DNA of 64,000 nucleotides from Desulfobulbaceae bacterium (GTDB taxonomy: Bacteria > Desulfobacterota > Desulfobulbia > Desulfobulbales > Desulfocapsaceae). Location: assembly GCA_024640625.1 (NCBI GenBank), contig JAHEER010000012.1, forward strand, positions 1 through 64,000, in the 5' to 3' direction. This document shows positions 1 to 64,000 of this stretch, in pieces (the first letter of the stretch is position 1; every line of letters starts with the position of its first letter). Position numbers and translations under genes: made by a program. Below the pieces are notes generated by a model. It was not told the DNA's origin. It worked only from the letters and a program-made list of their open reading frames with translations, and made no database searches.

Positions 1-1440
1 CCGTGAATAGACCTCCCCGGGCTCCTGCTCCAGCTTTTCTATATCTTCTTCCCGGGGAGCGGTGAAGGGGTGGTGCAAAGCCTGATAGCGCTTCTCCTTG
101 TCATCATACTCAACCAGCGGAAAATCGGTGACCCAGACGAAATCGAACCTGTCCTTGTCGAGCAGTTCAAGCCGCCTTGCCAACTCGTTGCGCAGCTCAC
201 CGAGCACCTGAAAGACGATGGCGCGGCTGTCGGCACCGAAAAAAAGAACATCGCCCGGTTCGGCCTCGAGACGTTCGACGATCTGCTGCTGCTCCTCAGC
301 TGCAAAGAATTTGGCGATGGGTGATTGCCAGCTGCCGTCCTCTTTGATTTTCACCCAGGCCAGTCCCTTGGCGCCAAACTGGATGGCGAATTCGGTCAGA
401 TCATCAAGCTCCTTGCGGGTGAATGTTCCACAGCCCTTGGCATTGATAGCCCGCACCGTACCGCCGCTGTCCGCCGCCGAGCGAAACACCTTGAAGTTAC
501 AGCCGGCAGCGATAGCGGTCAGATCGACCAGTTCCAGGCCGAACCTGGTGTCTGGCCGGTCGGTGCCGTAACGGGCCAGAGCCTCATCATAGGTTATTCG
601 GGTAAATGGCGGCTGCACATCGATGGAGCGGGTCTGGTGGAAGAGCTCTGCAATCATGCCCTCGACCACATCCATCACCTGTTCTTCATCGACAAAGGAC
701 ATCTCCATGTCGATCTGGGTGAATTCCGGCTGGCGGTCGGCCCGCAGGTCTTCATCCCGGAAACATTTGACAATCTGGTAATAGCGGTCCATGCCGGCAA
801 TCATCAGCAATTGTTTGAAGAGCTGAGGAGATTGGGGCAAGGCAAAAAAACGGCCGGCGTTGACCCGGCTCGGAACCAGGTAGTCCCGTGCTCCCTCGGG
901 TGTCGATTTGGTCAGCATCGGTGTTTCGATATCGATAAATCCCTGCTCGTTCAGGTACTGCCTGATGGTCTGCACGGCCTGGTGCCTGATCATCAGGTTG
1001 GCACTCATCTCCGGCTTTCTCAGATCCAGATAGCGGTATTGGAGGCGCAGGTTGTCCGACACCTCGGTGTCCTCATCCAATGGAAACGGCGGGGTTTCGC
1101 TGGTGTTAAGTATCTTGAGCGTATCTACCAGAACTTCTATGGCGCCGGTGGCCAGTTTTGGGTTGGCCATATCACCGGGTCTTGGCTCCACTTTCCCCTG
1201 CACGGCGATAACCCACTCACTGCGCAGTTGGTGGGCCTTGGCATGGACTTCGGGGTTCACCTCCGGGTTGAACACCACCTGGGTCAAGCCGCGCCGGTCC
1301 CTTAAATCGATAAAGATGACTCCGCCATGGTCTCGTCTGCGAAGCACCCAGCCCATCAGGGTCACCGTTTCGCCTACCTGGGCCAGGTTCAGTTCATTAT
1401 TATGATGCGTCCTGCGCATTGTTCCCATTGAATCAATCAT
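1..1440 (-). CDS. aspS: Aspartate--tRNA ligase, partial (C-terminus beyond window)
   Basis: This gene charges tRNA-Asp (or tRNA-Asp/Asn) with aspartate in the cytoplasm. The visible 480 residues begin with the OB-fold anticodon-binding domain (GWVLRRRDHGGVIFIDLRD near residues 30-50). They run through most of the class II catalytic core to the HHPFTAP motif near the left edge. Bacterial AspRS is about 590 residues, so roughly 110 C-terminal residues lie outside the window. I chose the ATG at 1440 because AGGA sits 6 bases upstream. An in-frame ATG at 1446 directly abuts that AGGA, which is too close. It lies 66 bp downstream of hisS on the same strand, a common hisS-aspS pairing that suggests cotranscription. 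Confidence 0.96.
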   Translation of the reverse strand, partial: MIDSMGTMRRTHHNNELNLAQVGETVTLMGWVLRRRDHGGVIFIDLRDRRGLTQVVFNPEVNPEVHAKAHQLRSEWVIAVQGKVEPRPGDMANPKLATGAIEVLVDTLKILNTSETPPFPLDEDTEVSDNLRLQYRYLDLRKPEMSANLMIRHQAVQTIRQYLNEQGFIDIETPMLTKSTPEGARDYLVPSRVNAGRFFALPQSPQLFKQLLMIAGMDRYYQIVKCFRDEDLRADRQPEFTQIDMEMSFVDEEQVMDVVEGMIAELFHQTRSIDVQPPFTRITYDEALARYGTDRPDTRFGLELVDLTAIAAGCNFKVFRSAADSGGTVRAINAKGCGTFTRKELDDLTEFAIQFGAKGLAWVKIKEDGSWQSPIAKFFAAEEQQQIVERLEAEPGDVLFFGADSRAIVFQVLGELRNELARRLELLDKDRFDFVWVTDFPLVEYDDKEKRYQALHHPFTAPREEDIEKLEQEPGEVYSR

Positions 1441-1506
1441 GCTCATTCCTGTCGGGGTTCGTTCAATCCGTTAGTTACTCGTTTTGGTGCAATGTGGTTC
1501 CGCCTC

Positions 1507-2760
1507 TTACAACCCATAGGTTTCGTTGAAAAAGTCAGTAATCGCATCGACGTTCACATCGGTCTGCTCGCCGGTTTTCATATTGCGCAGCACCACCTGC
1601 TGGTTGTCAAGTTCCTGACTACCGACGATCACCGTATAGCCAGCGCCGCTCCTGTCGGCCTGTTTCATCTGGCTCTTCAGGCTTCGGGTATCAAGATCCA
1701 TATCCACCCGCAGCCCTATTCCTCGCAACCCGTGCATCAGTTTAAAGGAATAATCGGCGGCTTCTTCACCAAGGCCAGCGATAAAAACATCAATTCCCGC
1801 GCTTTGATCCCCATGGTCCTCGAGCCGCTTCAAGAGCAGCACCAGCCGCTCGATCCCCATGGCGAATCCGATGCCCGGCACTTTGGGGCCGCCAAGCATC
1901 TCGATCAGTCCATCGTAGCGTCCGCCGGCGCAGACCGCTGACTGGGCCCCAAGCTGATCGGTGACGAACTCGAAAGTGGTCCGGACATAGTAATCGAGTC
2001 CCCGTACCATAAATTTGTTCACCGTATAGTCGACTTCAAGGAGGTCGAGATTCCTTCTCACTTCAGTGAAATGAATCGAACAATTCTCACAGAGATAGTC
2101 GATCACCGACGGGGCATCCTGGACCTGAATGCGGCAGCCCTGTTTTTTGCAGTCGAGGACCCGCAAGGGATTTCTCTGGCTTCTCCTCCTGCAGTCCTCA
2201 CACAACTGGTCCAGCCGCTCCTCTATAAAAGCAAGCAAGACGCGGCGATACTCCGGTCTGCAGTCCGGACAGCCGAGAGAGTTGATCTCCAGCGAGGTGG
2301 ATACGCCGAGTTCGCTGAACAGGCAGTCTCCCAGGCTCATCAACTCGGCATCGAGCCGGGGGCTCGCCGAACCGAGTACTTCCACATCAAGCTGGTGAAA
2401 CTGGCGCAGCCTCCCTTTTTGCGGACGTTCATGCCTGAACATGGGGCCGATGGTGAAAAGCCTTTGCACCGGTTTGCGACCATGCATATTATGTTCTATA
2501 TAAGCCCGCATCAGTGAGGCCGTGGCTTCCGGGCGCATAGTGATCTGTTTATCAACGAAGGTGTACATCTCTTTTTCGACAATATCGGTGTCGGCGCCGA
2601 TGGAACGGGAAAACAGTTCTGTCTTCTCCAGAACAGGTACTCGTATCTCGGCAAAATGAAACCGCTCGAGAACAATTCTGGCACTCTCTTCCACCTGCCT
2701 CCAGAGGAGTACATCGTCAGGCATTATGTCCTTAAAGCCGTTCAGGGCTTTGATTTTCAA
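1507..2760 (-). CDS. hisS: Histidine--tRNA ligase
   Basis: This class II synthetase charges tRNA-His. The 417-residue product is the normal length for the family. It shows the N-terminal KALNGFKDIMP signature, motif 2 (MFRHERPQKGRLRQFHQ near residues 107-123), the histidine-binding VRGLDYY segment near residue 255, and the C-terminal anticodon-binding domain. The start is TTG at 2760, chosen because a strong GGAGG lies 7 bases upstream and no better ATG exists. A TTGACA-containing promoter candidate lies just upstream, divergent from the flavoprotein gene at 3043. aspS follows on the same strand. Confidence 0.96.
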   Translation of the reverse strand: MKIKALNGFKDIMPDDVLLWRQVEESARIVLERFHFAEIRVPVLEKTELFSRSIGADTDIVEKEMYTFVDKQITMRPEATASLMRAYIEHNMHGRKPVQRLFTIGPMFRHERPQKGRLRQFHQLDVEVLGSASPRLDAELMSLGDCLFSELGVSTSLEINSLGCPDCRPEYRRVLLAFIEERLDQLCEDCRRRSQRNPLRVLDCKKQGCRIQVQDAPSVIDYLCENCSIHFTEVRRNLDLLEVDYTVNKFMVRGLDYYVRTTFEFVTDQLGAQSAVCAGGRYDGLIEMLGGPKVPGIGFAMGIERLVLLLKRLEDHGDQSAGIDVFIAGLGEEAADYSFKLMHGLRGIGLRVDMDLDTRSLKSQMKQADRSGAGYTVIVGSQELDNQQVVLRNMKTGEQTDVNVDAITDFFNETYGL

Positions 2761-2795
2761 TTGATTGCCTCCAAATATTAATTGAAAAACAGATA

Positions 2796-2824
2796 AGTTA
2801 ACCTTAAAGTTATTAATTTGTCAA
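2796..2824 (-). promoter_or_regulatory. Candidate sigma-70 promoter for hisS-aspS
   Basis: On the minus strand a perfect TTGACA (2819-2824) is followed, after 17 bases, by TTAACT (2796-2801), or by TAACTT at 18 bases. The -10 is weak, but the AT-rich spacer and the position 36 bp ahead of the TTG start support it. Confidence 0.5.
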
Positions 2825-2970
2825 GCAGCAGCAGTGAGCCTGAAGGCGATCCCCGTGAGACCGCACGACACAGTCTATACCTTTGTAATAATGTTGTTTT
2901 TAATCAAACTAACAAGACAGCTCAGATCTCCAGCGGCCTCTTTTAACCGGCGGTTCGGAAGAGACATTGC

Positions 2971-2999
2971 TTGACAAATAGTACCGCAATAGGCATTAT
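2971..2999 (+). promoter_or_regulatory. Candidate sigma-70 promoter for the nitronate monooxygenase gene
   Basis: A perfect TTGACA (2971-2976), a 17-base spacer and CATTAT (2994-2999) lie 43 bp upstream of the ATG at 3043. The spacing is ideal and the -10 matches five of six consensus bases. Confidence 0.65.
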
Positions 3000-3042
3000 C
3001 GAGGCTCGACAGGCTCAACGGTTAAAGGAGTAGCACCCCATT

Positions 3043-4032
3043 ATGAAATTACCATCACTTCAAATCGCCAATCTCAAAGCGAAAATACCTCTGATTCAGG
3101 GCGGCATGTCCATTCGCGTGTCGACTTCCGCCCTTGCCGTTCCGGTGGCCGATTGTGGAGGTATTGGTGTGATCGGCGGCTCCGGTATCCTCGCCGATGA
3201 ACTCAAGGAAGACGTGCTCAAAGCGAAAGCCGCAACCGACGGCATCATCGGCGTGAACATCATGTATGCCGTCAAGAATTTCTATGAACTGGTTACCGAG
3301 TCCATCGAGGCCGGAGTTGACCTGATCATCACCGGGGCCGGATTTTCCAGGGACATTTTTAAGATCGGTAAAAAGTATAACGTTCCGATCGCTATGATCG
3401 TTTCTTCACCAACACTGGCCAGACTGGCGGAAAAGCTCGGGGCCGCAGCAGTTATAGTCGAGGCCAAGGAAGCCGGCGGGCATCTCGGAACCGATAAACC
3501 CCTACGCACCATTTTCCCCCCGATCAGAGATGTGGTCAAGAAGATCCCGCTCATTGCCGCCGGAGGCATCACCAACGGCTACGAGATGGCGGAAATGATG
3601 GAGAAATACGGGGCCGACGGCATTCAGATCGCCTCCCGCTTCGTATTGAGCAAGGAATGCCCAGTCTCAGATGAGTTCAAACAGGCCTATCTGGATGCCA
3701 AAAAAGAAGATATCGTTCTTACCACCTCACCGGTGGGGCTTCCCGGTCGGGCGCTCAATTCACCATTTGTCCGGGCTGTTGCCAAAGGCATGGACGTCAC
3801 CGCCGAGAAATGCAAACTCAAGTGTTTGAAAAAATGCGACTACCATTACTGCATTAACGATCGGCTCAATGCTGCGCGTGAAGGAGATCTCGAAAAAGGG
3901 CTCTTCTTCTCAGGTGAGAATACCTATAAGATGAAATCGATCCTGCCGGTGGCCGAGATCTTCAAACAGTTCATCAGCCAGGCCGAATCAGTCTACCGGG
4001 AAAAGTGCGGCTTTTCCCCTCCTGTCGCTTAA
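3043..4032 (+). CDS. Nitronate monooxygenase / FabK-like FMN flavoprotein
   Basis: This is a TIM-barrel FMN enzyme of the 2-nitropropane dioxygenase/nitronate monooxygenase family, which oxidises alkyl nitronates; relatives include the enoyl-ACP reductase FabK. The 329 residues show the N-terminal IQGGMSI motif (19-24), the catalytic-type AGGH (His147), the AAGGI phosphate-binding segment near 173-177 and GADGIQIASRF. A cysteine cluster near the C-terminus (CKLKCLKKC then CDYHYC) is known from anaerobe members. An AAAGGAG-type ribosome site precedes the ATG. It lies 43 bp upstream of the PcnB-type gene and has its own promoter. The physiological substrate cannot be told from sequence, and a FabK-like role is not excluded. 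Confidence 0.85.
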   Translation: MKLPSLQIANLKAKIPLIQGGMSIRVSTSALAVPVADCGGIGVIGGSGILADELKEDVLKAKAATDGIIGVNIMYAVKNFYELVTESIEAGVDLIITGAGFSRDIFKIGKKYNVPIAMIVSSPTLARLAEKLGAAAVIVEAKEAGGHLGTDKPLRTIFPPIRDVVKKIPLIAAGGITNGYEMAEMMEKYGADGIQIASRFVLSKECPVSDEFKQAYLDAKKEDIVLTTSPVGLPGRALNSPFVRAVAKGMDVTAEKCKLKCLKKCDYHYCINDRLNAAREGDLEKGLFFSGENTYKMKSILPVAEIFKQFISQAESVYREKCGFSPPVA

Positions 4033-4075
4033 CCCGATTCAATCAGACCTGCGCTCCCACCGTCCGCCTCCCAAG

Positions 4076-5404
4076 ATGACCGCAACGCCTAATATCATCG
4101 AGCCGTCCGCGCACCCGATCAGACCGGACATGATCGATGACGAGGCGCTCTATGTCATGCGCAAGCTGAACCGGGCTGGTTTTGCCAGTTACTTGGTCGG
4201 TGGTGGCGTCCGGGATCTCTACCTGGGCAAAACACCCAAAGATTTCGACATCGGAACAGACGCCCGGCCGGGTCAGATACGCAGGCTGTTCAACAACAGC
4301 CGCACCATCGGCCGGCGCTTCAGACTCGTTCAGGTCTTTTTTAAGAATAGAAAGACCATCGAGGTATCAACCCTGCGGTCACTCAGCGAACACGATATCG
4401 ATGGCCCGGAAGCAATTCTGGCGCCCAACAATACCTACGGTACGCCGGATGAGGATGCCCTGCGCCGCGACCTCACCATCAACGCCCTGTTCTACGAAAT
4501 AGAAAATCGCACGATTATTGATTACGTCGGTGGCGTGGCCGACCTCGACCAAGGCATCATCAGGATAATCGGCTCTGCTGACAAGCGCATCACCCACGAT
4601 CCGGTGCGCATGATGCGTGCAGTCAGACACAGTGTGCGCAACAATTTTCTCGTTGAGGAAGATAGTTGGGCCGCCATCTGCAGGAATCACCACCTGCTCA
4701 GGCTCTGCCCGCCGTCCAGACTGCGGGATGAAACCCTCAATGACATCTACAGTGCGTTCGCCGCCGAGTGGTACGAGCTCAGCCTCGATGGCAATCTGTT
4801 TACCGAATTGTTCCCCATCTATGATGGTCATCTGGGGACGGTGCTGCAGGACGGGACCAGCTGCCGCGAGCATCTGGCCAGAATATTTCGTAGCATCGAT
4901 CGGCATAACAAGCAGGCCGTCGCCAGCGGCACCCACCGCCAGCCTGACTACTTTTTTCTGGCCTTTTTGCTTATTCCCTGGGCGGAAATCAACTTCAACC
5001 TTTTCCAGCAGAAACTCAAAGGTCCCCAACTCTACAAGCTCGCCACGCACATCCGCGAGACGCTCAATCAGACCATCGGCCTCGATTTCAACCTGCGGCG
5101 CTCGACGCGCCAGGAGATCACCACTCTCCTTGCCCACCTGCCGCTGCTGCACCAGAACCGCACCCAGAACAGCTGGCCCAAATGGCTCAAACGCAAGAGC
5201 TATTTCAAAAAGTGCAAGCTGCTCTACCTGTTTTACCGGGAGGCAGTCGAGGGCATTGAGGTGGAAGATCATTTTTACCCGGCCGCTGAATCCCGTGAGC
5301 GGCACCAAAACCAGCCCACCAAAAGAGCAAAGAAATCCCGCCGCAAAGGCCGACCGGCTTTCAGCGGGGGTAAGCGCGGCGGTGTATTCGGCTTCAAGCG
5401 CTGA
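4076..5404 (+). CDS. pcnB: Poly(A) polymerase I / CCA-adding type tRNA nucleotidyltransferase
   Basis: This is a class II nucleotidyltransferase that adds A residues to RNA 3' ends. The 442 residues contain the head motif LVGGGVRDL (40-48), the metal-binding DFD pair (Asp56 and Asp58), the RRDLTINAL motif and the HDPVRMMRAVR RNA-binding block. The C-terminus is a strongly basic tail (Lys/Arg-rich, roughly residues 410-442). That tail and the overall length favour a PcnB-type poly(A) polymerase over a CCA-adding enzyme, but sequence alone does not settle this. It follows the flavoprotein gene by 43 bp. A short GC hairpin at 5424-5440 may end the transcript. Confidence 0.85.
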   Translation: MTATPNIIEPSAHPIRPDMIDDEALYVMRKLNRAGFASYLVGGGVRDLYLGKTPKDFDIGTDARPGQIRRLFNNSRTIGRRFRLVQVFFKNRKTIEVSTLRSLSEHDIDGPEAILAPNNTYGTPDEDALRRDLTINALFYEIENRTIIDYVGGVADLDQGIIRIIGSADKRITHDPVRMMRAVRHSVRNNFLVEEDSWAAICRNHHLLRLCPPSRLRDETLNDIYSAFAAEWYELSLDGNLFTELFPIYDGHLGTVLQDGTSCREHLARIFRSIDRHNKQAVASGTHRQPDYFFLAFLLIPWAEINFNLFQQKLKGPQLYKLATHIRETLNQTIGLDFNLRRSTRQEITTLLAHLPLLHQNRTQNSWPKWLKRKSYFKKCKLLYLFYREAVEGIEVEDHFYPAAESRERHQNQPTKRAKKSRRKGRPAFSGGKRGGVFGFKR

Positions 5405-5423
5405 GCCGAGGCCGCCCGACCAG

Positions 5424-5440
5424 CCTTCAGAGGCTGAAGG
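5424..5440 (+). terminator. Possible terminator hairpin after pcnB
   Basis: CCTTCAG / CTGAAGG form a 7-bp stem with an AGG loop, 20 bp after the pcnB stop. Only a short T-rich stretch follows, so intrinsic termination would be weak. Confidence 0.35.
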
Positions 5441-5536
5441 TAGTCTATTTCTGCTCGCTCCACCCCGATTACCCTCCTGCTTATTGCCTCTGCTTTTCTC
5501 TGCCGGAACGATCGCGCTGAGGTAACTCGATTTGTC

Positions 5537-5554
5537 TTACCGGTACCCTGGTAA
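5537..5554. promoter_or_regulatory. Imperfect palindrome upstream of the hydrogenase promoter
   Basis: TTACCGGTACCCTGGTAA is an 18-bp near-palindrome whose right end is 7 bp before the candidate -35. The position fits an activator or repressor site; no regulator can be named. Confidence 0.3.
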
Positions 5555-5560
5555 AATGAA

Positions 5561-5589
5561 TTGACATTCAGTGCTGATCGTTCTATCTA
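5561..5589 (+). promoter_or_regulatory. Candidate promoter of the hydrogenase operon
   Basis: A perfect TTGACA (5561-5566) is followed after 17 bases by TATCTA (5584-5589). It is the only good -35/-10 pair I see between pcnB and the small-subunit start, and would give a leader of about 160 nt. Confidence 0.45.
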
Positions 5590-5757
5590 TACGGATTGTA
5601 CTATTGGCAACGAGAATTCGAGATCCGGCCGCTCGAGGATGAAAAGGGAGCATCCTGTAGCAGCCGGGAAATCGGATTTTTATTTTTTAACCTTTAAATA
5701 TTAGAGGTGATAACAGCGCATTGCGCCAACTTGTTGTTTCAACATTAGGAGGTTGAT

Positions 5758-6840
5758 ATGGCAGATACGGTTAACAAAACCTTGGATCCGCGTGTGAACC
5801 GACGCGGCTTCCTGAAGGGGTGCACCATGGCGGCAGCCGCACTCGGACTCTCCGAGAGCATGGTCCCCAAAATGGTGGAGGCGGCGACTTCGGCTCAGCG
5901 CCCCCCGGTAATCTGGCTGCACTTTCAGGAATGCACAGGGTGTTCTGAAACACTGCTTCGGGGAGCCCATCCCGATCTGGCCAACCTGATTCTCGACATT
6001 ATTTCCCTCGATTATCATGAAACCGTCATGGCTGCTGCCGGCTATCAGGCAGAGCAGGCACTGCATGACTCGATGGAGAAAAATGCCGGGAAATACATTC
6101 TGGTCGTCGAGGGCGGAATCCCTACCGCTGAAAATGGCATTCACTGCAAAATCGCTGGTAAAACCGCCATGGAGAGCCTCGAGGAGGTCGCCTCCAACGC
6201 CGCCGCGATCATTGCCTACGGCACCTGCGCCACCTTTGGCGGCGTACAGGCCGCCAAACCGAACCCGACCGGTTCCGTCGGGGTTGATAAACTGGTGCAC
6301 GACAAGCCGATCATCAACATTTCAGGCTGTCCGCCCAACCCGGTCAACTTTCTCGGCACCGTTCTCCACTACTTAACCTTCCAGAGACTCCCGGCTGTCG
6401 ACAGCCTGAAGCGTCCCAAATTCGCCTATGGCCGGCGTATTCACGATCATTGTGAACGACGCGCCCATTTCGATGAGGGCCGGTTCGTCGAGCAGTTCGG
6501 TGATGAATACCACAAACTGGGTTACTGCCTCTATAAAGTAGGCTGCAAAGGTCCAGAAACCTTCGCCAACTGCCCGGTTGCCCGATTCAACGAAGCGGGC
6601 GTCTGGCCGGTCGCCGTCGGCCATGGCTGCATAGGCTGCACTGAGCCCAACTTCTGGGATACCATGACACCGTTCTATGACAGAATTCCGAACGTCAAGA
6701 TCCCCGGCTCCGGAATCGTCGAGGATGCTGACCGGATCGGCACCAAGGTACTCGGTGTGACTGCCGCTGCAGTCGGTATCCACGCCGTTGTCGGAATAGG
6801 AAAACGATTGATCAAAGGCAAATCCGACAGCGAAGGTTAA
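5758..6840 (+). CDS. hyaA: [NiFe] hydrogenase small subunit (group 1, membrane-bound, Tat-exported)
   Basis: This is the electron-transferring subunit of a periplasmic uptake hydrogenase. The 360 residues begin with a Tat signal (NRRGFLKG, residues 14-21, then a hydrophobic stretch). Cluster ligands are all visible: proximal [4Fe-4S] Cys59, Cys62, Cys157 and Cys191; distal cluster His229, Cys232, Cys257 and Cys263; and medial [3Fe-4S] Cys272, Cys291 and Cys294. A C-terminal hydrophobic helix (about 330-350) anchors it in the membrane. Gly61 and Gly162 occupy the positions where O2-tolerant enzymes such as E. coli Hyd-1 carry two extra cysteines, so a standard, oxygen-sensitive proximal cluster is expected. 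An AGGAGG site precedes the ATG, and the large subunit follows 51 bp later. Confidence 0.96.
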   Translation: MADTVNKTLDPRVNRRGFLKGCTMAAAALGLSESMVPKMVEAATSAQRPPVIWLHFQECTGCSETLLRGAHPDLANLILDIISLDYHETVMAAAGYQAEQALHDSMEKNAGKYILVVEGGIPTAENGIHCKIAGKTAMESLEEVASNAAAIIAYGTCATFGGVQAAKPNPTGSVGVDKLVHDKPIINISGCPPNPVNFLGTVLHYLTFQRLPAVDSLKRPKFAYGRRIHDHCERRAHFDEGRFVEQFGDEYHKLGYCLYKVGCKGPETFANCPVARFNEAGVWPVAVGHGCIGCTEPNFWDTMTPFYDRIPNVKIPGSGIVEDADRIGTKVLGVTAAAVGIHAVVGIGKRLIKGKSDSEG

Positions 6841-6891
6841 TTGCTGATCTTCAATTACCAATGCAAACAACCACTTTTGGAGGTTTAACAG

Positions 6892-8592
6892 ATGGCTCAG
6901 AAAATCACCATTGATCCGATTACCAGGATCGAAGGTCACTTACGAATAGATGTGGAAGTCGACGGCGGCGCGGTTACCAACGCCTGGTCCTCCGGTCAGA
7001 TGTTCAGGGGGCTGGAAATTATCCTGCAGGGCCGAGACCCTCGTGATGCCTGGCATTTCGTCCAGCGCATCTGCGGGGTCTGCACCACGGTCCACGCCCT
7101 GGCCTCGGTCCGTGCCGTAGAAGATGCCCTGAAACTTGAAATTCCTTACAATGCCCAGCTGATCAGGAACCTGGTCCAGGGCATTCACTGTTTACACGAC
7201 CATATCGTCCATTTTTATGCCCTCTCAGCCCTTGACTGGGTCGATGTCGTCTCCGCGCTCGACGCCGATCCGGTGAAGACCCAGCAGCTGGCTGAATCCC
7301 TGTCCGAATGGCCGGGCAACAGCGCCAAGCGTTTTGCCGCCGTAAAGGCCAAGCTCAAGGCTCTGGTTGAAAGCGGACAGCTAGGTCCATTCGCCAACGC
7401 CTATTGGGGCCACTCAGCCATGAAACTGCCGCCCGAGGCCAACCTGATGGCGGTTTCCCACTATCTCGAGGCCCTCGATTACCAGCGCAAGGCCACCACG
7501 GCTCTGGGGATCATTTCGGGCAAGAACCCGCATATCCAGAATCTCTCCGTCGGTGGGGTGACCTCCGCGATCAATCCGGACAACGAAGCCACCCTGAACA
7601 TGGAGCGCCTCTTCCGGGTCAAGGACCTGGTCCAGGAAGTTCGCGGCTTCATCAACAACGTCTACCTGGTCGACCTGGCTGCCGTCGGTGCCCTTTATGC
7701 CGAATGGCTGCCTTACGGCAATGGCGTCACCAACTACCTGGCAGCGCCTGACATGCCGACCAACGCCGCGGCCACCGAGTTCGACCTGCCCGGCGGCACC
7801 ATCATGGGCGGCGACCTGGCCGGCGTCAAGGCCTTTCAGGATCACCGTGACCCATATTTCAAGGACAACGTTCAGGAATCGATTGCCCGCGCCTGGTATG
7901 ACGGCGACTGGCAGAAGCATCCCTGGGAAGAAGAGACTGCCCCCAAAGCCGGCGACTTCGACGGTGCAGGCCGTTACTCCTGGCTCAAAGCCCCGCGCTT
8001 CGAGGGTAAGCCGATGCAGGTTGGTCCGCTTTCCCAGATGCTGGTTGGGTATGCCCAGGGTCACGAAGGAATCGTCAACGGTGTAAATGGCGCCCTCGAC
8101 CTGGTCAGCACGATTGCCGGCACCAAGGTCGGCCCCGAGGCACTCTTCGGCACCCTTGGCCGACACGCGGCCAGGGCAGTGCGCTGTTCGTTGATGGCCG
8201 ATCTGACCCTCAAGCATTGGGACCTGCTGATTGACAATATCGGCAGCGGTGATCTGGAGATCTTCAATCCGCCGACCTTCCCGAAGGGCGAGCAGAAAGG
8301 TGTCGGCGTCCACGAGGCCCCGCGCGGGCTGCTGTCGCACTGGATTGTTATCCAGGACGGTAAAATCAAGAATTACCAGGCGGTCGTTCCGTCCACCTGG
8401 AATGCCGGCCCCCGTGACGCCCAGGATCAGCTCGGACCTTACGAGGCCTCACTGATCGACAATCCGATTGCCGATCCGGAACGGCCGCTCGAGGTTTTGC
8501 GCACCGTGCACTCCTTCGATCCATGTATTGCCTGTGCCGTACACATGCTGGATCCGGAAGGCCGAGAAGTGATGAAAGTCAAGGCTCTGTAA
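6892..8592 (+). CDS. hyaB: [NiFe] hydrogenase large (catalytic) subunit
   Basis: This subunit carries the Ni-Fe site that splits H2. The 566 residues contain the N-terminal RIEGH motif, the L1 motif RICGVC (Cys61, Cys64) and the L2 motif DPCIACAVH (Cys545, Cys548). The protein runs 15 residues past His551; in this family the maturation protease removes such a tail after nickel insertion. The nickel ligands are all cysteine, not selenocysteine. The subunit is translated from ATG 6892 with a TGGAGG site, crosses the membrane with the Tat-bearing small subunit by hitch-hiking, and is followed by the cytochrome b gene. The protease gene lies in the same operon at 14009. Confidence 0.97.
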   Translation: MAQKITIDPITRIEGHLRIDVEVDGGAVTNAWSSGQMFRGLEIILQGRDPRDAWHFVQRICGVCTTVHALASVRAVEDALKLEIPYNAQLIRNLVQGIHCLHDHIVHFYALSALDWVDVVSALDADPVKTQQLAESLSEWPGNSAKRFAAVKAKLKALVESGQLGPFANAYWGHSAMKLPPEANLMAVSHYLEALDYQRKATTALGIISGKNPHIQNLSVGGVTSAINPDNEATLNMERLFRVKDLVQEVRGFINNVYLVDLAAVGALYAEWLPYGNGVTNYLAAPDMPTNAAATEFDLPGGTIMGGDLAGVKAFQDHRDPYFKDNVQESIARAWYDGDWQKHPWEEETAPKAGDFDGAGRYSWLKAPRFEGKPMQVGPLSQMLVGYAQGHEGIVNGVNGALDLVSTIAGTKVGPEALFGTLGRHAARAVRCSLMADLTLKHWDLLIDNIGSGDLEIFNPPTFPKGEQKGVGVHEAPRGLLSHWIVIQDGKIKNYQAVVPSTWNAGPRDAQDQLGPYEASLIDNPIADPERPLEVLRTVHSFDPCIACAVHMLDPEGREVMKVKAL

Positions 8593-8646
8593 GCATGAAA
8601 AGGACTAAAACTTTCAATTTTCGGCCCCAACCGACAGGAGGTAATT

Positions 8647-9291
8647 ATGGAATATGAAAAGAAAAAAGTCTGGAGCATCCTGCTGCGGCTCTATCACTGG
8701 GCATTTGCTCTGTCAATTGTTACCTTGTGCATCACCGGCTTTTATATTCACGGCCCGTGGACCAACTCCCTGACGGAAGGAAGTGCTTCGTTTGTCATGA
8801 CCTGGGTGCGGTTTGTCCATTTCATCGCCGGTTACGTCTTTACCGCGGCGGTGTTGGCGCGGATCTTTTTGTATCTTTTTGGCAACAAGCAGGAGAGAAT
8901 TCTTGAGCACCTGCCGGTAACGCCGAGAAATATCAAAAATTTCTTCAACACCATACTGCGGTACAGCTACATCAAGGGCGGTCACGACACAGATCGGCTC
9001 GGTCACAACGTGCTGGCTGGGATGACCTATGTTCTCATCATCATTGCCGCAGTATTTCAGCTGATCAGCGGTTTTTACCTGCTCTTTCCGGAAGTACCAA
9101 TCTGGGAACAGTATGGCGTACTGATTTTCGGTAGCCAGCAGGCGGCCCGCTATATTCATCATCTGCTGATGTGGCTGTTCATGATTTTCGCCTTTATTCA
9201 TGTCTATCTGGTTATCTGGAACGATATCAGAGATCCGGAGGGACTTGTCTCCGCAATTTTCACAGGTGTCAAATTCCAACACAAGGCGTAA
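8647..9291 (+). CDS. hyaC: Ni/Fe-hydrogenase b-type cytochrome subunit
   Basis: This integral membrane di-heme cytochrome b passes electrons from the small subunit to the quinone pool. The 214-residue protein has four predicted membrane helices (about 20-40, 55-78, 128-150 and 178-200). Histidines in helix-edge positions (RLYHW, His17; VRFVHF; YIHHLL; FIHVYL) match the heme-ligand pattern of the HyaC/HupC family. An AGGAGG site lies 5-7 bases before the ATG. Its 3' end overlaps the probable start of hypF, which points to translational coupling between structural and maturation genes. Confidence 0.94.
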   Translation: MEYEKKKVWSILLRLYHWAFALSIVTLCITGFYIHGPWTNSLTEGSASFVMTWVRFVHFIAGYVFTAAVLARIFLYLFGNKQERILEHLPVTPRNIKNFFNTILRYSYIKGGHDTDRLGHNVLAGMTYVLIIIAAVFQLISGFYLLFPEVPIWEQYGVLIFGSQQAARYIHHLLMWLFMIFAFIHVYLVIWNDIRDPEGLVSAIFTGVKFQHKA

Positions 9292-11617
9292 ATCACTAGA
9301 AAACGGGGTCGAAATTCTCGTCCAGGGCACGGTCCAGGGCGTGGGGTTTCGACCCTTCGTTTTCAAACTCGCCTCCCGTTATACCATTGCAGGTACGGTG
9401 ACCAACACCAGCGAAGGTGTGGTCATCCGGGCCGCCGGTCCACAGATTTTCTCGTTTATCGAAGCACTCAGCGCCCACGCTCCGCCGCTGGCCCGTATCG
9501 ATGCATGTTCGCACCAGCCGCTTGATGAACCTCTGCAGGCGGATTCCTTTACCATTGTCCCCAGCCGGACCTCAACCTCTTCCCGGGCAAATATCCCGCC
9601 GGATATCTCGCTCTGTGACGACTGTTTTGCAGAGTTGACCAATCCGGCCGATCGGAGATTCGGCTACCCCTTTATCAATTGCACCAATTGCGGGCCGCGT
9701 TTTTCGATCATCGAAACTATTCCCTACGACCGTCCCAAGACATCGATGAAGCTCTTTGCGATGTGCGCTGACTGCAACCGGGAATATCTCGACCCCCTGG
9801 ATCGGCGTTTCCACGCCCAGCCCAACGCTTGCCCGGTCTGCGGCCCGGCCATCTCCCTGCACGACAACCAGGGACGAGAGCTGGATTGTGCAGATGTGAT
9901 TGAGGCGGCGATAACTGCCATCGCACAGGGCAAAGTAGTCGCCATCCGCGGGCTCGGCGGTTTTCATCTCTGTGTCGACGGCTGTTCGGCTCAGGCGGTC
10001 GCCACCCTGCGTCGGCGTAAAAACCGGCCGGACAAGCCGCTGGCGATCATGGTCAAGGATCTGTCCCAGGCCGCAAAACTCTGTCGGCTCAGCGACTTGG
10101 AGAAAACAACCCTGAGTTCCCCGCAGCACCCTATCGTGCTGCTCAGACCGAGGTCACATTCAGCTCTGGCAGAAAATCTGGCCCCCGAGATGAGCGATAT
10201 CGGGCTGATGCTTCCCTATACGCCGCTGCATCACCTGCTGTTCGCCCACCCGGACTGCGCCGCGGCTCTGGTTATGACCAGCGGCAACATGAGCGGTGAA
10301 CCGATCTGCACCTCCAACGAGGACGCCCTCTCCAGATTGGCAGGCGTCGCCGATCTCTTTCTTTTCCACAACCGCGATATCGTCACCCGGGTAGACGATT
10401 CGGTGGTCAAGCATATGGCCGGAGACATCAGGACATTTCGGCGGGCCAGGGGGTACGCCCCTGAACCACTCCATATTCCCCAGGAATTGCCGGAGTTCAT
10501 CGGCTGTGGAGGAGGACTTAAAAGTACCTTCAGCCTGGCGCGCGGTACATCGATTTATCCCAGCCAGCATATCGGCGACCTGTTCAATACGGCCTCACTC
10601 ACCTTTTACAGTGAATCGGTGGCCAATCTCAAACGGCTCTATGAGATCGAACCGGTTGCCGCGGCCTGTGATCTGCACCCTGACTATCTCAGTTCCCATT
10701 TTGCCAGAGATCTTGGTCTTCCCCTCTACAGGATTCAGCATCACCACGCCCACGCCGCGGCGGTGATGGCCGAACACAATCTGAAGGGTCCGGTTCTGGC
10801 CGTGGTGCTGGACGGCACCGGCTACGGGACCGACCAGACCATCTGGGGCGGCGAGATTCTTAAGGCGGATCTGCACGGCTTCACCCGGCTCGGCCATCTC
10901 GAACAATTGTCACTGCCGGGCGGTGATGCAGCCGCCCAGGAGCCCTGGCGCATGGGAATGTCGCTGCTGCACTGCCTTTTCGGTGAGAACTGCGGGACGC
11001 TGAACTATTTCCCTGCCATTGACTCAGCCAGCAAAAGCGTGCTCGTGCAGATGCTGCAGAACCGCTTCAACACGCCGCTGACCTCGAGCTGCGGCCGGTT
11101 GTTCGATGGGGTCGCCGCTCTGCTGGGACTGACACCTGTCGCCACCTTCGAAGGGCAAGCCGCAATGCAGCTCGAAGCTTTGGCCCGCAAGTCGTTGACA
11201 AGCGGCTGGAAAGATATACTGATTGACGGGATCGAGGACGCCGATTGTTATCTGAAACAAGAAAGTGAACAAAGATGGGAGATAATTTCTTCAAAATTTG
11301 TTAAGAAAGCCCTAGACGATATTTCTTCCGGCATGGACCGGCCCGCACTCGCGCTGCAGTTTCACTCCTGGCTGATCAGTTGTATTTCCCGCCTCGTCGA
11401 GAAACTCTCTGGAACCACTGGAATTAGTGATGTCGTGCTTTCCGGCGGCTCCATGCAGAATGGCATCCTGCTGGAAGGATTGTTATTTGCTTTGGCCAGA
11501 CGGGGACTGGCCCCCTACACCGGGGCTGCTATTCCCATAAACGACGGCGGAGTTTCCGTCGGTCAGGCGCTGATTGGAGGTATGCTACATGTGTCTCGCA
11601 GTACCAATGAAAGTTGA
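9245..11617 (+). CDS. hypF: Carbamoyltransferase HypF
   Basis: HypF activates carbamoyl phosphate and transfers the carbamoyl group to HypE, feeding CN ligand synthesis for the NiFe site. Domains in order, numbered from the chosen start: acylphosphatase (VQGTVQGVGFRPF, 26-38), two zinc fingers (Cys124/127/146/149 and Cys174/177/196/199), a YrdC-like domain (about 215-395), and the Kae1-like domain with HHHAHAAAVMAEH. The start is uncertain. TTG 9245 has GGAGG only 3-4 bases upstream; ATG 9200 and GTG 9266 are in frame but have no good ribosome site. The chosen start overlaps hyaC by 47 bp and gives 790 residues. The 3' end overlaps hypC by 29 bp. Confidence 0.95.
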   Translation: MSPQFSQVSNSNTRRKSLENGVEILVQGTVQGVGFRPFVFKLASRYTIAGTVTNTSEGVVIRAAGPQIFSFIEALSAHAPPLARIDACSHQPLDEPLQADSFTIVPSRTSTSSRANIPPDISLCDDCFAELTNPADRRFGYPFINCTNCGPRFSIIETIPYDRPKTSMKLFAMCADCNREYLDPLDRRFHAQPNACPVCGPAISLHDNQGRELDCADVIEAAITAIAQGKVVAIRGLGGFHLCVDGCSAQAVATLRRRKNRPDKPLAIMVKDLSQAAKLCRLSDLEKTTLSSPQHPIVLLRPRSHSALAENLAPEMSDIGLMLPYTPLHHLLFAHPDCAAALVMTSGNMSGEPICTSNEDALSRLAGVADLFLFHNRDIVTRVDDSVVKHMAGDIRTFRRARGYAPEPLHIPQELPEFIGCGGGLKSTFSLARGTSIYPSQHIGDLFNTASLTFYSESVANLKRLYEIEPVAAACDLHPDYLSSHFARDLGLPLYRIQHHHAHAAAVMAEHNLKGPVLAVVLDGTGYGTDQTIWGGEILKADLHGFTRLGHLEQLSLPGGDAAAQEPWRMGMSLLHCLFGENCGTLNYFPAIDSASKSVLVQMLQNRFNTPLTSSCGRLFDGVAALLGLTPVATFEGQAAMQLEALARKSLTSGWKDILIDGIEDADCYLKQESEQRWEIISSKFVKKALDDISSGMDRPALALQFHSWLISCISRLVEKLSGTTGISDVVLSGGSMQNGILLEGLLFALARRGLAPYTGAAIPINDGGVSVGQALIGGMLHVSRSTNES

Positions 11618-11867
11618 GCGAATCGAAGGCGATCCCGACGATTTCACCCAGGACCAGATTGCCGTTGTCACTATGGACGGAGTGAGCAGAAAGATCCGTC
11701 TGGATGTCGTCGACCGCTGGCCCGAGGTGGGCGACTATGTGATCGTGCATGCCGGTTTTGCGATCCACTCGATGATCGAGGAAGAAGCCAAGAAAAATAT
11801 CGAGTTGATCAGGGAACTGGCTTCTCACATGCCGGAAGAACTGCTGCTCACCGGGGATGATTCGTGA
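11589..11867 (+). CDS. hypC: Hydrogenase maturation chaperone HypC/HybG
   Basis: This small chaperone carries the Fe(CN)2CO moiety with HypD and delivers it to the large-subunit precursor. The 92-residue protein begins MCLAVP, and the essential Cys2 is present only if translation starts at ATG 11589. That ATG has a GGAGG 8 bases upstream; an in-frame TTG at 11574 is rejected because it would bury Cys2. The gene overlaps hypF by 29 bp at its start and hypD by 4 bp at its end (GTGA), so hypF, hypC and hypD look translationally coupled. Confidence 0.95.
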   Translation: MCLAVPMKVERIEGDPDDFTQDQIAVVTMDGVSRKIRLDVVDRWPEVGDYVIVHAGFAIHSMIEEEAKKNIELIRELASHMPEELLLTGDDS

Positions 11868-12949
11868 AATACATCGACGAATACCGGGACAGCAGCCTGG
11901 TTAAGCCCCTGGTGCGCGAACTGAAAAAATCACTGACCAGGCCGGTACGGCTGATGGAAGTATGCGGTACGCATACCATGGCCATCTTCCGCACTGGCAT
12001 TCGCACCATCCTTCCCGAGGGCATGGAGATTGTCTCGGGACCAGGCTGCCCGGTCTGCGTCACCTCGGCCTCGCATATGGATGCCTTTATCGCCATGGCT
12101 GAAATCCCGGGAGTCAGGGTGGCCATCTTCGGCGACCTTTTCAGGGTTCCGGGCAATACTGGCTCATTGGCTAACGCCGCCGCCCGGGGTGCCCTTGTCG
12201 AGGTGGTCTATTCACCCATGGACGCCCTCGAGCTGGCGCGCAACAATCCCGCTGACACGGTGGTGTTTCTCGGCGTTGGATTCGAGACAACCACACCTGG
12301 GATTGCGGCCACGATCCTGGCCGCCCATCACGAGGATATCGACAATTTCTGCGTGTTTTCCACCCAGAAGGTTATCCCCGGACCGCTCGAGGCGCTGCTG
12401 CAGGATCCCGAACTCAATATCAACGGACTGCTCTGTCCCGGCCATGTGTCGGCAATTATCGGTGCGGGAGCCTATCAGCCATTCGTCGATCAGGGACTGG
12501 CCTGCGTAGTAGCCGGATTTGAGCCGGCCGACCTGATCAATGGCCTGATTCTGCTGGCCAAACAGGTGGGCGACTCCACCCCCAAGGTTGAAAACATCTA
12601 TTCCCGGGTGGTTTCCTGGGAGGGCAACACACGGGCCCTGGCTATGGTAGACGAGATCTTTGAGCCCGCCGATATGGAGTGGCGGGGACTGGGCGTGATT
12701 GACGACAGCGGCCTGACAATCAGGGAAAAATATCAGAAATTTGACGCCCAAAAACGCTTCGATATCAAACTCGTGCCCACCGAGGAACCCAAGGGGTGCC
12801 TCTGCGGCGCGATTCTCAAAGGACAGACCGTACCGCCTCAATGTTCGCTTTTCTCCACCCGCTGCACTCCATCCACACCCATAGGACCGTGCATGGTCTC
12901 CAGTGAAGGCACCTGTGCGGCCTACTACAAGTACGGCAGAGACAGGTAG
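11864..12949 (+). CDS. hypD: Hydrogenase formation protein HypD
   Basis: HypD is the [4Fe-4S] scaffold on which the Fe(CN)2CO group is assembled with HypC. The 361 residues show the family signatures MEVCGTHT near 27-34, GPGCPVCVTS near 58-67, GFETTTP near 139-145, and the cysteine-rich C-terminal region (GCLCGAILKG onward) that binds the cluster. The start codon is GTG at 11864, overlapping the hypC stop by four bases. hypE follows after 35 bp. The length is typical. Confidence 0.96.
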   Translation: MKYIDEYRDSSLVKPLVRELKKSLTRPVRLMEVCGTHTMAIFRTGIRTILPEGMEIVSGPGCPVCVTSASHMDAFIAMAEIPGVRVAIFGDLFRVPGNTGSLANAAARGALVEVVYSPMDALELARNNPADTVVFLGVGFETTTPGIAATILAAHHEDIDNFCVFSTQKVIPGPLEALLQDPELNINGLLCPGHVSAIIGAGAYQPFVDQGLACVVAGFEPADLINGLILLAKQVGDSTPKVENIYSRVVSWEGNTRALAMVDEIFEPADMEWRGLGVIDDSGLTIREKYQKFDAQKRFDIKLVPTEEPKGCLCGAILKGQTVPPQCSLFSTRCTPSTPIGPCMVSSEGTCAAYYKYGRDR

Positions 12950-12984
12950 GCGAATCGGGAAACGCTCGAGGACACTCACCCATC

Positions 12985-13998
12985 ATGTCAGACGACACCA
13001 TTCTTCTTGACCACGGCAGCGGCGGACTGGCCAGCCAGGAACTGATCAGCGGTCTCTTTTTGAAACACCTCGACAGCCCCATCCTCAAAGACCTTGAAGA
13101 CAGCGCCGTTATCGACAATCAGGCCGGCAAGCTGGTGTTCACCACCGACAGCTATGTGGTCGACCCACTCTTTTTTCCCGGCGGCGACATCGGTAAACTT
13201 GCGGTCCACGGCACCATCAATGATCTGGCCATGCGGGGCGGCCGACCGCTGTGTCTGAGCCTGGCCCTGATCCTTGAAGAAGGAATGGCCCTCGCGGACC
13301 TCGAGAAAATCATCATCTCCATCGCCCAGGCCGCCAGGGAGTCCACCGTTCCAATCGTTACCGGCGACACCAAGGTAGTGCCCAGGGGAAAAGGCGACAA
13401 GGTGTTCATCAATACCTCCGGTATCGGGGTCGTCGATCCCACGCTCTCGCTCTCGTCCCGAAACGGGACCCCCGGCGATGCGGTTATCCTGTCAGGCACC
13501 ATGGGCGATCACGGCATCACCATCATGACCCGCCGGGCCGGCATCGCCCTGGAAGGAAATCTCAGAAGCGATACCAGGCCCCTGCATCGCCTGGTCGACG
13601 CCATACTCGGCCAGTATCCCGACTCGGTGAGGACTTTTCGCGATCCCACCAGGGGCGGGGTGGCCACCACCCTCAATGAAATCGCCTCGGCCAGCGCGCT
13701 CTCCATCATCCTGCAAGAAGAAGCGCTGCCGATCAAGACAGAGGTCAGGGCCGCCTGCGAAATATTGGGATTGGAACCGCTCTATCTGGCCAACGAAGGC
13801 AAGTGTTTGGCAGTGGTTGACGGCGCCCAGGCCGACGGCATACTGGCCTTGATGAAACAGCAGGAAGAAGGTCGAGAGGCGGTGATCATCGGCCGACTCG
13901 AAGAAGGCAGTGCAGGACGGGTCCTGATCAATACTCCAATCGGCGGCTCACGGGTCATTACCCCGCTGCACGGGCACCCACTCCCCAGAATCTGTTAA
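12985..13998 (+). CDS. hypE: Hydrogenase expression/formation protein HypE
   Basis: HypE dehydrates the carbamoylated C-terminal cysteine to thiocyanate using ATP and donates CN to the iron. The 337-residue protein starts with the HGSGG motif family (LLDHGSGGLASQ, residues 7-18). It contains the PurM-like ATP-binding regions (FTTDSYVVDP, GDTKVV) and ends in PRIC, the invariant tail whose last cysteine (Cys337) is the modified residue. It sits in the expected hypF-hypC-hypD-hypE order, with the maturation protease 10 bp downstream. Confidence 0.96.
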   Translation: MSDDTILLDHGSGGLASQELISGLFLKHLDSPILKDLEDSAVIDNQAGKLVFTTDSYVVDPLFFPGGDIGKLAVHGTINDLAMRGGRPLCLSLALILEEGMALADLEKIIISIAQAARESTVPIVTGDTKVVPRGKGDKVFINTSGIGVVDPTLSLSSRNGTPGDAVILSGTMGDHGITIMTRRAGIALEGNLRSDTRPLHRLVDAILGQYPDSVRTFRDPTRGGVATTLNEIASASALSIILQEEALPIKTEVRAACEILGLEPLYLANEGKCLAVVDGAQADGILALMKQQEEGREAVIIGRLEEGSAGRVLINTPIGGSRVITPLHGHPLPRIC

Positions 13999-14008
13999 AC
14001 CCATTACA

Positions 14009-14509
14009 ATGAAAAACAATAAGAAGAAAATTGGCATTCTTGGCGTTGGCAACCTGATCGTCGGAGACGAGGGTTTTGGCGTCCATACGGTGCGCTATCT
14101 CGAAGAACACTATGAGTTCCCCGAAGAGGTGCTGCTCAGGGACGGCGGCACCGCAGGGATATACATGAGCCCGTTTCTGGAAGAGTGTGATCCGGTGCTG
14201 GTGATCGATGTGGTCGACATCGATGCCGAACCGGGCTCCCTGCACTATTACTCGAGCGCGGACGTCAAAGCCGGTAAGATCAGTACCCGCATGTCACCGC
14301 ATCAGCTTGGGCTGCTTGAAATTCTAGAAATATGCAAGCTGCGGGACGCCGCTCCGGAGACACTCGAGTTTTACTGCGTGGTGCCCAAAAAGCTCGATAC
14401 CAGTACCGAACTGTCCGATGTCGTGGCGCCCAGGGTCAAAGAGATAAGCGACATCGTCCTCAAGCGCTTGGCGGAGCTGGGTGTCGAGGTAACAGAGCGA
14501 GCTGGCTAG
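14009..14509 (+). CDS. hyaD: Hydrogenase maturation endopeptidase (HyaD/HybD family)
   Basis: This nickel-dependent endopeptidase removes the C-terminal extension of the large subunit after metal insertion. The 166-residue protein has the N-terminal GVGNLIVGDEGFG motif (about 11-23) with the metal-binding acidic residue, and VIDVVD (about 68-73) as the second metal-site region. A target is present in the operon: the 15-residue tail after His551 of the catalytic subunit at 6892-8592. It lies 10 bp after hypE and 14 bp before hypA. Confidence 0.93.
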   Translation: MKNNKKKIGILGVGNLIVGDEGFGVHTVRYLEEHYEFPEEVLLRDGGTAGIYMSPFLEECDPVLVIDVVDIDAEPGSLHYYSSADVKAGKISTRMSPHQLGLLEILEICKLRDAAPETLEFYCVVPKKLDTSTELSDVVAPRVKEISDIVLKRLAELGVEVTERAG

Positions 14510-14523
14510 CGGGTCCCTGCGCC

Positions 14524-14871
14524 ATGCATGAAATGTCACTTGTGCAGGGGCTGCTCCAGCAGCTCCGCGAGCTTGCCTCCGAGCACAATACCAGCCGGAT
14601 ACTGAAGGTCACCATGGTGATCGGCCCGCTCTCCGGCGTGGTGGTGGATTCATTCAAATTCGGTTTTGAAGTCCTCACCAGACAGGATGAACTCGTCCAG
14701 GATGCCGAGCTCGAAATCGTCATCCCCGAAGTCGGTTACCGCTGCAGCGCCTGCCAGAACCTGCAGAAAACAGCAGGGGAACGTCCGCACCAGTGTGCTG
14801 CCTGCGGAGATACGCTGCTGATTGCCGAAGAAGGCAATGATTTGATACTGCAGCAGGTAGAAATGGAATAA
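14524..14871 (+). CDS. hypA: Hydrogenase nickel-insertion protein HypA
   Basis: HypA is the nickel-binding metallochaperone that works with HypB. The start at ATG 14524 gives 115 residues beginning MHEMS, which places the nickel-ligand His2 correctly; longer in-frame extensions are rejected for this reason. The zinc site is Cys74, Cys77, Cys91 and Cys94. There is little ribosome-site homology, but the gene starts 14 bp after the protease stop, so coupling is plausible. hypB follows after 25 bp. Confidence 0.95.
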   Translation: MHEMSLVQGLLQQLRELASEHNTSRILKVTMVIGPLSGVVVDSFKFGFEVLTRQDELVQDAELEIVIPEVGYRCSACQNLQKTAGERPHQCAACGDTLLIAEEGNDLILQQVEME

Positions 14872-14896
14872 CGTAACAAGAACCAAGGGTGAACCT

Positions 14897-15649
14897 ATGT
14901 GCGATGCATGCGGTTGTCAGACTCATACACACGATCATGACCATGGACATGGTCACAGCCAGACCCACGACGATTCGGTAATCGTCGAGATCAATCGTTC
15001 GCTGTTTGCGGCCAACGATGCGATGGCACGCTCGAACCGAGAACATTTCGACGAGGAGCGCATCGTCGTACTCAATCTTATCTCCAGTCCTGGCTCGGGT
15101 AAAACAACGCTGCTCGAACACACCATCGACAGAATCGGCAGTGAAATCAAGATAGGCGTCATTGAAGGGGATATTGAAACCGAGCGTGACGCCGAACGAA
15201 TCAGAGCCAAAGGGGTGCCTGCCATCCAGCTCACCACCGGCGGCGCCTGTCACCTTGATGCGTCAATGATACACAGGGGCTTTCACCAGCTTCAGAAAGA
15301 GCCCGGGGGGAACTCCATCGATCTGCTGGTAATTGAAAATGTGGGCAATCTGGTCTGTCCGGCCACCTTCGACCTCGGTGAGCATACCCGGGTCGTGCTG
15401 GTGTCGGTTCCCGAGGGACCTGATAAACCGGCCAAATACCCGAAGGCCTTCACCAGTTCACAACTCTTTTTGATCACCAAGACTGATCTGCTGCCCTATT
15501 TCGATTTTGAAGTAGCAGAAGCGCGCAAAGAAGCGCTCAGTCTCAATCCCTCCCTGCAGGTGATGGATTTTTCAGCAACCACCGGCGAAGGGTTCGAGGT
15601 CTGGCTCGATTATCTGCGGGAACTGGTCAGGGAGGAAAAAGGCAAGTAA
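14897..15649 (+). CDS. hypB: Hydrogenase nickel-incorporation GTPase HypB
   Basis: HypB is the SIMIBI-class GTPase that drives nickel delivery from HypA. The 250 residues open with the high-affinity nickel motif CDACGC (2-7), followed by a short histidine-rich stretch (about 10-24, alternating His and Asp/Gly) that can store nickel. The P-loop SSPGSGKTTLL lies near residue 60, and further GTPase motifs (EGDIETERDAERI, ITKTDLLP) are visible. It closes the hydrogenase operon; a large inverted repeat lies 8 bp after the stop, between it and the convergent hemC. Confidence 0.96.
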   Translation: MCDACGCQTHTHDHDHGHGHSQTHDDSVIVEINRSLFAANDAMARSNREHFDEERIVVLNLISSPGSGKTTLLEHTIDRIGSEIKIGVIEGDIETERDAERIRAKGVPAIQLTTGGACHLDASMIHRGFHQLQKEPGGNSIDLLVIENVGNLVCPATFDLGEHTRVVLVSVPEGPDKPAKYPKAFTSSQLFLITKTDLLPYFDFEVAEARKEALSLNPSLQVMDFSATTGEGFEVWLDYLRELVREEKGK

Positions 15650-15657
15650 GACCAAAG

Positions 15658-15748
15658 GGGGACACAATACCTATCCTGTCCCTTTGATTCTAAGGTTAGA
15701 TAATTAAACACATTTTCCGGGTTGGGACAGGACAGGTATTGTGTCCCC
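15658..15748. repeat. REP-like inverted repeat, copy 1
   Basis: Two 25-base arms (15658-15682 and 15724-15748) are inverted copies differing at one position, with a 41-bp AT-rich spacer. The outer sequence begins GGGGACACAATACCTATC. The same outer sequence recurs in copy 2 at 57220-57271. The element lies between convergent hypB and hemC, where it could end transcription in both directions. Confidence 0.85.
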
Positions 15749-15750
15749 GC

Positions 15751-16683
15751 TTATTCACTAAGTTCGGCTTTAATGGCGGCCAGCGTTTCACGGCCCTTGT
15801 TGTCGAGAACGAAGTCGCCCAGTTCGCTGCCCACCCCCTCGGGATCGTTAACCGCCCCGCTGAGTGTCTTCTTCAACAGCCAGCTGCCGTCCAGATTCGC
15901 CAGCCCGGCAGTCAGCTCGATAGAGCCTTCCTTCAAGACCGCATGCCCGAAGGCAGGAATCGAGCAGCCGCCTTCCAGCTTTCTCAGAAAGGCTCGTTCG
16001 GCCCGCAGACAGAGCTCGCTTTCAACATTATTGAGGCACTCCCTGATCAGCCCCCTCTTCTCTTCGGCCAATGTTTTGGCGGCCTCGACGGCGATGCATC
16101 CCTGACCGACCGGCGGGGTAAAATCCCGCGTGTCGAACTGATGCACGATCAGCTCATCGTAGCCCATACGGGTCACCCCGGCATAGGCGAGCATCAATAC
16201 ATCGCAGGCTCCGGCCTCTAGTTTTCCAATCCTGGTCTGCAGGTTGCCCCGCATGGGCACCGCACTGAGGTGCGGGTAGAAGTGCTTGAGCAGCGCCACC
16301 CGGCGGACCGAGGAGGTGCCAACGGTGAGCGGTGCAGCACCGTCGCCCAGGTCGACCTCGGCAAACCCCAGAAGCACATCGTGACTTTTCTCCCGCTCGG
16401 TAAAGGCGATCAGTTCAAATTCCTCCGGCAGGGTTGACTGCATGTCCTTGGCAGAATGTACGGCAATATCGACGGAACCATCGGCCAGCTGTTCCTCGAG
16501 CTCTTCGGTAAATACCCCTTTGCTGCCTATCTTGGCGATGGAACGGTCGAGGATTTTATCCCCTTTGGTCTCCAGCGCCGAGATGACGGTTGCTATGCCG
16601 CGCTCATTGAGCATCCTGCAGACGGCTTCGGTCTGCCACATGGCAAGCTTGCTCTTCCGGCTGCCAACAGTAATGGTCGTCAT
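15751..16683 (-). CDS. hemC: Hydroxymethylbilane synthase (porphobilinogen deaminase)
   Basis: HemC joins four porphobilinogen units into hydroxymethylbilane, the tetrapyrrole precursor. The chosen ATG at 16683 (AAGGA 7 bases upstream) gives 310 residues starting at TVGSRKSKLA. Key residues are visible: the catalytic Asp80 in VHSAKDMQ, the Arg-rich TVGTSSVRR segment near 120-128, RGNLQTR near 145-151, and Cys240 in LEGGCSIP, which carries the dipyrromethane cofactor. It is last in a minus-strand run after pgeF and a response regulator. An ORF extending to 16731 has no better ribosome site. Confidence 0.95.
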   Translation of the reverse strand: MTTITVGSRKSKLAMWQTEAVCRMLNERGIATVISALETKGDKILDRSIAKIGSKGVFTEELEEQLADGSVDIAVHSAKDMQSTLPEEFELIAFTEREKSHDVLLGFAEVDLGDGAAPLTVGTSSVRRVALLKHFYPHLSAVPMRGNLQTRIGKLEAGACDVLMLAYAGVTRMGYDELIVHQFDTRDFTPPVGQGCIAVEAAKTLAEEKRGLIRECLNNVESELCLRAERAFLRKLEGGCSIPAFGHAVLKEGSIELTAGLANLDGSWLLKKTLSGAVNDPEGVGSELGDFVLDNKGRETLAAIKAELSE

Positions 16684-16763
16684 GCCTGTATCCTTATGCG
16701 AAAAGTTCTGTGCTGTGTCGCAGGCCACCATACCACAGGATGGCAGGGCAGAAAAAGAATTTC

Positions 16764-17438
16764 TCAGGTGGATTTGAGCACATAGCCCATGCCCCTGACG
16801 GTGTGAATCAATTTCTGCGGATAGTCACGGTCGATCTTGTTGCGCAGCCGACACACCAGCACATCGACGACGTTGGTCTGGGGATCGAATGAATAGTCGT
16901 ACACCCGCTCCAGGATCGATGTTTTGGAAACGACGACTTCGGGATTGCGCATCAGGTGCTCGAGCAGGGCGTATTCCTTGGCGGGCAACTCTATCTTCTC
17001 GCCCTGCCGGCGGACCTCCCGTTTCAGAAGATCCAGACTCAGATCCTCATACTTCAGGCTGGTGGGTTCACCATGCTTCTTGTCCCGGCGGATCAGGGCC
17101 TGGATCCTGGCCAGCAGTTCGCTGAAGGAAAAGGGCTTGACCATGTAATCGTCGCCACCCTGCTGCAGCCCCCTGATCCTGTCGTCCACCGATTGCCTGG
17201 CACTGAGAATCAGCACCGGGGTCGATACCCGCTGCTCACGGAGCTGGCCAATGAGCGACAGTCCGTCCAGTCCCGGCAGCATGATATCGATCACGGCCGC
17301 ATCGTAGACGCCCGTCAACCCCTGGGCAAGCCCGGAGTTGCCGTCATAACAGACATCGACCTCGAAGCCTGCTTCACGCATCCCCTTTTCTATCAGAGCG
17401 GCTATCTTGGCGTCGTCTTCAACAATCAGCAGTTTCAT
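16764..17438 (-). CDS. OmpR-family response regulator (orphan)
   Basis: This two-domain transcription regulator has a receiver domain with the acidic pocket VEDDA, phosphorylation site Asp51 (VIDIMLPG) and conserved Lys101 (MVKPFS). It is followed by a winged-helix DNA-binding domain of the OmpR/PhoB type ending GMGYVLKST. ATG 17438 begins directly at KLLIVEDD; upstream GTG codons at 17447 and 17444 are less likely. No histidine kinase lies next to it, unlike most OmpR regulators: pgeF is 12 bp upstream and hemC 80 bp downstream. The partner kinase and target genes are unknown. It resembles CusR/MprA-type regulators only at the general family level. Confidence 0.9.
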   Translation of the reverse strand: MKLLIVEDDAKIAALIEKGMREAGFEVDVCYDGNSGLAQGLTGVYDAAVIDIMLPGLDGLSLIGQLREQRVSTPVLILSARQSVDDRIRGLQQGGDDYMVKPFSFSELLARIQALIRRDKKHGEPTSLKYEDLSLDLLKREVRRQGEKIELPAKEYALLEHLMRNPEVVVSKTSILERVYDYSFDPQTNVVDVLVCRLRNKIDRDYPQKLIHTVRGMGYVLKST

Positions 17439-17450
17439 CCACACCACCCT

Positions 17451-18167
17451 CTAGGACTCTGCAGCGAGACAAATAACCGAGGCGTGGCGACCGCAGGCCG
17501 GATGGCCTTGCCGCACCGCCCGGCGGTAGCTGAAAAAATCGTCTGAACAGCTCGTGCAGATCTCAGGAAGGTGAATCGACTCAGAGCGCACCCCGGACTC
17601 TCTCAGCTGGGCGGCAGAGATCTGCCAGAAGTCAAAGTGGTTTTTTGTTACCTGGAAGCGCTGGAAGGCTTCGGGCAGTTCTTTCTTGTGGTTGATGAAT
17701 TCGGCGCAGCACGGCCCCAGAGAAGGGCTGATGCTGGCCTGCAAATTCGCAGGTTCGGTGGTGAACCTGCGAACCATCTGTTCGACAGTCCTGGCGATGA
17801 TATTGGCCACGCTGCCGCGCCAGCCGTTGTGGACCGCACCGATGACGCCTTCGACCGGGTCATGGAGCAGCACCGCCTGGCAGTCGGCCTGCTGGATCAT
17901 CAGCGCCGTACCCGGCTGATTGCTGATCAGCGCGTCACAGCCCTCCACTTCGTGCGAGCGCTCTAGTTCACCGCTGTCCACATACACCCGGTCGGAGTGG
18001 ATCTGGTTGGCACTGAGCAATCGCTGCGTCCCGGTCCTCTGTTGAATTCTTGCCCGATTCTCCTCGATATTGCGGGGATCGTCGCCGGTGCCGTGACTCA
18101 CATTCAGGCTTGCGTAGATGCCGCTGCTTACGCCGCCGTGTCTGGTAAAAAAGTGGTACGGTGCCAT
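17451..18167 (-). CDS. pgeF: Peptidoglycan editing factor / multicopper-like purine nucleosidase (PgeF/YfiH family)
   Basis: Members of this family (formerly DUF152, laccase-like) include YfiH, reported both to prevent misincorporation of L-Ser into peptidoglycan and to act on purine nucleosides. The 238 residues show the zinc site residues His57 (ANQIHSD), Cys96 (QQADCQAV) and His113 (AVHNGWRG), and the GPCC motif. It ends 12 bp before the response regulator. A TATAAT-like -10 lies upstream on the minus strand at 18250-18255 without a clear -35. The ATG at 18167 lacks a strong ribosome site. Confidence 0.88.
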   Translation of the reverse strand: MAPYHFFTRHGGVSSGIYASLNVSHGTGDDPRNIEENRARIQQRTGTQRLLSANQIHSDRVYVDSGELERSHEVEGCDALISNQPGTALMIQQADCQAVLLHDPVEGVIGAVHNGWRGSVANIIARTVEQMVRRFTTEPANLQASISPSLGPCCAEFINHKKELPEAFQRFQVTKNHFDFWQISAAQLRESGVRSESIHLPEICTSCSDDFFSYRRAVRQGHPACGRHASVICLAAES

Positions 18168-18275
18168 CGAATTTTCAGTCTACCGTCAGTGGCTTCTGGC
18201 TCGGGATATCGGATATCTTCTTTGGTGCTGAATCCTGCCGTCTGTCATGATTATACATAGCGACAAAATTTCAAT

Positions 18276-18311
18276 AAAAAAGGGGTATGCCTCTGTCAAG
18301 AAGCATACCCC
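18276..18311 (-). terminator. Rho-independent terminator of the porin gene
   Basis: On the minus strand GGGGTATGC-type arms (18303-18311 and 18282-18290) form a 9-bp stem with a 12-base loop, followed at once by six Ts (18276-18281). It lies 29 bp after the porin stop codon. Confidence 0.85.
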
Positions 18312-18339
18312 CGAGAGAATGATAACTCTTCGTTAGTGT

Positions 18340-19881
18340 TTAGAAATAGGCCTCGAAAGTCAGATAGATCTGATGCGCATCATCAATCGGATCCCGTCCC
18401 AGCGCCTGCAGCTTCGCCAGGTCATTCGCATCGCCTAAATCATACGGAAACAGGTTCCAGTCCCCGGATCCGGCATGGGTATAATCGTAGTACTGATAGC
18501 CCAGACGGATAAAGGCCCTGCCGTACTTGGAAATCGCCTCGCCGGCAGGTATATCGTAAATCGTGTAGAGCTCGAACACATGGCCGCGGGCGGCAAGCTT
18601 GGACTGGTAAATATCGTCGTGGGCCGGAGTAAAGGCGATCCAGTATTGTGAGCCGTAGTTATATTCGGCGCCGATCTTCAACCGGATATCGTCCATGTCG
18701 TAGCGTACACCGCCGTAGATCAAGTAGCCGTTCTCACTGCCGGTATTGGGCCCGGTCTGCCCCGCGAACATCCCGGCGAAATCGTTAAACATGCCGTTGT
18801 CGTTCGGTTGGGTATTCGACCAGCCGCCCTCAACAAAGTAGTTGAAGTTGGCTATCTCATCCTGCCAGACCACATCGGTGTGCCAGATGTTACCCAGGTT
18901 TACCCGCTCTCCAAATGCTGGGTTTTGGGCCAACTGAAAGTCCGGAAAATCTTTGAACTGGGGATAGCTGACGGCATTAAAAACCCCGAAGGACTGTAAA
19001 TTAAGCAGCCGTCGACCACTGCCCAGGATATCCCAGTTAATCCCGGCGAAATCGTTATCGTTGATATTGCCGTCATCCAGCAGTCCGTCCTCGAAACCGC
19101 GGCCGTAGCAGAACCTGACCTTACCGGCGCCAAGATTCTCATTGCCCCAGTTGTAGCCATACCCCGCGGTGATCCCGTCGAAGGCATAGTTGAAGGCTGC
19201 AGCCGGGGTGGCCAGCCGTTCATCAACTCCCATCCTGATCTGCGACGGAGGGCCATCGGTGGTCGGCCGGCGGCCAAATGAGAGCCAGACCGGGGCACCG
19301 CCGATGTTGTTCCAGTTCACATAGGCCCGATCGACGTACAGGGCACTGTCGTCGGTTGTTCTGGTCACGTTGCCGTCAAAAACCGGAAAGACTTGGGGGT
19401 CTGTGGTGTTATTCTCAAATGGTGCCTGCATACCATAGGCCTTGAACATTGCCAGACGCCCTTTGAATTCGACGTTCTCGGTGGCCTTGACCCGCATGTT
19501 CAGCCGGAATCGGTTGGTCCACAGGGTGTCGTTTTCGAGGGATCCGCCAGATACCGTGTTAGCATTGTAATAATCAAGACGGGTCCTGAAATCCCCATAG
19601 AAATTGAACCGGGCCGCCAGATCCCAGGCATCGGCACGCTCATCGAAGCCTTCAAGATCGTCAGCCAGATCAGATAATTGCTGCGAGGTGGCGGCATCCA
19701 CCTCACCCTGCTTGCCCATCTGGGCCTTGAGCTCGTCGAGCTGCCTGCTCAGCTCCTCGATTTTACGCTCCAGGTCGTCAACATTTGCCGCACTGCCTTT
19801 GCCGCCGCTGCCTCCTGCCATCGACATTGCCGGCAAGGCAATCAGGCCAGCCAGAGCCAGGACCGAAATTTTCTTTACCAT
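18340..19881 (-). CDS. Outer-membrane porin-like protein (DUF3373-type)
   Basis: The product is a 513-residue predicted outer-membrane beta-barrel. It has a Sec signal peptide with cleavage expected near residue 22 (AMSMAGG). A short coiled-coil follows (about 33-70, heptad-like Leu/Ile spacing), then a long run of alternating aromatic and polar strands ending in LTFEAYF, a terminal Phe typical of barrel assembly. The coiled coil plus barrel layout resembles the DUF3373 family of sulfate- and metal-reducing bacteria. The transported substrate is unknown. It has a TTGACA promoter candidate upstream and a clear terminator downstream, so it is likely monocistronic. It is divergent from cbiK. Confidence 0.8.
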   Translation of the reverse strand: MVKKISVLALAGLIALPAMSMAGGSGGKGSAANVDDLERKIEELSRQLDELKAQMGKQGEVDAATSQQLSDLADDLEGFDERADAWDLAARFNFYGDFRTRLDYYNANTVSGGSLENDTLWTNRFRLNMRVKATENVEFKGRLAMFKAYGMQAPFENNTTDPQVFPVFDGNVTRTTDDSALYVDRAYVNWNNIGGAPVWLSFGRRPTTDGPPSQIRMGVDERLATPAAAFNYAFDGITAGYGYNWGNENLGAGKVRFCYGRGFEDGLLDDGNINDNDFAGINWDILGSGRRLLNLQSFGVFNAVSYPQFKDFPDFQLAQNPAFGERVNLGNIWHTDVVWQDEIANFNYFVEGGWSNTQPNDNGMFNDFAGMFAGQTGPNTGSENGYLIYGGVRYDMDDIRLKIGAEYNYGSQYWIAFTPAHDDIYQSKLAARGHVFELYTIYDIPAGEAISKYGRAFIRLGYQYYDYTHAGSGDWNLFPYDLGDANDLAKLQALGRDPIDDAHQIYLTFEAYF

Positions 19882-19966
19882 TCTCTCCTCCTGAATTGTG
19901 TTAACAGATGTAACCAGCTGGCGCCTATCGATCGCCAGCGAAATAAGTATTTTATTTAAGGCTTAA

Positions 19967-19995
19967 TCTCTAGCCGATACAAAAAATTTTGTCAA
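19967..19995 (-). promoter_or_regulatory. Candidate promoter of the porin gene
   Basis: On the minus strand a perfect TTGACA (19990-19995) is followed after 17 bases by TAGAGA (19967-19972). It lies about 90 bp upstream of the porin start, in an AT-rich stretch shared with the divergent cbiK gene. Confidence 0.5.
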
Positions 19996-20174
19996 GCACA
20001 CTTGGACATTTGTGGTAGCTTCTTCCGTTGCCCACAAGCGCATGGCGCTGCCACGGTGGCCGAGTTCAGTTCTCTTTTTAAATAACGTTTTGTTTTTTTA
20101 TACCAAACAATGGACAATCCGCTACTATCAATTAAAAGTCAGCTTGCCCACTACTTCTTCCGACTGATCGTATT

Positions 20175-20936
20175 ATGACCGATTATATCATATTGACCGC
20201 CTTTGGGACAACTACAAGAGCCAAAGATACTTACAATTATCTGGAAAAACGTATCGCCCCTCGATTCCCCGACTGCCGGATCCGCTGGGCCTTCTCATCC
20301 CCGACCGTGCGCCGGAACTCTGCTTCGGCGGAGACCCCCCCGTCTCTTAGCGAGGTTGTCCATCATTTAAAAGATCCCGGCAGAATCGTCATCCAGTCGC
20401 TGCACGTGCTTCCGGGCCATGAGTTCGACCGGATTATTAATGAAGTGAAGACTCTGCCGGTGGCAGCCGCACTGGGCTTGCCGCTGCTCCATGGACCCGC
20501 TGATTTCACCAGGGTGGCCGGTGCCCTCAAGAATCTTATCCTGCGATCTGGACATGGCGCCGCTCTGGTACTGGGCCACGGTACCGATCATCCCTGCCGC
20601 GCCTCCTATGCTGCGCTGCACAAGGAACTGCGGAAGCAGATCGGACCCCAGGTCTTTTTTTCCACCATTGAAAAAGCGGTTGATCCGCCGGAGTCGGTAA
20701 TAAAAAAAATCTCCGATGCAGGCTACCGGGAGGTCTTCTGTATCCCCTTCCTGATGGTGGCCGGCATGCATTTTCTCAAAGACATTAACGGGGATCAGCG
20801 ATCCTCCTGGCGCAGCCTTTTGCAGGAGCAACAGATCGATTTCCACCTCCACGACCGGGGATTGGCCTACTTGGAAGGGGTGGACGAACTATTCTGCGAT
20901 CACATCCATACGGCCTTTGACTCCATGCCCACCTGA
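20175..20936 (+). CDS. cbiK: Sirohydrochlorin cobaltochelatase (CbiK type)
   Basis: This class II chelatase inserts Co2+ (or Fe2+) into sirohydrochlorin for cobalamin or siroheme synthesis. The 253 residues are the normal CbiK length. Metal and active-site residues are visible: His135 in VLGHGTDH, Glu166 in STIEKAV and His199 in VAGMHFLKDI. No signal peptide is present, so it should be cytoplasmic, unlike the periplasmic CbiKP described in Desulfovibrio. No strong ribosome site precedes the ATG. It stands alone, divergent from the porin at 18340-19881. Whether iron or cobalt is the natural metal cannot be told. Confidence 0.9.
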   Translation: MTDYIILTAFGTTTRAKDTYNYLEKRIAPRFPDCRIRWAFSSPTVRRNSASAETPPSLSEVVHHLKDPGRIVIQSLHVLPGHEFDRIINEVKTLPVAAALGLPLLHGPADFTRVAGALKNLILRSGHGAALVLGHGTDHPCRASYAALHKELRKQIGPQVFFSTIEKAVDPPESVIKKISDAGYREVFCIPFLMVAGMHFLKDINGDQRSSWRSLLQEQQIDFHLHDRGLAYLEGVDELFCDHIHTAFDSMPT

Positions 20937-21015
20937 GCCTTCCCTCGTCTACCGGCCTGGCGTGTTCCCACCCAAGCCGATTCAACAAATTTTTTAGCTA
21001 TTGCACAAAATATTA

Positions 21016-21043
21016 TTGACACCGGGTGAACAACCGCTATATT
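21016..21043 (+). promoter_or_regulatory. Promoter of the PAS-HTH regulator/desulfidase operon
   Basis: TTGACA (21016-21021), a 16-base spacer and TATATT (21038-21043) lie 38 bp upstream of the regulator start. A 20-bp dyad begins inside the -10. Confidence 0.7.
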
Positions 21044-21060
21044 GTGGGCATATACACAAT
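21041..21060. promoter_or_regulatory. Putative operator dyad overlapping the -10
   Basis: ATTGTG-N8-CACAAT is a symmetric 20-bp site covering the end of the -10 and the expected transcription start. The position would let a bound protein block initiation; autoregulation by the adjacent regulator is an inference. Confidence 0.5.
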
Positions 21061-21081
21061 AAACCCAGAAAGACACTCCCC

Positions 21082-21744
21082 ATGACGGAACGTGAACATA
21101 TTCTCCAGCAACTGCAGCAGATCGGCGACTCAATCGTAGCGATGTTCGGCAGAAACTGTGAAACCTGCATCCATGATCTGACCGATCTTCACCACTCTCT
21201 AATCCATGTAAACGGTTCTGTCACCGGCAGAGAAATTGGCGCACCGGCCACCGATCTGCTGGTCAAACTGCTTAAAAACGCGCACGACAAACCGGAGGAT
21301 CTGCATAACTACCGGACCGTTTCCGGTGACGGCAGAACTCTGAAATCATCGACCATCTTCATCTCCGACAGCTCGGGCAACCCCATATTCGCCTTCTGCA
21401 TAAATTTTGATACCACCGAATACTTCAATGCCAGCCAGGCCCTGCAGCAATTTCTGCTGCACGAACCAAGTGAATCTCCTGCAGATGCATCGGAAACATT
21501 CAGCCATTCTCCCTCGGAGACCATTGAGGCGCTTTTCCAGCAGGCCGTCCTGGAAATCGGCAAGCAACCGGCAACCATGACCACCGAGGAGAAAACGGCT
21601 CTGGTTGAAATCCTGGAGAGAAACGGTGCCCTGCAATTCAAGGGGGCAGTCGAGCAGATTGCCCTGCTCGCCGGCGTCTCAAAATACACAATCTACAACT
21701 ATCTCAAGAAAATACATGCCAGGCAGGCAGTTAATCATTTATAA
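21082..21744 (+). CDS. YheO-like PAS domain / DauR-type HTH transcriptional regulator
   Basis: This 220-residue regulator combines an N-terminal YheO-like PAS domain (about 5-125, including the NCETCIHDL signature near 23-31) with a C-terminal DauR-like helix-turn-helix (about 165-215, VEQIALLAGVSKYTIYNYL). ATG 21082 is preferred to the upstream in-frame TTG at 21001, which lies within the promoter. The desulfidase-like gene begins 12 bp after its stop, so the regulator probably controls that enzyme in response to cysteine or a related amino acid; this is inferred from the pairing only. Promoter and dyad elements lie directly upstream. Confidence 0.85.
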   Translation: MTEREHILQQLQQIGDSIVAMFGRNCETCIHDLTDLHHSLIHVNGSVTGREIGAPATDLLVKLLKNAHDKPEDLHNYRTVSGDGRTLKSSTIFISDSSGNPIFAFCINFDTTEYFNASQALQQFLLHEPSESPADASETFSHSPSETIEALFQQAVLEIGKQPATMTTEEKTALVEILERNGALQFKGAVEQIALLAGVSKYTIYNYLKKIHARQAVNHL

Positions 21745-21756
21745 CCAGGAGCCACC

Positions 21757-23073
21757 ATGCCGTTCAGTGTAAAAGACATCCTTCAGATGGAAGTAACCCC
21801 GGCACTCGGCTGCACCGAGCCGGCGGCCATCGCGTTGGCCACTGCGGCCGCTGCTTCTTTGCTGAAGGATAAGGATATCGACAGAATCGAGTTGTGGGTG
21901 GATCCCAACATCTACAAAAACGGGACGGCCGTCGCCATCCCGGGAACCAAAGGAATGACCGGCCTCGATGTGGCAGCCGGGGTGGGCGCCTTTGGAGGAA
22001 ATCCGCACTTAGGGCTGGAAGTCCTCGATACGGTGGACCAGATCAGTATCGACAGAACAAACGCATTGATCGCCTCGCAGGGGGTGGAAGTCCACCTCTT
22101 TGATGAATCGGGTCTGCACGTCAAGGCTCTCATCAGCAGCGGCAACGACCGGGCGTTGGCCGAGATCAAGGACCTGCATAACAATATCATTCATCTGTCC
22201 CTAAACGATAAGGAAATTACCGACTCGGACCTGCTGTCCCCTGTGGCAGGTGCCTCGGGTAAATCGGCCATGGCCCTGCTCGAAGAATGGCTCCTGGATC
22301 TCACCCTCGACGACATCTACGAAATGATCGATGAAATCGATGAAGATGACCTCGAGTTTTTGAAAAAAGGGGTTGGGTACAATGTCAAGCTCGCCGAGCA
22401 CGGCCTCAAATACGGCAGCGGTCTGGGAATCGGCAAGGCAATCGAGAGGCTTCTGAAGCAGAAACTGCTGGTCAAGGACATGTCGACATCCGCCAGAATC
22501 CTTACCTCTGCCGCCGCCGACGCGAGGATGAGCGGGGTCAATTTGCCGGCCATGAGCTCGGCCGGCAGCGGTAACCATGGCCTCACAGCGATCCTGCCAA
22601 TCTGGGCCATAAAGGATTTTGTCGATCACGACGAAGAAACCGTGCTCCGGGCCATTGGCCTGAGCCACGTCATCACCGCTTACGTAAAGGCCCATACGGG
22701 GCGGCTTTCGGCGGTTTGCGGCTGTTCAGTCGCGGCCGGGGCCGGAGCCACGGCGGGCATCACTTATCTGGTGGGAGGCGATGTGGAACACATGGCCGGA
22801 GCCATCAAGAACATCATGGAAGACCTGGCCGGCGTTATCTGCGACGGCGCCAAGGCCGGCTGCGCCCTGAAGCTCAACACCGCCGCCGGGGCCGCGGTTC
22901 AGGCTGCTCTTTTCTCGCTGCAGGGCATCAACGTGCAGGACACCGATGGCATCATCGGCCAGTCCACCGAACAGACGGTGAAGAATCTCGGTACCCTGAG
23001 CCACCAGGGTATGGTCGAAACCGACCGCACCATCCTGCAGATCATGCGGGAGAAAGAGAAAAACAGAAAGTAA
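21757..23073 (+). CDS. cyuA: L-cysteine desulfidase / serine dehydratase alpha-like protein (UPF0597, CyuA/YhaM family)
   Basis: Members of this family degrade L-cysteine to pyruvate, ammonia and sulfide (CyuA, formerly YhaM) and are related to the alpha chain of Fe-S L-serine dehydratase. The 438 residues open with VTPALGCTEPAAIA (Cys19). They also contain the conserved cysteines in AVCGCSVAAGAGATAG and VICDGAKAGCALK that would hold a [4Fe-4S] cluster, and the SSAGSGNHG motif. A strong AGGAG site precedes the ATG. It is cotranscribed with the PAS-HTH regulator. Substrate preference between cysteine and another amino acid is not provable here. Confidence 0.87.
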   Translation: MPFSVKDILQMEVTPALGCTEPAAIALATAAAASLLKDKDIDRIELWVDPNIYKNGTAVAIPGTKGMTGLDVAAGVGAFGGNPHLGLEVLDTVDQISIDRTNALIASQGVEVHLFDESGLHVKALISSGNDRALAEIKDLHNNIIHLSLNDKEITDSDLLSPVAGASGKSAMALLEEWLLDLTLDDIYEMIDEIDEDDLEFLKKGVGYNVKLAEHGLKYGSGLGIGKAIERLLKQKLLVKDMSTSARILTSAAADARMSGVNLPAMSSAGSGNHGLTAILPIWAIKDFVDHDEETVLRAIGLSHVITAYVKAHTGRLSAVCGCSVAAGAGATAGITYLVGGDVEHMAGAIKNIMEDLAGVICDGAKAGCALKLNTAAGAAVQAALFSLQGINVQDTDGIIGQSTEQTVKNLGTLSHQGMVETDRTILQIMREKEKNRK

Positions 23074-23119
23074 TCAAGGCAGAGAAATAAGCGGAAGTGC
23101 CTTGGCTCGGGCTGCTGCT

Positions 23120-23152
23120 CTCCGGCCTATTGGCCGGAAGAAAAGGCCGGAG
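23120..23152. terminator. GC-rich hairpin between convergent cyuA and purL
   Basis: CTCCGGCCT (23120-23128) pairs with AGGCCGGAG (23144-23152), and an inner CCGGCC/GGCCGG hairpin competes. No T-tract follows on either strand, so factor-independent termination is uncertain. Confidence 0.4.
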
Positions 23153-23234
23153 CGTAGCACATGGAGTCACATTATTTCCTGCTAAAACATCTCCCACCCA
23201 TTTTACAGCTTCGTTTAGATCTCCAAGAACTCTT

Positions 23235-26200
23235 TTACCTCACACACCAGTCATAAGCATTGCAAAACATCCTCAGCCACGGGCTGGCTTCCAGCTCTTT
23301 CATATCCTCAGGCAGCCAATGGGCCTGCCAGGGCAGAAAGGCCCTTTCGGGATGCGGCATCATGGCCAGATGTCTGCCATCCGGTGAACAGAGGCCGGCG
23401 ATGCCGTATGGTGACCCATTGGGATTGAACGGGTAGATTTCTGTGGCCTCGCTGCTATCGTCGACATAGACCACAGGAGTCAGGGACTGGTCGAGGATCT
23501 GTCGCTCGATTTCCCTGTTGGGGAAATGGAGCCGTCCTTCCCCATGATCCACGTGGATGCCGAACACCAGATCGTCCATGTTTTCGAGCATCATGGCCGG
23601 GCTCTTATTCACCTTTACGGTCACCCAGCGGGATTCGAAGCGTCCTGAATTGTTGCGGATAAAGCGCGGTTGGTCCTGCGCTTCGAGTCCGGCCCAGGGC
23701 ACCCAGCCGATCAGGCCGAAGAGCTGACAGCCGTTGCAGACACCGAGAGAAAAGGTGTCCGGACGGTGGTAAAAGGTTTCGAACTGCTGCCTGAGCTGCT
23801 CGTTGAAACGTATCGTTGCCGCCCAGCCTTTGGCGGACTCGGGCACATCGGCATAGGAAAAGCCTCCCACCGCCGCCAGACCGCGAAACTCATCGAGTGT
23901 GGCCCGACCGTCCAGAAGATCTGTCATGCTGATGTCCCAGACCTCAAAACCGGCCAGGTAAAAGGCGGAACTCATTTCCCTGTCGGAGTTGGAGCCTTCG
24001 TCGCGCAAGATTGCCACCTTAGGTTTGTCCGATTTAGCCTGCCTCTCCAGAGAAGGCATCTCCGGTGCAAAGCTGAGATGATAGTGGGGCCCCGACCGCT
24101 GATAGATCTGTTCCTTCTCCTGGTCGACGCAGGATGAGTCAGCCTGCAGCTTCTCCAGCTGATAACTTGTCTCTTCCCAGAGTTGACGCAGCTTCACCAT
24201 GGGTTCATCGAGTACCTGCTGGCCGTTGAAAGTGATCCTGATCTGCGGTTCAACCGTGGTCCTGCCGATCCTGAGCGCATCCACCCCGCTTTCAGCCAGG
24301 TAAGCAATGACACGGTCAACATCGGTATTGGCGCATTCCACCACATAACCCAGTTCCTCGCAGAAAAGTGTCTTGAATACCGAGCTCTCTCCCTCCAGGT
24401 CCAGGGTGAGTCCGCAATTTCCGGCAAAGACCATTTCCAGTACAGTGGTGATCAGCCCGCCGTCGGAGCGGTCGTGACCGGCACTGATCAGGTCATCTCT
24501 GACGAGCTGCTGAATCGCCATAAATCCCTGTCGCAGCAGCTGCGTATCCTCCACATCCGGCGAAATTTCGCCGATCTGACTGAATACCTGGGCCAGGGCG
24601 GAGCCGCCGAGGCGCTCCCTGCCGGAGGAGAGTTCGATGAAGATCAGGGCAGATCCCGGCTCTTTGATGTCCGGGGTCACTTTCTTGCGAATATCGGGTA
24701 CGGCCGCGTACAGGGAGATCACCAGCTCACGCGGCGATTTTACCAGTTCATCACCGACCATGGTGGCCATGGACAGACTGTCCTTGCCGCCGTCGACCCC
24801 TATGCCGATCTCGATCATCGAGTCGCGCATGGCCTTGACCGCATCCCTTATGGCCACACCCTCTCCCGGCAGCTTCGGGGCCCACATCCAGTTCGCCGAG
24901 CATTTGATAAGTTCGAGATCCTCGACCACCACCGAGACCAGGTTGGTCAGGGCCTCACCCACCGCCATCCGTGCTCCGGCAGCCGGGTCCACCAGCATTT
25001 TGATCGACTGCTCGCCGATGGCCGTCGCGACACCGGTATAACCGAAATGACTCTGGGCTATCACTGCCGAGTCGGCGACGGTAAGCTGCAGGGGGCCACA
25101 GCATTGCTGCTGGGCAATTAAACCGGTCACCGCCCGGTCAACCTTGTTGGTCAGAAAGCGCTTGGATCCCACCGATACGAGCTTGAAGATCTTGCCAAGG
25201 GCCTTCTTCACGGTGATCTCCCTGGGCAGCAGCACCGGCTTGGTCCGGCCGTTGCTATGGGCGTCTGCAAAGGTCTTCTGGGGAATCGAGCCCAGCAGCG
25301 CCTGCAGGTCGATGTCAACGGGCGTGGTACCATCCTCGCTGTCGTGAACGACAAAGCGCAGATCACCGGTCACCTCGCCAAGCACCTCGCAATTGACCTT
25401 TTCCCGCCGGCAAATCTCCTGGAATTGTTCGATGTTCTCGGGCCGTATCAGCAGTCCGGCCCGCTCCTGGTACTCGGCGACATATATCTCGAGTACCGAC
25501 ATGGTCGGATCACCGACCTGTATTTTCCTGATATCGATGCTGCCGCCGGACTCCTCCACCAGTTCCTTGAGTACATTTGCGGGACCTCCGGCGCCCTGGT
25601 CGTGAATCACGTCAATGATGGATTTTCCACCCATCTCGTTGCAGGCCCGGATCACCCTGTTCATCTTCTGCTCCATTTCGGCATCGCCGCGCTGCACAGC
25701 GTCGAAATCGAGATCGGAGACGTTTTCACCCTGCAGCATGCTCGAAGCGGCACCGCCGCCGAATCCCACCCGGTATGCAGGCCCGCCTATCTGGACAATG
25801 AGCATGCCTTTTTCCTGGGCCTTCTTTTCGGTCAGGCTGTTGTCTATCTGGCCCACCCCTCCCGTGAACATGATCGGTTTCAGAAATCCCCAGCGTTCGC
25901 CGTTTTCCAACCGCATGTCAAATGATCGGGTAAAGCCCTGGATCACCGGCTCACCAAACTTGTTGCCATAGTCCGAGGCACCGTTGCTGGCCTCGATTTC
26001 TATCTCCAGCGGAGTGGCCAGATTGTCGGGCTGTGTACTCTCCTTTTCCCAATCGAGCCGGTAGCCGGGAATGTTGAGATTACCAACACAGTAGCCCGCC
26101 GTGCCGGCCACCACGTAAGCGCCGCGGCCGGTTCCCTGGACGTCGCGGATTCTGCCACCGGTACCGGTTTCAGCCCCGGGAAAGGGGGCGACACCGGTGG

Positions 26201-27035
26201 GGAAATTGTGGGTCTCCGCAGTCAGCAGCGGGTGATAGGTGGCGTTCACCTTGGTAAAGGGCGAGGGTTCTCCCGGCTTTGCAGGAGTTATCGTGGTGAT
26301 CCGGTAGCCTTCGATCACACTTGAGTTATCCTTGAAGGCAATTATTGAACCTTTGGGGTTTGCCTTCAGCGTGTCGCTGACCAGCTCCAGCAGCGTCGCT
26401 TTTTCCTTGACCCCGTCGATCACCTGGCAGCCTTTGAAAAAGCCGTGTCTCGAATGTTCTGAATTGGCATTGTTGAGATCCATGATCTCGACGATGGTCG
26501 GGTTCCTGTTCTGCTGATTGACGAAGTAATCGTAGTAAAGATTGCGGTCAAACTCATCCATCGATATTCCCGGGATGTCCTGCAGCCCGTTCGGACCCTT
26601 GGATTTTAAATCGACATCGTAAACCGCCTCGGGCACGACCCCGGTCTCAAAAGTGGTAAGCGGTTCGAAATACTGGCACTCGGTCATTCGATCATGGGAA
26701 CGCTCCACATAGCCTGCCATATCTTCGCCATTAGGCACCAGGTAGCGCCGCGAACGCTCCACCCGCACCACCTTCTGCAAACCGGTTGCCTGACAGATGG
26801 ACACCAGATTGGATGACCAGGCGGTGGCGAAATTGAGGCGGGGACCGACTTCAACTACCCGCTCCCCGTTAAGAGAAGGCTGTTCGCTGACCGTCTCGAG
26901 CAAAAAACCGTCCGCCAGAATCAGACGCAGGCAGTCCAGCTCTTCTCCGCTGAGCTGCTCTGACACGGAAATGTTGAAACAATACTCTCGATCCTCATCG
27001 ACACGGCGATACAAATGCTTTATGGATTGACCCAT
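23235..27035 (-). CDS. purL: Phosphoribosylformylglycinamidine synthase, single-chain
   Basis: This enzyme converts FGAR to FGAM in purine synthesis using ATP and glutamine. The 1266-residue chain combines the PurS-like N-terminal domain, two PurM-like synthetase halves (HSRHGFFKG, TAETHNFPTGVAPF, DGGKDSLSM, SAGHDRSDGG) and a C-terminal glutaminase (nucleophile in LGVCNGCQ, HVDHGEG, PHPERAF). It is therefore the large single-chain type rather than a split PurS/PurQ/PurL. ATG 27035 is chosen because AGAGG lies 6 bases upstream; an ORF reaching 27149 lacks a ribosome site and runs through a hairpin. It is convergent with cyuA. Confidence 0.96.
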   Translation of the reverse strand: MGQSIKHLYRRVDEDREYCFNISVSEQLSGEELDCLRLILADGFLLETVSEQPSLNGERVVEVGPRLNFATAWSSNLVSICQATGLQKVVRVERSRRYLVPNGEDMAGYVERSHDRMTECQYFEPLTTFETGVVPEAVYDVDLKSKGPNGLQDIPGISMDEFDRNLYYDYFVNQQNRNPTIVEIMDLNNANSEHSRHGFFKGCQVIDGVKEKATLLELVSDTLKANPKGSIIAFKDNSSVIEGYRITTITPAKPGEPSPFTKVNATYHPLLTAETHNFPTGVAPFPGAETGTGGRIRDVQGTGRGAYVVAGTAGYCVGNLNIPGYRLDWEKESTQPDNLATPLEIEIEASNGASDYGNKFGEPVIQGFTRSFDMRLENGERWGFLKPIMFTGGVGQIDNSLTEKKAQEKGMLIVQIGGPAYRVGFGGGAASSMLQGENVSDLDFDAVQRGDAEMEQKMNRVIRACNEMGGKSIIDVIHDQGAGGPANVLKELVEESGGSIDIRKIQVGDPTMSVLEIYVAEYQERAGLLIRPENIEQFQEICRREKVNCEVLGEVTGDLRFVVHDSEDGTTPVDIDLQALLGSIPQKTFADAHSNGRTKPVLLPREITVKKALGKIFKLVSVGSKRFLTNKVDRAVTGLIAQQQCCGPLQLTVADSAVIAQSHFGYTGVATAIGEQSIKMLVDPAAGARMAVGEALTNLVSVVVEDLELIKCSANWMWAPKLPGEGVAIRDAVKAMRDSMIEIGIGVDGGKDSLSMATMVGDELVKSPRELVISLYAAVPDIRKKVTPDIKEPGSALIFIELSSGRERLGGSALAQVFSQIGEISPDVEDTQLLRQGFMAIQQLVRDDLISAGHDRSDGGLITTVLEMVFAGNCGLTLDLEGESSVFKTLFCEELGYVVECANTDVDRVIAYLAESGVDALRIGRTTVEPQIRITFNGQQVLDEPMVKLRQLWEETSYQLEKLQADSSCVDQEKEQIYQRSGPHYHLSFAPEMPSLERQAKSDKPKVAILRDEGSNSDREMSSAFYLAGFEVWDISMTDLLDGRATLDEFRGLAAVGGFSYADVPESAKGWAATIRFNEQLRQQFETFYHRPDTFSLGVCNGCQLFGLIGWVPWAGLEAQDQPRFIRNNSGRFESRWVTVKVNKSPAMMLENMDDLVFGIHVDHGEGRLHFPNREIERQILDQSLTPVVYVDDSSEATEIYPFNPNGSPYGIAGLCSPDGRHLAMMPHPERAFLPWQAHWLPEDMKELEASPWLRMFCNAYDWCVR

Positions 27036-27098
27036 AATTCCCTCTTGATTCATATGGTTACGATATATGTGTGAAGTCTCGCCGGCAATGGCAACCAG

Positions 27099-27116
27099 CC
27101 GCTCGCAAACGAGCGG
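27099..27116 (-). promoter_or_regulatory. Hairpin in the purL leader
   Basis: CCGCTCG / CGAGCGG form a perfect 7-bp stem with a 4-base loop, 63 bp upstream of the purL start. It could act as a leader structure or the end of an upstream transcript. It does not resemble a purine riboswitch. Confidence 0.35.
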
Positions 27117-27291
27117 TGGACCATCTTTTTTGGACTCCCAGACTATCACTAAACGGTGAAAATGTCGTCAGTAAATTAGCATCAAACTTGCACGAGCAAG
27201 GAAAAATGAATAGCGTTAGGCAGCATTCCTTGGATCAATTTTACACCTCAACCCTCAGCTGCATGCATGGCGCAGGCCAAATGGTGACACT

Positions 27292-29286
27292 ATGAAAAGG
27301 GATAATCATGCCGCAGAGAGCAGTTCCCTTTTTGATAAACTAGGTGATTCCTATCATTTCAGGATCGACAATCACCACGACCTCAGAAAAGTACTCGAGC
27401 TCGATGAAGCGCTGTGGATCGCCACCACAGCACCGAGCTCGACGCTGAAGGTAGACAAGACCTTTATCAAACTCCTCGACTCCGATCAGGATAGCAGAAT
27501 CCGGGCCGAAGAGGTCAAGGACGGAATACGCTATCTGTTTGAGCATCTCTCCGACCCCACCACCATTCGTGAACACAACACCAGTCTGTCGCTCAGCGCG
27601 GTCAGCGAGACGAGCGCCATTGGCCGACGAATCAGGTCTTCTGCCGAGAAGATTCTGAGACGACTTGGAGAAACTCCGACCACCATAACCCTCAACCAGG
27701 TACGAACCATCAAGGAAGAGGTGTTGAAGGGCGGCCTCGATCAGGCTGGAATCGTGCTCCCCGAAGCGGCCGAAGATGAACGTGTCCGAAGGTTTATCGA
27801 CGATGTGGTCGACACCGTAGTGGGGGCAGACCACCCCTCGGGCCGCCGTGGAGTGGACAAAAATTCTCTTGAGACATTTTGGCACCAGTGCAACACGTAC
27901 CTTACATGGCGCCTGGAAGCAGGGGACATCGAGTCCGAGAAGGCAACAGAAATTCTGGTTCTCGGCGCTTCCACAGAAAAAAATTATACGCTTTTTCACA
28001 AACTCAGAAACAAGCTTTACCAATATTTTCTGCTCTGCGACATCAAGCGGCTCAACCCCGATCTTCTTGACCGAGCCCTGAACAACCCGGAGGTAAACGC
28101 CGCCTACAATCTGATCACTATCGAAGATGCCGAATCATACCTCGGCAGTGCCCCTCTTACCCTGCTCGAAAGTGACGGCAGCCTTGATCTGCAGGGAGAA
28201 ATAAATCCCTATTTCAGCGCCGAATTAAAAGAGTTTTCCGAGCACATCGTCAAACCGCTGCTGGGAGAAACGACCACCAGGCTCGACAAACACGGTTTTG
28301 CAACCCTGCAGCAGCTCTTCAAACCGTATAAAAAGTGGATTGGCCGCAAGCCCGATACGACCGTCCACAAACTCGGCGACCAGAAAGTTAAGAACTATAT
28401 CGACGATCCAGTTTTCAAAACAAGCGTTGAAAAGCTGATCGACAAGAGCCACCAGACGGCGATCATCCTGGAAAACCTCTACGAGGTGGAGCGTCTGATC
28501 CTCTACCAGGCCTATATGCTGCCCCTGGTCAACAGCTTCGTCAGTTTTCCCTACCTTTACGATCCGGCAAAGCGGGCCCTGTTCGAGGAAGGAACGCTGG
28601 TCATGGACGGCAGGCATTTCACCATGGCGGTCAAGGTTGAAGACCGGCAGCGGCACATCGATACCTGCAAAAGTTCCAATATTTTCGTTCTCTATTGCGA
28701 GCTTTTCGGAAAAGATGGGTCCAAACTGCATGAAATAGCCGTTCCGGTAACCGCCGGAAACCGAGGTACATTGCACCTCAACAAATGGGGAATATTCAAC
28801 GATCTGAGCGGCAACGAACTGCATGCCAAGGTGGTGGATATTGTCGAGAATCCGATAAGCGTCAGGGAAGCGGTAATCGATCCCTTCATCCGGGTGAAAA
28901 AAACATTTTTCTCGCGCCTTGAAGAGTTCTCCTCCAAGGCAGAGGAACAATTGTTCATGCAGAAGGACAAGGAAAAGAAGAAAGAAACCAGTGCGGGCAC
29001 CCTGTTCGGCATAGGAGGGGTCGCCGTGGCTGCGCTGGGCTCATCACTGGCTTTTATTACCCAGACGGTTGCGGCGATGAGCCTTAAAACGGTGCTTGCT
29101 GCCGTGCTGGTGATCGCTGCCCTAATTGTCGTGCCCACTGCCGTATCCGCCTATGCCCGTCTCTCCAGGCGGGATCTGAGCACAATACTGGAAGGCTCCG
29201 GCTGGGGATTGAACAGCAGAATGAAACTCACCGCCCAACAGGCGAATCACTTCACCCGCAGACCGGGCCGTCCTGAAGGCCGGTAG
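27292..29286 (+). CDS. Unfamiliar 664-residue protein with an EF-hand loop and two C-terminal membrane helices
   Basis: I cannot assign a function. Near the N-terminus, residues 63-74 (DSDQDSRIRAEE) match a canonical EF-hand calcium loop: Asp at positions 1, 3 and 5, Ile at 8 and Glu at 12. The middle 500 residues are soluble, charged and mostly helical by composition. Two hydrophobic segments (about 570-592 and 597-621) precede a basic tail containing LEGSGWGLNSRMKL (633-646), which looks conserved because it is compact and aromatic/Gly-rich. No signal peptide is seen, so the large domain is probably cytoplasmic. No strong ribosome site precedes the ATG. lemA starts 41 bp downstream on the same strand, suggesting a shared membrane function. 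It is divergent from purL. Confidence 0.75.
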   Translation: MKRDNHAAESSSLFDKLGDSYHFRIDNHHDLRKVLELDEALWIATTAPSSTLKVDKTFIKLLDSDQDSRIRAEEVKDGIRYLFEHLSDPTTIREHNTSLSLSAVSETSAIGRRIRSSAEKILRRLGETPTTITLNQVRTIKEEVLKGGLDQAGIVLPEAAEDERVRRFIDDVVDTVVGADHPSGRRGVDKNSLETFWHQCNTYLTWRLEAGDIESEKATEILVLGASTEKNYTLFHKLRNKLYQYFLLCDIKRLNPDLLDRALNNPEVNAAYNLITIEDAESYLGSAPLTLLESDGSLDLQGEINPYFSAELKEFSEHIVKPLLGETTTRLDKHGFATLQQLFKPYKKWIGRKPDTTVHKLGDQKVKNYIDDPVFKTSVEKLIDKSHQTAIILENLYEVERLILYQAYMLPLVNSFVSFPYLYDPAKRALFEEGTLVMDGRHFTMAVKVEDRQRHIDTCKSSNIFVLYCELFGKDGSKLHEIAVPVTAGNRGTLHLNKWGIFNDLSGNELHAKVVDIVENPISVREAVIDPFIRVKKTFFSRLEEFSSKAEEQLFMQKDKEKKKETSAGTLFGIGGVAVAALGSSLAFITQTVAAMSLKTVLAAVLVIAALIVVPTAVSAYARLSRRDLSTILEGSGWGLNSRMKLTAQQANHFTRRPGRPEGR

Positions 29287-29327
29287 AAAGCTGGAGCATC
29301 GATAACCACAACCAAATAGGAACCGAC

Positions 29328-29903
29328 ATGCGACCTGAATTCATCATCCTGGCTGTCTTTTTCACCATCTTCATCGGTGGCTTTCTGATTGGCACCTACA
29401 ACAAATTCATCAAGTATCAGAACCGTATCGAAGAAGCCTGGAGTTCCATCGACGTGGCTTTGAAGAGACGATTCAACCTAATCCCCAATCTGGTCTCGGC
29501 AATCAAGGGCTACAGTGAGCACGAGAGTGAAATTTTCGAGAACAAGACCAACCAGATGAAGCCTGAAAATTCCGTCGATGAGCGGATGGAAAGCGAGAGT
29601 CAGGTAACCCATTCGCTCAGCAGCTTGCTGGCGGTTGCGGAGGCCTACCCGGACCTCAAGGCCAGCGTCAATTTTCTGGAGCTGCAGAAGAGCCTGGCCG
29701 AGATTGAAACTGACATCCAGAGCGCCCGCAACCGTTACAACGGCTATGTGGCCCGTCTCAACACTCTGGTGGAGTCGTTTCCGGCCAGTCTCATCGCCAT
29801 GAAGTTCGGTTTCCAGAAACAGAGTTATTTTTCTCTTGATCTGGCCACCCAGCGAGAGTTGCCGGAAGTAGAATTCAACGACGACGGTTCCGCCAAATCC
29901 TGA
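29328..29903 (+). CDS. lemA: LemA family protein
   Basis: LemA proteins are membrane-anchored helical-bundle proteins of poorly defined function, often next to other envelope proteins. The 191-residue product has an N-terminal membrane helix (about 5-23) and the family signature RIEEAWSSIDVALKRR (33-48) followed by LIPNLVSAIKGY. The rest is helical with YNGYVARLNTLVESFPASLI, a typical LemA block. An AGGA site lies upstream of the ATG. It is the second gene of a pair with the EF-hand protein at 27292. A GGTCGCCG hairpin lies 32 bp after its stop. Confidence 0.9.
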   Translation: MRPEFIILAVFFTIFIGGFLIGTYNKFIKYQNRIEEAWSSIDVALKRRFNLIPNLVSAIKGYSEHESEIFENKTNQMKPENSVDERMESESQVTHSLSSLLAVAEAYPDLKASVNFLELQKSLAEIETDIQSARNRYNGYVARLNTLVESFPASLIAMKFGFQKQSYFSLDLATQRELPEVEFNDDGSAKS

Positions 29904-29935
29904 TCGCACAAGTGCAGCAGAGCCTTGGCCCAGAC

Positions 29936-29958
29936 GGTCGCCGGTGAGATCGGCGACC
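29936..29958 (+). terminator. Possible terminator hairpin after lemA
   Basis: GGTCGCCG and CGGCGACC form an 8-bp perfect stem with a 7-base loop, 32 bp past the lemA stop. No T-tract follows. The remaining sequence to 30119 holds no supported gene. Confidence 0.4.
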
Positions 29959-30119
29959 AGCTTCCCCGCATCGAGACCGGCCAGGGAAATGTCATCGCAG
30001 TGTGTGGAGGAATGCGTGTCGGGGATCGGCAAAACAACCATTCTGCCGTAAGCCAAACCCCTTTCTGCTGAGCATGACTTTCATCGGGAAAAAGAGATCA
30101 AGACAGAAAGTTGGCACTC

Positions 30120-30704
30120 TCAGGAAAATATTTCATCAACCAGCGACCGCCGAATTTTTTTGACGCTCCTGGCCATGGCTTCAACTACCTGAGAAATACT
30201 TTCGGGATCCCCCTGCAGATGAGGAGCCAGGGCTCGGTTGAACTCATTTTCTGAGCGGCTGAGACGGTTGAGGGCAAGCTGATAACTCGACTTTTTCCGG
30301 TAGGCGTTTTTTACCAGTTCCCCGTAGCTTGAACCAGGTACCCGGATCAGAGCCTGAAAGTGGTCGACCAGGGCCTCGACCCAGAGACAATATTCATCCT
30401 TGACCTGCTCGGGTGCGTCGCTCACCGCCACCAACTCATCAACACCGATCTTCGAGCCTGTATCAGATGCCTGGTGGACTGCCTCAAGGGCCCGCTCCGG
30501 AGTGATCAAAAAGTTTTCCGCAAACTCCTTGAGCCCGTTTCTGTAGCGCTTGAGTTGAAAAAAATAGAAGACGAAAAATACCGGGATGAGGATCATCCAC
30601 AGGGCCAGGACCGGTTTGTCCACTACTTCACCGGCCACATGAGCGGCAAATCGGCGCTCCTGAGCCAGAATGAGGTCCCGGTTCAAATCGAGATCTGCTT
30701 CCAT
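30120..30704 (-). CDS. Hypothetical single-pass membrane protein
   Basis: I do not recognise this 194-residue protein. It has a short acidic N-terminus, one clear membrane helix (about 32-50, rich in Phe/Val/Ile, followed by the positive LKRYRNG) and a long helical soluble domain with conserved-looking charged stretches such as DEYCLWVEALVDHFQAL. The positive residues after the helix suggest the large domain is cytoplasmic. It is the last gene of a minus-strand run with the 113-residue membrane protein (6-bp gap) and the YeiH-like transporter, so an accessory role in that transport unit is possible. GTG 30707 or ATG 30704 could be the start; AAGAGG is close to both. Confidence 0.7.
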   Translation of the reverse strand: MEADLDLNRDLILAQERRFAAHVAGEVVDKPVLALWMILIPVFFVFYFFQLKRYRNGLKEFAENFLITPERALEAVHQASDTGSKIGVDELVAVSDAPEQVKDEYCLWVEALVDHFQALIRVPGSSYGELVKNAYRKKSSYQLALNRLSRSENEFNRALAPHLQGDPESISQVVEAMARSVKKIRRSLVDEIFS

Positions 30705-30710
30705 CACCTC

Positions 30711-31052
30711 TTAGCGGGGAAGCGCTTTCATGCCGAAAAAGAGAATAAGCAGGCAGAGTGCAATGCCCAGAAGAAACGGCAGGGTCAAACCGTAGTGCTC
30801 TGGAGCCATGAGCTGAATTGACTGACTCAGGTATTGCTGACCCTCGTAGGCTCCTTCTATCTCGGTGTAGTAGTAGGCGCCGGCATCGATGTTCTGGTCC
30901 TCGATCACCTGGGCGATCCTGTCCAGTCCCCAGATATGGTGCAGCAGCCAGGGCCCGATCTTTACTGCGAACAGATAGAGAAAGAGGCAGACCGAAACCA
31001 GCACTCCCCAGCCTCTGAACCGCCTTCTCTGTAGTTTTTCGCTGCTCTTCAT
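30711..31052 (-). CDS. Small hypothetical two-helix membrane protein
   Basis: This 113-residue protein has a basic N-terminus, membrane helices at about 14-34 and 88-107, and a 50-residue loop between them, probably periplasmic, with GAYYYTEIEGAYEGQQYL. No family is recognised. An AAGGA ribosome site precedes the ATG. It lies between the transporter gene (51 bp upstream, separated by a strong hairpin) and the 194-residue membrane protein (6 bp downstream). The tight spacing to the latter suggests the two are made together and may act as partners or subunits for the transporter. Confidence 0.7.
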   Translation of the reverse strand: MKSSEKLQRRRFRGWGVLVSVCLFLYLFAVKIGPWLLHHIWGLDRIAQVIEDQNIDAGAYYYTEIEGAYEGQQYLSQSIQLMAPEHYGLTLPFLLGIALCLLILFFGMKALPR

Positions 31053-31065
31053 GATCCTTTTTGTT

Positions 31066-31094
31066 GCCCCGCCCGGGCAGAGCCCGGGCGGGGC
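31066..31094. promoter_or_regulatory. Strong hairpin between transporter and downstream genes
   Basis: GCCCCGCCCGGGC (31066-31078) and GCCCGGGCGGGGC (31082-31094) form a perfect 13-bp stem with a 3-base loop. No T-tract follows on the minus strand, so an mRNA-processing or partial termination role, lowering expression of the two downstream genes, is more likely than full termination. Confidence 0.6.
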
Positions 31095-31102
31095 ATCTCA
31101 GG

Positions 31103-32866
31103 TTAAATCGTTGCGGTCAGTTCCGGAAATACCAGGTAGAACATGATGTAGGCAACGATCAGGGTCAGACAGAGGTTGAACGATTGTCCGAAAACATAGA
31201 GTATCAGAGGCTTGCCGCCGACAAAATGCTCCTTGAGTTCCCGGAAGTTGGTGGCCAGGCCGATACTGACAAAAGAGAGGGCAAAGAACCAGCCCCTGAA
31301 AAGATCCCCCATGCCCTTGACCACGCCCTGGTCGATCATCGCAGGTCCAAGGCCTACAATCTGATTATTGAATGAGGTATAGATCATCGAGAAAATGATC
31401 GAGGCGCCAATAAAGCCCAGGACAAATTTCGGGAAGCGATACCAGATTTCCATGGCTCCGACCTTGCGGCCGGTCTCTTCGACCTCGACCCTGGTGGTGA
31501 AATAGAGCGCCACGCAGAAGGCAATCACCCCGATCAGCACGTTCTGGATCATTTTGATGGTGGCTGCAACATAGAGGGCCTTCTCACCCAGAAATGCACC
31601 TGCTGCCGCAACGGCGCCGGTGGCATCGATGGTGCCGCCCATCCAAGCCCCACCAAGAATAAGCTGCTTGTCCACCGGAAAGGTCGCTTTGATGATGGCC
31701 GGCATGACAATCATCATGATCGAGGTAAAAACCAGCGACAAACCGACCGCCAGGGTCAGCTCCTCCTTCTTGGCCTTACAGGCGGCCGCCGTGGCAATTG
31801 CCGCACTGACACCACAGACGCTCATATCGGAACAGATGGTGGCATTGAGCCTTTTGGACGGCATATGTACGATCTTCTGTCCAAACCAGTAGGTCACCAG
31901 CCAGACGGTGGGGGTCACCACCCAGGCGACAAAAATGCCGGCGGTGCCGATGGTGATGATCTTTTCAAACAGAATCGAGGCGCCAAGCAGTACCAGACCG
32001 GTCTTGATATAGTACTCGGTCTGTACGGCCGGCATCGCCCATTTGGGAGTACCGACTGTATTGGAAATGAGCATGCCGCCGAAGATCGCCCAGAAGGCGT
32101 AACCGACACCGTAGGTTTTCATCGTTGCCTGCGAACTTGCCAGATAGGCCAGCACAGCCACCAGATACACGAAGCTGAAGCCAATCACGAATTCCTTGAA
32201 CGATTTGCCCATGGCCGCCATACCGATGCCGAAGAAAACGGCAAAAAAGATACCGAGCAGAATGAGCCAACCGATCTGGTTGTAGGGGCTCACCTTGGTC
32301 TTGGACTTGGCTTTGCTGGCCGCGAGCCAGGCGTTGCGCCAGTCGGCGATTGAGGCTTTGGCTGCCTCGTTCAGTGCGGCATCGTTGAAGCCGGCTGCCT
32401 CTGCCGTTGCCTCTGCGGCCTGGGCAGCAGCTAGAGTTGTCTCCTCGGTGACCTTGACTTTTTCGTACTTCTCCACTGCCGACGCCTTCTTGGCATCAGC
32501 AGCTTCTTGAGACATGACAAATGCATCCAGCGGGTTCGACTTCCAGCCGTGCGGCTTCGTGGAAAGTTTCTTCAACCACTTGCCGGCCGCAACGCTGTTT
32601 ACTTTAACTCCCGCTCTGGCATCATTAAGCTGGTACCAGCCGATGGTCTTGAACTTATCGGTCTTTTGGGCATCGGCCAGGTACTTGCCTTCGATTTCGG
32701 TAAGTTTTGCATTCATATCGCCGGCATGAGGAAAATAGATAAACACCCCCATCAGCAGAATGAACAAACCGAGCCAGATGGCCCACCAATCCTCCTTTTT
32801 CCACAGCTCCGACCATTCCCATTTGCCAACATCAACAACAACTTGACTTTCAGGTTTTTCTCCCAT
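31103..32866 (-). CDS. Putative sulfate exporter-family transporter (UPF0324/YeiH-like) with N-terminal extension
   Basis: The last 390 residues match the YeiH/UPF0324 membrane family, with segments such as GGMLISNTVGTPKW, CGVSAAIATAAACKAKKEE and GGAWMGGTIDATGAVAAAGAFLG. The family is named for putative sulfate export; the real substrate is unproven. Typical YeiH proteins are about 340-350 residues; this one has 587. The extra N-terminus has one membrane helix (about 28-46) and a 150-residue soluble segment (47-196) rich in Ala, Lys and Glu that looks like a helical hairpin or coiled coil outside the membrane. A strong GGAGG precedes the ATG. Two small membrane proteins follow in the same direction. 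TACTA-type half-sites lie upstream at 32941-32965. Confidence 0.8.
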   Translation of the reverse strand: MGEKPESQVVVDVGKWEWSELWKKEDWWAIWLGLFILLMGVFIYFPHAGDMNAKLTEIEGKYLADAQKTDKFKTIGWYQLNDARAGVKVNSVAAGKWLKKLSTKPHGWKSNPLDAFVMSQEAADAKKASAVEKYEKVKVTEETTLAAAQAAEATAEAAGFNDAALNEAAKASIADWRNAWLAASKAKSKTKVSPYNQIGWLILLGIFFAVFFGIGMAAMGKSFKEFVIGFSFVYLVAVLAYLASSQATMKTYGVGYAFWAIFGGMLISNTVGTPKWAMPAVQTEYYIKTGLVLLGASILFEKIITIGTAGIFVAWVVTPTVWLVTYWFGQKIVHMPSKRLNATICSDMSVCGVSAAIATAAACKAKKEELTLAVGLSLVFTSIMMIVMPAIIKATFPVDKQLILGGAWMGGTIDATGAVAAAGAFLGEKALYVAATIKMIQNVLIGVIAFCVALYFTTRVEVEETGRKVGAMEIWYRFPKFVLGFIGASIIFSMIYTSFNNQIVGLGPAMIDQGVVKGMGDLFRGWFFALSFVSIGLATNFRELKEHFVGGKPLILYVFGQSFNLCLTLIVAYIMFYLVFPELTATI

Positions 32867-32940
32867 GAGAACCTCCTATTTCCTTGATGGTAAAGTTACT
32901 AATCATTCTTCTTCAGGAAGTAATACCCAATAGCAATTAG

Positions 32941-32965
32941 TACTACAATGTAGTAATCGATACTA
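32941..32965. promoter_or_regulatory. Clustered TACTA/TAGTA dyads upstream of the transporter
   Basis: TACTACAATGTAGTA (32941-32955) is a perfect 15-bp palindrome. It shares its right half-site with a second dyad, TAGTA-ATCGA-TACTA (32951-32965). Three half-sites at regular spacing, 75 bp upstream of the transporter start, look like a repressor or activator operator. Confidence 0.5.
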
Positions 32966-33305
32966 CCAGATTTCGATGGAATATCAATGATAAATATAGT
33001 ACGAAACTGGATTTTGGAAAGAGGATGCCACCATTTCCATTTCCCCAATGTTGTTGTGGAGGCCCTTCATGCCTGTGGTGAAAGCCGTTTTCGACCGTCA
33101 CATGGCCGTCCATACTGGGCTCTGAGCATAGGTAATCTATGGGGAACCGGGCGTCTGTGCGTTGAGCGCGGAGGGCCGCCGGATTGCGGACTGCCGATCT
33201 GCAAGGCGATGGACACGGCAGACGCGCCGTAATGTAGATACTTCCTGCCCATCAGCCAAGCGCGGTTCAGAATTACGCCCCGGCCCGATTGTTAGCTAGG
33301 CAGGG

Positions 33306-33329
33306 GGCTCCGATGTGCTGCCCGGAGCC
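33306..33329 (-). terminator. Possible terminator hairpin after the CBS gene
   Basis: GGCTCCG and CGGAGCC form a 7-bp stem with a 10-base loop 6 bp after the CBS-protein stop. There is no T-tract. It may mark the end of the nuo-CBS transcript. Confidence 0.45.
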
Positions 33330-33335
33330 TGACGA

Positions 33336-33776
33336 TCAGGCGGGATATTTTCCCTCGATGTAATCCTTCAGATAGTTGATCTGGACTTCATGCACGGTCA
33401 GCTGAGCCTTGACCGCATCACCGATGGAAACGATACCGGCCAATCTCCCTTCGTCAATGATCGGAATATGCCGAATCCGGTTTTCGGTCATGATGGCCAT
33501 CAAGGTTTCCACCGATTCCTCGGGGTCGGCAATGATGACATTTTCACTCATCACCTCTGCGACCGTCATGGTGGATATGTTTATCGGATCCTTATGTACC
33601 GCCTCCAGCACATCGACCGGGGCGACGATACCCATGATCTTGTCATACTTGTCCACCACTACCAGAGAGCCGACCCGGTTGACCAGAAAATGCGACATCA
33701 CGTCAACCAGCTTGTTATCTTTATGGATGGTGACAACTCTCGTACCTTTATCACCAAGAATGTCTCTGGCTTTCAT
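33336..33776 (-). CDS. CBS-domain protein
   Basis: The 146-residue protein consists of two tandem CBS domains (about 1-60 and 72-130; for example ILGDKGTRVVTIHKD and SENVIIADPEESVETLM). Paired CBS domains bind adenine nucleotides or related ligands and usually regulate a partner. There is no catalytic domain. It lies 53 bp downstream of nuoN on the same strand with an AAAGGAG site, so it could be cotranscribed with complex I and sense nucleotide status; this is inferred from position. Confidence 0.88.
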   Translation of the reverse strand: MKARDILGDKGTRVVTIHKDNKLVDVMSHFLVNRVGSLVVVDKYDKIMGIVAPVDVLEAVHKDPINISTMTVAEVMSENVIIADPEESVETLMAIMTENRIRHIPIIDEGRLAGIVSIGDAVKAQLTVHEVQINYLKDYIEGKYPA

Positions 33777-33829
33777 TGCCTGACTCCTTTATGCAAGCTC
33801 GTGTTGTGTTCAGATCAGCAGGGTCCAGC

Positions 33830-35242
33830 TTATATTGCCACGGGAATGAAGCTGATGGCAAAAACCGCCAGCGCCAGTACGAAGGTTCCCAGCGGTGCGA
33901 GGGTCAATTCCCCCACCTCGAAATCTTCCTCGGGCTCCCTGAAGTACATGGCTATTATCAAGCGCAGGTAATACCACATGGACAGAATGGAGCTGACAAT
34001 ACCCAGTGCACCAAGCGTGATGTAGCCGCCCTTGAAGGCCCCGGCGATAATATAGAATTTGCCCATGAAACCGGCCGTGGGCGGAATACCTGCCATGCTC
34101 AAAAGAAAAATTGCAATGCAGGCCGCCGAGTAGGGCCTGACCTTGGCCAGGCCGTTGAAATCATCGAACGAATGTCGCTTCTCTCCTTCACCCCCGAGGT
34201 AGGAAAGCGCCGCAAAAATGCCCAGGGTCGAGACCGCATAGGCGGCCAGGTAAAAAAGAATGGTCGAGCCGGTGAACTGCTCGCTGTTGATCGCCACCAG
34301 GGCAATAATCAGGTATCCGCTATGCACTATGCCGGAGGCCGCCAGCATGCGCTTGAGGCTATTCTGGCCGATGGCGATCAGGTTGCCGACAAACATGGTG
34401 AGCACGGAAATGTAGAACAGGTAGCTCACCCACCCTTCCTGCAATTGGCCGTTGATCACCAGAAAATTGGCAAATACGGCAAATACCGCGGTTTTTACTG
34501 CAGTGGCCATGAACCCGGTTACCGGCACCGGGGCGCCGTCATAGACATCGACCACCCAGGCATGGAAAGGAAAAGCCGCCGCCTTGAACAACAGGGCCAC
34601 GACGATCAGCAGCGAGCCGCCCACCAGAGCAGGATTGGTAAGAAAACCGCTTTCACCAATCACCCGGCCGATGTCGGCGAATTTGGTGCTTTGTGCCCCC
34701 GCATAAATAAAGACGCTGCCCATGACGAAAAAGGCGCCGGCAAACGCACCGAGCATCAGATATTTAAGCACCGCTTCAGAGCGCAGCACCGAACGGCGAT
34801 CAGCAGCGATCAGCGTGTAGATGGCCAGCGACATGATTTCCAGGGCGATGAACAGGGTGATCAGTTCAGCGGCCATGGTCAGCAGCAGCATGCCGCTGGC
34901 GGCAAACAGCATCATGCAGTAATGCTCGAGCACGAACCCTTCGTTCTGGTTGAAATAGGTTTGCGAGGCCAGCGCCGAAAAAAAGCCGCAACCAAGAATG
35001 ATAAGACCGGCGACCTTGGTGAAAGTCGAGGTGACCAACATGCCGTTGAACATGGTCTCGTAGGGTGCGATCGGAGGTCCGTTCTCCACCGTGAGCTGAA
35101 CGAAAAATGCAAACGCGAAAAGGCCGATGCCGAGAATAGAAATCCCTTCCTTCCTGAAACTCTCAAACGCCGCCGCCAGCATTACCAGAATGGCGCCTGT
35201 AATGGTTGCAACAAGCGGCAGGATCGCCATGATATCTTGCAT
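33830..35242 (-). CDS. nuoN: NADH-quinone oxidoreductase subunit N
   Basis: NuoN is one of three antiporter-like membrane subunits of complex I and takes part in proton (or ion) translocation. The 470 residues contain about 14 membrane helices and the Proton_antipo_M signatures, including LFIALEIMSLAIYTL with the key Glu in the fifth helix region, and the broken-helix region LAASGIVHSGYLIIAL. Its start codon overlaps the nuoM stop by one base. It closes the nuo operon, with the CBS gene 53 bp beyond. Confidence 0.95.
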   Translation of the reverse strand: MQDIMAILPLVATITGAILVMLAAAFESFRKEGISILGIGLFAFAFFVQLTVENGPPIAPYETMFNGMLVTSTFTKVAGLIILGCGFFSALASQTYFNQNEGFVLEHYCMMLFAASGMLLLTMAAELITLFIALEIMSLAIYTLIAADRRSVLRSEAVLKYLMLGAFAGAFFVMGSVFIYAGAQSTKFADIGRVIGESGFLTNPALVGGSLLIVVALLFKAAAFPFHAWVVDVYDGAPVPVTGFMATAVKTAVFAVFANFLVINGQLQEGWVSYLFYISVLTMFVGNLIAIGQNSLKRMLAASGIVHSGYLIIALVAINSEQFTGSTILFYLAAYAVSTLGIFAALSYLGGEGEKRHSFDDFNGLAKVRPYSAACIAIFLLSMAGIPPTAGFMGKFYIIAGAFKGGYITLGALGIVSSILSMWYYLRLIIAMYFREPEEDFEVGELTLAPLGTFVLALAVFAISFIPVAI

Positions 35243-36774
35243 TACCGGTCTCCCGTTTTCAATTCTTGGCCTGATTTTTGTGGTTCGAGCCGATACTCAG
35301 CAACATGCTGAACTTTTTCGATAATCGCCATCTGACGCTGGGCCGAAGGTTCTATCTTGGCGAGGAAAGGCTGCGGATAGATGCCCATGACCACGATCAG
35401 AATAACTATCGGCAGGATGGTAAGGATCTCGATTGCTGACAGATCGCCAAAGCCGGCCAGCTTGCTGTTGGGTTTTTCGAAAAAGATCCGCTGAAAGAGC
35501 CACAACATATAGCACACCCCAATGATAAGGGTGGTTCCGGCTAACACGGCAATGAGCGGATTGAACTTGACCGCCCCGAGAATGATCAGGAACTCGCCAA
35601 TGAACCCCGAAGTGCCCGGCAGACCAACCGAAGCCAGCATGGCCACTGCGAAAAAGAAGGCAAAGATCGGTGCCCTGGCCGCCAGGCCGCCGAAATCGTC
35701 AATATTTCTGGTAGCAGTGCGCTCCTCGATGATGCCCAGCAGCAGGAAAAGCACCCCCGTGCTGGTGGCATGGGCAACGATCTGATAGAGCGTTCCGGTG
35801 AGCGCCTGAATATTCATGCAGAAAATGCCCAGGGCGATGATACCCATGTGCGAGGCCGAGGAAAAGGCCAGCATCCGTTTGAAATCTTTCTGGGCCAGGG
35901 CGGCGATGCCGCAATACATCATGCCGATCACGCCCGAGCAGGCGAGAATAAGGGCGTAGCGCGCAAAACTCTCATCGAACACCGGCACCACAAAACGAAT
36001 CACCCCGTAGACGCCGATCTTGGCCATCACCGCGGAGAGAACAAAGGTCGTTGCGGTGGGGGCCTCGGTATAGGCATCGGGCAGCCAGGTGTGAAAGGGA
36101 AACAGGGGAATCTTGATGGCAAAGGCAATCATGAAGCCGACAAAGGCCAGAGTCGCCGTGGCGCCGCTGAGCGACAAGCCGACCAGATTGGTCATCGCAA
36201 AGCTCCACTCGCCGCTCTGGGCCTGATGGGCTATCCCCAGGTAAACGATGGAAGCCAGCATGAGCAGCGAACCGGCAATGGTGTAGATGGTAATCTTGAT
36301 GGTCGCCGGCAGCCGGTTCGGCCCGCCGTAGAGACCGATCATGAAGAAAACCGGCAGCAGCATGGCCTCCCAGAATACATAAAAAAGTACCATATCGGTG
36401 GCCGCCACCGCACCGATCATGGCTCCCTGGACGATCAGCAGGTTGGCGTAGTACCCTTTCTGCTTGGTCTGAAAAAGCAGGTAGACCATCGGAAACAGGG
36501 TTGCCGCCGCGGCCAGCACCAGGATGGAGATACCATCGACCCCAAGACTGTAGGAGATGCCCAGAGACTCGTTGATCGGGATGTGTTCGACGAACTCGAA
36601 GGCGCCGCTGGCCCCGCTGAAAGACAGGAATACTTTTAAGCCCAGCAGCACCACGATCACCGAAACCGCCAGTCCGATTATCCTGGCCGCTTCTTTGCTA
36701 AACGGCAGGACAAAAATCGCCAGCCCAGCGATGATGGGGACAAAGATCATGATTGAAAGAAAATTTTCAAACAT
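35242..36774 (-). CDS. nuoM: NADH-quinone oxidoreductase subunit M
   Basis: NuoM is a complex I membrane-arm antiporter-like subunit. The 510 residues show the conserved Glu136 (YVFWEAMLLPVF) and the Proton_antipo_M core (LPLFPFHTWLPDAYTEAP, MLAFSSASHMG, GLPGTSGFIGEFLI), with about 14 helices. It lies 10 bp after nuoL and overlaps nuoN by one base, which indicates tight coupling. Length is typical. Confidence 0.96.
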   Translation of the reverse strand: MFENFLSIMIFVPIIAGLAIFVLPFSKEAARIIGLAVSVIVVLLGLKVFLSFSGASGAFEFVEHIPINESLGISYSLGVDGISILVLAAAATLFPMVYLLFQTKQKGYYANLLIVQGAMIGAVAATDMVLFYVFWEAMLLPVFFMIGLYGGPNRLPATIKITIYTIAGSLLMLASIVYLGIAHQAQSGEWSFAMTNLVGLSLSGATATLAFVGFMIAFAIKIPLFPFHTWLPDAYTEAPTATTFVLSAVMAKIGVYGVIRFVVPVFDESFARYALILACSGVIGMMYCGIAALAQKDFKRMLAFSSASHMGIIALGIFCMNIQALTGTLYQIVAHATSTGVLFLLLGIIEERTATRNIDDFGGLAARAPIFAFFFAVAMLASVGLPGTSGFIGEFLIILGAVKFNPLIAVLAGTTLIIGVCYMLWLFQRIFFEKPNSKLAGFGDLSAIEILTILPIVILIVVMGIYPQPFLAKIEPSAQRQMAIIEKVQHVAEYRLEPQKSGQELKTGDR

Positions 36775-36784
36775 TTAATCACCC

Positions 36785-38701
36785 TTAAAAGTTCAATGAC
36801 CGAGAGAGCAGCAAACTCAAAATAGACACTCCGATAACCATATAGACCGCATAGATACGCACATAGCCGACCTGGACGACCTTAAAAGCCAGGCCGCACA
36901 TGCGGTAGAGCCAGCCGCTCGCCTGCACCGGGGCGTCGGTGACATAGGGCTCTATGACCCTGCTGATCGCTTTGCCCACAAATTGGTAAGGCGCCACAAT
37001 GACCTTGTGATAGAGCTCATCGACATAGAATTTATGATAGGCAAACTTTTTAATGCCGCTGTAGTCAGGCTCATCGACCTGGACGGTAAATTTCCGGTAG
37101 GCGATGCTGATGCCGATCACAAAGGCCAGGATGGAAGCAGCGATGGCCAGTATCTCCAGGCCTACCCCGCTGTGGGGATGGTGCTCCACCAGGCTCGGCG
37201 CCAGCCAGTGTGAAACCCTTTGATGACCGCCAAAAATGGCGGGGATGTTGGCATAACCGGCGAACATGGAACCGGCCGCCAGGATCAGCAGGGGGATGAG
37301 CATGACCCTGGGCGATTCATGGGCATGATCATAGGCCTCCTGATCGCGGGGACTGCCGTGAAAGACGACAAAAATCATCCGGAAGGTGTAATAGGCCGTG
37401 ATGCCGGCCACCAGCACACCGATCAGCCAGATACCGACGTGTCCGTTGGCCAGAGCCGAATAGAGGATTTCGTCCTTGGAGATAAAGCCGGCAAAGGGTG
37501 GACAGCCGGCCAGGGCAAGTCCGCCTATGAGCATGGTCCAGTAGGTGACCGGCAGCTTGGAGCGCAGGCCGCCCATCTTCCAGATATCCTGCTGGTGATG
37601 CAGGGCGATGATTACCGAACCTGCTCCGAGAAAGAGCAGGGCCTTGAAAAAGGCGTGGGTGAAGACGTGGAAAATACCGGCGGAATAGGCCGCCACCCCG
37701 ACTCCGGCAAACATATAGCCGAGTTGGGAGACGGTCGAATAGGCCAGAATCTTCTTGATGTCGCTCTGGAACATGCCGAATATCGCCGCCAGCAGGGCGG
37801 TCAGTATTCCGATCCAGGCCACCACCTCCCCGGCAGCAGGGACATGCGCATAGATGAAGCTGAAGCGGGCCACCATGTAGACTCCGGCGGTGACCATGGT
37901 GGCCGCGTGGATCAGGGCGGACACCGGTGTCGGGCCGGCCATTGCATCCGGCAGCCAGACGTAGAGCGGAATCTGGGCTGATTTACCCGTGGCGCCGACG
38001 AACAGGAGCAGGCAGACAAGTACTCCAACGGGCGCTGTCAGGTTATGGGCGTTCGCCTTAAGGGAGAGATAGTCAAAACCATCAGCCCCGATCCCCCAGA
38101 ACAGAAAAGCCATGCCGAGCACGAAGCCGAGGTCGCCGATCCTGTTGACGATAAACGCCTTGTTGCCGGCCACCACATTGTCGGTATCTTCGCTCCAGAA
38201 ACTGATTAGCAGATAAGAACAGAGTCCGACTCCTTCCCAGCCTACGAACATGACCACGGGACCGTCGCCGAGCACCAGGATCAGCATCGAGCCGAGGAAG
38301 AGATTGAGGTAGGCGAAGAATTTGCCGAACTTCTGGTCACCGGCCATATAGCCGATTGAGTAAATGTGGATGAGCGAACCGACAAAGGTGACGAAAAGAA
38401 GCATCAGGGAACTGAGCGGATCGGCCAGGAACCCCATCGACACATCCAGGTCGCCCACGGCAAACCAGGTGAAGGCCTTATGGCTTAAAAACCGTTGCTC
38501 GGCGGGCAGGGAGAGGAGCGCAAAGAACACTTTAACGGCCATGAAAAAAGAAAGCACCGGGCCGACGCACCCCAGGATCCCGTAGAGCCGCTCAGATATC
38601 TGCTTACCCTGGCAGGTGACCACATATATCAGACCGATAAGCAGGGCTCCCGCCAGCGGCAGCAGGGGAATGAAGCCAAGGTATGTGACAGTGTGTGTCA
38701 T
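36785..38701 (-). CDS. nuoL: NADH-quinone oxidoreductase subunit L
   Basis: NuoL is the distal antiporter-like subunit of the complex I membrane arm and carries the long lateral helix. The 638 residues include Glu156 in FVGWEGVGLCSYLLI, the quinone/antiporter motif IPLYVWLPDAMAGPTPVSALIHAATMVTAGVY split over 230-260, and the C-terminal lateral helix and anchor (about 520-638). It starts 4 bp after nuoK and lies 10 bp before nuoM. Confidence 0.96.
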   Translation of the reverse strand: MTHTVTYLGFIPLLPLAGALLIGLIYVVTCQGKQISERLYGILGCVGPVLSFFMAVKVFFALLSLPAEQRFLSHKAFTWFAVGDLDVSMGFLADPLSSLMLLFVTFVGSLIHIYSIGYMAGDQKFGKFFAYLNLFLGSMLILVLGDGPVVMFVGWEGVGLCSYLLISFWSEDTDNVVAGNKAFIVNRIGDLGFVLGMAFLFWGIGADGFDYLSLKANAHNLTAPVGVLVCLLLFVGATGKSAQIPLYVWLPDAMAGPTPVSALIHAATMVTAGVYMVARFSFIYAHVPAAGEVVAWIGILTALLAAIFGMFQSDIKKILAYSTVSQLGYMFAGVGVAAYSAGIFHVFTHAFFKALLFLGAGSVIIALHHQQDIWKMGGLRSKLPVTYWTMLIGGLALAGCPPFAGFISKDEILYSALANGHVGIWLIGVLVAGITAYYTFRMIFVVFHGSPRDQEAYDHAHESPRVMLIPLLILAAGSMFAGYANIPAIFGGHQRVSHWLAPSLVEHHPHSGVGLEILAIAASILAFVIGISIAYRKFTVQVDEPDYSGIKKFAYHKFYVDELYHKVIVAPYQFVGKAISRVIEPYVTDAPVQASGWLYRMCGLAFKVVQVGYVRIYAVYMVIGVSILSLLLSRSLNF

Positions 38702-38705
38702 TCGA

Positions 38706-39002
38706 TCACCCTTTCAGCAAACTGAATATATTGGTGTCAAGGTTGCCCTTGTGCTTGTGCAGAAGAATTATCACTGCCAGCGCCAGTGCCGCTTCGGCTG
38801 CGGCCACGGCCATCACCATCAGGGCCAGAACGTGGCCGTCCATATTGACATGCAGTCGACTGAGCGAGACAAAGCCCAGATTGGCGGCATTGAGCATCAG
38901 TTCGATGGACATGAAGACGATGAACACATTTCTTCTTGAGACGACGCCGAGAATACCCAGGCAGAAGAGTATGATGCTCAAAAAAAGATAGTGCGATACC
39001 AT
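38706..39002 (-). CDS. nuoK: NADH-quinone oxidoreductase subunit K
   Basis: NuoK is a small three-helix subunit of the complex I membrane arm that carries two buried glutamates in the proton path. Here these are Glu34 (FMSIELMLNAANL) and Glu70 (VAAAEAALALA). The 98-residue length is typical. The start overlaps the nuoJ stop by one base. Confidence 0.95.
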   Translation of the reverse strand: MVSHYLFLSIILFCLGILGVVSRRNVFIVFMSIELMLNAANLGFVSLSRLHVNMDGHVLALMVMAVAAAEAALALAVIILLHKHKGNLDTNIFSLLKG

Positions 39003-39508
39003 CAGTTCACCCCCCGTTTGCCGGCCAGCACCACGGCCCCGACCAGGGCCACCAGCAGCAGAATGGATACGATTTCAAAGGGCAGCAGCCATTGGGTGAA
39101 GAGCAGTTGACCAACCTCTTTGACGCCGCCGAAGCCATCCTCGAATACCGTTACCTCGGTGGCCGGCAAAGACTTGGAAATTTTGATGAGCAGACCGGCA
39201 ATCGGCGCCACCACGACAATCCCGCCGGCCAGATAGAACCAGCGGTTGGGATCAAGCGGCAGATCTTTTTCCTGAATATTGAGGAACATGATGATGAAAA
39301 GAATCAGCGACATGATCGCCCCGGCATAGACGATGAGCTGGATGGCGAAGATCAGCTTGGCCGACAGCAGGGCATAGAGGCCGGCCAGGGAGATCAGGGT
39401 CACCACGAAGCTCATCGCCCCGTTCATCGGATGCTTGAAGATAATCAACCCCAGCGCGCCAAGAACCGCCAGTAGGGCGAAGCCAAAAAACAAGTAGGTA
39501 GTAATCAT
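39002..39508 (-). CDS. nuoJ: NADH-quinone oxidoreductase subunit J
   Basis: NuoJ is a five-helix membrane-arm subunit of complex I. The 168 residues contain the conserved YALLSAKLIFAIQLIVYAGAI segment (45-65) around the third helix and end in the expected last helix (LLVALVGAVVLAG). It lies 3 bp after nuoI and overlaps nuoK by one base. Confidence 0.94.
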   Translation of the reverse strand: MITTYLFFGFALLAVLGALGLIIFKHPMNGAMSFVVTLISLAGLYALLSAKLIFAIQLIVYAGAIMSLILFIIMFLNIQEKDLPLDPNRWFYLAGGIVVVAPIAGLLIKISKSLPATEVTVFEDGFGGVKEVGQLLFTQWLLPFEIVSILLLVALVGAVVLAGKRGVN

Positions 39509-39511
39509 CGA

Positions 39512-40036
39512 TCAGCCACCTCCCTTTTTATATTCTTCTTCAGCAAACGCACCTGGGGTCTCCAGCAGATCTTCCAGGCCCAGGACCATCGACTCCCGGG
39601 AGTAGCTGGTCACCGAATAGATGCCGGTATCCATCCTAATCGCGTCCATCGGGCAGGCCTCCACGCAGTAGCCGCAGTAGATACACTCGAGCAGATCGAT
39701 ATCGAAGCGGGTGGGCATCTTCTCAGACTTGCCGTCGAATCTCTCTCCTGCTTCGATCATGATGCAGTTTGATGGGCAATTAGTCTGACACATGAAACAG
39801 GCCACGCATTTGACGCTGCCGTCCTCATGCCTGGTAAGCCGGTGCCGGCCCCGCCAGCGGGCGGTGATTTCCGGTTTGACCTCCGGGTAATGCCTGACAT
39901 AGAGACGTGAATTGTCCAGCAGATTCCTGAAAAAATGACCCAAGGTTACGGTCATCCCCTTGATGACCTCAACCAGGTAAAGCTGTTCCAGGAAGGTGCG
40001 GCCTTTTCGTTCAACGGTTCGTACTTTGATGCTCAT
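39512..40036 (-). CDS. nuoI: NADH-quinone oxidoreductase subunit I (two [4Fe-4S] ferredoxin)
   Basis: NuoI carries clusters N6a and N6b that pass electrons toward N2 in the peripheral arm. Both cluster motifs are intact: Cys77, Cys80, Cys83 and Cys87 (CVACFMCQTNC), and Cys118, Cys121, Cys124 and Cys128 (CIYCGYCVEAC). Each motif also supplies the fourth ligand for the other cluster. The 174-residue length is normal. The N-terminal helix (LGHFFRNLL) would rest on the membrane next to NuoH. Confidence 0.96.
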   Translation of the reverse strand: MSIKVRTVERKGRTFLEQLYLVEVIKGMTVTLGHFFRNLLDNSRLYVRHYPEVKPEITARWRGRHRLTRHEDGSVKCVACFMCQTNCPSNCIMIEAGERFDGKSEKMPTRFDIDLLECIYCGYCVEACPMDAIRMDTGIYSVTSYSRESMVLGLEDLLETPGAFAEEEYKKGGG

Positions 40037-40047
40037 AGCGTGTTCCC

Positions 40048-41334
40048 TCAGCCAAACGAGACGATGATCGCACTGGTGATGAAGATGTTCAGCAGGGCCA
40101 GCGGCAGCAGCTTCTCCCAGCCGATCTTCTGAAGCTGATCATAGCGAAAGCGCGGCAGCGTCCAGCGCACCCAGACATAGACGAAGCACATCAGAAAGGT
40201 CTTGAACAGAAAGGTGCCAATCTGCAGCAGGGCCACCAGGATGCGGTCCGCCACCCCGCCGTGGGCAAAGACCAGGTAGACAAGCAGCACGACCTCGAGT
40301 ATCGCGACCAGCGACCAGAGCAGGGCGACATAGACCGCCGTCTCTTTTTGGCGCGGGTCGTTTTCCCGGTAGTAGTGACTGCGGTTGTTCCTCTTCATCC
40401 ACTCTGCGAAGAAGTAGCCGATCACCGGCAGCCCGATCATGATCGCGATGACCACCGGCCGGGCATAGGTCACCAGGGTCTCGGTAGTAAACCAGGGAAT
40501 CTGATAGCTGCCGAAATAGAGCGTGACGATCAGCGCCGAGGAGACAAACATGGCCACATATTCACCCATGAAGAACAGGGCAAACTTCATCGAGCTGTAC
40601 TCGACGTGGTAGCCGGCGACGATCTCACTCTCGCCTTCAGCCAGGTCGAACGGCGTCCGGTTGGTTTCGGCGAAGGCGGCGACGATGAAGATGATGACCC
40701 CCAGCGGCTGCAGCACGAATCCCCACATGGGGATGAAGCCGAACAGCAATCTTCCCTGAAACTGGGCCATTTCAGTGAGATTCACCGTGCCGTAGACGGC
40801 CAGCAGGCTGACCAGCGCCAGGCCCATGGGAATCTCGTAGCTGATCACCTGGGCGGCAGCCCGCAGTCCCCCCAATACCCCGTACTTGTTGTGGGAAGAC
40901 CAGCCGGCCAGGATAATGCCGTAGACCCCGAAGCCGACCACGGCCAGAAACCAGAGGATGCCGATATCCATCGGGATGGCCTGCATGATGTAATGCTTGT
41001 CCCCGAGAATCAGTACATCGGCAAAAGGAATCACCGCGAAACAGAGCAGGGCGGTAATAAAGACCAGCATGGGGGCCAGAATGAAATAGAACTTGTGCTT
41101 GACATGGCCCGGGACGATATCTTCCTTGAAGGCCAGCTTGATGCCATCGGCCGCATTCTGGATCAGTCCACCGGCTCTGAATCCCAGGACGTTGCAGCGG
41201 TTTGGTCCCGCCCTGTCCTGAAAGAAGGCGGCCCCCCTGCGTTCCATCCACACCAGCACCGCGACAAAACTGAGCGGCACGAAGGCCCCGAAGGCTATTC
41301 GTAAAATGACGAGCAGAATATCAAGCGCCGACAT
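40048..41334 (-). CDS. nuoH: NADH-quinone oxidoreductase subunit H
   Basis: NuoH forms much of the quinone chamber at the junction of the peripheral and membrane arms. The 428 residues have eight or nine helices with conserved loops: ERRGAAFFQDRAGPNR (30-45) and ETNRTPFDLAEGESE, the acidic loop facing the quinone site. The C-terminus is longer than the 325-residue E. coli protein, with an extra hydrophobic segment after RYDQLQKIGW. Its start overlaps nuoG by 14 bp. Confidence 0.95.
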   Translation of the reverse strand: MSALDILLVILRIAFGAFVPLSFVAVLVWMERRGAAFFQDRAGPNRCNVLGFRAGGLIQNAADGIKLAFKEDIVPGHVKHKFYFILAPMLVFITALLCFAVIPFADVLILGDKHYIMQAIPMDIGILWFLAVVGFGVYGIILAGWSSHNKYGVLGGLRAAAQVISYEIPMGLALVSLLAVYGTVNLTEMAQFQGRLLFGFIPMWGFVLQPLGVIIFIVAAFAETNRTPFDLAEGESEIVAGYHVEYSSMKFALFFMGEYVAMFVSSALIVTLYFGSYQIPWFTTETLVTYARPVVIAIMIGLPVIGYFFAEWMKRNNRSHYYRENDPRQKETAVYVALLWSLVAILEVVLLVYLVFAHGGVADRILVALLQIGTFLFKTFLMCFVYVWVRWTLPRFRYDQLQKIGWEKLLPLALLNIFITSAIIVSFG

Positions 41335-42883
41335 TGGTATCCTCGCTGTTTTGCAATTTTATGCCCTCAGCGGGTATCGCTTGCGGGTCGATATCGGCCA
41401 GACAGGCCACCGATTGCTTTATGCCAGGCCAGGCATGGGGAGCATCGTTGATGGCGCCGCCGAGCAGCCTGGTGATCTCGAGCACATCTTTCGGATCCTC
41501 GTTCTTGAACAAGGCCTTCTCAAAACGCTGCAGTACGTTATCCTCGTTGATGATGGTGCCGCCATATTCGCTGTAGGATGCGGTCGGCAGCACAATCGAA
41601 GCAGACTCGTAGACCTGCAGCTGGTGGCTGCAGACGGCAATGGACTGGGTCTTGTCGAGCAGCGACTTGAGTTCTTCATCGACTCCGCCAAAAAATAGAT
41701 CGTTGTTGAAATTGACCAGCAGGTCGGTGTGCTGCAGACCGGTGAGGAACTGTGCTCGACTGAAATCGATTTCGAGCAGTTCCAGTCCCCGGCGATTGGC
41801 CGCCTTGTCGTCGTTGATCAGATACTCGTCACCGTCGCCGTCGATGATATAGTTATCGCTGTAACCGGACAGCTCGGCGCCGTAGAGGGTGGCGATCCGC
41901 TGCACCGCCCACATCTGTTCGAGGGAACAGTCGGGGGAGATGAGCATCAGCGGCTTGCGGGCCCGGTCGAGCCGCTCCCGCACCAGTTCTATACCCTCGT
42001 CAAAGCCGATGACGGCGCCATCGGCGAGGGCAGAGGTCTGCCGGTTTTCATTCTCGCCGGCGTAGCTCAACCGCCCGTCGTCACAGATGAAATAGCCGTT
42101 GACATTGAGATTGGTCCGGGCTCGGTAGCGGTAAATCACATCGTCTTTGTATTTCTCCCGATGGTGATCGATATAGATGGCGCAGCCCTTGCTGCAGCCA
42201 TGGCAGATGCCGGGATCTTTTTTCAGGAACCAGACCCGCTGTCTGAACCGGAAATCACTCGAGGTCATGGCGCCGACCGGACAGATGTCGACGATGTTCA
42301 GGGCATAGCGATTATTCAGCGGTTTACCTGGAAAAATCGACACCCGGGCGGCATCGGTCCGGTTGACAATCCCCAGTTCCCCGGTCTTGGTGATCTGCCT
42401 GGTGAAACGGACACAGCGACCGCAGAGCACGCAGCGTTCCTGGTCGTGCACCACTCCGCAGCCGAAATCCATCCGTTTGCCCTTGGTCACCTGCGCGACC
42501 TGCATGCGGCTGTCGTCCAGGCTGTAGTTCATGTAATAGTCCTGCAGGGCGCACTCGCCGGCCTGATCGCAGACCGGGCAGTCGACGGGATGATTGATCA
42601 GCTCGAATTCGAGCACGTCGCGCTGGATTTTTTTGATGTGCTCGGCATCGAGCAGCACCTTCATCCCCTCCTGGACCGGGGTCTTGCAGGCCGGCACCAG
42701 CGGCGGCCTGCCGTCCTCAATGCCCACCAGGCACATGCGGCAGTTGCCGTCGGCTCCAAGAGCCGGATGATAGCAGAAGTGAGGGATTTCGATACCCACC
42801 ACACGAAGGGCATCGATCAGGTTCTTGCCCGATTCGACCTCCACCTCCTGGCCGTTTACGAAGAGCTTCACCAGTTCAGCCAT
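41321..42883 (-). CDS. nuoG: NADH-quinone oxidoreductase subunit G, short form
   Basis: NuoG carries several Fe-S clusters of the NADH arm. Ligands are clear: [2Fe-2S] Cys37, Cys48, Cys51 and Cys66; N5 His98, Cys102, Cys105 and Cys111; N4 Cys151, Cys154, Cys157 and Cys201. A fourth motif, Cys227, Cys230, Cys234 and Cys267, matches the off-path N7 cluster known from some bacteria. The 520-residue length is far below the 780-910 usual for NuoG: the molybdopterin-like domain is reduced to about 250 residues, with ATRGL-type segments lacking. It lies 22 bp after nuoF and overlaps nuoH by 14 bp. There is no sign of a frameshift, so this seems a real short form. Confidence 0.94.
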   Translation of the reverse strand: MAELVKLFVNGQEVEVESGKNLIDALRVVGIEIPHFCYHPALGADGNCRMCLVGIEDGRPPLVPACKTPVQEGMKVLLDAEHIKKIQRDVLEFELINHPVDCPVCDQAGECALQDYYMNYSLDDSRMQVAQVTKGKRMDFGCGVVHDQERCVLCGRCVRFTRQITKTGELGIVNRTDAARVSIFPGKPLNNRYALNIVDICPVGAMTSSDFRFRQRVWFLKKDPGICHGCSKGCAIYIDHHREKYKDDVIYRYRARTNLNVNGYFICDDGRLSYAGENENRQTSALADGAVIGFDEGIELVRERLDRARKPLMLISPDCSLEQMWAVQRIATLYGAELSGYSDNYIIDGDGDEYLINDDKAANRRGLELLEIDFSRAQFLTGLQHTDLLVNFNNDLFFGGVDEELKSLLDKTQSIAVCSHQLQVYESASIVLPTASYSEYGGTIINEDNVLQRFEKALFKNEDPKDVLEITRLLGGAINDAPHAWPGIKQSVACLADIDPQAIPAEGIKLQNSEDTNVGA

Positions 42884-42905
42884 GGATAATCCTTTTCACA
42901 CTGAT

Positions 42906-44162
42906 TTACGAGGCAGCATCGGTGACGTAGGCCTCAAACTCATCTCTAAATTTATTCAGGTAACTGCGCACCGGCATCGTACAGGCCGCCGACAGCACGC
43001 AGACCGTTTTCATCTCGATATTGTCGCAGAGCTCGACCAGCAGGTCGATATCGGCCATCGACCCTTCGCCGGCGATGATCTTTTTGACTATTTTCAGCAT
43101 CCAGCCCAGCCCTTCCCGGCAGGGTGTGCACTGACCGCACGATTCATGATGATAGAAATGGATCAGGTTCTCGACCAGCTTGACGATGTCCACCGTCTCA
43201 TCGAGCACCACGATGCCGCCGGAGCCGAACATGGTCTTGTGCTCGGCCATTGACTCATAGTCAAGACTCACCGTTTTTGCCTCTTCGGGCGTCAATACCG
43301 GTGTTGAACTGCCGCCCGGAATCACGCCCTTGAGTTTTCTGCCCTTCCAGACGCCGCCGGCCACACGGTCGAGCACCTCCATCAGCGGCAGCCCCAGCGG
43401 CAGCTCATACATGCCCGGTTTTTCCACATGCCCGGAGATGCCGAACAGATGCGTTCCACTGCTCTTTTCGGTGCCATGGGCCTTATAGGCGTCAGCGCCT
43501 TCCTGGATGATGAAGGGCAGCGAGGCAATGGTCTGCACGTTGTTGATAATGGTGGGGCAATCATAGAGGCCCACCACTGCCGGAAAAGGCGGCTTTGACC
43601 GGGGCTGCCCTTTCTTGCCCTCGATCGACTCGAGCAGGGCAGTCTCCTCGCCGCAGACGTAGGCACCTGCGCCCCGATGCACGGTGACATCGAGACGAAA
43701 GTCGTGGCCCCCAACGCTCTCACCCAGGTAGCCAGCCTCGTAGGCCTCATCGATAGCCCGCTGCAGCGCCTTCACCTGGGAGGTGTATTCGCCTCTGATG
43801 TAGATGTAGGCGTCGTGGCAGTTAATCGCATAACAGCAGATAATGATGCCCTCGATGAGCAGGTGGGGATCCTTGACCAGTATATAGCGATCCTTGAAGG
43901 TGGCCGGCTCGGATTCGTCCGAGTTGACCGCCAGATAGGTGGGCTTGTCGAGATCCTTGGGTAGAAAACTCCATTTCACCCCGGCCGGAAACCCGGCGCC
44001 GCCGCGCCCTCTGAGACCGCTCTCTTTGACCTCGTTGATAACATCCTCGGGGCTCATCGAAAAGAGCTTGTCCAGTGTCTGATAGGCACCGTGGTCCTTG
44101 GCAACCGCGATGAGATGAGCGTCTTCGATGTCGAATTTGGCGCTGAGAATCTTCACTTCCAT
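42906..44162 (-). CDS. nuoF: NADH-quinone oxidoreductase subunit F
   Basis: NuoF binds NADH, FMN and the N3 [4Fe-4S] cluster, the entry point for electrons. The 418 residues show the NADH/FMN glycine-rich loop GLRGRGGAGFPAG (49-61), AYIYIRGEY, GAGAYVCGEETALLESIEG, and the cluster motif CGQCTPCREG with a further conserved cysteine downstream. GGAGGG precedes the ATG. It follows nuoE after 16 bp. Confidence 0.97.
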   Translation of the reverse strand: MEVKILSAKFDIEDAHLIAVAKDHGAYQTLDKLFSMSPEDVINEVKESGLRGRGGAGFPAGVKWSFLPKDLDKPTYLAVNSDESEPATFKDRYILVKDPHLLIEGIIICCYAINCHDAYIYIRGEYTSQVKALQRAIDEAYEAGYLGESVGGHDFRLDVTVHRGAGAYVCGEETALLESIEGKKGQPRSKPPFPAVVGLYDCPTIINNVQTIASLPFIIQEGADAYKAHGTEKSSGTHLFGISGHVEKPGMYELPLGLPLMEVLDRVAGGVWKGRKLKGVIPGGSSTPVLTPEEAKTVSLDYESMAEHKTMFGSGGIVVLDETVDIVKLVENLIHFYHHESCGQCTPCREGLGWMLKIVKKIIAGEGSMADIDLLVELCDNIEMKTVCVLSAACTMPVRSYLNKFRDEFEAYVTDAAS

Positions 44163-44178
44163 CTTCGTCCACCCTCCC

Positions 44179-44685
44179 CTATTCGAGCGTCGCCAGCAGC
44201 GCTTTGAATTTTTCCAGATCCATTTCTTCGTGGAATTCGCCGTTCACCTGGACCACCGGGGCGGTCCCGCAATGCCCCAGGCACTCGACCTCTTCCAGGC
44301 TAAATCGGCCATCCTCGCTGATCTGTCCCGGGCGTATGCCGATCTCCTCGGCCAGGTAGTCGACAATCGCCTGTTTATCGCGCAGCCAGCAGGACAGCGT
44401 CCGGCAGACGCAGATATGGTACTGGCCCGCCGGCTTGAGTTGATACATGGTATAAAAGGTCGCCAGCTCGAAAACCTTGGCCGGAAAAGTGCCAATCCGC
44501 TCGGCGATGTACTCGATCGCCTCGGTGCTGATCCAGCCCTGCTGTTCCTGAGCCATCCACAGGGCGGGCATGATCATCGATTCCCTGATCGGGTAGCGGA
44601 CGATCAGGCGCTCGAACTCCGCATCCCGCTCGGCATCGAACGCAAAAGGTTCACCAGTGCTTAGCAACTCTGAACGATCGCTCAT
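44179..44685 (-). CDS. nuoE: NADH-quinone oxidoreductase subunit E
   Basis: NuoE is the thioredoxin-fold [2Fe-2S] (N1a) subunit. The four ligands are Cys94 and Cys99 (CRTLSC) and Cys135 and Cys139 (CLGHC). The 168-residue length and the preceding helical region are typical. The start overlaps the nuoCD stop by 4 bp. Confidence 0.95.
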   Translation of the reverse strand: MSDRSELLSTGEPFAFDAERDAEFERLIVRYPIRESMIMPALWMAQEQQGWISTEAIEYIAERIGTFPAKVFELATFYTMYQLKPAGQYHICVCRTLSCWLRDKQAIVDYLAEEIGIRPGQISEDGRFSLEEVECLGHCGTAPVVQVNGEFHEEMDLEKFKALLATLE

Positions 44686-46403
44686 CTGTCCAGCTCTCCG
44701 CCTATGATATTGATGCTGCCGAGGTTGATAACCGCATCGGCGATCATCTCCCCCTCGATCATCTCGTGGAATCCGCCCATCGCGTAAAAACAGGGAGGGC
44801 GCACCTTCAATTTATAGGGACCGCCCGAACCGTCGGCAACGAAATGAAACCCCAGTTCGCCGTTGGCGGCTTCATAGCTGTCGTACCACTCCCCGGCGGG
44901 CACCTTCACCCCTTCGAAAATCAGCTTGAAATGATTGGCCAGCCCCTCGATCTTGTTGTAGACCTGATCTTTGGGCGGCAGCGCGACCCGGTGGTCATCG
45001 ACGAACACGGGGCCTTCGGGAATCATCTTCATGGCCTGCCGGATGATCTTGATTGATTCGAAAATCTCTTCGAAGCGGACCATGATGCGGTCGTAAACAT
45101 CGCCGTGGCTGCCGACCGGAACGCAAAAATCGAAGGATTCGTAATTGTAGTAGGGGTTGTCTTTTCTGATATCGAACGAGACCCCGGTGGAGCGCAGATT
45201 AGGGCCGGTATAGCCATAGGAGAGGGCCGTTTCCGGGCTGAGCACGCAGGTGCCCTGGGTCCGGTCGTGAACGATGCGGTTCTGGAGCACCAGTTTGAGC
45301 GAATCGTTTACGCCCTTCTCGATGGCCTTGAGCTGCTGCTCCATATCGTCTTCCCAGCCCTCGTAAAAATCACGGTACATGCCGCCGATACGGGTGAAGG
45401 AGCTGGTCAGCCGTGCCCCGGTCAGCCGGGAGATGAAATCGTAGGAGGCCTCCTTTTCATTGTAGAGATACCAGTAGTTGGTCAGCCCGCCCATATCGAC
45501 CAGGTTGGCAGCCAGGCAGACCAGGTGATCCTGGACCCGGAAGAACTCGGACAGAACCACCCGCATGAACATGGCCCGCTCGGTGATCTCGAGCCCCAGC
45601 CAGGACTCGATCGCCTTCGCATAGCCGATGTTGTTCATCAGGGCCGAACAATAGTTGAGCCGATCGGTCAGCGGAATGATCTGGTTGTAGGTGCGGTTTT
45701 CCGCTGTTTTCTCAAAGCCGCGGTGCAGGTAGCCGATCTCGTTGACGTTGGCCATGATGGTCTCGCCGTCGAGGGCGGTGAAAATCCTGATGGCGCCGTG
45801 GGTGGCCGGGTGGGACGGTCCGAGATTGAGAAACATCATCTCGGTGTTGATGTCCTGCATGGTGCTCTCGTCTATCCCCTTGGAGGCCAACCGGGCCCTG
45901 ATCTCTTTCTCGAGACTGTCGGCCTCGTAGCAGATCTGGCCCTTGAAAATGTCGTAGTCCTTGCGCAGCGGGTGGCCTTCGAACTGCCAGTGGTTGAGTA
46001 TCCGCCTGAGATCGGGATGGTTTCTAAAAATGATTCCATACTGGTCGTAGACCTCGCGCTCGGCCCAGTCGGCAGAGCCCCACAGATGGGCAACAGATTC
46101 CACACCATGCTCGGGGTCAGCCACCGGCGTGCGCACCTGGAGCAGCCAGTTGCGCTCCCAGTTGCGCAGGGTATAGACCACACAGAACCTGGCGGCGGGC
46201 TTCTGCGGATAGGTGAGATAGTCAATGGCGGTGATATCGAGCAGCAGGGAAAAACCAAGATCCGGGTAGGTCTTGAGCCGTTCCATTACCTGGGGCACCG
46301 CTTGCGGATCAATATCGATTACCGTGCAGTCGAGTACCGTTCGCGGCTCGATCTCAGGGAAAAGCACCTGCAGTTTGTCTGTCAGCGAATCAGTCATAAT
46401 CAA
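44682..46403 (-). CDS. nuoCD: NADH-quinone oxidoreductase fused subunit CD
   Basis: This single gene fuses NuoC (30 kDa, about 1-165, ending in the [13 protein letters not shown] and HPDLRRIL motifs) to NuoD (49 kDa, about 185-573). NuoD lines the quinone site; it contains [23 protein letters not shown] and the C-terminal [23 protein letters not shown] split over the last 25 residues. The fusion is known from E. coli and others. TTG 46403 has AAGGA 8 bases upstream and overlaps the nuoB stop by four bases; ATG 46397 is an alternative that loses two residues. Confidence 0.95.
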
Positions 46404-46912
46404 TCGAGGATTCCTTTGAAATCTTTATGGCGGTCAACCAACACGCTTTCGGTCTGTATCTTTTCCTGAATCTTCATCAGGGCGTCGAGCACCGCTTCGG
46501 GACGCGGCGGGCAGCCAGAGATGAAGACATCCACAGGTATCACGGTGTCGATGCCCTGCACCGTGCAGTAGTTGTCGTAAATCCCGCCTGAACTCGCACA
46601 GGCGCCCATGGCGACAACCCAGCGGGGATCCGGCATCTGGTCATAGATGCGCTTGAGAATGGGGGCCTGCTTGTAGCTGATGGTACCGCACACCAGCATC
46701 AAATCCGCCTGCCGCGGCGAAAAACGAACCACTTCGGCGCCAAAGCGGGAAATATCGTGCTGGGAGGCGGCTGCGCTCATGAACTCGATAGCACAGCAGG
46801 CCGTACCGAAGACCATGGGCCAGAGCGAGTACTGCCGGCCCCAATTGATAATCTCATCCAGTTTAGTCGTTAATACCGAGTCTCCGAGACCGGCTTCTAT
46901 TCCTAACGCCAA
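46400..46912 (-). CDS. nuoB: NADH-quinone oxidoreductase subunit B
   Basis: NuoB carries cluster N2, the direct electron donor to quinone. The ligands Cys39, Cys40, Cys105 and Cys134 are present, including the unusual tandem-cysteine pair (ACCAIEFM), and their spacing equals that of E. coli NuoB. The 170-residue protein starts with TTG at 46912, supported by AGGGG 7 bases upstream; it overlaps nuoA by 10 bp. Confidence 0.95.
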
Positions 46913-47262
46913 TTGAGCACCCCTTTTCTTAAGATGTAAATCAATCCGGTGAGAAGCAGGAGAATGAACACGGTCATCTCAACGAAACCAATTACGCCTA
47001 ATTCCCGGAGACTTACCGCCCACGGATACATGAACACAGCCTCTATATCGAAGATCAGAAAAAGAATTGCCAACAGGTAGAATTTGACGCTGAATTTCTG
47101 GTCCGCCATCCCGACCACCTGCTTGATACCGCTCTCGTAGGGGTCATTTTTGGCTTCACCGCCAGAGCGGGGCCCGAGAACCGCGGTCAGTACCATGATG
47201 GTGGGAATCAGGAGGGCAAGGCCAATGAAGATCGCGCCGGATAGAACCAATTCTGCAGACAT
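46903..47262 (-). CDS. nuoA: NADH-quinone oxidoreductase subunit A
   Basis: NuoA is a three-helix membrane subunit at the quinone chamber. The 119-residue protein contains the characteristic loop [11 protein letters not shown] and the [23 protein letters not shown] region split over the second helix. ATG 47262 is chosen (GAGG 7 bases upstream); a TTG lies directly before it. It is the first gene of the nuo operon, with two TTGACA promoter candidates upstream. Confidence 0.95.
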
Positions 47263-47291
47263 CAAGACACCTCACACTGGGCTGTTACTGC

Positions 47292-47321
47292 ATTAATGTG
47301 TTGCACAGAGCAACCTGTCAA
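47292..47321 (-). promoter_or_regulatory. Candidate proximal promoter of the nuo operon
   Basis: On the minus strand a perfect TTGACA (47316-47321) is followed by CATTAA after 17 bases, or ATTAAT after 18. Within the spacer lies the short inverted repeat GTTGC-N5-GCAAC. The -10 is 30 bp upstream of the nuoA start. Confidence 0.5.
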
Positions 47322-47336
47322 AACCAAACTCCGCTT

Positions 47337-47366
47337 CAATTACCAAGCGGGACCGCCCCCTGTCAA
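47337..47366 (-). promoter_or_regulatory. Candidate distal promoter of the nuo operon
   Basis: A second perfect TTGACA (47361-47366, minus strand) is followed after 17-18 bases by GTAATT/TAATTG. The -10 match is poor, so this is less likely than the proximal candidate 45 bp closer to nuoA. Confidence 0.35.
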
Positions 47367-47503
47367 GCAAAGGTGATTTTCGTGTTTATTCACATAATTG
47401 CCGCACCTTGTGCCGACTGGACAACCCTCCGCAAGCATCTGTGCTTGTTGTGCACAAAACGCTACGGCTGCGGAAGAATACCACAGAAGCATGTCTTTTG
47501 GAT

Positions 47504-47525
47504 AAAAAAAAGATGGGATCCCACC
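47504..47525 (-). terminator. Weak T-tract terminator downstream of ltaE
   Basis: On the minus strand GGTGG-GATC-CCATC forms a 5-bp stem (one wobble pair) directly followed by eight Ts. It lies between ltaE and the nuo promoters, where a terminator would be expected. Confidence 0.45.
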
Positions 47526-47591
47526 ATTCGACAAGACACAAGCACAACACGCACAGCGCAAAACACCCGGTCATGCTCCCGCGCCCTCCTA

Positions 47592-47628
47592 ATCAGTAAT
47601 ATGCAACAAAAGATCAATAATTACTGAT
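47592..47628 (-). repeat. AT-rich inverted repeat after ltaE
   Basis: ATCAGTAAT (47592-47600) and ATTACTGAT (47620-47628) are a perfect 9-bp inverted pair with a 19-base loop, 35 bp past the ltaE stop. It may stabilise the ltaE mRNA end. Confidence 0.4.
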
Positions 47629-47662
47629 AAATTAACGCTCTCCTTTCGGCCCCATCAGGCGG

Positions 47663-48679
47663 TCAGGCGCGATAGGACTTGACCAGTTCGATGACAGCTT
47701 CGATATCCTTCCTGCTGATATCGAGGTGGGTCACCAGTCTGATTCTGCTGCCGCCGAGGATCAGCACCTGGTGTTCGGCCAGATAGGCCTGCAGTCTCGA
47801 CACCCTGTCGGCGGGCGGCGAGACAAAGACCATATTGGTCTGAGCCTCGTCGTACTCCACCCGATACCCATCAATTTCAGCCAGACCTCCGGCCAACAGA
47901 CGGGCGTGCTCATGGTCGGTCTGCAGCCGTGCGGTGTTGTGCTCGAGAGCAAAGAGCCCGGCAGCAGCGATGATGCCGGCCTGACGCATACCGCCGCCCA
48001 CCATCTTGCGCCATCGCCTGGCCCTGGCGATGGTCGGTTGGTCACCGCACAACACTGACCCGACTGGTGCCCCGAGCCCCTTTGACAGGCAGACGGACAC
48101 GGTATCGAAATGCTTAGCGATGTCGGCAACGCCGACACCGCATTTCACCGCAGCGTTGAAAATCCTGGCCCCGTCGAGATGCAGGCTCAGTCCGTGTGCA
48201 GCGCCAGACTCGGCAACCTGGTCAAGATAATCGAGCGGCAACGCCAGACCGTTGTGGGTGTTCTCCACACAGAGCAGTCTGGATCTGGCAAAATGATAAT
48301 CGTCAGGTTTGATCACCTGGGCCACCCGCTCCAGATCAAAGGTGCCGTCGGGATTTAGATCCAGCGGCTGGGGCTGAATGGAGCCAAGAACGGCGGCCCC
48401 GCCGGCCTCGTATCGATAGGTGTGAGCCGTCTGACCGACGATATACTCATCGCCGCGCTGGCAATGCGCCAACAGAGCAATAAGGTTGGTCTGGGTGCCG
48501 CTCGGGGCAAAAATCGCCGCTTCTTTGCCAAGCAAAGCTGCGGCCGTTTCCTCAAGCCTGTTAACCGTGGGGTCATCTCCAAAAACATCATCTCCCACCA
48601 CAGCGCCGGCCATGGCCTCACGCATCTCCGGACTGGGCCTGGTCACCGTATCGCTTCTCAGATCTATCGGTCGCATCAT
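47663..48679 (-). CDS. ltaE: Low-specificity L-threonine aldolase
   Basis: This PLP enzyme splits L-threonine and allo-threonine into glycine and acetaldehyde. The 338 residues show [16 protein letters not shown] (5-20), the [15 protein letters not shown] motif, [11 protein letters not shown] (167-177) and the PLP lysine Lys200 in [18 protein letters not shown] precedes two adjacent ATGs (48679 and 48676), either of which would serve. The start overlaps the stop of the upstream CDF gene by four bases, so the two are coupled. Confidence 0.93.
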
Positions 48680-49551
48680 GTGTGTCCTTCAGGTTCCATA
48701 TGGATGGTTGCTTCGATTCCCAACTTATCGCGCAGCGTCCGCTCGATCCGGTGGGCGTGTTCGTGGGCCTCATCGAGGGTCAGGCCGGCGTCCATGGTGA
48801 GGTGAAAGGTAAGTTCAATATGGTCGCCATAGCGGTGCAGGTGAAAATGGTGGGGCCGAACATCGAGGTTCATATCGTCGATGATGAGGTCAATTTTTTT
48901 AATGAGGTCGCGGTCTGGTGTTTCCCCAATCAGACGGCTCACCGAATCTCTCAAAATTTCATAAGAGGCGTAAAAGATCATCAGCGACACCAGTACACCC
49001 AAGACCCCGTCGATCCACTCGGCGAAGGAGCCGCAGAGTATTCCGAACAGAATTAGGACCGAAGAAAGTGCATCCGTGCGGTGATGCCAGCCGTCCGCCT
49101 TGAGGATCGAGTTTTCACTCCTGCGGTCGGCCCAGAAAGCGAACTGGGCCATCAGTTCTTTGACCAGGATCGAAAAGATGGTAACGATGATCGCCGCTTT
49201 ACCATAATCGACCCCAACTCCGCTCTTGATCTGCTCCACCGACTTGAGCAGGAACTCGAAACCGATCAGGACCAGCATTACCCCGATGATCACCGAACAG
49301 ATCAGGTCGCTTCGGCCGTGGCCGAAGGGATGCTTTTCGTCGGCGGGCTTCCTGCTCAGCCACCCGCTGAAAATAACAATTGCAGAACTAATAGAATCAG
49401 TAAGCGTGTGATAGGCATCGGCCGTCAAGGCCACGGAACCGGTAATCAGCCCCACCCAGAGCTTGAGGAAAAAGAGGACGATATTGGAGCTTATTGATAC
49501 CCATCCCTCGATCAGGGTCCAATTTCTATCTGGGGGGCTGGTGGGCGCCAC
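48676..49551 (-). CDS. Cation diffusion facilitator family transporter
   Basis: This is a six-helix cytoplasmic-membrane exporter of divalent cations (Zn, Fe, Mn, Co or Ni) driven by the proton gradient. The 291 residues contain the first metal-site motif with Asp45, His48 and Asp52 (ADAYHTLTD), a His-rich loop with His74 and His78 (KHPFGHGR), and the second motif with His156 and Asp160 (HHRTDA). The cytoplasmic C-terminal domain includes [11 protein letters not shown]. The metal cannot be predicted with confidence. It is coupled to ltaE downstream. Confidence 0.92.
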
Positions 49552-49591
49552 GTGTTATCCGGGGTGAGGAAGTGAGAGTGTGCGGAGATGC

Positions 49592-49804
49592 TCAGTACTG
49601 ACCCCAGATTTTGTATCCCTTTTCCTCAAAGGACTTAATGCACTGGTCGTAGCGTTGATAAGACGCCTGGGTGCGGAGCATATCGACGGTACACTCCTGC
49701 CGCTCTCCTTCGGAATTCATCAGGATCGTGCGTGAATGTTTGGCTAACGCAGCCGCACAACCGCTCAATAGAACCGCCGTAAAAACTAGTACCAGTAGGC
49801 GCAT
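49592..49804 (-). CDS. Small lipoprotein of unknown function
   Basis: The 70-residue product has a lipoprotein signal with lipobox LLSGC (Cys16), then a short soluble part with two cysteines (RQECTVD, YDQCIKS) that could form a disulfide, and an aromatic end (KIWGQY). GAGAGAGG lies 3-4 bases before ATG 49804; a GTG directly before it is also in frame. It stands alone on the minus strand, between the CDF gene and a broken cytochrome gene. Confidence 0.75.
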   Translation of the reverse strand: MRLLVLVFTAVLLSGCAAALAKHSRTILMNSEGERQECTVDMLRTQASYQRYDQCIKSFEEKGYKIWGQY

Positions 49805-49935
49805 CACCCTCTCTCCTTATTCTTTCGGAATTTTATCGCAACACTACCGTGCTGTTATAAAAGGGTGACCCGCCATGTCAAGGTTTTTATCGGCATCCGT
49901 CCGGGCTGGACGGTGTCTCAAATCTGTTGAATTTC

Positions 49936-50133
49936 TCAGGGCGATCGATCCGGCGTACCATAGGTGAAGTCAAGGATGGCCTCGGAGCCTTCCCCTAAGC
50001 CCTTTTTTTCCGCATAGATCAGGTATAGTCCGCCGCCCACGGCGAAATGGGAAACGAACACGTGCAGAACCGCAATTATTGCGATCAGCAGTCCACCGCC
50101 TATCTCCGGCAAATACCATACTGGATAATTCAT
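49936..50133 (-). pseudogene. Broken 5' end of a membrane cytochrome gene
   Basis: The 65-codon ORF begins with a good AGGAG ribosome site and encodes MNYPVWYLPE followed by a membrane helix (AIIAVLHVFVSHFAVGGGLYL). This matches, from memory, the N-terminus of about 500-residue membrane cytochromes (quinol oxidase-like, with c-type heme domains) seen in deltaproteobacteria. The similarity stops after EGSEAILDF; the next codons are unrelated and a stop follows. The rest of the gene is not present downstream, where the small lipoprotein lies. It looks like a deletion remnant; translation as a short membrane peptide is possible but not supported. Confidence 0.6.
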
Positions 50134-50236
50134 CGCTGCTCCTCATTGTGATGCGTGGTAATGAGGATACCTTACTAAAATTCGGAGCCTCGATCAATTA
50201 CGACAGCGTGGCGTAAGTTGTTGAAACCATTGGTGA

Positions 50237-50944
50237 TTATTCGCGTTCGACCGGGTTTTTCAGTATCCCTATTTTGTCAATTTCAACCTCAACCACATCG
50301 CCAGGGGCCAGCGGACCCACCCCTTTGGGTGTTCCGGTAACGATCAGATCACCCTGCACCAGGGTGAACTGCTTTGAGATAAAGGCAATGGTCTCGCGGA
50401 TGGGAAAAATCATCAGGCTGGTATTGGCATCCTGCACCACCTCGCCGTTCAGCCTCGTCTGAATGGCCAGATTCTGAGGATCGCCGATCTCTTCGTGGAT
50501 AACGACCTTGGGACCTATGGGCCCAAAGGTATCGAGAGACTTGCCGCGAAACCAGCCCGCCTGATCGTGCTTCTGAAAATTTCGCTGACTCACGTCGTTG
50601 AAACAGGTATAGCCAAGGATATGGTCATAGGCTTCGGCCTCGGGGATATTCTTACCGCCCTTGCCGATAATCACGCAGAGCTCACCCTCGTAGTCGGTCC
50701 GGCAGGTCCTGAAGCCGTAATCATCGAGAAAGGCGGGGATGACAATGGGCTCGCCCGGGCCGACCAGGGTATTCTGCGTTTTGGGAAAGAGAATCGGCTC
50801 AGCCGGTATCTCGTCCTTGAAGCGTTCACTGTCGGCCTCGGCACTTTCCTTGATGTGCTCATAGTAATTGAGGCCCAGGCAGATTATTTTCTGCGGCTGC
50901 AGCCGATAGGGTTCGCCATTGCTCATCGGCAGTTCGATCGTCAT
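50237..50944 (-). CDS. Fumarylacetoacetate hydrolase family protein
   Basis: Members of this family hydrolyse or isomerise 2-oxo acids such as acylpyruvates or 2-hydroxyhepta-dienedioate. The 235 residues carry the metal ligands Glu86, Glu88 and Asp117 (DYEGELCVIIGK, FNDVSQR), GKSLDTFGPIGP and VTGTPKGVGP. ATG 50944 is chosen because AGGAG lies 6 bases upstream; a longer GTG start would overlap that site. It stands alone on the minus strand, divergent from the SIMPL gene, so the substrate cannot be inferred from neighbours. Oxaloacetate tautomerase or acylpyruvase activity is possible. Confidence 0.88.
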   Translation of the reverse strand: MTIELPMSNGEPYRLQPQKIICLGLNYYEHIKESAEADSERFKDEIPAEPILFPKTQNTLVGPGEPIVIPAFLDDYGFRTCRTDYEGELCVIIGKGGKNIPEAEAYDHILGYTCFNDVSQRNFQKHDQAGWFRGKSLDTFGPIGPKVVIHEEIGDPQNLAIQTRLNGEVVQDANTSLMIFPIRETIAFISKQFTLVQGDLIVTGTPKGVGPLAPGDVVEVEIDKIGILKNPVERE

Positions 50945-51112
50945 GTCATGCTCCTTCACTGTTTTGGGTTAGTGGCGCTCTCCGGTGCTCCAAAAAGGTC
51001 GCTGGTCATTCCACGTATCTCTTCATGTTTTGCTGGAAATAGACACTATTGTAATTATGTTGGAATGTAAATCTAAGTCTTGATCAATAATCCACCTCAT
51101 GAAGAGATTCCA

Positions 51113-51799
51113 ATGAAAAAAATTGCCGTTTTTACCGCAGCCCTGGTTTTCACCGTCACCTCATTGGCTCTTGCCGATGAACAGATGCAGTTCAACATCA
51201 TCAATCTCAGAGCAGAACAGGCCAAGGAAGTGGCCAACGACGTCATGGTGGTGATCATGCAGGCTGCGGCCCAGAAGAACAGCGGCAGTGATGCAGCCCA
51301 AAGCGTCAATGAGATCATGGCCTGGGCCGACACGATTATCTCTGCCGACCAGAACATAAAACATCGGACTTTAAACTATCAGACCCGCCCGGTCTACCAG
51401 AACAAGACCATCACCGGCTGGTCGGCAAGCCAGCAACTGCAGCTGCAGAGTGATGACATCGAAGCCTTAACGAAGATGGCGGGAACCCTTCAGCAGCAGC
51501 TGCAGATCGTCTCCATGCGTTTTCAGGTCAGCCCTGAAAGACGTGAGGAGGAGCTCGGCACCCTGATCACCGAAGCCTTGGAAGCATTCCGTAGCAAAGC
51601 CGAACTGGTCACCCGGACTCTGAAGGCCCAGGATTATCGGCTGGTCAATCTATCCATCGATGAAAACGGCTCTCCCATGCCCTACCGCGCCGTCGTCCAG
51701 GCCGAGGCCATGGCAGCCCGGGCGGCTGCGCCCAGCGTTGAAGCAGGAGAGTCCAAAGTTCAGGTGAGCGTAACCGGCTCCATTCAGCTGATCTTCTAG
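51113..51799 (+). CDS. SIMPL-domain (DUF541) periplasmic protein
   Basis: The 228-residue protein has a Sec signal peptide (about 1-21, cleavage after SLALA) and then a SIMPL/DUF541 domain: VANDVMVVIMQAAA, RTLNYQTRPVYQNKTITGW and FQVSPERREEELGTLITEAL are typical segments. The family is found in the cell envelope and has no settled function. ATG 51113 is used; an earlier TTG at 51080 would place the signal peptide internally. It is flanked by the FAH-family gene (divergent) and selO (155 bp downstream, same strand). Confidence 0.87.
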   Translation: MKKIAVFTAALVFTVTSLALADEQMQFNIINLRAEQAKEVANDVMVVIMQAAAQKNSGSDAAQSVNEIMAWADTIISADQNIKHRTLNYQTRPVYQNKTITGWSASQQLQLQSDDIEALTKMAGTLQQQLQIVSMRFQVSPERREEELGTLITEALEAFRSKAELVTRTLKAQDYRLVNLSIDENGSPMPYRAVVQAEAMAARAAAPSVEAGESKVQVSVTGSIQLIF

Positions 51800-51954
51800 C
51801 CGTTATTCTCAATCCCAGAATCGACGCCTCCTGTCTGTTGGAATCGAAGTGACGCCGGTTCTGACCCTGCCCTTCCTTGCAACCACATTGTGGCATGATT
51901 ACTTAATTGTAAAAGTATAGCGCAGATTCACCCTTATCGAGGTTTTCCCTTTAG

Positions 51955-53559
51955 ATGCACACGTCAGTCTCCGACCACAGCGAAGTTGCCCTGGCCTTCG
52001 AAAACCACTTTGCCGATACACTGCCCGGTGACCAGGATCACCACAACACACGACGCCAGGTCACCGGAGCCTGCTATTCCTTCGTGGCGCCCACGCCCGT
52101 TTCCGCGCCGGTGCTGGTGGCCTATTCAAAAGAAGCGGCGGCAGAGCTGGGACTGCGCGAGGAAGATTGCCGCTCTCCCTGGTTCACCGACATGTTCTCC
52201 GGCAACCTGGTGCTCGCCGACATGAAGCCCTATGCGATGTGCTATGGCGGCCACCAGTTCGGCACCTGGGCAGGCCAGCTCGGCGACGGACGGGCCATCA
52301 ATCTCGGTGAAGTCGTCAACGGTGGCAATCAACGCTGGACGCTCCAGCTCAAAGGGGCCGGGCCAACGCCCTACTCCCGCTCCGCAGACGGGCTGGCGGT
52401 ACTGCGCTCATCGCTGCGTGAGTTCATCTGCAGCGAGGCCATGCATCATCTGGGTATTCCCACCACCCGGGCTCTGAGCCTTATCCTGACCGGCGATCGG
52501 GTACTGCGCGACATGTTTTACGATGGTCATCCCGAGCTTGAACCGGGTGCGGTGGTGTGCCGGACCTCACCGTCGTTCCTCAGGTTCGGCAATTTCGAGA
52601 TCTTTTCGGCCCGCAAGGAATACGATTTACTCGAAGAGCTTCTGCGCTTTACCATAAAAAACGATTTTCCTGGTATAAACGAATCCAGCGGTGTGGACAG
52701 CTACCTGGAGTGGTTCACGGAAGTGTGCCGCAGGACGGCTATAATGATCGTGCACTGGATGCGGGTCGGCTTCGTCCACGGGGTCATGAACAGTGACAAC
52801 ATGTCGGTGCTTGGCCTGACCATCGACTACGGTCCCTATGGCTGGCTTGAAGGATACGACCCGACCTGGACACCCAACACCACCGACGCCCAGGGCCGGC
52901 GCTACTGCTATGGCAACCAGCCCTACATGGCCCAGTGGAACCTGATGCAGCTGGCCAACGCGATCTACCCGGTGGTCAAAGAAGAAAAAAGGCTGCAGGA
53001 GGCGCTCGACACCTACAGGTTCACCTTTCAGGAAGAATGGCAGCGGACGCTCAAGGCCAAACTCGGGCTGCACACCACTGAAAAAAACGACGATCAGCTG
53101 ATCTCATCCCTGCTGGAGCTGCTCACCAAAACCGAGACGGACATGACCATTTTCTTCAGGAATCTGGCCCATCTGGAGATGTCCGAAAAGAACGGCGACA
53201 GGCTTCTGGAAATAGTCTCGGACGCTTTTTATGCCCCCGACGACATCGATCAGGATCACCTCAACCACCTGAAGAGCTGGCTGCACCTCTACCGGCTGAG
53301 AATGCGGCGCAACGAGCTGGACGATGAGGAGCGGCGAAAACGGATGAACCTGGTCAATCCCAAATACGTCTTCAGAAATTATCTGGCCCAGCAGGCCATC
53401 GACAAGGTTGAACAAGGGGACTACTCAGAAGTGGAGGAGCTTCTCGATTTGTTCAGAAATCCCTATGACGAGCAGCCCGAACGTCAGCGCTACGCTGCCA
53501 AAAGGCCGGAATGGGCCCGTAATAGGCCCGGCTGCTCGATGCTGTCCTGTAGTTCCTGA
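51955..53559 (+). CDS. selO: Protein adenylyltransferase SelO
   Basis: SelO is a pseudokinase-fold enzyme that transfers AMP from ATP to protein Ser/Thr/Tyr residues and is linked to redox control. The 534 residues contain YGGHQFGTWAGQLGDGRA (98-115), LQLKGAGPTPYSR with the phosphate-binding lysine, HGVMNSDNMSVLG (metal site Asn and Asp), and DYGPYGWLEGYDP. The C-terminus ends in LSCSS, as in bacterial SelO; eukaryotic forms carry selenocysteine here, and no in-frame UGA is present. No strong ribosome site precedes the ATG. It is monocistronic by position. Confidence 0.95.
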   Translation: MHTSVSDHSEVALAFENHFADTLPGDQDHHNTRRQVTGACYSFVAPTPVSAPVLVAYSKEAAAELGLREEDCRSPWFTDMFSGNLVLADMKPYAMCYGGHQFGTWAGQLGDGRAINLGEVVNGGNQRWTLQLKGAGPTPYSRSADGLAVLRSSLREFICSEAMHHLGIPTTRALSLILTGDRVLRDMFYDGHPELEPGAVVCRTSPSFLRFGNFEIFSARKEYDLLEELLRFTIKNDFPGINESSGVDSYLEWFTEVCRRTAIMIVHWMRVGFVHGVMNSDNMSVLGLTIDYGPYGWLEGYDPTWTPNTTDAQGRRYCYGNQPYMAQWNLMQLANAIYPVVKEEKRLQEALDTYRFTFQEEWQRTLKAKLGLHTTEKNDDQLISSLLELLTKTETDMTIFFRNLAHLEMSEKNGDRLLEIVSDAFYAPDDIDQDHLNHLKSWLHLYRLRMRRNELDDEERRKRMNLVNPKYVFRNYLAQQAIDKVEQGDYSEVEELLDLFRNPYDEQPERQRYAAKRPEWARNRPGCSMLSCSS

Positions 53560-53639
53560 TATTATCTTTGCTCCTCGAGTTTTTCCAGTGCTCAGGGACC
53601 TGAAGAGGGTTATTCGAGCATGGTTGGTAATCAAAGCTC

Positions 53640-54554
53640 TTACAAGAGCAATGCCACGGACAGGGAAATGAAGGACAGCAGGGTTGACACCACGATGGAG
53701 GCCGAGGCCAGTTCGGTGTCGCTGTTGAGCTGGGAGGAGAGAACATAGATCATGGTCGAAGCCGGCAGGCACAAGAAGATCATACCGGTCTTGAAGGCTA
53801 TGCCATCAATATGAAATAATTTGTAGAAGAGAAACCCAAGACAGGGAAACAGAGCCAGTTTCAAGCCGGCGCCCAGCAGCGAGAGTGGCAGATACTTCTG
53901 TACCCCTTTGAACGAAAGGGCTCCGCCGACCGAAATAAGTGCCAAAGGCAAGGTCACCATCGACATGAGCGCCAGGGTGTTGTCGATGAATTCCGGGAAC
54001 ACGCCCACCAGCCGCGCATAGAGTGCACCGGCGAAGCTGCCGATGATCAGGGGATTGCCGATCAGCGCCTTGAGAAATATCTTGCCCCGTGTTGAGGCCC
54101 TGCCTTCATAACCTGAAAACCAGATCAGGGTTGCCACCGCAAAGACATTGACCAGCGGAATGGTGATCGCGATGAGAATGCCGAAGTAGGCGATCCCCGC
54201 CTCACCCAGGGAGTTGAGGATTACCGCCACGCCGATATAGGTGTTGAAACGATAACAACTCTGGGAAAACGATCCCGCCTCAAACGCTGAAACCGGACCG
54301 AATTTAATCACCAGCCCACTGATGACAAACATCGAGGCGAGCGCCAGCAGAGTAACTGCGACGAAACTGAGTTGATCCCCGCCGCCTTGAGGTGCACCGC
54401 CGACCTTCCAGAAGAGCATGATCGGAAAAAAAATGAAATATACCAGTTTATCAGAAACTTTGAGATAAGAGTCGCTGGTGAGATTGAACTTTTTGAGCGC
54501 GCCGCCCAGAATAAGCAGGCCGAAAATAGGGAATAGAGCGTTGAGTACTATCAT
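53640..54554 (-). CDS. AEC-family (auxin efflux carrier-like) transporter
   Basis: The 304-residue protein has about ten membrane helices in two inverted halves, with family features such as LFPIFGLLILGGALKK (7-22), LVYFIFFPIMLF, ALIGNPLIIGSFAGAL and LFLCLPASTMIYVLSSQLN. Bacterial AEC members export or import malate, malonate and other small organic acids; the substrate here is unknown. It is convergent with selO, 80 bp away, and lies 58 bp downstream of the lytic transglycosylase gene. Confidence 0.88.
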   Translation of the reverse strand: MIVLNALFPIFGLLILGGALKKFNLTSDSYLKVSDKLVYFIFFPIMLFWKVGGAPQGGGDQLSFVAVTLLALASMFVISGLVIKFGPVSAFEAGSFSQSCYRFNTYIGVAVILNSLGEAGIAYFGILIAITIPLVNVFAVATLIWFSGYEGRASTRGKIFLKALIGNPLIIGSFAGALYARLVGVFPEFIDNTLALMSMVTLPLALISVGGALSFKGVQKYLPLSLLGAGLKLALFPCLGFLFYKLFHIDGIAFKTGMIFLCLPASTMIYVLSSQLNSDTELASASIVVSTLLSFISLSVALLL

Positions 54555-54612
54555 GGCTCAAACCGCTGCTGGAATAAGGGCTAGAGTCGGTGCCTCAGAC
54601 CACGCATCGCGC

Positions 54613-55269
54613 TCACGCCTTGGCATAGCGGTCATAATAACTGAGAACCCGTTTGATGTAGCGCTTTGTTTCGCTTATTCGCGGAACACCACCGGCCTTT
54701 TTGACCTGACCCGGCCCGGCATTGTAGGCCGCCAGGCTGAGCACCAGGTTGCCGTTGAACATCTTCAGAAGTGTGCGCAGGTAGCGAACACCACCGGCGA
54801 TATTCTGCTCCGGATTGAACGGGTCCGAGACTCTCATTTCCCTGGCGGTGTCCGGCATGAGCTGCATCAGACCCTGGGCGCCTTTCTTGGAGACGGCATA
54901 GCGGTCAAAACCCGATTCCGCCTTGATGATTGCCTTGATCAGGTTGGGATCAATGTTGTAGCGCTTGGCCCAATAATCGATCTGCTTGTGATAGCGGACA
55001 TTTTTATAGGAACTGCTTGAATAGCCCGGCCACTTCCCTGAAAAGGAAATAACGCCCAGTTTCCTGGTGTTGTAGGACACGCAGCGCCCCGATTCGGGCA
55101 TGTTGGAAAAATATTTTTTCCCTCTGGCATCCTTGCACACATAGAGTGAGGCCACCGCCGTCTGGCTGATGAGCAGCACCATTATCGTCACCGTCAGTGT
55201 AGATAATGATCTAAGCACTTTGGCTTGGCTGGCCTCCATGGTATCCATCCGGCGAATCACCTCTCTCAT
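54613..55269 (-). CDS. Lytic transglycosylase (SLT domain) with DUF4124-like N-terminal segment
   Basis: This envelope enzyme cleaves peptidoglycan between MurNAc and GlcNAc to form 1,6-anhydro ends. The 218 residues, from the ATG that overlaps the upstream stop by four bases, have a signal anchor (about 22-40). A short segment LYVCKDARGKKYFSN follows, like DUF4124 linkers. The SLT domain has the catalytic Glu118 (IKAIIKAESGFD), GLMQLMPDTA and LAAYNAGPGQV. Alternative ATGs at 55248 and 55239 would also keep the signal. It is coupled to the YHS-protein gene. Confidence 0.88.
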   Translation of the reverse strand: MREVIRRMDTMEASQAKVLRSLSTLTVTIMVLLISQTAVASLYVCKDARGKKYFSNMPESGRCVSYNTRKLGVISFSGKWPGYSSSSYKNVRYHKQIDYWAKRYNIDPNLIKAIIKAESGFDRYAVSKKGAQGLMQLMPDTAREMRVSDPFNPEQNIAGGVRYLRTLLKMFNGNLVLSLAAYNAGPGQVKKAGGVPRISETKRYIKRVLSYYDRYAKA

Positions 55270-55568
55270 TGTTGATCGGGTGATCCGTCTGGATCGCTTT
55301 TTTCCCGGTCGGCGGTAAACTTGTCGGCGCATTCTTTACCGCAAAAATGGTGGACTCCATCGTCTGCCTCCAGGGTATAGGCCTGCTGCTTGGGCACCAG
55401 CTTGTGGCACACCGGATCTTCAATGAGCACGTCGGTGATTGCGCCGCCGGGGCGAACCTCTTGATCCTCACTCTTTTGATCTTCGCCTGATTTAGTGAAA
55501 TTGGACTTGATCAGGCGGTAGCCAAGATAGAAAAGAACTGCCAGAATCAGTATTCTCAGTGGACCCAC
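55266..55568 (-). CDS. Membrane-anchored YHS-domain protein
   Basis: The 100-residue product has an N-terminal membrane helix (about 4-20), a charged linker and a YHS-type metal-binding domain with Cys54 (EDPVCHKLV), Cys76 and Cys80 (HFCGKEC). Such domains are thought to bind heavy metals or sit in metal-handling proteins. The start is GTG 55568 with GAGG 7 bases upstream. It lies directly before the lytic transglycosylase gene, which begins within its stop codon. The function is unknown. Confidence 0.8.
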   Translation of the reverse strand: MGPLRILILAVLFYLGYRLIKSNFTKSGEDQKSEDQEVRPGGAITDVLIEDPVCHKLVPKQQAYTLEADDGVHHFCGKECADKFTADREKSDPDGSPDQQ

Positions 55569-55775
55569 GTGCGCGCCTCATATAAATGTATGCTGCAACA
55601 GGCTTGGATAGCGTAAATCACCCCTTCACCATGCTGTATTATAGTCGCTTTACAGAAAATGTAAAATATTCTCAACGGTTGTGGACACCTTCCCAGGATT
55701 TTCGCAGATAGCGACATAAGTTCAAAGCACCCGGTCAAAATAGGATGGCGAGCAGCCGCCAGAGGATGTGAGGGC

Positions 55776-55809
55776 CATCCCCGCAGCGAACACCCCTGCT
55801 GCGGGGATG
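55776..55809 (-). terminator. Strong hairpin after folK
   Basis: CATCCCCGCAGC (55776-55787) and GCTGCGGGGATG (55798-55809) form a perfect 12-bp stem with a 10-base loop, 16 bp past the folK stop. No T-tract follows, so it may need Rho or only stabilise the mRNA, but it marks the end of the arg-dap-folK block. Confidence 0.6.
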
Positions 55810-55825
55810 ATGTGCAGACCTGTCG

Positions 55826-56368
55826 CTAGCTAGCGAGGGGCCAGACCCCTGCAGAGATTTCCTGCGCTTCGATCTTTCCCGATGCGATCCTCTGCGTCAG
55901 CCGCCGATGCATCTCCGCGATGGAGTGCCCGGTCTCGGGATCGATGAATTCGGGGGCGATGGCTGCCATCGGCTCCAATACAAAAAGCCGATCGTTTCTG
56001 TGAGGGTGGGGTAACGTCAAGCGCGGGGTAGCGATGACTGCGGCACCGAAATAGAGAAGATCGAGATCAATTTCTCGATCCTGATACCCCAGTTTCATAG
56101 CGTCCCGGGTTCGCCCAAGACGCCTTTCGGTATCGAGCAGAAGATCGAGAATTTCGCCGGCAGTGCGCGATGTCGTCAGCTTGCCGACGGCATTGATGAA
56201 CCAACAGTTGCTTGCCATTCCCACCGGTGAGGAAAGATAGGGAAGAGAGATGGTATCCAGACGAATTTCCTGGTGCCGACCAAGCAGCTCCCAACCCTCC
56301 CGCAAAAGTTGGGCACTGTCACCGAGGTTGGAACCCAGGCCGATAAATACCGTTTCGGTCGTCTCCAT
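55826..56368 (-). CDS. folK: HPPK, 2-amino-4-hydroxy-6-hydroxymethyldihydropteridine pyrophosphokinase
   Basis: FolK transfers pyrophosphate to the pterin in folate synthesis. The 180 residues from ATG 56368 show FIGLGSNLGD near 8-17, the conserved WFINAVGKL, and the metal/substrate signature DREIDLDLLYFG followed by LPHPHRNDRLFVLEP. A TTG at 56380 would add four residues. It lies 24 bp after dapB and is the last gene of the lysine block; a 12-bp hairpin follows. Confidence 0.93.
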   Translation of the reverse strand: METTETVFIGLGSNLGDSAQLLREGWELLGRHQEIRLDTISLPYLSSPVGMASNCWFINAVGKLTTSRTAGEILDLLLDTERRLGRTRDAMKLGYQDREIDLDLLYFGAAVIATPRLTLPHPHRNDRLFVLEPMAAIAPEFIDPETGHSIAEMHRRLTQRIASGKIEAQEISAGVWPLAS

Positions 56369-56392
56369 TACTGCTGTCAATGGCGCTGGATT

Positions 56393-57202
56393 CTAGAAGT
56401 TCTGCAGGTCGAGCACATCGAACATCGAGTACATCCCGTTGGCTTTGCCCTCGAGCCAGGCCGCAGCCACCGTCGCCCCTCGGGCAAAATGGTCCCGGGT
56501 CTGAGCCCGGTGAGTAAGTTCGATGCGCTCTCCGGGACCGGCAAAATAGACCGTGTGCTCCCCGACGATATCCGCGGCCCTGATGGTCTGAATGCCGATC
56601 TCGCCGGGGGTACGCTCGCCGATGATGCCCGACCGCTCGAAGACGCCAACGTCCTCGAGTCTGCTGCCAAGGGCTTCGGCGGCGAGTTCGCCAAGCTTCA
56701 GAGCGGTTCCGCTGGGAGCGTCTTTCTTCTTGTTGTGATGGGTCTCGATGATTTCGATGTCGTAATCTCCACCGAGTAGTGCCGCCGTTTTCTGCACAAG
56801 CTTGAAGAGCACGTTGACGCAGACCGACATATTTGGTGCCTGAACGCAGGGAAAATTGTCCGCCAGCTCGGACAACTCGGCAAGTTCTTTTGAGCTCAGA
56901 CCGGTGGTTCCGATGACCATTGCCTTGTTTTTGGTCGAAGCAAGCCGGGCGAATTCCATGGTGGCCTGGTGAAAGGTGAAATCGATAATCACATCACCCG
57001 AATCAATGACTGACGCCAGCCCCTCGCCGATGCTCACCCCGTTGGCCCCAAGTCCTGCCAGCTCTCCGGCGTCGCGGCCGATATGTTCGCTCCCCGGAGC
57101 CTCAAATGCGCCAGTGTAGGTAAGCGCGGGATGCTGATCGACCATATAGCCGATCCTTCTTCCCATTCTGCCCGCCGCACCGGCCACGATTACCTTCATC
57201 AT
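56393..57202 (-). CDS. dapB: 4-hydroxy-tetrahydrodipicolinate reductase
   Basis: DapB reduces hydroxy-tetrahydrodipicolinate with NAD(P)H in the diaminopimelate/lysine pathway. The chosen ATG 57202 (AGGAG 6-7 bases upstream) gives 269 residues with the dinucleotide motif VAGAAGRMGRR (5-15), the GTTG segment, and the catalytic/substrate motif ETHHNKKKDAPSGTA. The palindromic REP-like element (57220-57271) lies 17 bp upstream, between dapA and dapB, so read-through from dapA must cross it. Confidence 0.95.
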   Translation of the reverse strand: MMKVIVAGAAGRMGRRIGYMVDQHPALTYTGAFEAPGSEHIGRDAGELAGLGANGVSIGEGLASVIDSGDVIIDFTFHQATMEFARLASTKNKAMVIGTTGLSSKELAELSELADNFPCVQAPNMSVCVNVLFKLVQKTAALLGGDYDIEIIETHHNKKKDAPSGTALKLGELAAEALGSRLEDVGVFERSGIIGERTPGEIGIQTIRAADIVGEHTVYFAGPGERIELTHRAQTRDHFARGATVAAAWLEGKANGMYSMFDVLDLQNF

Positions 57203-57219
57203 CGTATTCTCCTCTATGG

Positions 57220-57271
57220 GGGGACACAATACTTATCATGTCCCGCGGGACATGATAAGTATTGTGTCCCC
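57220..57271. repeat. REP-like perfect 52-bp palindrome, copy 2
   Basis: Each 26-base half is the exact reverse complement of the other; the outer sequence begins GGGGACACAATACTTATC and the centre is CCCGCGGG. It shares the outer arm with copy 1 at 15658-15748. It lies inside the dapA-dapB gap, 17 bp before the dapB start. Confidence 0.93.
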
Positions 57272-57363
57272 AAAATAATTCAGAAACGAGTCATTTTGTT
57301 GCAAGATCGAGGCGCAGGATAAAATTTCGAGCGCAACGAAGATATTGAACAAAAGTGCCGTTT

Positions 57364-58245
57364 CTAGAGCATTCCCAGCCTGCTCATCTCCTCAACCAAC
57401 GCCTGGGTAGTCTGATCGTCGGCCGGAGTCATCGGCAGCCGCGGACTCCCGTCCTGAATGCGGCCGAGCATCTCCAGTGCTTTTTTGGCCGGGCCGGGGC
57501 TGGGCGATTTGAACATCAGCTTCATCATGGTAAAGAGCCGGTAATGTTCTTCATTGGCCTTGCCCAGATCGCCGCTCAGGGCAGCTTCCATCATTCTCGC
57601 CATGCCGGCCGGATCGACGTTGGAGATAACCGAGATCACCCCCTTGCCGCCAATCAGGGCGGTGGGCATCGAAGTGAAGTCGTCGCCGGAGAGGAGGATA
57701 AAGTCGTCGGGGCAGAAGCGAATCACGTCGCTTATCTGCTCGAGACTGCCGCAGGCCTCTTTTATGCCGATGATGTTATCAATATGTGCCAGCCTGGCCA
57801 CCGTTTCAGGCAGAATATGAATCACTGTCCTGCCTGGCACGTTATAGAGTATCACGGGGATATCCACTGCCTCGGCGATGGCTTTAAAATGGAGGTACAA
57901 GCCTTCCTGACCTGGCTTGTTGTAATACGGGGCCACCGACAGCACCGCGTCGGCGCCGCTGTCTTTGGCACTCTCGGTGAGTTCGATCGCCTCGAGGGTG
58001 TTATTGGCGCCCGTGCCGGCCACCACGGGAACCCTGCCGTTTACCGTTTTGACCGTCAGGTCGATTACCCGTTTGTGCTCATCGAAAGCAAGGGTAGCCG
58101 ATTCTCCTGTCGTACCGCAGGGAACGATACCGTGAATACCGTTCTCGATTTGAAATTCGATCAGGTCGACCAACCCCTTCTCATCCAGCTTGCCATCGAT
58201 AAATGGAGTTACCAGGGCAGTTAACGCGCCGTGAAAGCGTTCCAT
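57364..58245 (-). CDS. dapA: 4-hydroxy-tetrahydrodipicolinate synthase
   Basis: DapA condenses pyruvate with aspartate semialdehyde, the first step of the diaminopimelate/lysine branch. The 293 residues show the GTTGESATL motif (44-52), Tyr134 (VILYNVPGRT) and the Schiff-base Lys162 (IGIKEACG). A strong AGGAGG precedes the ATG. It follows dapF after 100 bp and is separated from dapB by 161 bp holding the palindrome. Confidence 0.97.
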   Translation of the reverse strand: MERFHGALTALVTPFIDGKLDEKGLVDLIEFQIENGIHGIVPCGTTGESATLAFDEHKRVIDLTVKTVNGRVPVVAGTGANNTLEAIELTESAKDSGADAVLSVAPYYNKPGQEGLYLHFKAIAEAVDIPVILYNVPGRTVIHILPETVARLAHIDNIIGIKEACGSLEQISDVIRFCPDDFILLSGDDFTSMPTALIGGKGVISVISNVDPAGMARMMEAALSGDLGKANEEHYRLFTMMKLMFKSPSPGPAKKALEMLGRIQDGSPRLPMTPADDQTTQALVEEMSRLGML

Positions 58246-58345
58246 GGCTTCACCTCCTATTAAGTTATCGGCTGCTTTGAAGAGACGTTTCCCAAGCTAG
58301 CCTGTTGTCATTTATTCGATCTTATGTAAATAAATCAAAACGTTA

Positions 58346-59182
58346 TCATAAAAGTGCTTCTGCCGACAGTTCCGCCTCGTAGATGATTCTGGCCGGCCCC
58401 TGCAGATGGACGTCGTCCACGGTGCTTTCCTGCAGGGAGAATTGGACGACAAGCTGCTCGCCCCCGGTGGTCGTCACGTCTACGGGCGACTCGGCCAACC
58501 CCTGCCGGGCGGCCACAATGGCGGCGGCCACCACGCCTGTGCCGCAGGCCATGGTTTCGGCTTCCACCCCGCGCTCATAGGTGCGCACCAGCAGCTCGTC
58601 ATCCTCGAGTATCTTGACGAAATTTGCATTGGTGCCGGCCGGTTCGAAGTGCTCGTGATAACGCAGCGTCCGACCCCAGTGTTCCACCGGGGGATTGTCA
58701 GAGTCGACAAAGACCACCGCATGGGGAACACCGGTGTTGATGAAAAACACCTCTTTCTCGCTCTCCCCTAGTGTGATCAGCAGGGAATCCTGATAATCGG
58801 AGGGGTCGGTCATGGTAACCCTGACATGCTCCTGCTCCCCGATAAGCTCCGCTTCGATCACTCCGGCCAGGGTCGCAAAACGCATCCGCCGACCGGCAAT
58901 CCCCTTGCGCCAGGCAAAACGCGCAGCACAGCGGGCGCCGTTGCCGCACATTTCGGCAACCGAGCCGTCTTTGTTGTAGAAGCGCCAGGAGAAATCTTCG
59001 GTAGCACTCTCCTCGATCAGGATTAGGCCGTCCGCCCCCACCGAGAAACTGTGCCTGCAGACGAGCTGGGCGAATTGAGGCTGGTATGGTTCAGGAATGA
59101 ACCCGGACCGATGATCGATAACAATGAAATCGTTGCCGGCCCCGCTCATCTTGGTAATCGTAATCGGGAAATCCAGCTTCAT
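58346..59182 (-). CDS. dapF: Diaminopimelate epimerase
   Basis: DapF converts LL- to meso-diaminopimelate for peptidoglycan and lysine. The 278 residues show MSGAGNDFIV (12-21) and the two catalytic cysteines, Cys79 in EMCGNGARC and Cys213 in MACGTGVV. It lies 21 bp after the fibronectin-type lipoprotein gene. In many proteobacteria lysA sits between such a lipoprotein and dapF; lysA is not in this window. Confidence 0.97.
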   Translation of the reverse strand: MKLDFPITITKMSGAGNDFIVIDHRSGFIPEPYQPQFAQLVCRHSFSVGADGLILIEESATEDFSWRFYNKDGSVAEMCGNGARCAARFAWRKGIAGRRMRFATLAGVIEAELIGEQEHVRVTMTDPSDYQDSLLITLGESEKEVFFINTGVPHAVVFVDSDNPPVEHWGRTLRYHEHFEPAGTNANFVKILEDDELLVRTYERGVEAETMACGTGVVAAAIVAARQGLAESPVDVTTTGGEQLVVQFSLQESTVDDVHLQGPARIIYEAELSAEALL

Positions 59183-59203
59183 TACTGCAACACCGTCTAT
59201 AGT

Positions 59204-60250
59204 TTATCTGACCGTCGCCTCAGGAGATGGTTGTGACTCGTTGGCCGGTTCGGCGTCGTCAAAAGCTGTCACCGAATAATACGGTCTGCTGCCTTCAGGT
59301 GCCGACTTGTCGACGAAAATAGATGAAGGCATGTTTACTTCACCGATCATTTCAGCAGTTGTCTGCCCCTCGTTCCGGCGATAGACTCGGTGACCAGCCA
59401 CCGTCGGATCATCGGGACGATCCCAGAATACTCTGATTCCCGCAGCCGTCGCCGAGGCCCGCACGCTGGTGGGCGCGTCCGGCGGAGTGCGGTCCAGCGG
59501 TGTCGCCTCGGCAATGTCGGTCACCCCGCCGGAGACTTTGTCATTGCCCAGCATCATCAGGCTCTGCACTTTGTAAAAATAGGTCCTTCCATTGATAACA
59601 CCGCGGTCCACATAGCTCGTTGCTCCGCTCGGATCGCCAAGGGGGGCGAATTCTTTACCTCCCTCGCTGCGCGACACCTGGTAGAGAACCTTTTTCTGCG
59701 CTGCAGAACCATCGATCAGCGTGGTCACCGGCTGCCAGCTCAGTGCTGCCTGGCCATCGCCTGATTCAACTTTGAACCCTGCCGGAACAGACGGTGGCGT
59801 CTGCCAGACGAAGGAAACGATATTGGAGTCAGTGCTGGCCGCCCACCAGCTGATCCTGGAGGTCATTTTAAAGAAGTATTTGTGATCGGGGCGCAACAGC
59901 GAGGTATTGTACTCGCCGACCCTTCTCGTGCCGCCATCGGCCGTCGCACCGCCGGGTATCTCAGTGGCCTCGCCAAAGGGAATCGGGCAGGTCTCGCACA
60001 AATCGTCGAGCGGCACCACCGCACGGTAGACGTCGAAGGAGTATATCTCGGTCAGTTCGTCCCCGTTGACCGACTTCTCCGGGTAGGTCCAGCGCAGCGT
60101 CACCCCGGTCTCGTCGATCGCATAGGTCAGATCGTCGATCGGCCTGGGAACCACGTTCTGAGGAGGAACAGGATCGGTTTTGAAACCGCACCCGGCCACG
60201 CTCAAAACCACCGCACACAACACCGCTGATGCAAATCCGAATCTCATCAT
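59204..60250 (-). CDS. Fibronectin type III-like lipoprotein with LptM-like N-terminus
   Basis: The 348-residue product has a lipoprotein signal ending VAGC (Cys21), directly followed by GFKTDPVPP. This resembles LptM/YifL lipoproteins, whose mature N-terminus is Cys-Gly-x-Lys-Gly-Pro. After this come two or three fibronectin type III-like repeats (about 38-135, 140-245 and 248-340; Ser/Pro/Tyr-rich, as in DAPTSVRASATAAGIRVFW). It should sit in the envelope. It is placed between argH (4-bp overlap) and dapF, the same neighbourhood in which small LptM-like lipoproteins often lie next to lysA-dapF. A role in outer-membrane assembly is only an inference. Confidence 0.82.
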   Translation of the reverse strand: MMRFGFASAVLCAVVLSVAGCGFKTDPVPPQNVVPRPIDDLTYAIDETGVTLRWTYPEKSVNGDELTEIYSFDVYRAVVPLDDLCETCPIPFGEATEIPGGATADGGTRRVGEYNTSLLRPDHKYFFKMTSRISWWAASTDSNIVSFVWQTPPSVPAGFKVESGDGQAALSWQPVTTLIDGSAAQKKVLYQVSRSEGGKEFAPLGDPSGATSYVDRGVINGRTYFYKVQSLMMLGNDKVSGGVTDIAEATPLDRTPPDAPTSVRASATAAGIRVFWDRPDDPTVAGHRVYRRNEGQTTAEMIGEVNMPSSIFVDKSAPEGSRPYYSVTAFDDAEPANESQPSPEATVR

Positions 60251-61659
60251 GCAATCCCCACTTGTTTTTCGGCGGCACTCAGCGCTTCCTCGACGCGCTG
60301 CAGGCTTGTGCCCCCGGTTGATATGCGGCTCTGCACCGAGCCATCAATGCTGATCACCTCGTACACATCCTTGTCGATGGCAGGAGAAAAGTCTTGCATC
60401 TCCTGCACTGTCAAATCCACCAGCTCACATCCCTTGTCGATGCAATGACCGACTATTCTGCCAACTATACCATGAGCCTCCCGGAATGGTACATCTTTCA
60501 GCACCAGATAATCGGCCAGATCGGTGGCTGTCATGTAGCCGCTTTGAGTGGCAGCGAGCATCTTGTCAGTCTTGAATTTCAGGTTTTCCAAAAGTTCGGC
60601 AATGATCGACAAAGAGGCCGACACGGTGTCGACGGCGTCAAAAACCGGTTCCTTGTCTTCCTGCAGATCACGGTTGTAGGTCAGCGGCAGGCCCTTCATG
60701 ATGGTCAGCAGGGTCATCAGTGAACCAACCACGCGGCCGCTCTTGCCGCGCACCAGCTCGGCAATGTCGGGATTCTTCTTCTGCGGCATGATCGACGACC
60801 CGGTGCAGAACCTATCCCCGATCATCACAAAATCGAACTCGCTGCCGGCCCACAGGACCAGCTCTTCGCAGAGTCGCGAGAGATGCAGCTGAATCTGCGC
60901 GCAGCAACTGACGAATTCGATGGCAAAATCTCGGTCGCCGGCGGTATCCATGGAATTGGCGGTGACCCCGTCGAAGCCGAGCAGCTCAGCTACCTGCTGC
61001 CGCTCGATCGGTAGACCGGTGCCGGCCATGGCCGCCCCGCCCAGCGGACATATGTTGATCCTTTTGCGGCAGTCGAGCAGCCGCTCGCGGTCCCTGGAAA
61101 ACATTTCGAAATAGGCGAGCAGGTGGTGGGAAACCAGGACCGGCTGAGCCCGCTGCATATGGGTGTAGCCCGGCATGATGGCGCCCAGGTAGGTCCTTGC
61201 CAGCTGGGCGAATCCCCGACGGACAGTGTCCAGCAGCTCGACCAGGAGGTCGCATTGGTCGCGCAGGTAGAGTTTAAGATCCAGTGCCACCTGGTCGTTT
61301 CTGCTTCTGGCGGCATGCAGTTTGGCGCCTGCCGGACCGATCCTGTCGGCCAGCGCCTTTTCGATATTCATATGAATATCCTCAAGTTCCTGCCGGAAAT
61401 CAAACTCGTTGTTGTCGATCTCTTTTTCTATCGCCGAAAGCCCGTCGATAATTGCCTTCAACTCACCTTTCGACAGCAGCCCGTTGTCGGCCAGCATGGT
61501 CGCATGGGCCTTGCTGCCGGCGATATCATAGCGGTAGAGACGGGAATCGTAATCGATCGAAGCGCTGAAGGCCTCCACCGAAGCCGCGGTCGATTCCGCA
61601 AATCTGCCGCCCCAGAGTTTGGAAGAGGGGCTTTTCTTTGAAACGGGCTTTTCTGCCAT
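60247..61659 (-). CDS. argH: Argininosuccinate lyase
   Basis: ArgH splits argininosuccinate into arginine and fumarate. The 470 residues show KLWGGRF (about 15-21), SRNDQVALDL, GYTHMQRAQPV, and the fumarase-superfamily signature GSSIMPQKKNPD with the catalytic serine. ATG 61659 is chosen (GAAGG just upstream); a TTG at 61671 contains that site. It overlaps the lipoprotein gene by four bases and lies 8 bp after argG. Confidence 0.96.
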   Translation of the reverse strand: MAEKPVSKKSPSSKLWGGRFAESTAASVEAFSASIDYDSRLYRYDIAGSKAHATMLADNGLLSKGELKAIIDGLSAIEKEIDNNEFDFRQELEDIHMNIEKALADRIGPAGAKLHAARSRNDQVALDLKLYLRDQCDLLVELLDTVRRGFAQLARTYLGAIMPGYTHMQRAQPVLVSHHLLAYFEMFSRDRERLLDCRKRINICPLGGAAMAGTGLPIERQQVAELLGFDGVTANSMDTAGDRDFAIEFVSCCAQIQLHLSRLCEELVLWAGSEFDFVMIGDRFCTGSSIMPQKKNPDIAELVRGKSGRVVGSLMTLLTIMKGLPLTYNRDLQEDKEPVFDAVDTVSASLSIIAELLENLKFKTDKMLAATQSGYMTATDLADYLVLKDVPFREAHGIVGRIVGHCIDKGCELVDLTVQEMQDFSPAIDKDVYEVISIDGSVQSRISTGGTSLQRVEEALSAAEKQVGIA

Positions 61660-61667
61660 TGTCCTTC

Positions 61668-62870
61668 TCAACTTTTCATATTCTGTAACGCCTGCAGTCG
61701 TAAGCGTAGCCCGTTCAGCCGAATGAAGCCCGTGGCATCGCCCTGATCGTAGACATCGTCTTCTTCGAAGGTGGCAAAACTCTCCTGGTAGAGCGACTGA
61801 TCTGATTTGCGGCCGACCGGGATGCAGTTGCCCTTGTAGAGCTTGAGCCGTACCGTGCCGTTGACCGTTTTCTGGGCCTCATCCATGGTGGTCTGCAGCA
61901 GCTCACGCTCCGGGGAGAACCAGAAGCCGTTGTAGATCATGTCCGCATAGGTGGGGATCAGGCGGTCGCGAATTTTCATCACCTCCCGGTCCAGGGTGAT
62001 GGTCTCAAGGTCGCGATGGGCGGTTCGCAGCACGGTGCCGCCCGGGGTTTCATAGACACCGCGCGACTTCATACCGACATAGCGGTTTTCGACCATGTCC
62101 AAACGGCCGATGCCGTTGGCGCCGCCCAATTTGTTGAGCCTTGAGAACAACTCAAAGGGCGGCATTTTTTTACCGTCGATGGCCACCGGGTTGCCGCCCA
62201 TAAACTCGAGCTCCACGTAGGTGGGCTTGTCGGGCGCCCGTTCAGGAGAGACGGAAAACTTGAACATCTCCTCGTCCGGCTCCTTCCAGGGATCTTCGAG
62301 AATGCCCCCCTCGAAACTGATATGCAGCAAATTCTCATCACAGCTATAGGGCTTTTTCTTGGTAACCGGCACCGGGATATCATGATTTTTGGCAAACTCG
62401 ACCAGTTTCGTCCGTGAGTCCAGATCCCAGACCCGCCACGGCGCAATGATTTTCAGGCCGGGCTCGAGACCGATATAGCCAAGTTCAAAACGGACCTGGT
62501 CATTGCCCTTGCCGGTGGCTCCGTGACTTACCGCATCCGCTCCCTCGGCCCGGGCTATTCTGACCTGCTCTTTGGCGATCAGCGGCCGGGCCAGTGAGGT
62601 GCCGAGCAGGTAGGATCCTTCATAGATGGCATTTGCCCTGAAAGCCGGAAAAATGTAGTGCTCGACAAACTCTTCCTTGAGATCGGCAATCACCACCTTT
62701 TCCGCCCCGGTCGCCATACCCTTGTCGATCACCGCCTGCCAGTCCTCTTCCTGGCCGATATCGGCGCAGTAGGCAATCACCGGACAGTCATACTCCTCGA
62801 TCAGCCATTTGAGAATGACCGAGGTGTCGAGCCCGCCAGAATAGGCAAGCACTATTTTATTCACACTCAT
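61668..62870 (-). CDS. argG: Argininosuccinate synthase
   Basis: ArgG joins citrulline and aspartate using ATP. The 400 residues start [17 protein letters not shown], with the PP-loop SGGLDTS at 11-17, and include the [13 protein letters not shown] motif and the C-terminal region ending LQNMKS. ATG 62870 has AGGA 5-6 bases upstream; a longer ORF to 62939 lacks a good ribosome site. It lies 176 bp after argD in the same direction, with a duplicated CACTCGAGTG dyad between. Confidence 0.97.
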
Positions 62871-63002
62871 GTACTTCCTCTTGCTTGTAGATGAGCCGCG
62901 CTCGTCAATTGGCTCACGGCTTGATTGTTCTTTAACCAATAAAACTCAGGAAAATATTTATCATTACTAGATATAAGGCGATTTGCAAAGAATTTCGGCC
63001 TT

Positions 63003-63025
63003 CACTCGAGTGAATCACTCGAGTG
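63003..63025. repeat. Duplicated CACTCGAGTG palindrome between argD and argG
   Basis: CACTCGAGTG occurs at 63003-63012 and 63016-63025, separated by AAT. Each copy is a perfect 10-bp palindrome, so the pair can also form a 10-bp hairpin with a 3-base loop. It lies 21 bp past the argD stop and could be a partial terminator or a binding site. Confidence 0.6.
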
Positions 63026-63046
63026 GAGGTGGGTCAAGGGTAGCTT

Positions 63047-64000
63047 TTAAAGAGACAATGATGCCAACACCTGATCGAGCGCAGCAATGACCCTGTCGAT
63101 ATCGGCTCTGTCGACAATCAGCGGCGGGGCAAAGCGCAGCGCACAGTTGCCGGCAAAGTTGATCAGGATCCTCTCATTGTAGAGTTCATTGACGATGGCC
63201 GTTCCCTGTTCGCATCCGGCCTCGGTGAGTACCAGGCCGTTGAGCAGCCCCATCCCCCTGACATGGGAGGCAACCTGCGCATGTTTCTGCTGCACCTCTG
63301 CCAACCGGGCCCTGAAATACTCGCCTTTGGCCTTGACCTCGTCCAGAAATCCGTCAGCACACATGACCTTGAGGGTGGCTACCGCTGCCGCGCAGGCCAC
63401 CGGGTTGCCGCCAAAGGTGGAGGCGTGGGTGCCGGGGACAAAGGCGGAAGCCAGCTTCTCGCTGGTCAGCATACCGCCGATGGGCATGCCGTTGCCGAGC
63501 GCCTTGGCCACCGTCATGATATCGGGCACCACACCGAGTTGCTGATAGGCGAACAGGGAGCCCGTGCGGCCCATGCCGGTCTGCACCTCGTCAAAAATCA
63601 GCAGCAGATCGTGCTGGTCGCACAGCTGTCTGAGAAACTGCAGGTATTCTTCAGGCAAGGGCCTCACTCCGCCTTCGCCCTGAAGCGGCTCGCACATGAT
63701 GGCGCAGGTCCGCGGGGTAATGCATTGTTCGATCGCCTCCCGGTTACCGAACTCGGCGTAGGCAAACCCCTCGGGCAGCGGCTCGAATCCCTGATGAAAT
63801 TTCGGCTGGGCGGTGGCCGCCACCGTGGCCAGGGTCCGGCCATGAAAAGAGCCCTGCAGGGTGATGATCTCGTAACGCCCTGCCCCCGAGGCGATGCGGG
63901 CCAGCTTGATCGCCGCCTCGTTGGCTTCGGCGCCGCTGTTGGCCATGAAAACCTTGTCGGCAAAAGTATTGTGCACCAGCAATTCGGCCAGCTCGGTTTG
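63047..64000 (-). CDS. argD: Acetylornithine aminotransferase, partial (N-terminus beyond window)
   Basis: ArgD is a PLP transaminase of arginine synthesis (and often of the diaminopimelate branch). The visible 317 residues, open at the right edge, contain FADKVFMANSGAEANEAAIK (residues split across the edge region), GSFHGRT, FDEVQTGMGRTG and TVAKALGNGMP with the PLP lysine, then the C-terminal domain. The reading frame continues through 64000 (QTELAELLVHNTF), so the apparent TTG start at 63982 is not the true start. About 80 N-terminal residues are missing. Confidence 0.95.
   Translation of the reverse strand, partial: QTELAELLVHNTFADKVFMANSGAEANEAAIKLARIASGAGRYEIITLQGSFHGRTLATVAATAQPKFHQGFEPLPEGFAYAEFGNREAIEQCITPRTCAIMCEPLQGEGGVRPLPEEYLQFLRQLCDQHDLLLIFDEVQTGMGRTGSLFAYQQLGVVPDIMTVAKALGNGMPIGGMLTSEKLASAFVPGTHASTFGGNPVACAAAVATLKVMCADGFLDEVKAKGEYFRARLAEVQQKHAQVASHVRGMGLLNGLVLTEAGCEQGTAIVNELYNERILINFAGNCALRFAPPLIVDRADIDRVIAALDQVLASLSL

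Follow-up and report, generated by a model that had tools for sequence, protein, structure and literature searches.

A resident RAYT is generally regarded as necessary for REP and REPIN populations. Among the described repeats, those closest to the elements studied here are the ends of RAYT-like "TIRYT" transposases, which share the motif GGGGWSAS and of which some are dispersed as dimers (Di Nocera 2013, PMC3733652). Desulfo- species are not mentioned in the main text of that study, which also describes a bias toward convergent genes as usual for REPs generally. Hairpin-directed template switching is reported to give coordinated change of two arms (PMC8794818).

Here, we analyzed a window, meaning the whole stretch of 64,000 nucleotides under study, from the MAG of a sulfur-cycling Desulfofustis bacterium in the Desulfobulbaceae (G000; 4.29 Mb, 231 contigs, 92% complete). 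The two palindromes of this window probably belong to a REP/REPIN-like, more exactly TIRYT-"TIR"-type, non-autonomous family that arose from the ends of a RAYT-type Y1/HUH element, an explanation to which, taken whole, we give a probability of about 0.78. The family would be a further member of an already known repeat type, not a new kind, and Desulfofustis with its relatives offers a worked example of the TIRYT branch, which has received little study.

Two palindromic elements and their family in the genome

The exact palindrome reported in the original prediction at 57220–57271 and the related element at 15658–15748 were both recovered, as the top two inverted repeats of the window. The first (copy 2, a 52-bp doublet without strand) consists of two 26-nt arms, 100% complementary and 0 nt apart, at 57220–57245 on the plus strand (GGGGACAC AATACTTATC ATGTCCCG) and 57246–57271, inverted, on the minus strand. 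It occupies the gap between dapA and dapB, two tandem minus-strand genes, and lies directly upstream of the ribosome-binding site of dapB. The second (copy 1, 91 bp, likewise without strand) has 25-nt arms at 15658–15682 on the plus strand (GGGGACACAATACCTATCCTGTCCC) and 15724–15748, inverted, on the minus strand, which are 96% complementary (one mismatch) and separated by a 41-nt spacer (15683–15723) unrelated to the spacers of other copies. Both copies were rightly placed in gene gaps, but the context of copy 1 had to be corrected: it fills the gap between the convergent hypB and hemC, whose stop codons lie at distances of 8 and 2 nt. An 18-nt arm pattern, allowing up to 3 mismatches, matched the window 4 times where 0.11 matches were expected, and none of 100 window shuffles reached that number. 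No intrinsic terminator (stem, then T-run) was called at copy 1 or copy 2, and Rfam gave no match above the gathering score in the window.

A second dispersed repeat, at 57281–57366, directly adjoins the copy 2 palindrome in the dapA-dapB gap. It ends in AGAAACG...CGTTTCT, measures ~95 bp here and ~135 bp in the related genome G064, and has at least 17 family matches in G000, 34 in G064, 41 in G067, and 4 in G065; a further copy stands by a doublet at G000:C135:424–509.

Applied to all of G000, the same arm search gave 96 matches, compared with 1 for a reversed-pattern control, which bears out the suspected family of short palindromic REP/REPIN-like elements. The two copies announced as independent were real, but their number had been understated: merging the matches left ~32 doublets of inverted units, together with 16 solos (the latter counted with at most 2 mismatches), for a total of ~50 copies, nearly all of them intergenic, with solo units common. 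The consensus unit, GGGGACAC-AATACCYATC-GTGTCCC, also written GGGGACACAATACCYATCGTGTCCC, is a small hairpin whose complementary stems enclose a loop of 10 nt, and a doublet is one long hairpin; the RNA folds of the elements are very stable (−44 to −50 kcal/mol). Spacers of the G000 doublets measure 0–14, 29–48, or 62–63 nt and have no evident likeness between copies, and the doublet flanks gave no signal of a target duplication at lengths of 2–12 bp. The 62-nt spacer of one doublet (L038, contig C190, 7878–7991) contains a further small palindrome, GGGGACACAATTTTTTATTGTGTCCCC, which has a similar but decayed counterpart in a G067 element (L152).

With gene contexts assigned by a simple codon-model gene finder, 15 of the 29 classifiable G000 doublets lie in convergent gaps, a larger share than among the gaps of the window (5 of 30; p = 0.006), as do 13 of the 23 doublets of G067. 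The elements often stand 0–20 nt from stop codons, and by eye several adjoin an ordinary intrinsic terminator (sites L042, L052, and L047).

Related genera carry RAYT genes with these ends

The sequence GGGGACACAATAC was present in 53 of the 258 genomes of the order, the reversed pattern giving isolated matches only. Several of these sites have RAYT (Y1/HUH) genes nearby, which in the relatives start 57–66 nt past this end. In G210, the gene is flanked on both sides by inverted GGGGACACAATACCTATTT; in G222 and G085, it is preceded by GGGGACACAATAC at ~60 nt (upstream end). In a small sample chosen by a simple filter, each of the four intact RAYTs found to bear GVRSM(D/E)IF as an N-terminal signature had GGGGACAC ends, and the ends of the remaining RAYTs were mostly GGGGACAG or GGGGTCAG. 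The RAYT proteins of the relatives score above the Pfam cut-off for Y1_Tnp; their best NCBIfam model, REP-associated tyrosine transposase (REP_Tyr_transpos), scored below its own cut-off, and a PDB search with one RAYT returned an unrelated repeat match only. Plain palindromic GGGGACACAATAC doublets are present in G065, G227, and other genomes. In G227, which represents a different genus within the order, near-perfect palindromic doublets (GGGGACACAATACCTATTT...) form a separate set (L215–L219), and GGGGACAG ends were seen instead at the single intact RAYT inspected in that genome.

The proposed link to RAYT-type Y1 genes thus stands through related genera, but its other half, a cognate gene elsewhere in the same genome, does not. 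No cognate RAYT with the element ends was found in G000, G064, or G067, which are all MAGs (90–92% complete, 230–260 contigs) on which these statements of absence rest. The sole clear Y1_Tnp gene of G000, on contig C35, has no element ends in its readable flank, and the contig stops 28 nt before the start codon. Since the tetranucleotide deviation of C35 (0.288, the highest among the fetched contigs, compared with at most 0.205 for pieces of the window) sets it apart in composition, this contig may have entered the MAG as a binning contaminant or been imported recently. C35 also holds, with its RAYT (L032, 301–362 and 2471–3157), a different palindrome, GGGGTCAGTGTAAAAAC...GTTTTTACACTGACCCC, that likewise fits GGGGWSAS.

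No arm was found beside the Y1 genes detected in G064, G065, G067, and four other family members. A search of G000, G064, and G067 with the G222 protein found no such RAYT beyond those on C35 and C68. The same protein detected broken RAYT remnants in G065:C176, with a tail resembling the GVRSM(D/E)IF subclass; this pseudogene (L278, ~1501–1966) is nearest to the subclass with GGGGACACAATAC ends and lies downstream of an apparent ABC permease gene. Weak Y1 matches in G067:C197 and G000:C144 were judged false (a multi-spanning membrane protein and the antisense of a PlsX-like gene), and a Y1 fragment at the end of G067:C16 lacked matching ends. Because the genomes are incomplete MAGs, loss of the cognate RAYT from the carrying lineages is likely rather than proven.

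Age of the insertions and coordinated change of the arms

Within the genus (five genomes), the load of G067 (23 doublets) is similar to that of G000, G064 has fewer and decayed copies, and no full unit was found in G065 or G066; the rest of the family has isolated arm matches at most. A scan of 84,980 species, from which the window's own genome was possibly omitted, found the full-length unit in Desulfofustis MAGs only, and an exact-unit scan of viral contigs gave no match.

At least 15 of the 23 G067 doublets have flanks orthologous (roughly 74–88% identity) to those of G000 elements or remnants. The hypB-hemC gap of G067 holds an orthologous doublet with the same arm spacing, its spacer strongly diverged from that of copy 1, and that of G066 holds none. 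In the dapA-dapB gap, a single solo unit, decayed, occupies the corresponding position in G064, and G066 has none; other G064 sites have eroded versions of the element. Single sites also switch between solo and doublet states (doublet at L148, solo at L044; solo at L154, doublet at L062). Because the copies occupy orthologous sites in sister species, the insertions are older than the split of the element-bearing Desulfofustis species. For the present genomes, the active mobilization implied at first finds no support: with most copies shared at orthologous sites, they were not mobilized recently. They have the look of a REPIN/TIR-type family that is old, passed on vertically, probably orphaned, and not active. 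At L161 (G067:C240, 1631–2134), a partial tandem duplication of a doublet is accompanied by another doublet 240 bp off; the extra doublet is missing from the orthologous G000 site and is a candidate younger insertion.

The two arms of an element change together. Mismatches between the arms of one element numbered 54 and 16, far below the respective 124 and 55 for arms of different elements, a result reached in 0 of 2000 permutations. Across 11 orthologous doublets, the loop positions had 11 two-arm changes vs 3 one-arm changes, with ~0.4 two-arm changes expected under independence, and at one site (L033_6115) the G067 loop is 2 nt shorter than that of G000 in both arms. Stem positions had only one-arm or unmatched changes between orthologs, and unit positions 4–9 and 20–24 are mostly near-invariant over loci and species. 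Long spacers drift while the arms change in step; the ~70% identity of orthologous spacers in a cheap-gap alignment is about equal to that of shuffled pairs, and no identity figure is claimed for them.

Such changes fit hairpin-directed template switching or strong selection for pairing, and both would give similar patterns. A tentative and less likely reading, taken whole, is that a transposase-less REPIN-type population has been kept perfectly palindromic over long evolutionary times by replication, with no need for transposition; template switching at the hairpin would copy changes, even small indels, from arm to arm and could make an abutting doublet out of a solo unit. The likeness to hairpin maintenance by template switching and quasipalindrome correction (PMC8794818, PMC7202029) is that the arms of an inverted repeat change together in one event. 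Those systems concern RNA genes and mutational hotspots, whereas here the process is proposed, not proven, for a dispersed repeat population.

Selection alone would account for the conservation and the coordinated arm changes, and a mobile origin would be incidental, if the elements persisted chiefly as RNA hairpins where transcripts end, serving as bidirectional terminators or stabilizers of mRNA 3′ ends. The enrichment in convergent gaps, as a rule no more than ~20 nt from a stop codon, the stable folds, and the preservation of pairing by in-step changes would all agree with this. However, neither window copy was called as a terminator, several copies already have an ordinary one beside them, copy 2 sits in the dapB leader, and a convergent bias is general among REPs (PMC3733652). 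Pairing alone also leaves the common GGGGACACAATAC letters at unrelated loci unexplained, and we regard this explanation as unlikely. It is very improbable that the dapA-dapB palindrome is a fixed regulatory site of dapB, an operator or attenuator: though it lies immediately upstream of the ribosome-binding site and would fold as a strong leader hairpin, ~50 copies stand beside unrelated genes, and the comparison of the same gap in relatives, with its decayed solo unit in G064 and nothing in G066, does not show a fixed site. The idea is largely refuted, and a local side effect on dapB is possible.

Dispersed binding sites for a chromosome-organizing or other DNA-binding protein would account for the near-invariance of most positions in 4–9 and 20–24 across loci and species. 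Yet the variable loop letters change in both arms, which a site read in the duplex would not need, the end motif is common to RAYT-flanking repeats, and decay is tolerated in G064; we consider such sites improbable. As little credence as to a dapB operator is given to a MITE of a DDE-type transposon, moved with target duplication. Inverted repeats, many copies, and intergenic positions are what such an element would have, but target duplication of 2–12 bp is absent, the only transposase genes found with these ends are RAYTs, and solo units are common.

Origin of the family and comparison with known repeats

The preferred reading, descent from the ends of a RAYT-type element, would begin with the GGGGACACAATAC terminus of a Y1/HUH element found in genera of the same order, from which the unit GGGGACACAATACCYATCGTGTCCC would derive. 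The units would then have multiplied in a common ancestor of three or more Desulfofustis species, mainly as inverted doublets, and would have landed chiefly right after stop codons, in many cases in convergent gaps. A RAYT/TIRYT of this subclass presumably produced the copies via single-stranded intermediates, and its gene was probably later lost or died in these lineages, as suggested by the lack of a cognate gene in three MAGs and the dead one in G065. The arms may since have stayed complementary through hairpin-directed template switching during replication, and their pairing may also be kept by selection for a transcript-end or DNA hairpin. The inner GTGTCCC half, which makes the unit a hairpin, is missing from the RAYT-flanking ends of the relatives; hence, we infer the step in the descent that added it.

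Three species share orthologous copies, a RAYT source is recognizable in sister genera, and, as far as the MAGs tell, no transposase is left. The decaying population of G064 can also be set beside the pristine ones of G000 and G067, which makes hairpin maintenance directly testable via arms, spacers, and flanks.

The family resembles the REPINs (Bertels and Rainey 2011, PMC3116915) in its two inverted palindromic units, diverse spacer, and long hairpin, as well as in its compensatory changes, intergenic positions, and singlets. In contrast to REPINs, its spacers measure 0–14 nt as well as 29–65 nt, and it comprises ~50 copies. No conserved GTAG/GTGG was detected in the flanks or in the unit, which starts GGGGACAC; it is thus a REPIN-like population lacking two canonical REP features, the GT[AG]G foot and a cognate RAYT found in the carrying genomes. 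It is similar to the CGTC-tagged REPs (PMC3733652), intergenic palindromes with a 3′-end and convergent bias and no cognate transposase in the genome, but differs in lacking the CGTC tag and in the existence of same-end RAYT genes in related genera.

The closest likeness is to the TIRs of the TIRYT or "TIRtron" elements (PMC3733652), with which the family has in common the GGGGWSAS ends (GGGGACAC), the link to a RAYT-like Y1 gene, and the occurrence as singles and dimers; some of these TIRs are also self-complementary, as is the Desulfofustis unit. Unlike them, it forms a population at the level of the genus, and no cognate transposase was found in the three genomes that carry it. As in TIRs, the same ends flank RAYT-like Y1 genes, here in the relatives (both sides in G210, upstream in G222 and G085). 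The family thus agrees with TIRs in each feature examined, the cutting and joining of single-stranded ends by the transposase being putative. The element works in the manner of the TIR/REP ends that bound RAYT(TIRYT)-type elements, and most likely arose from such ends.
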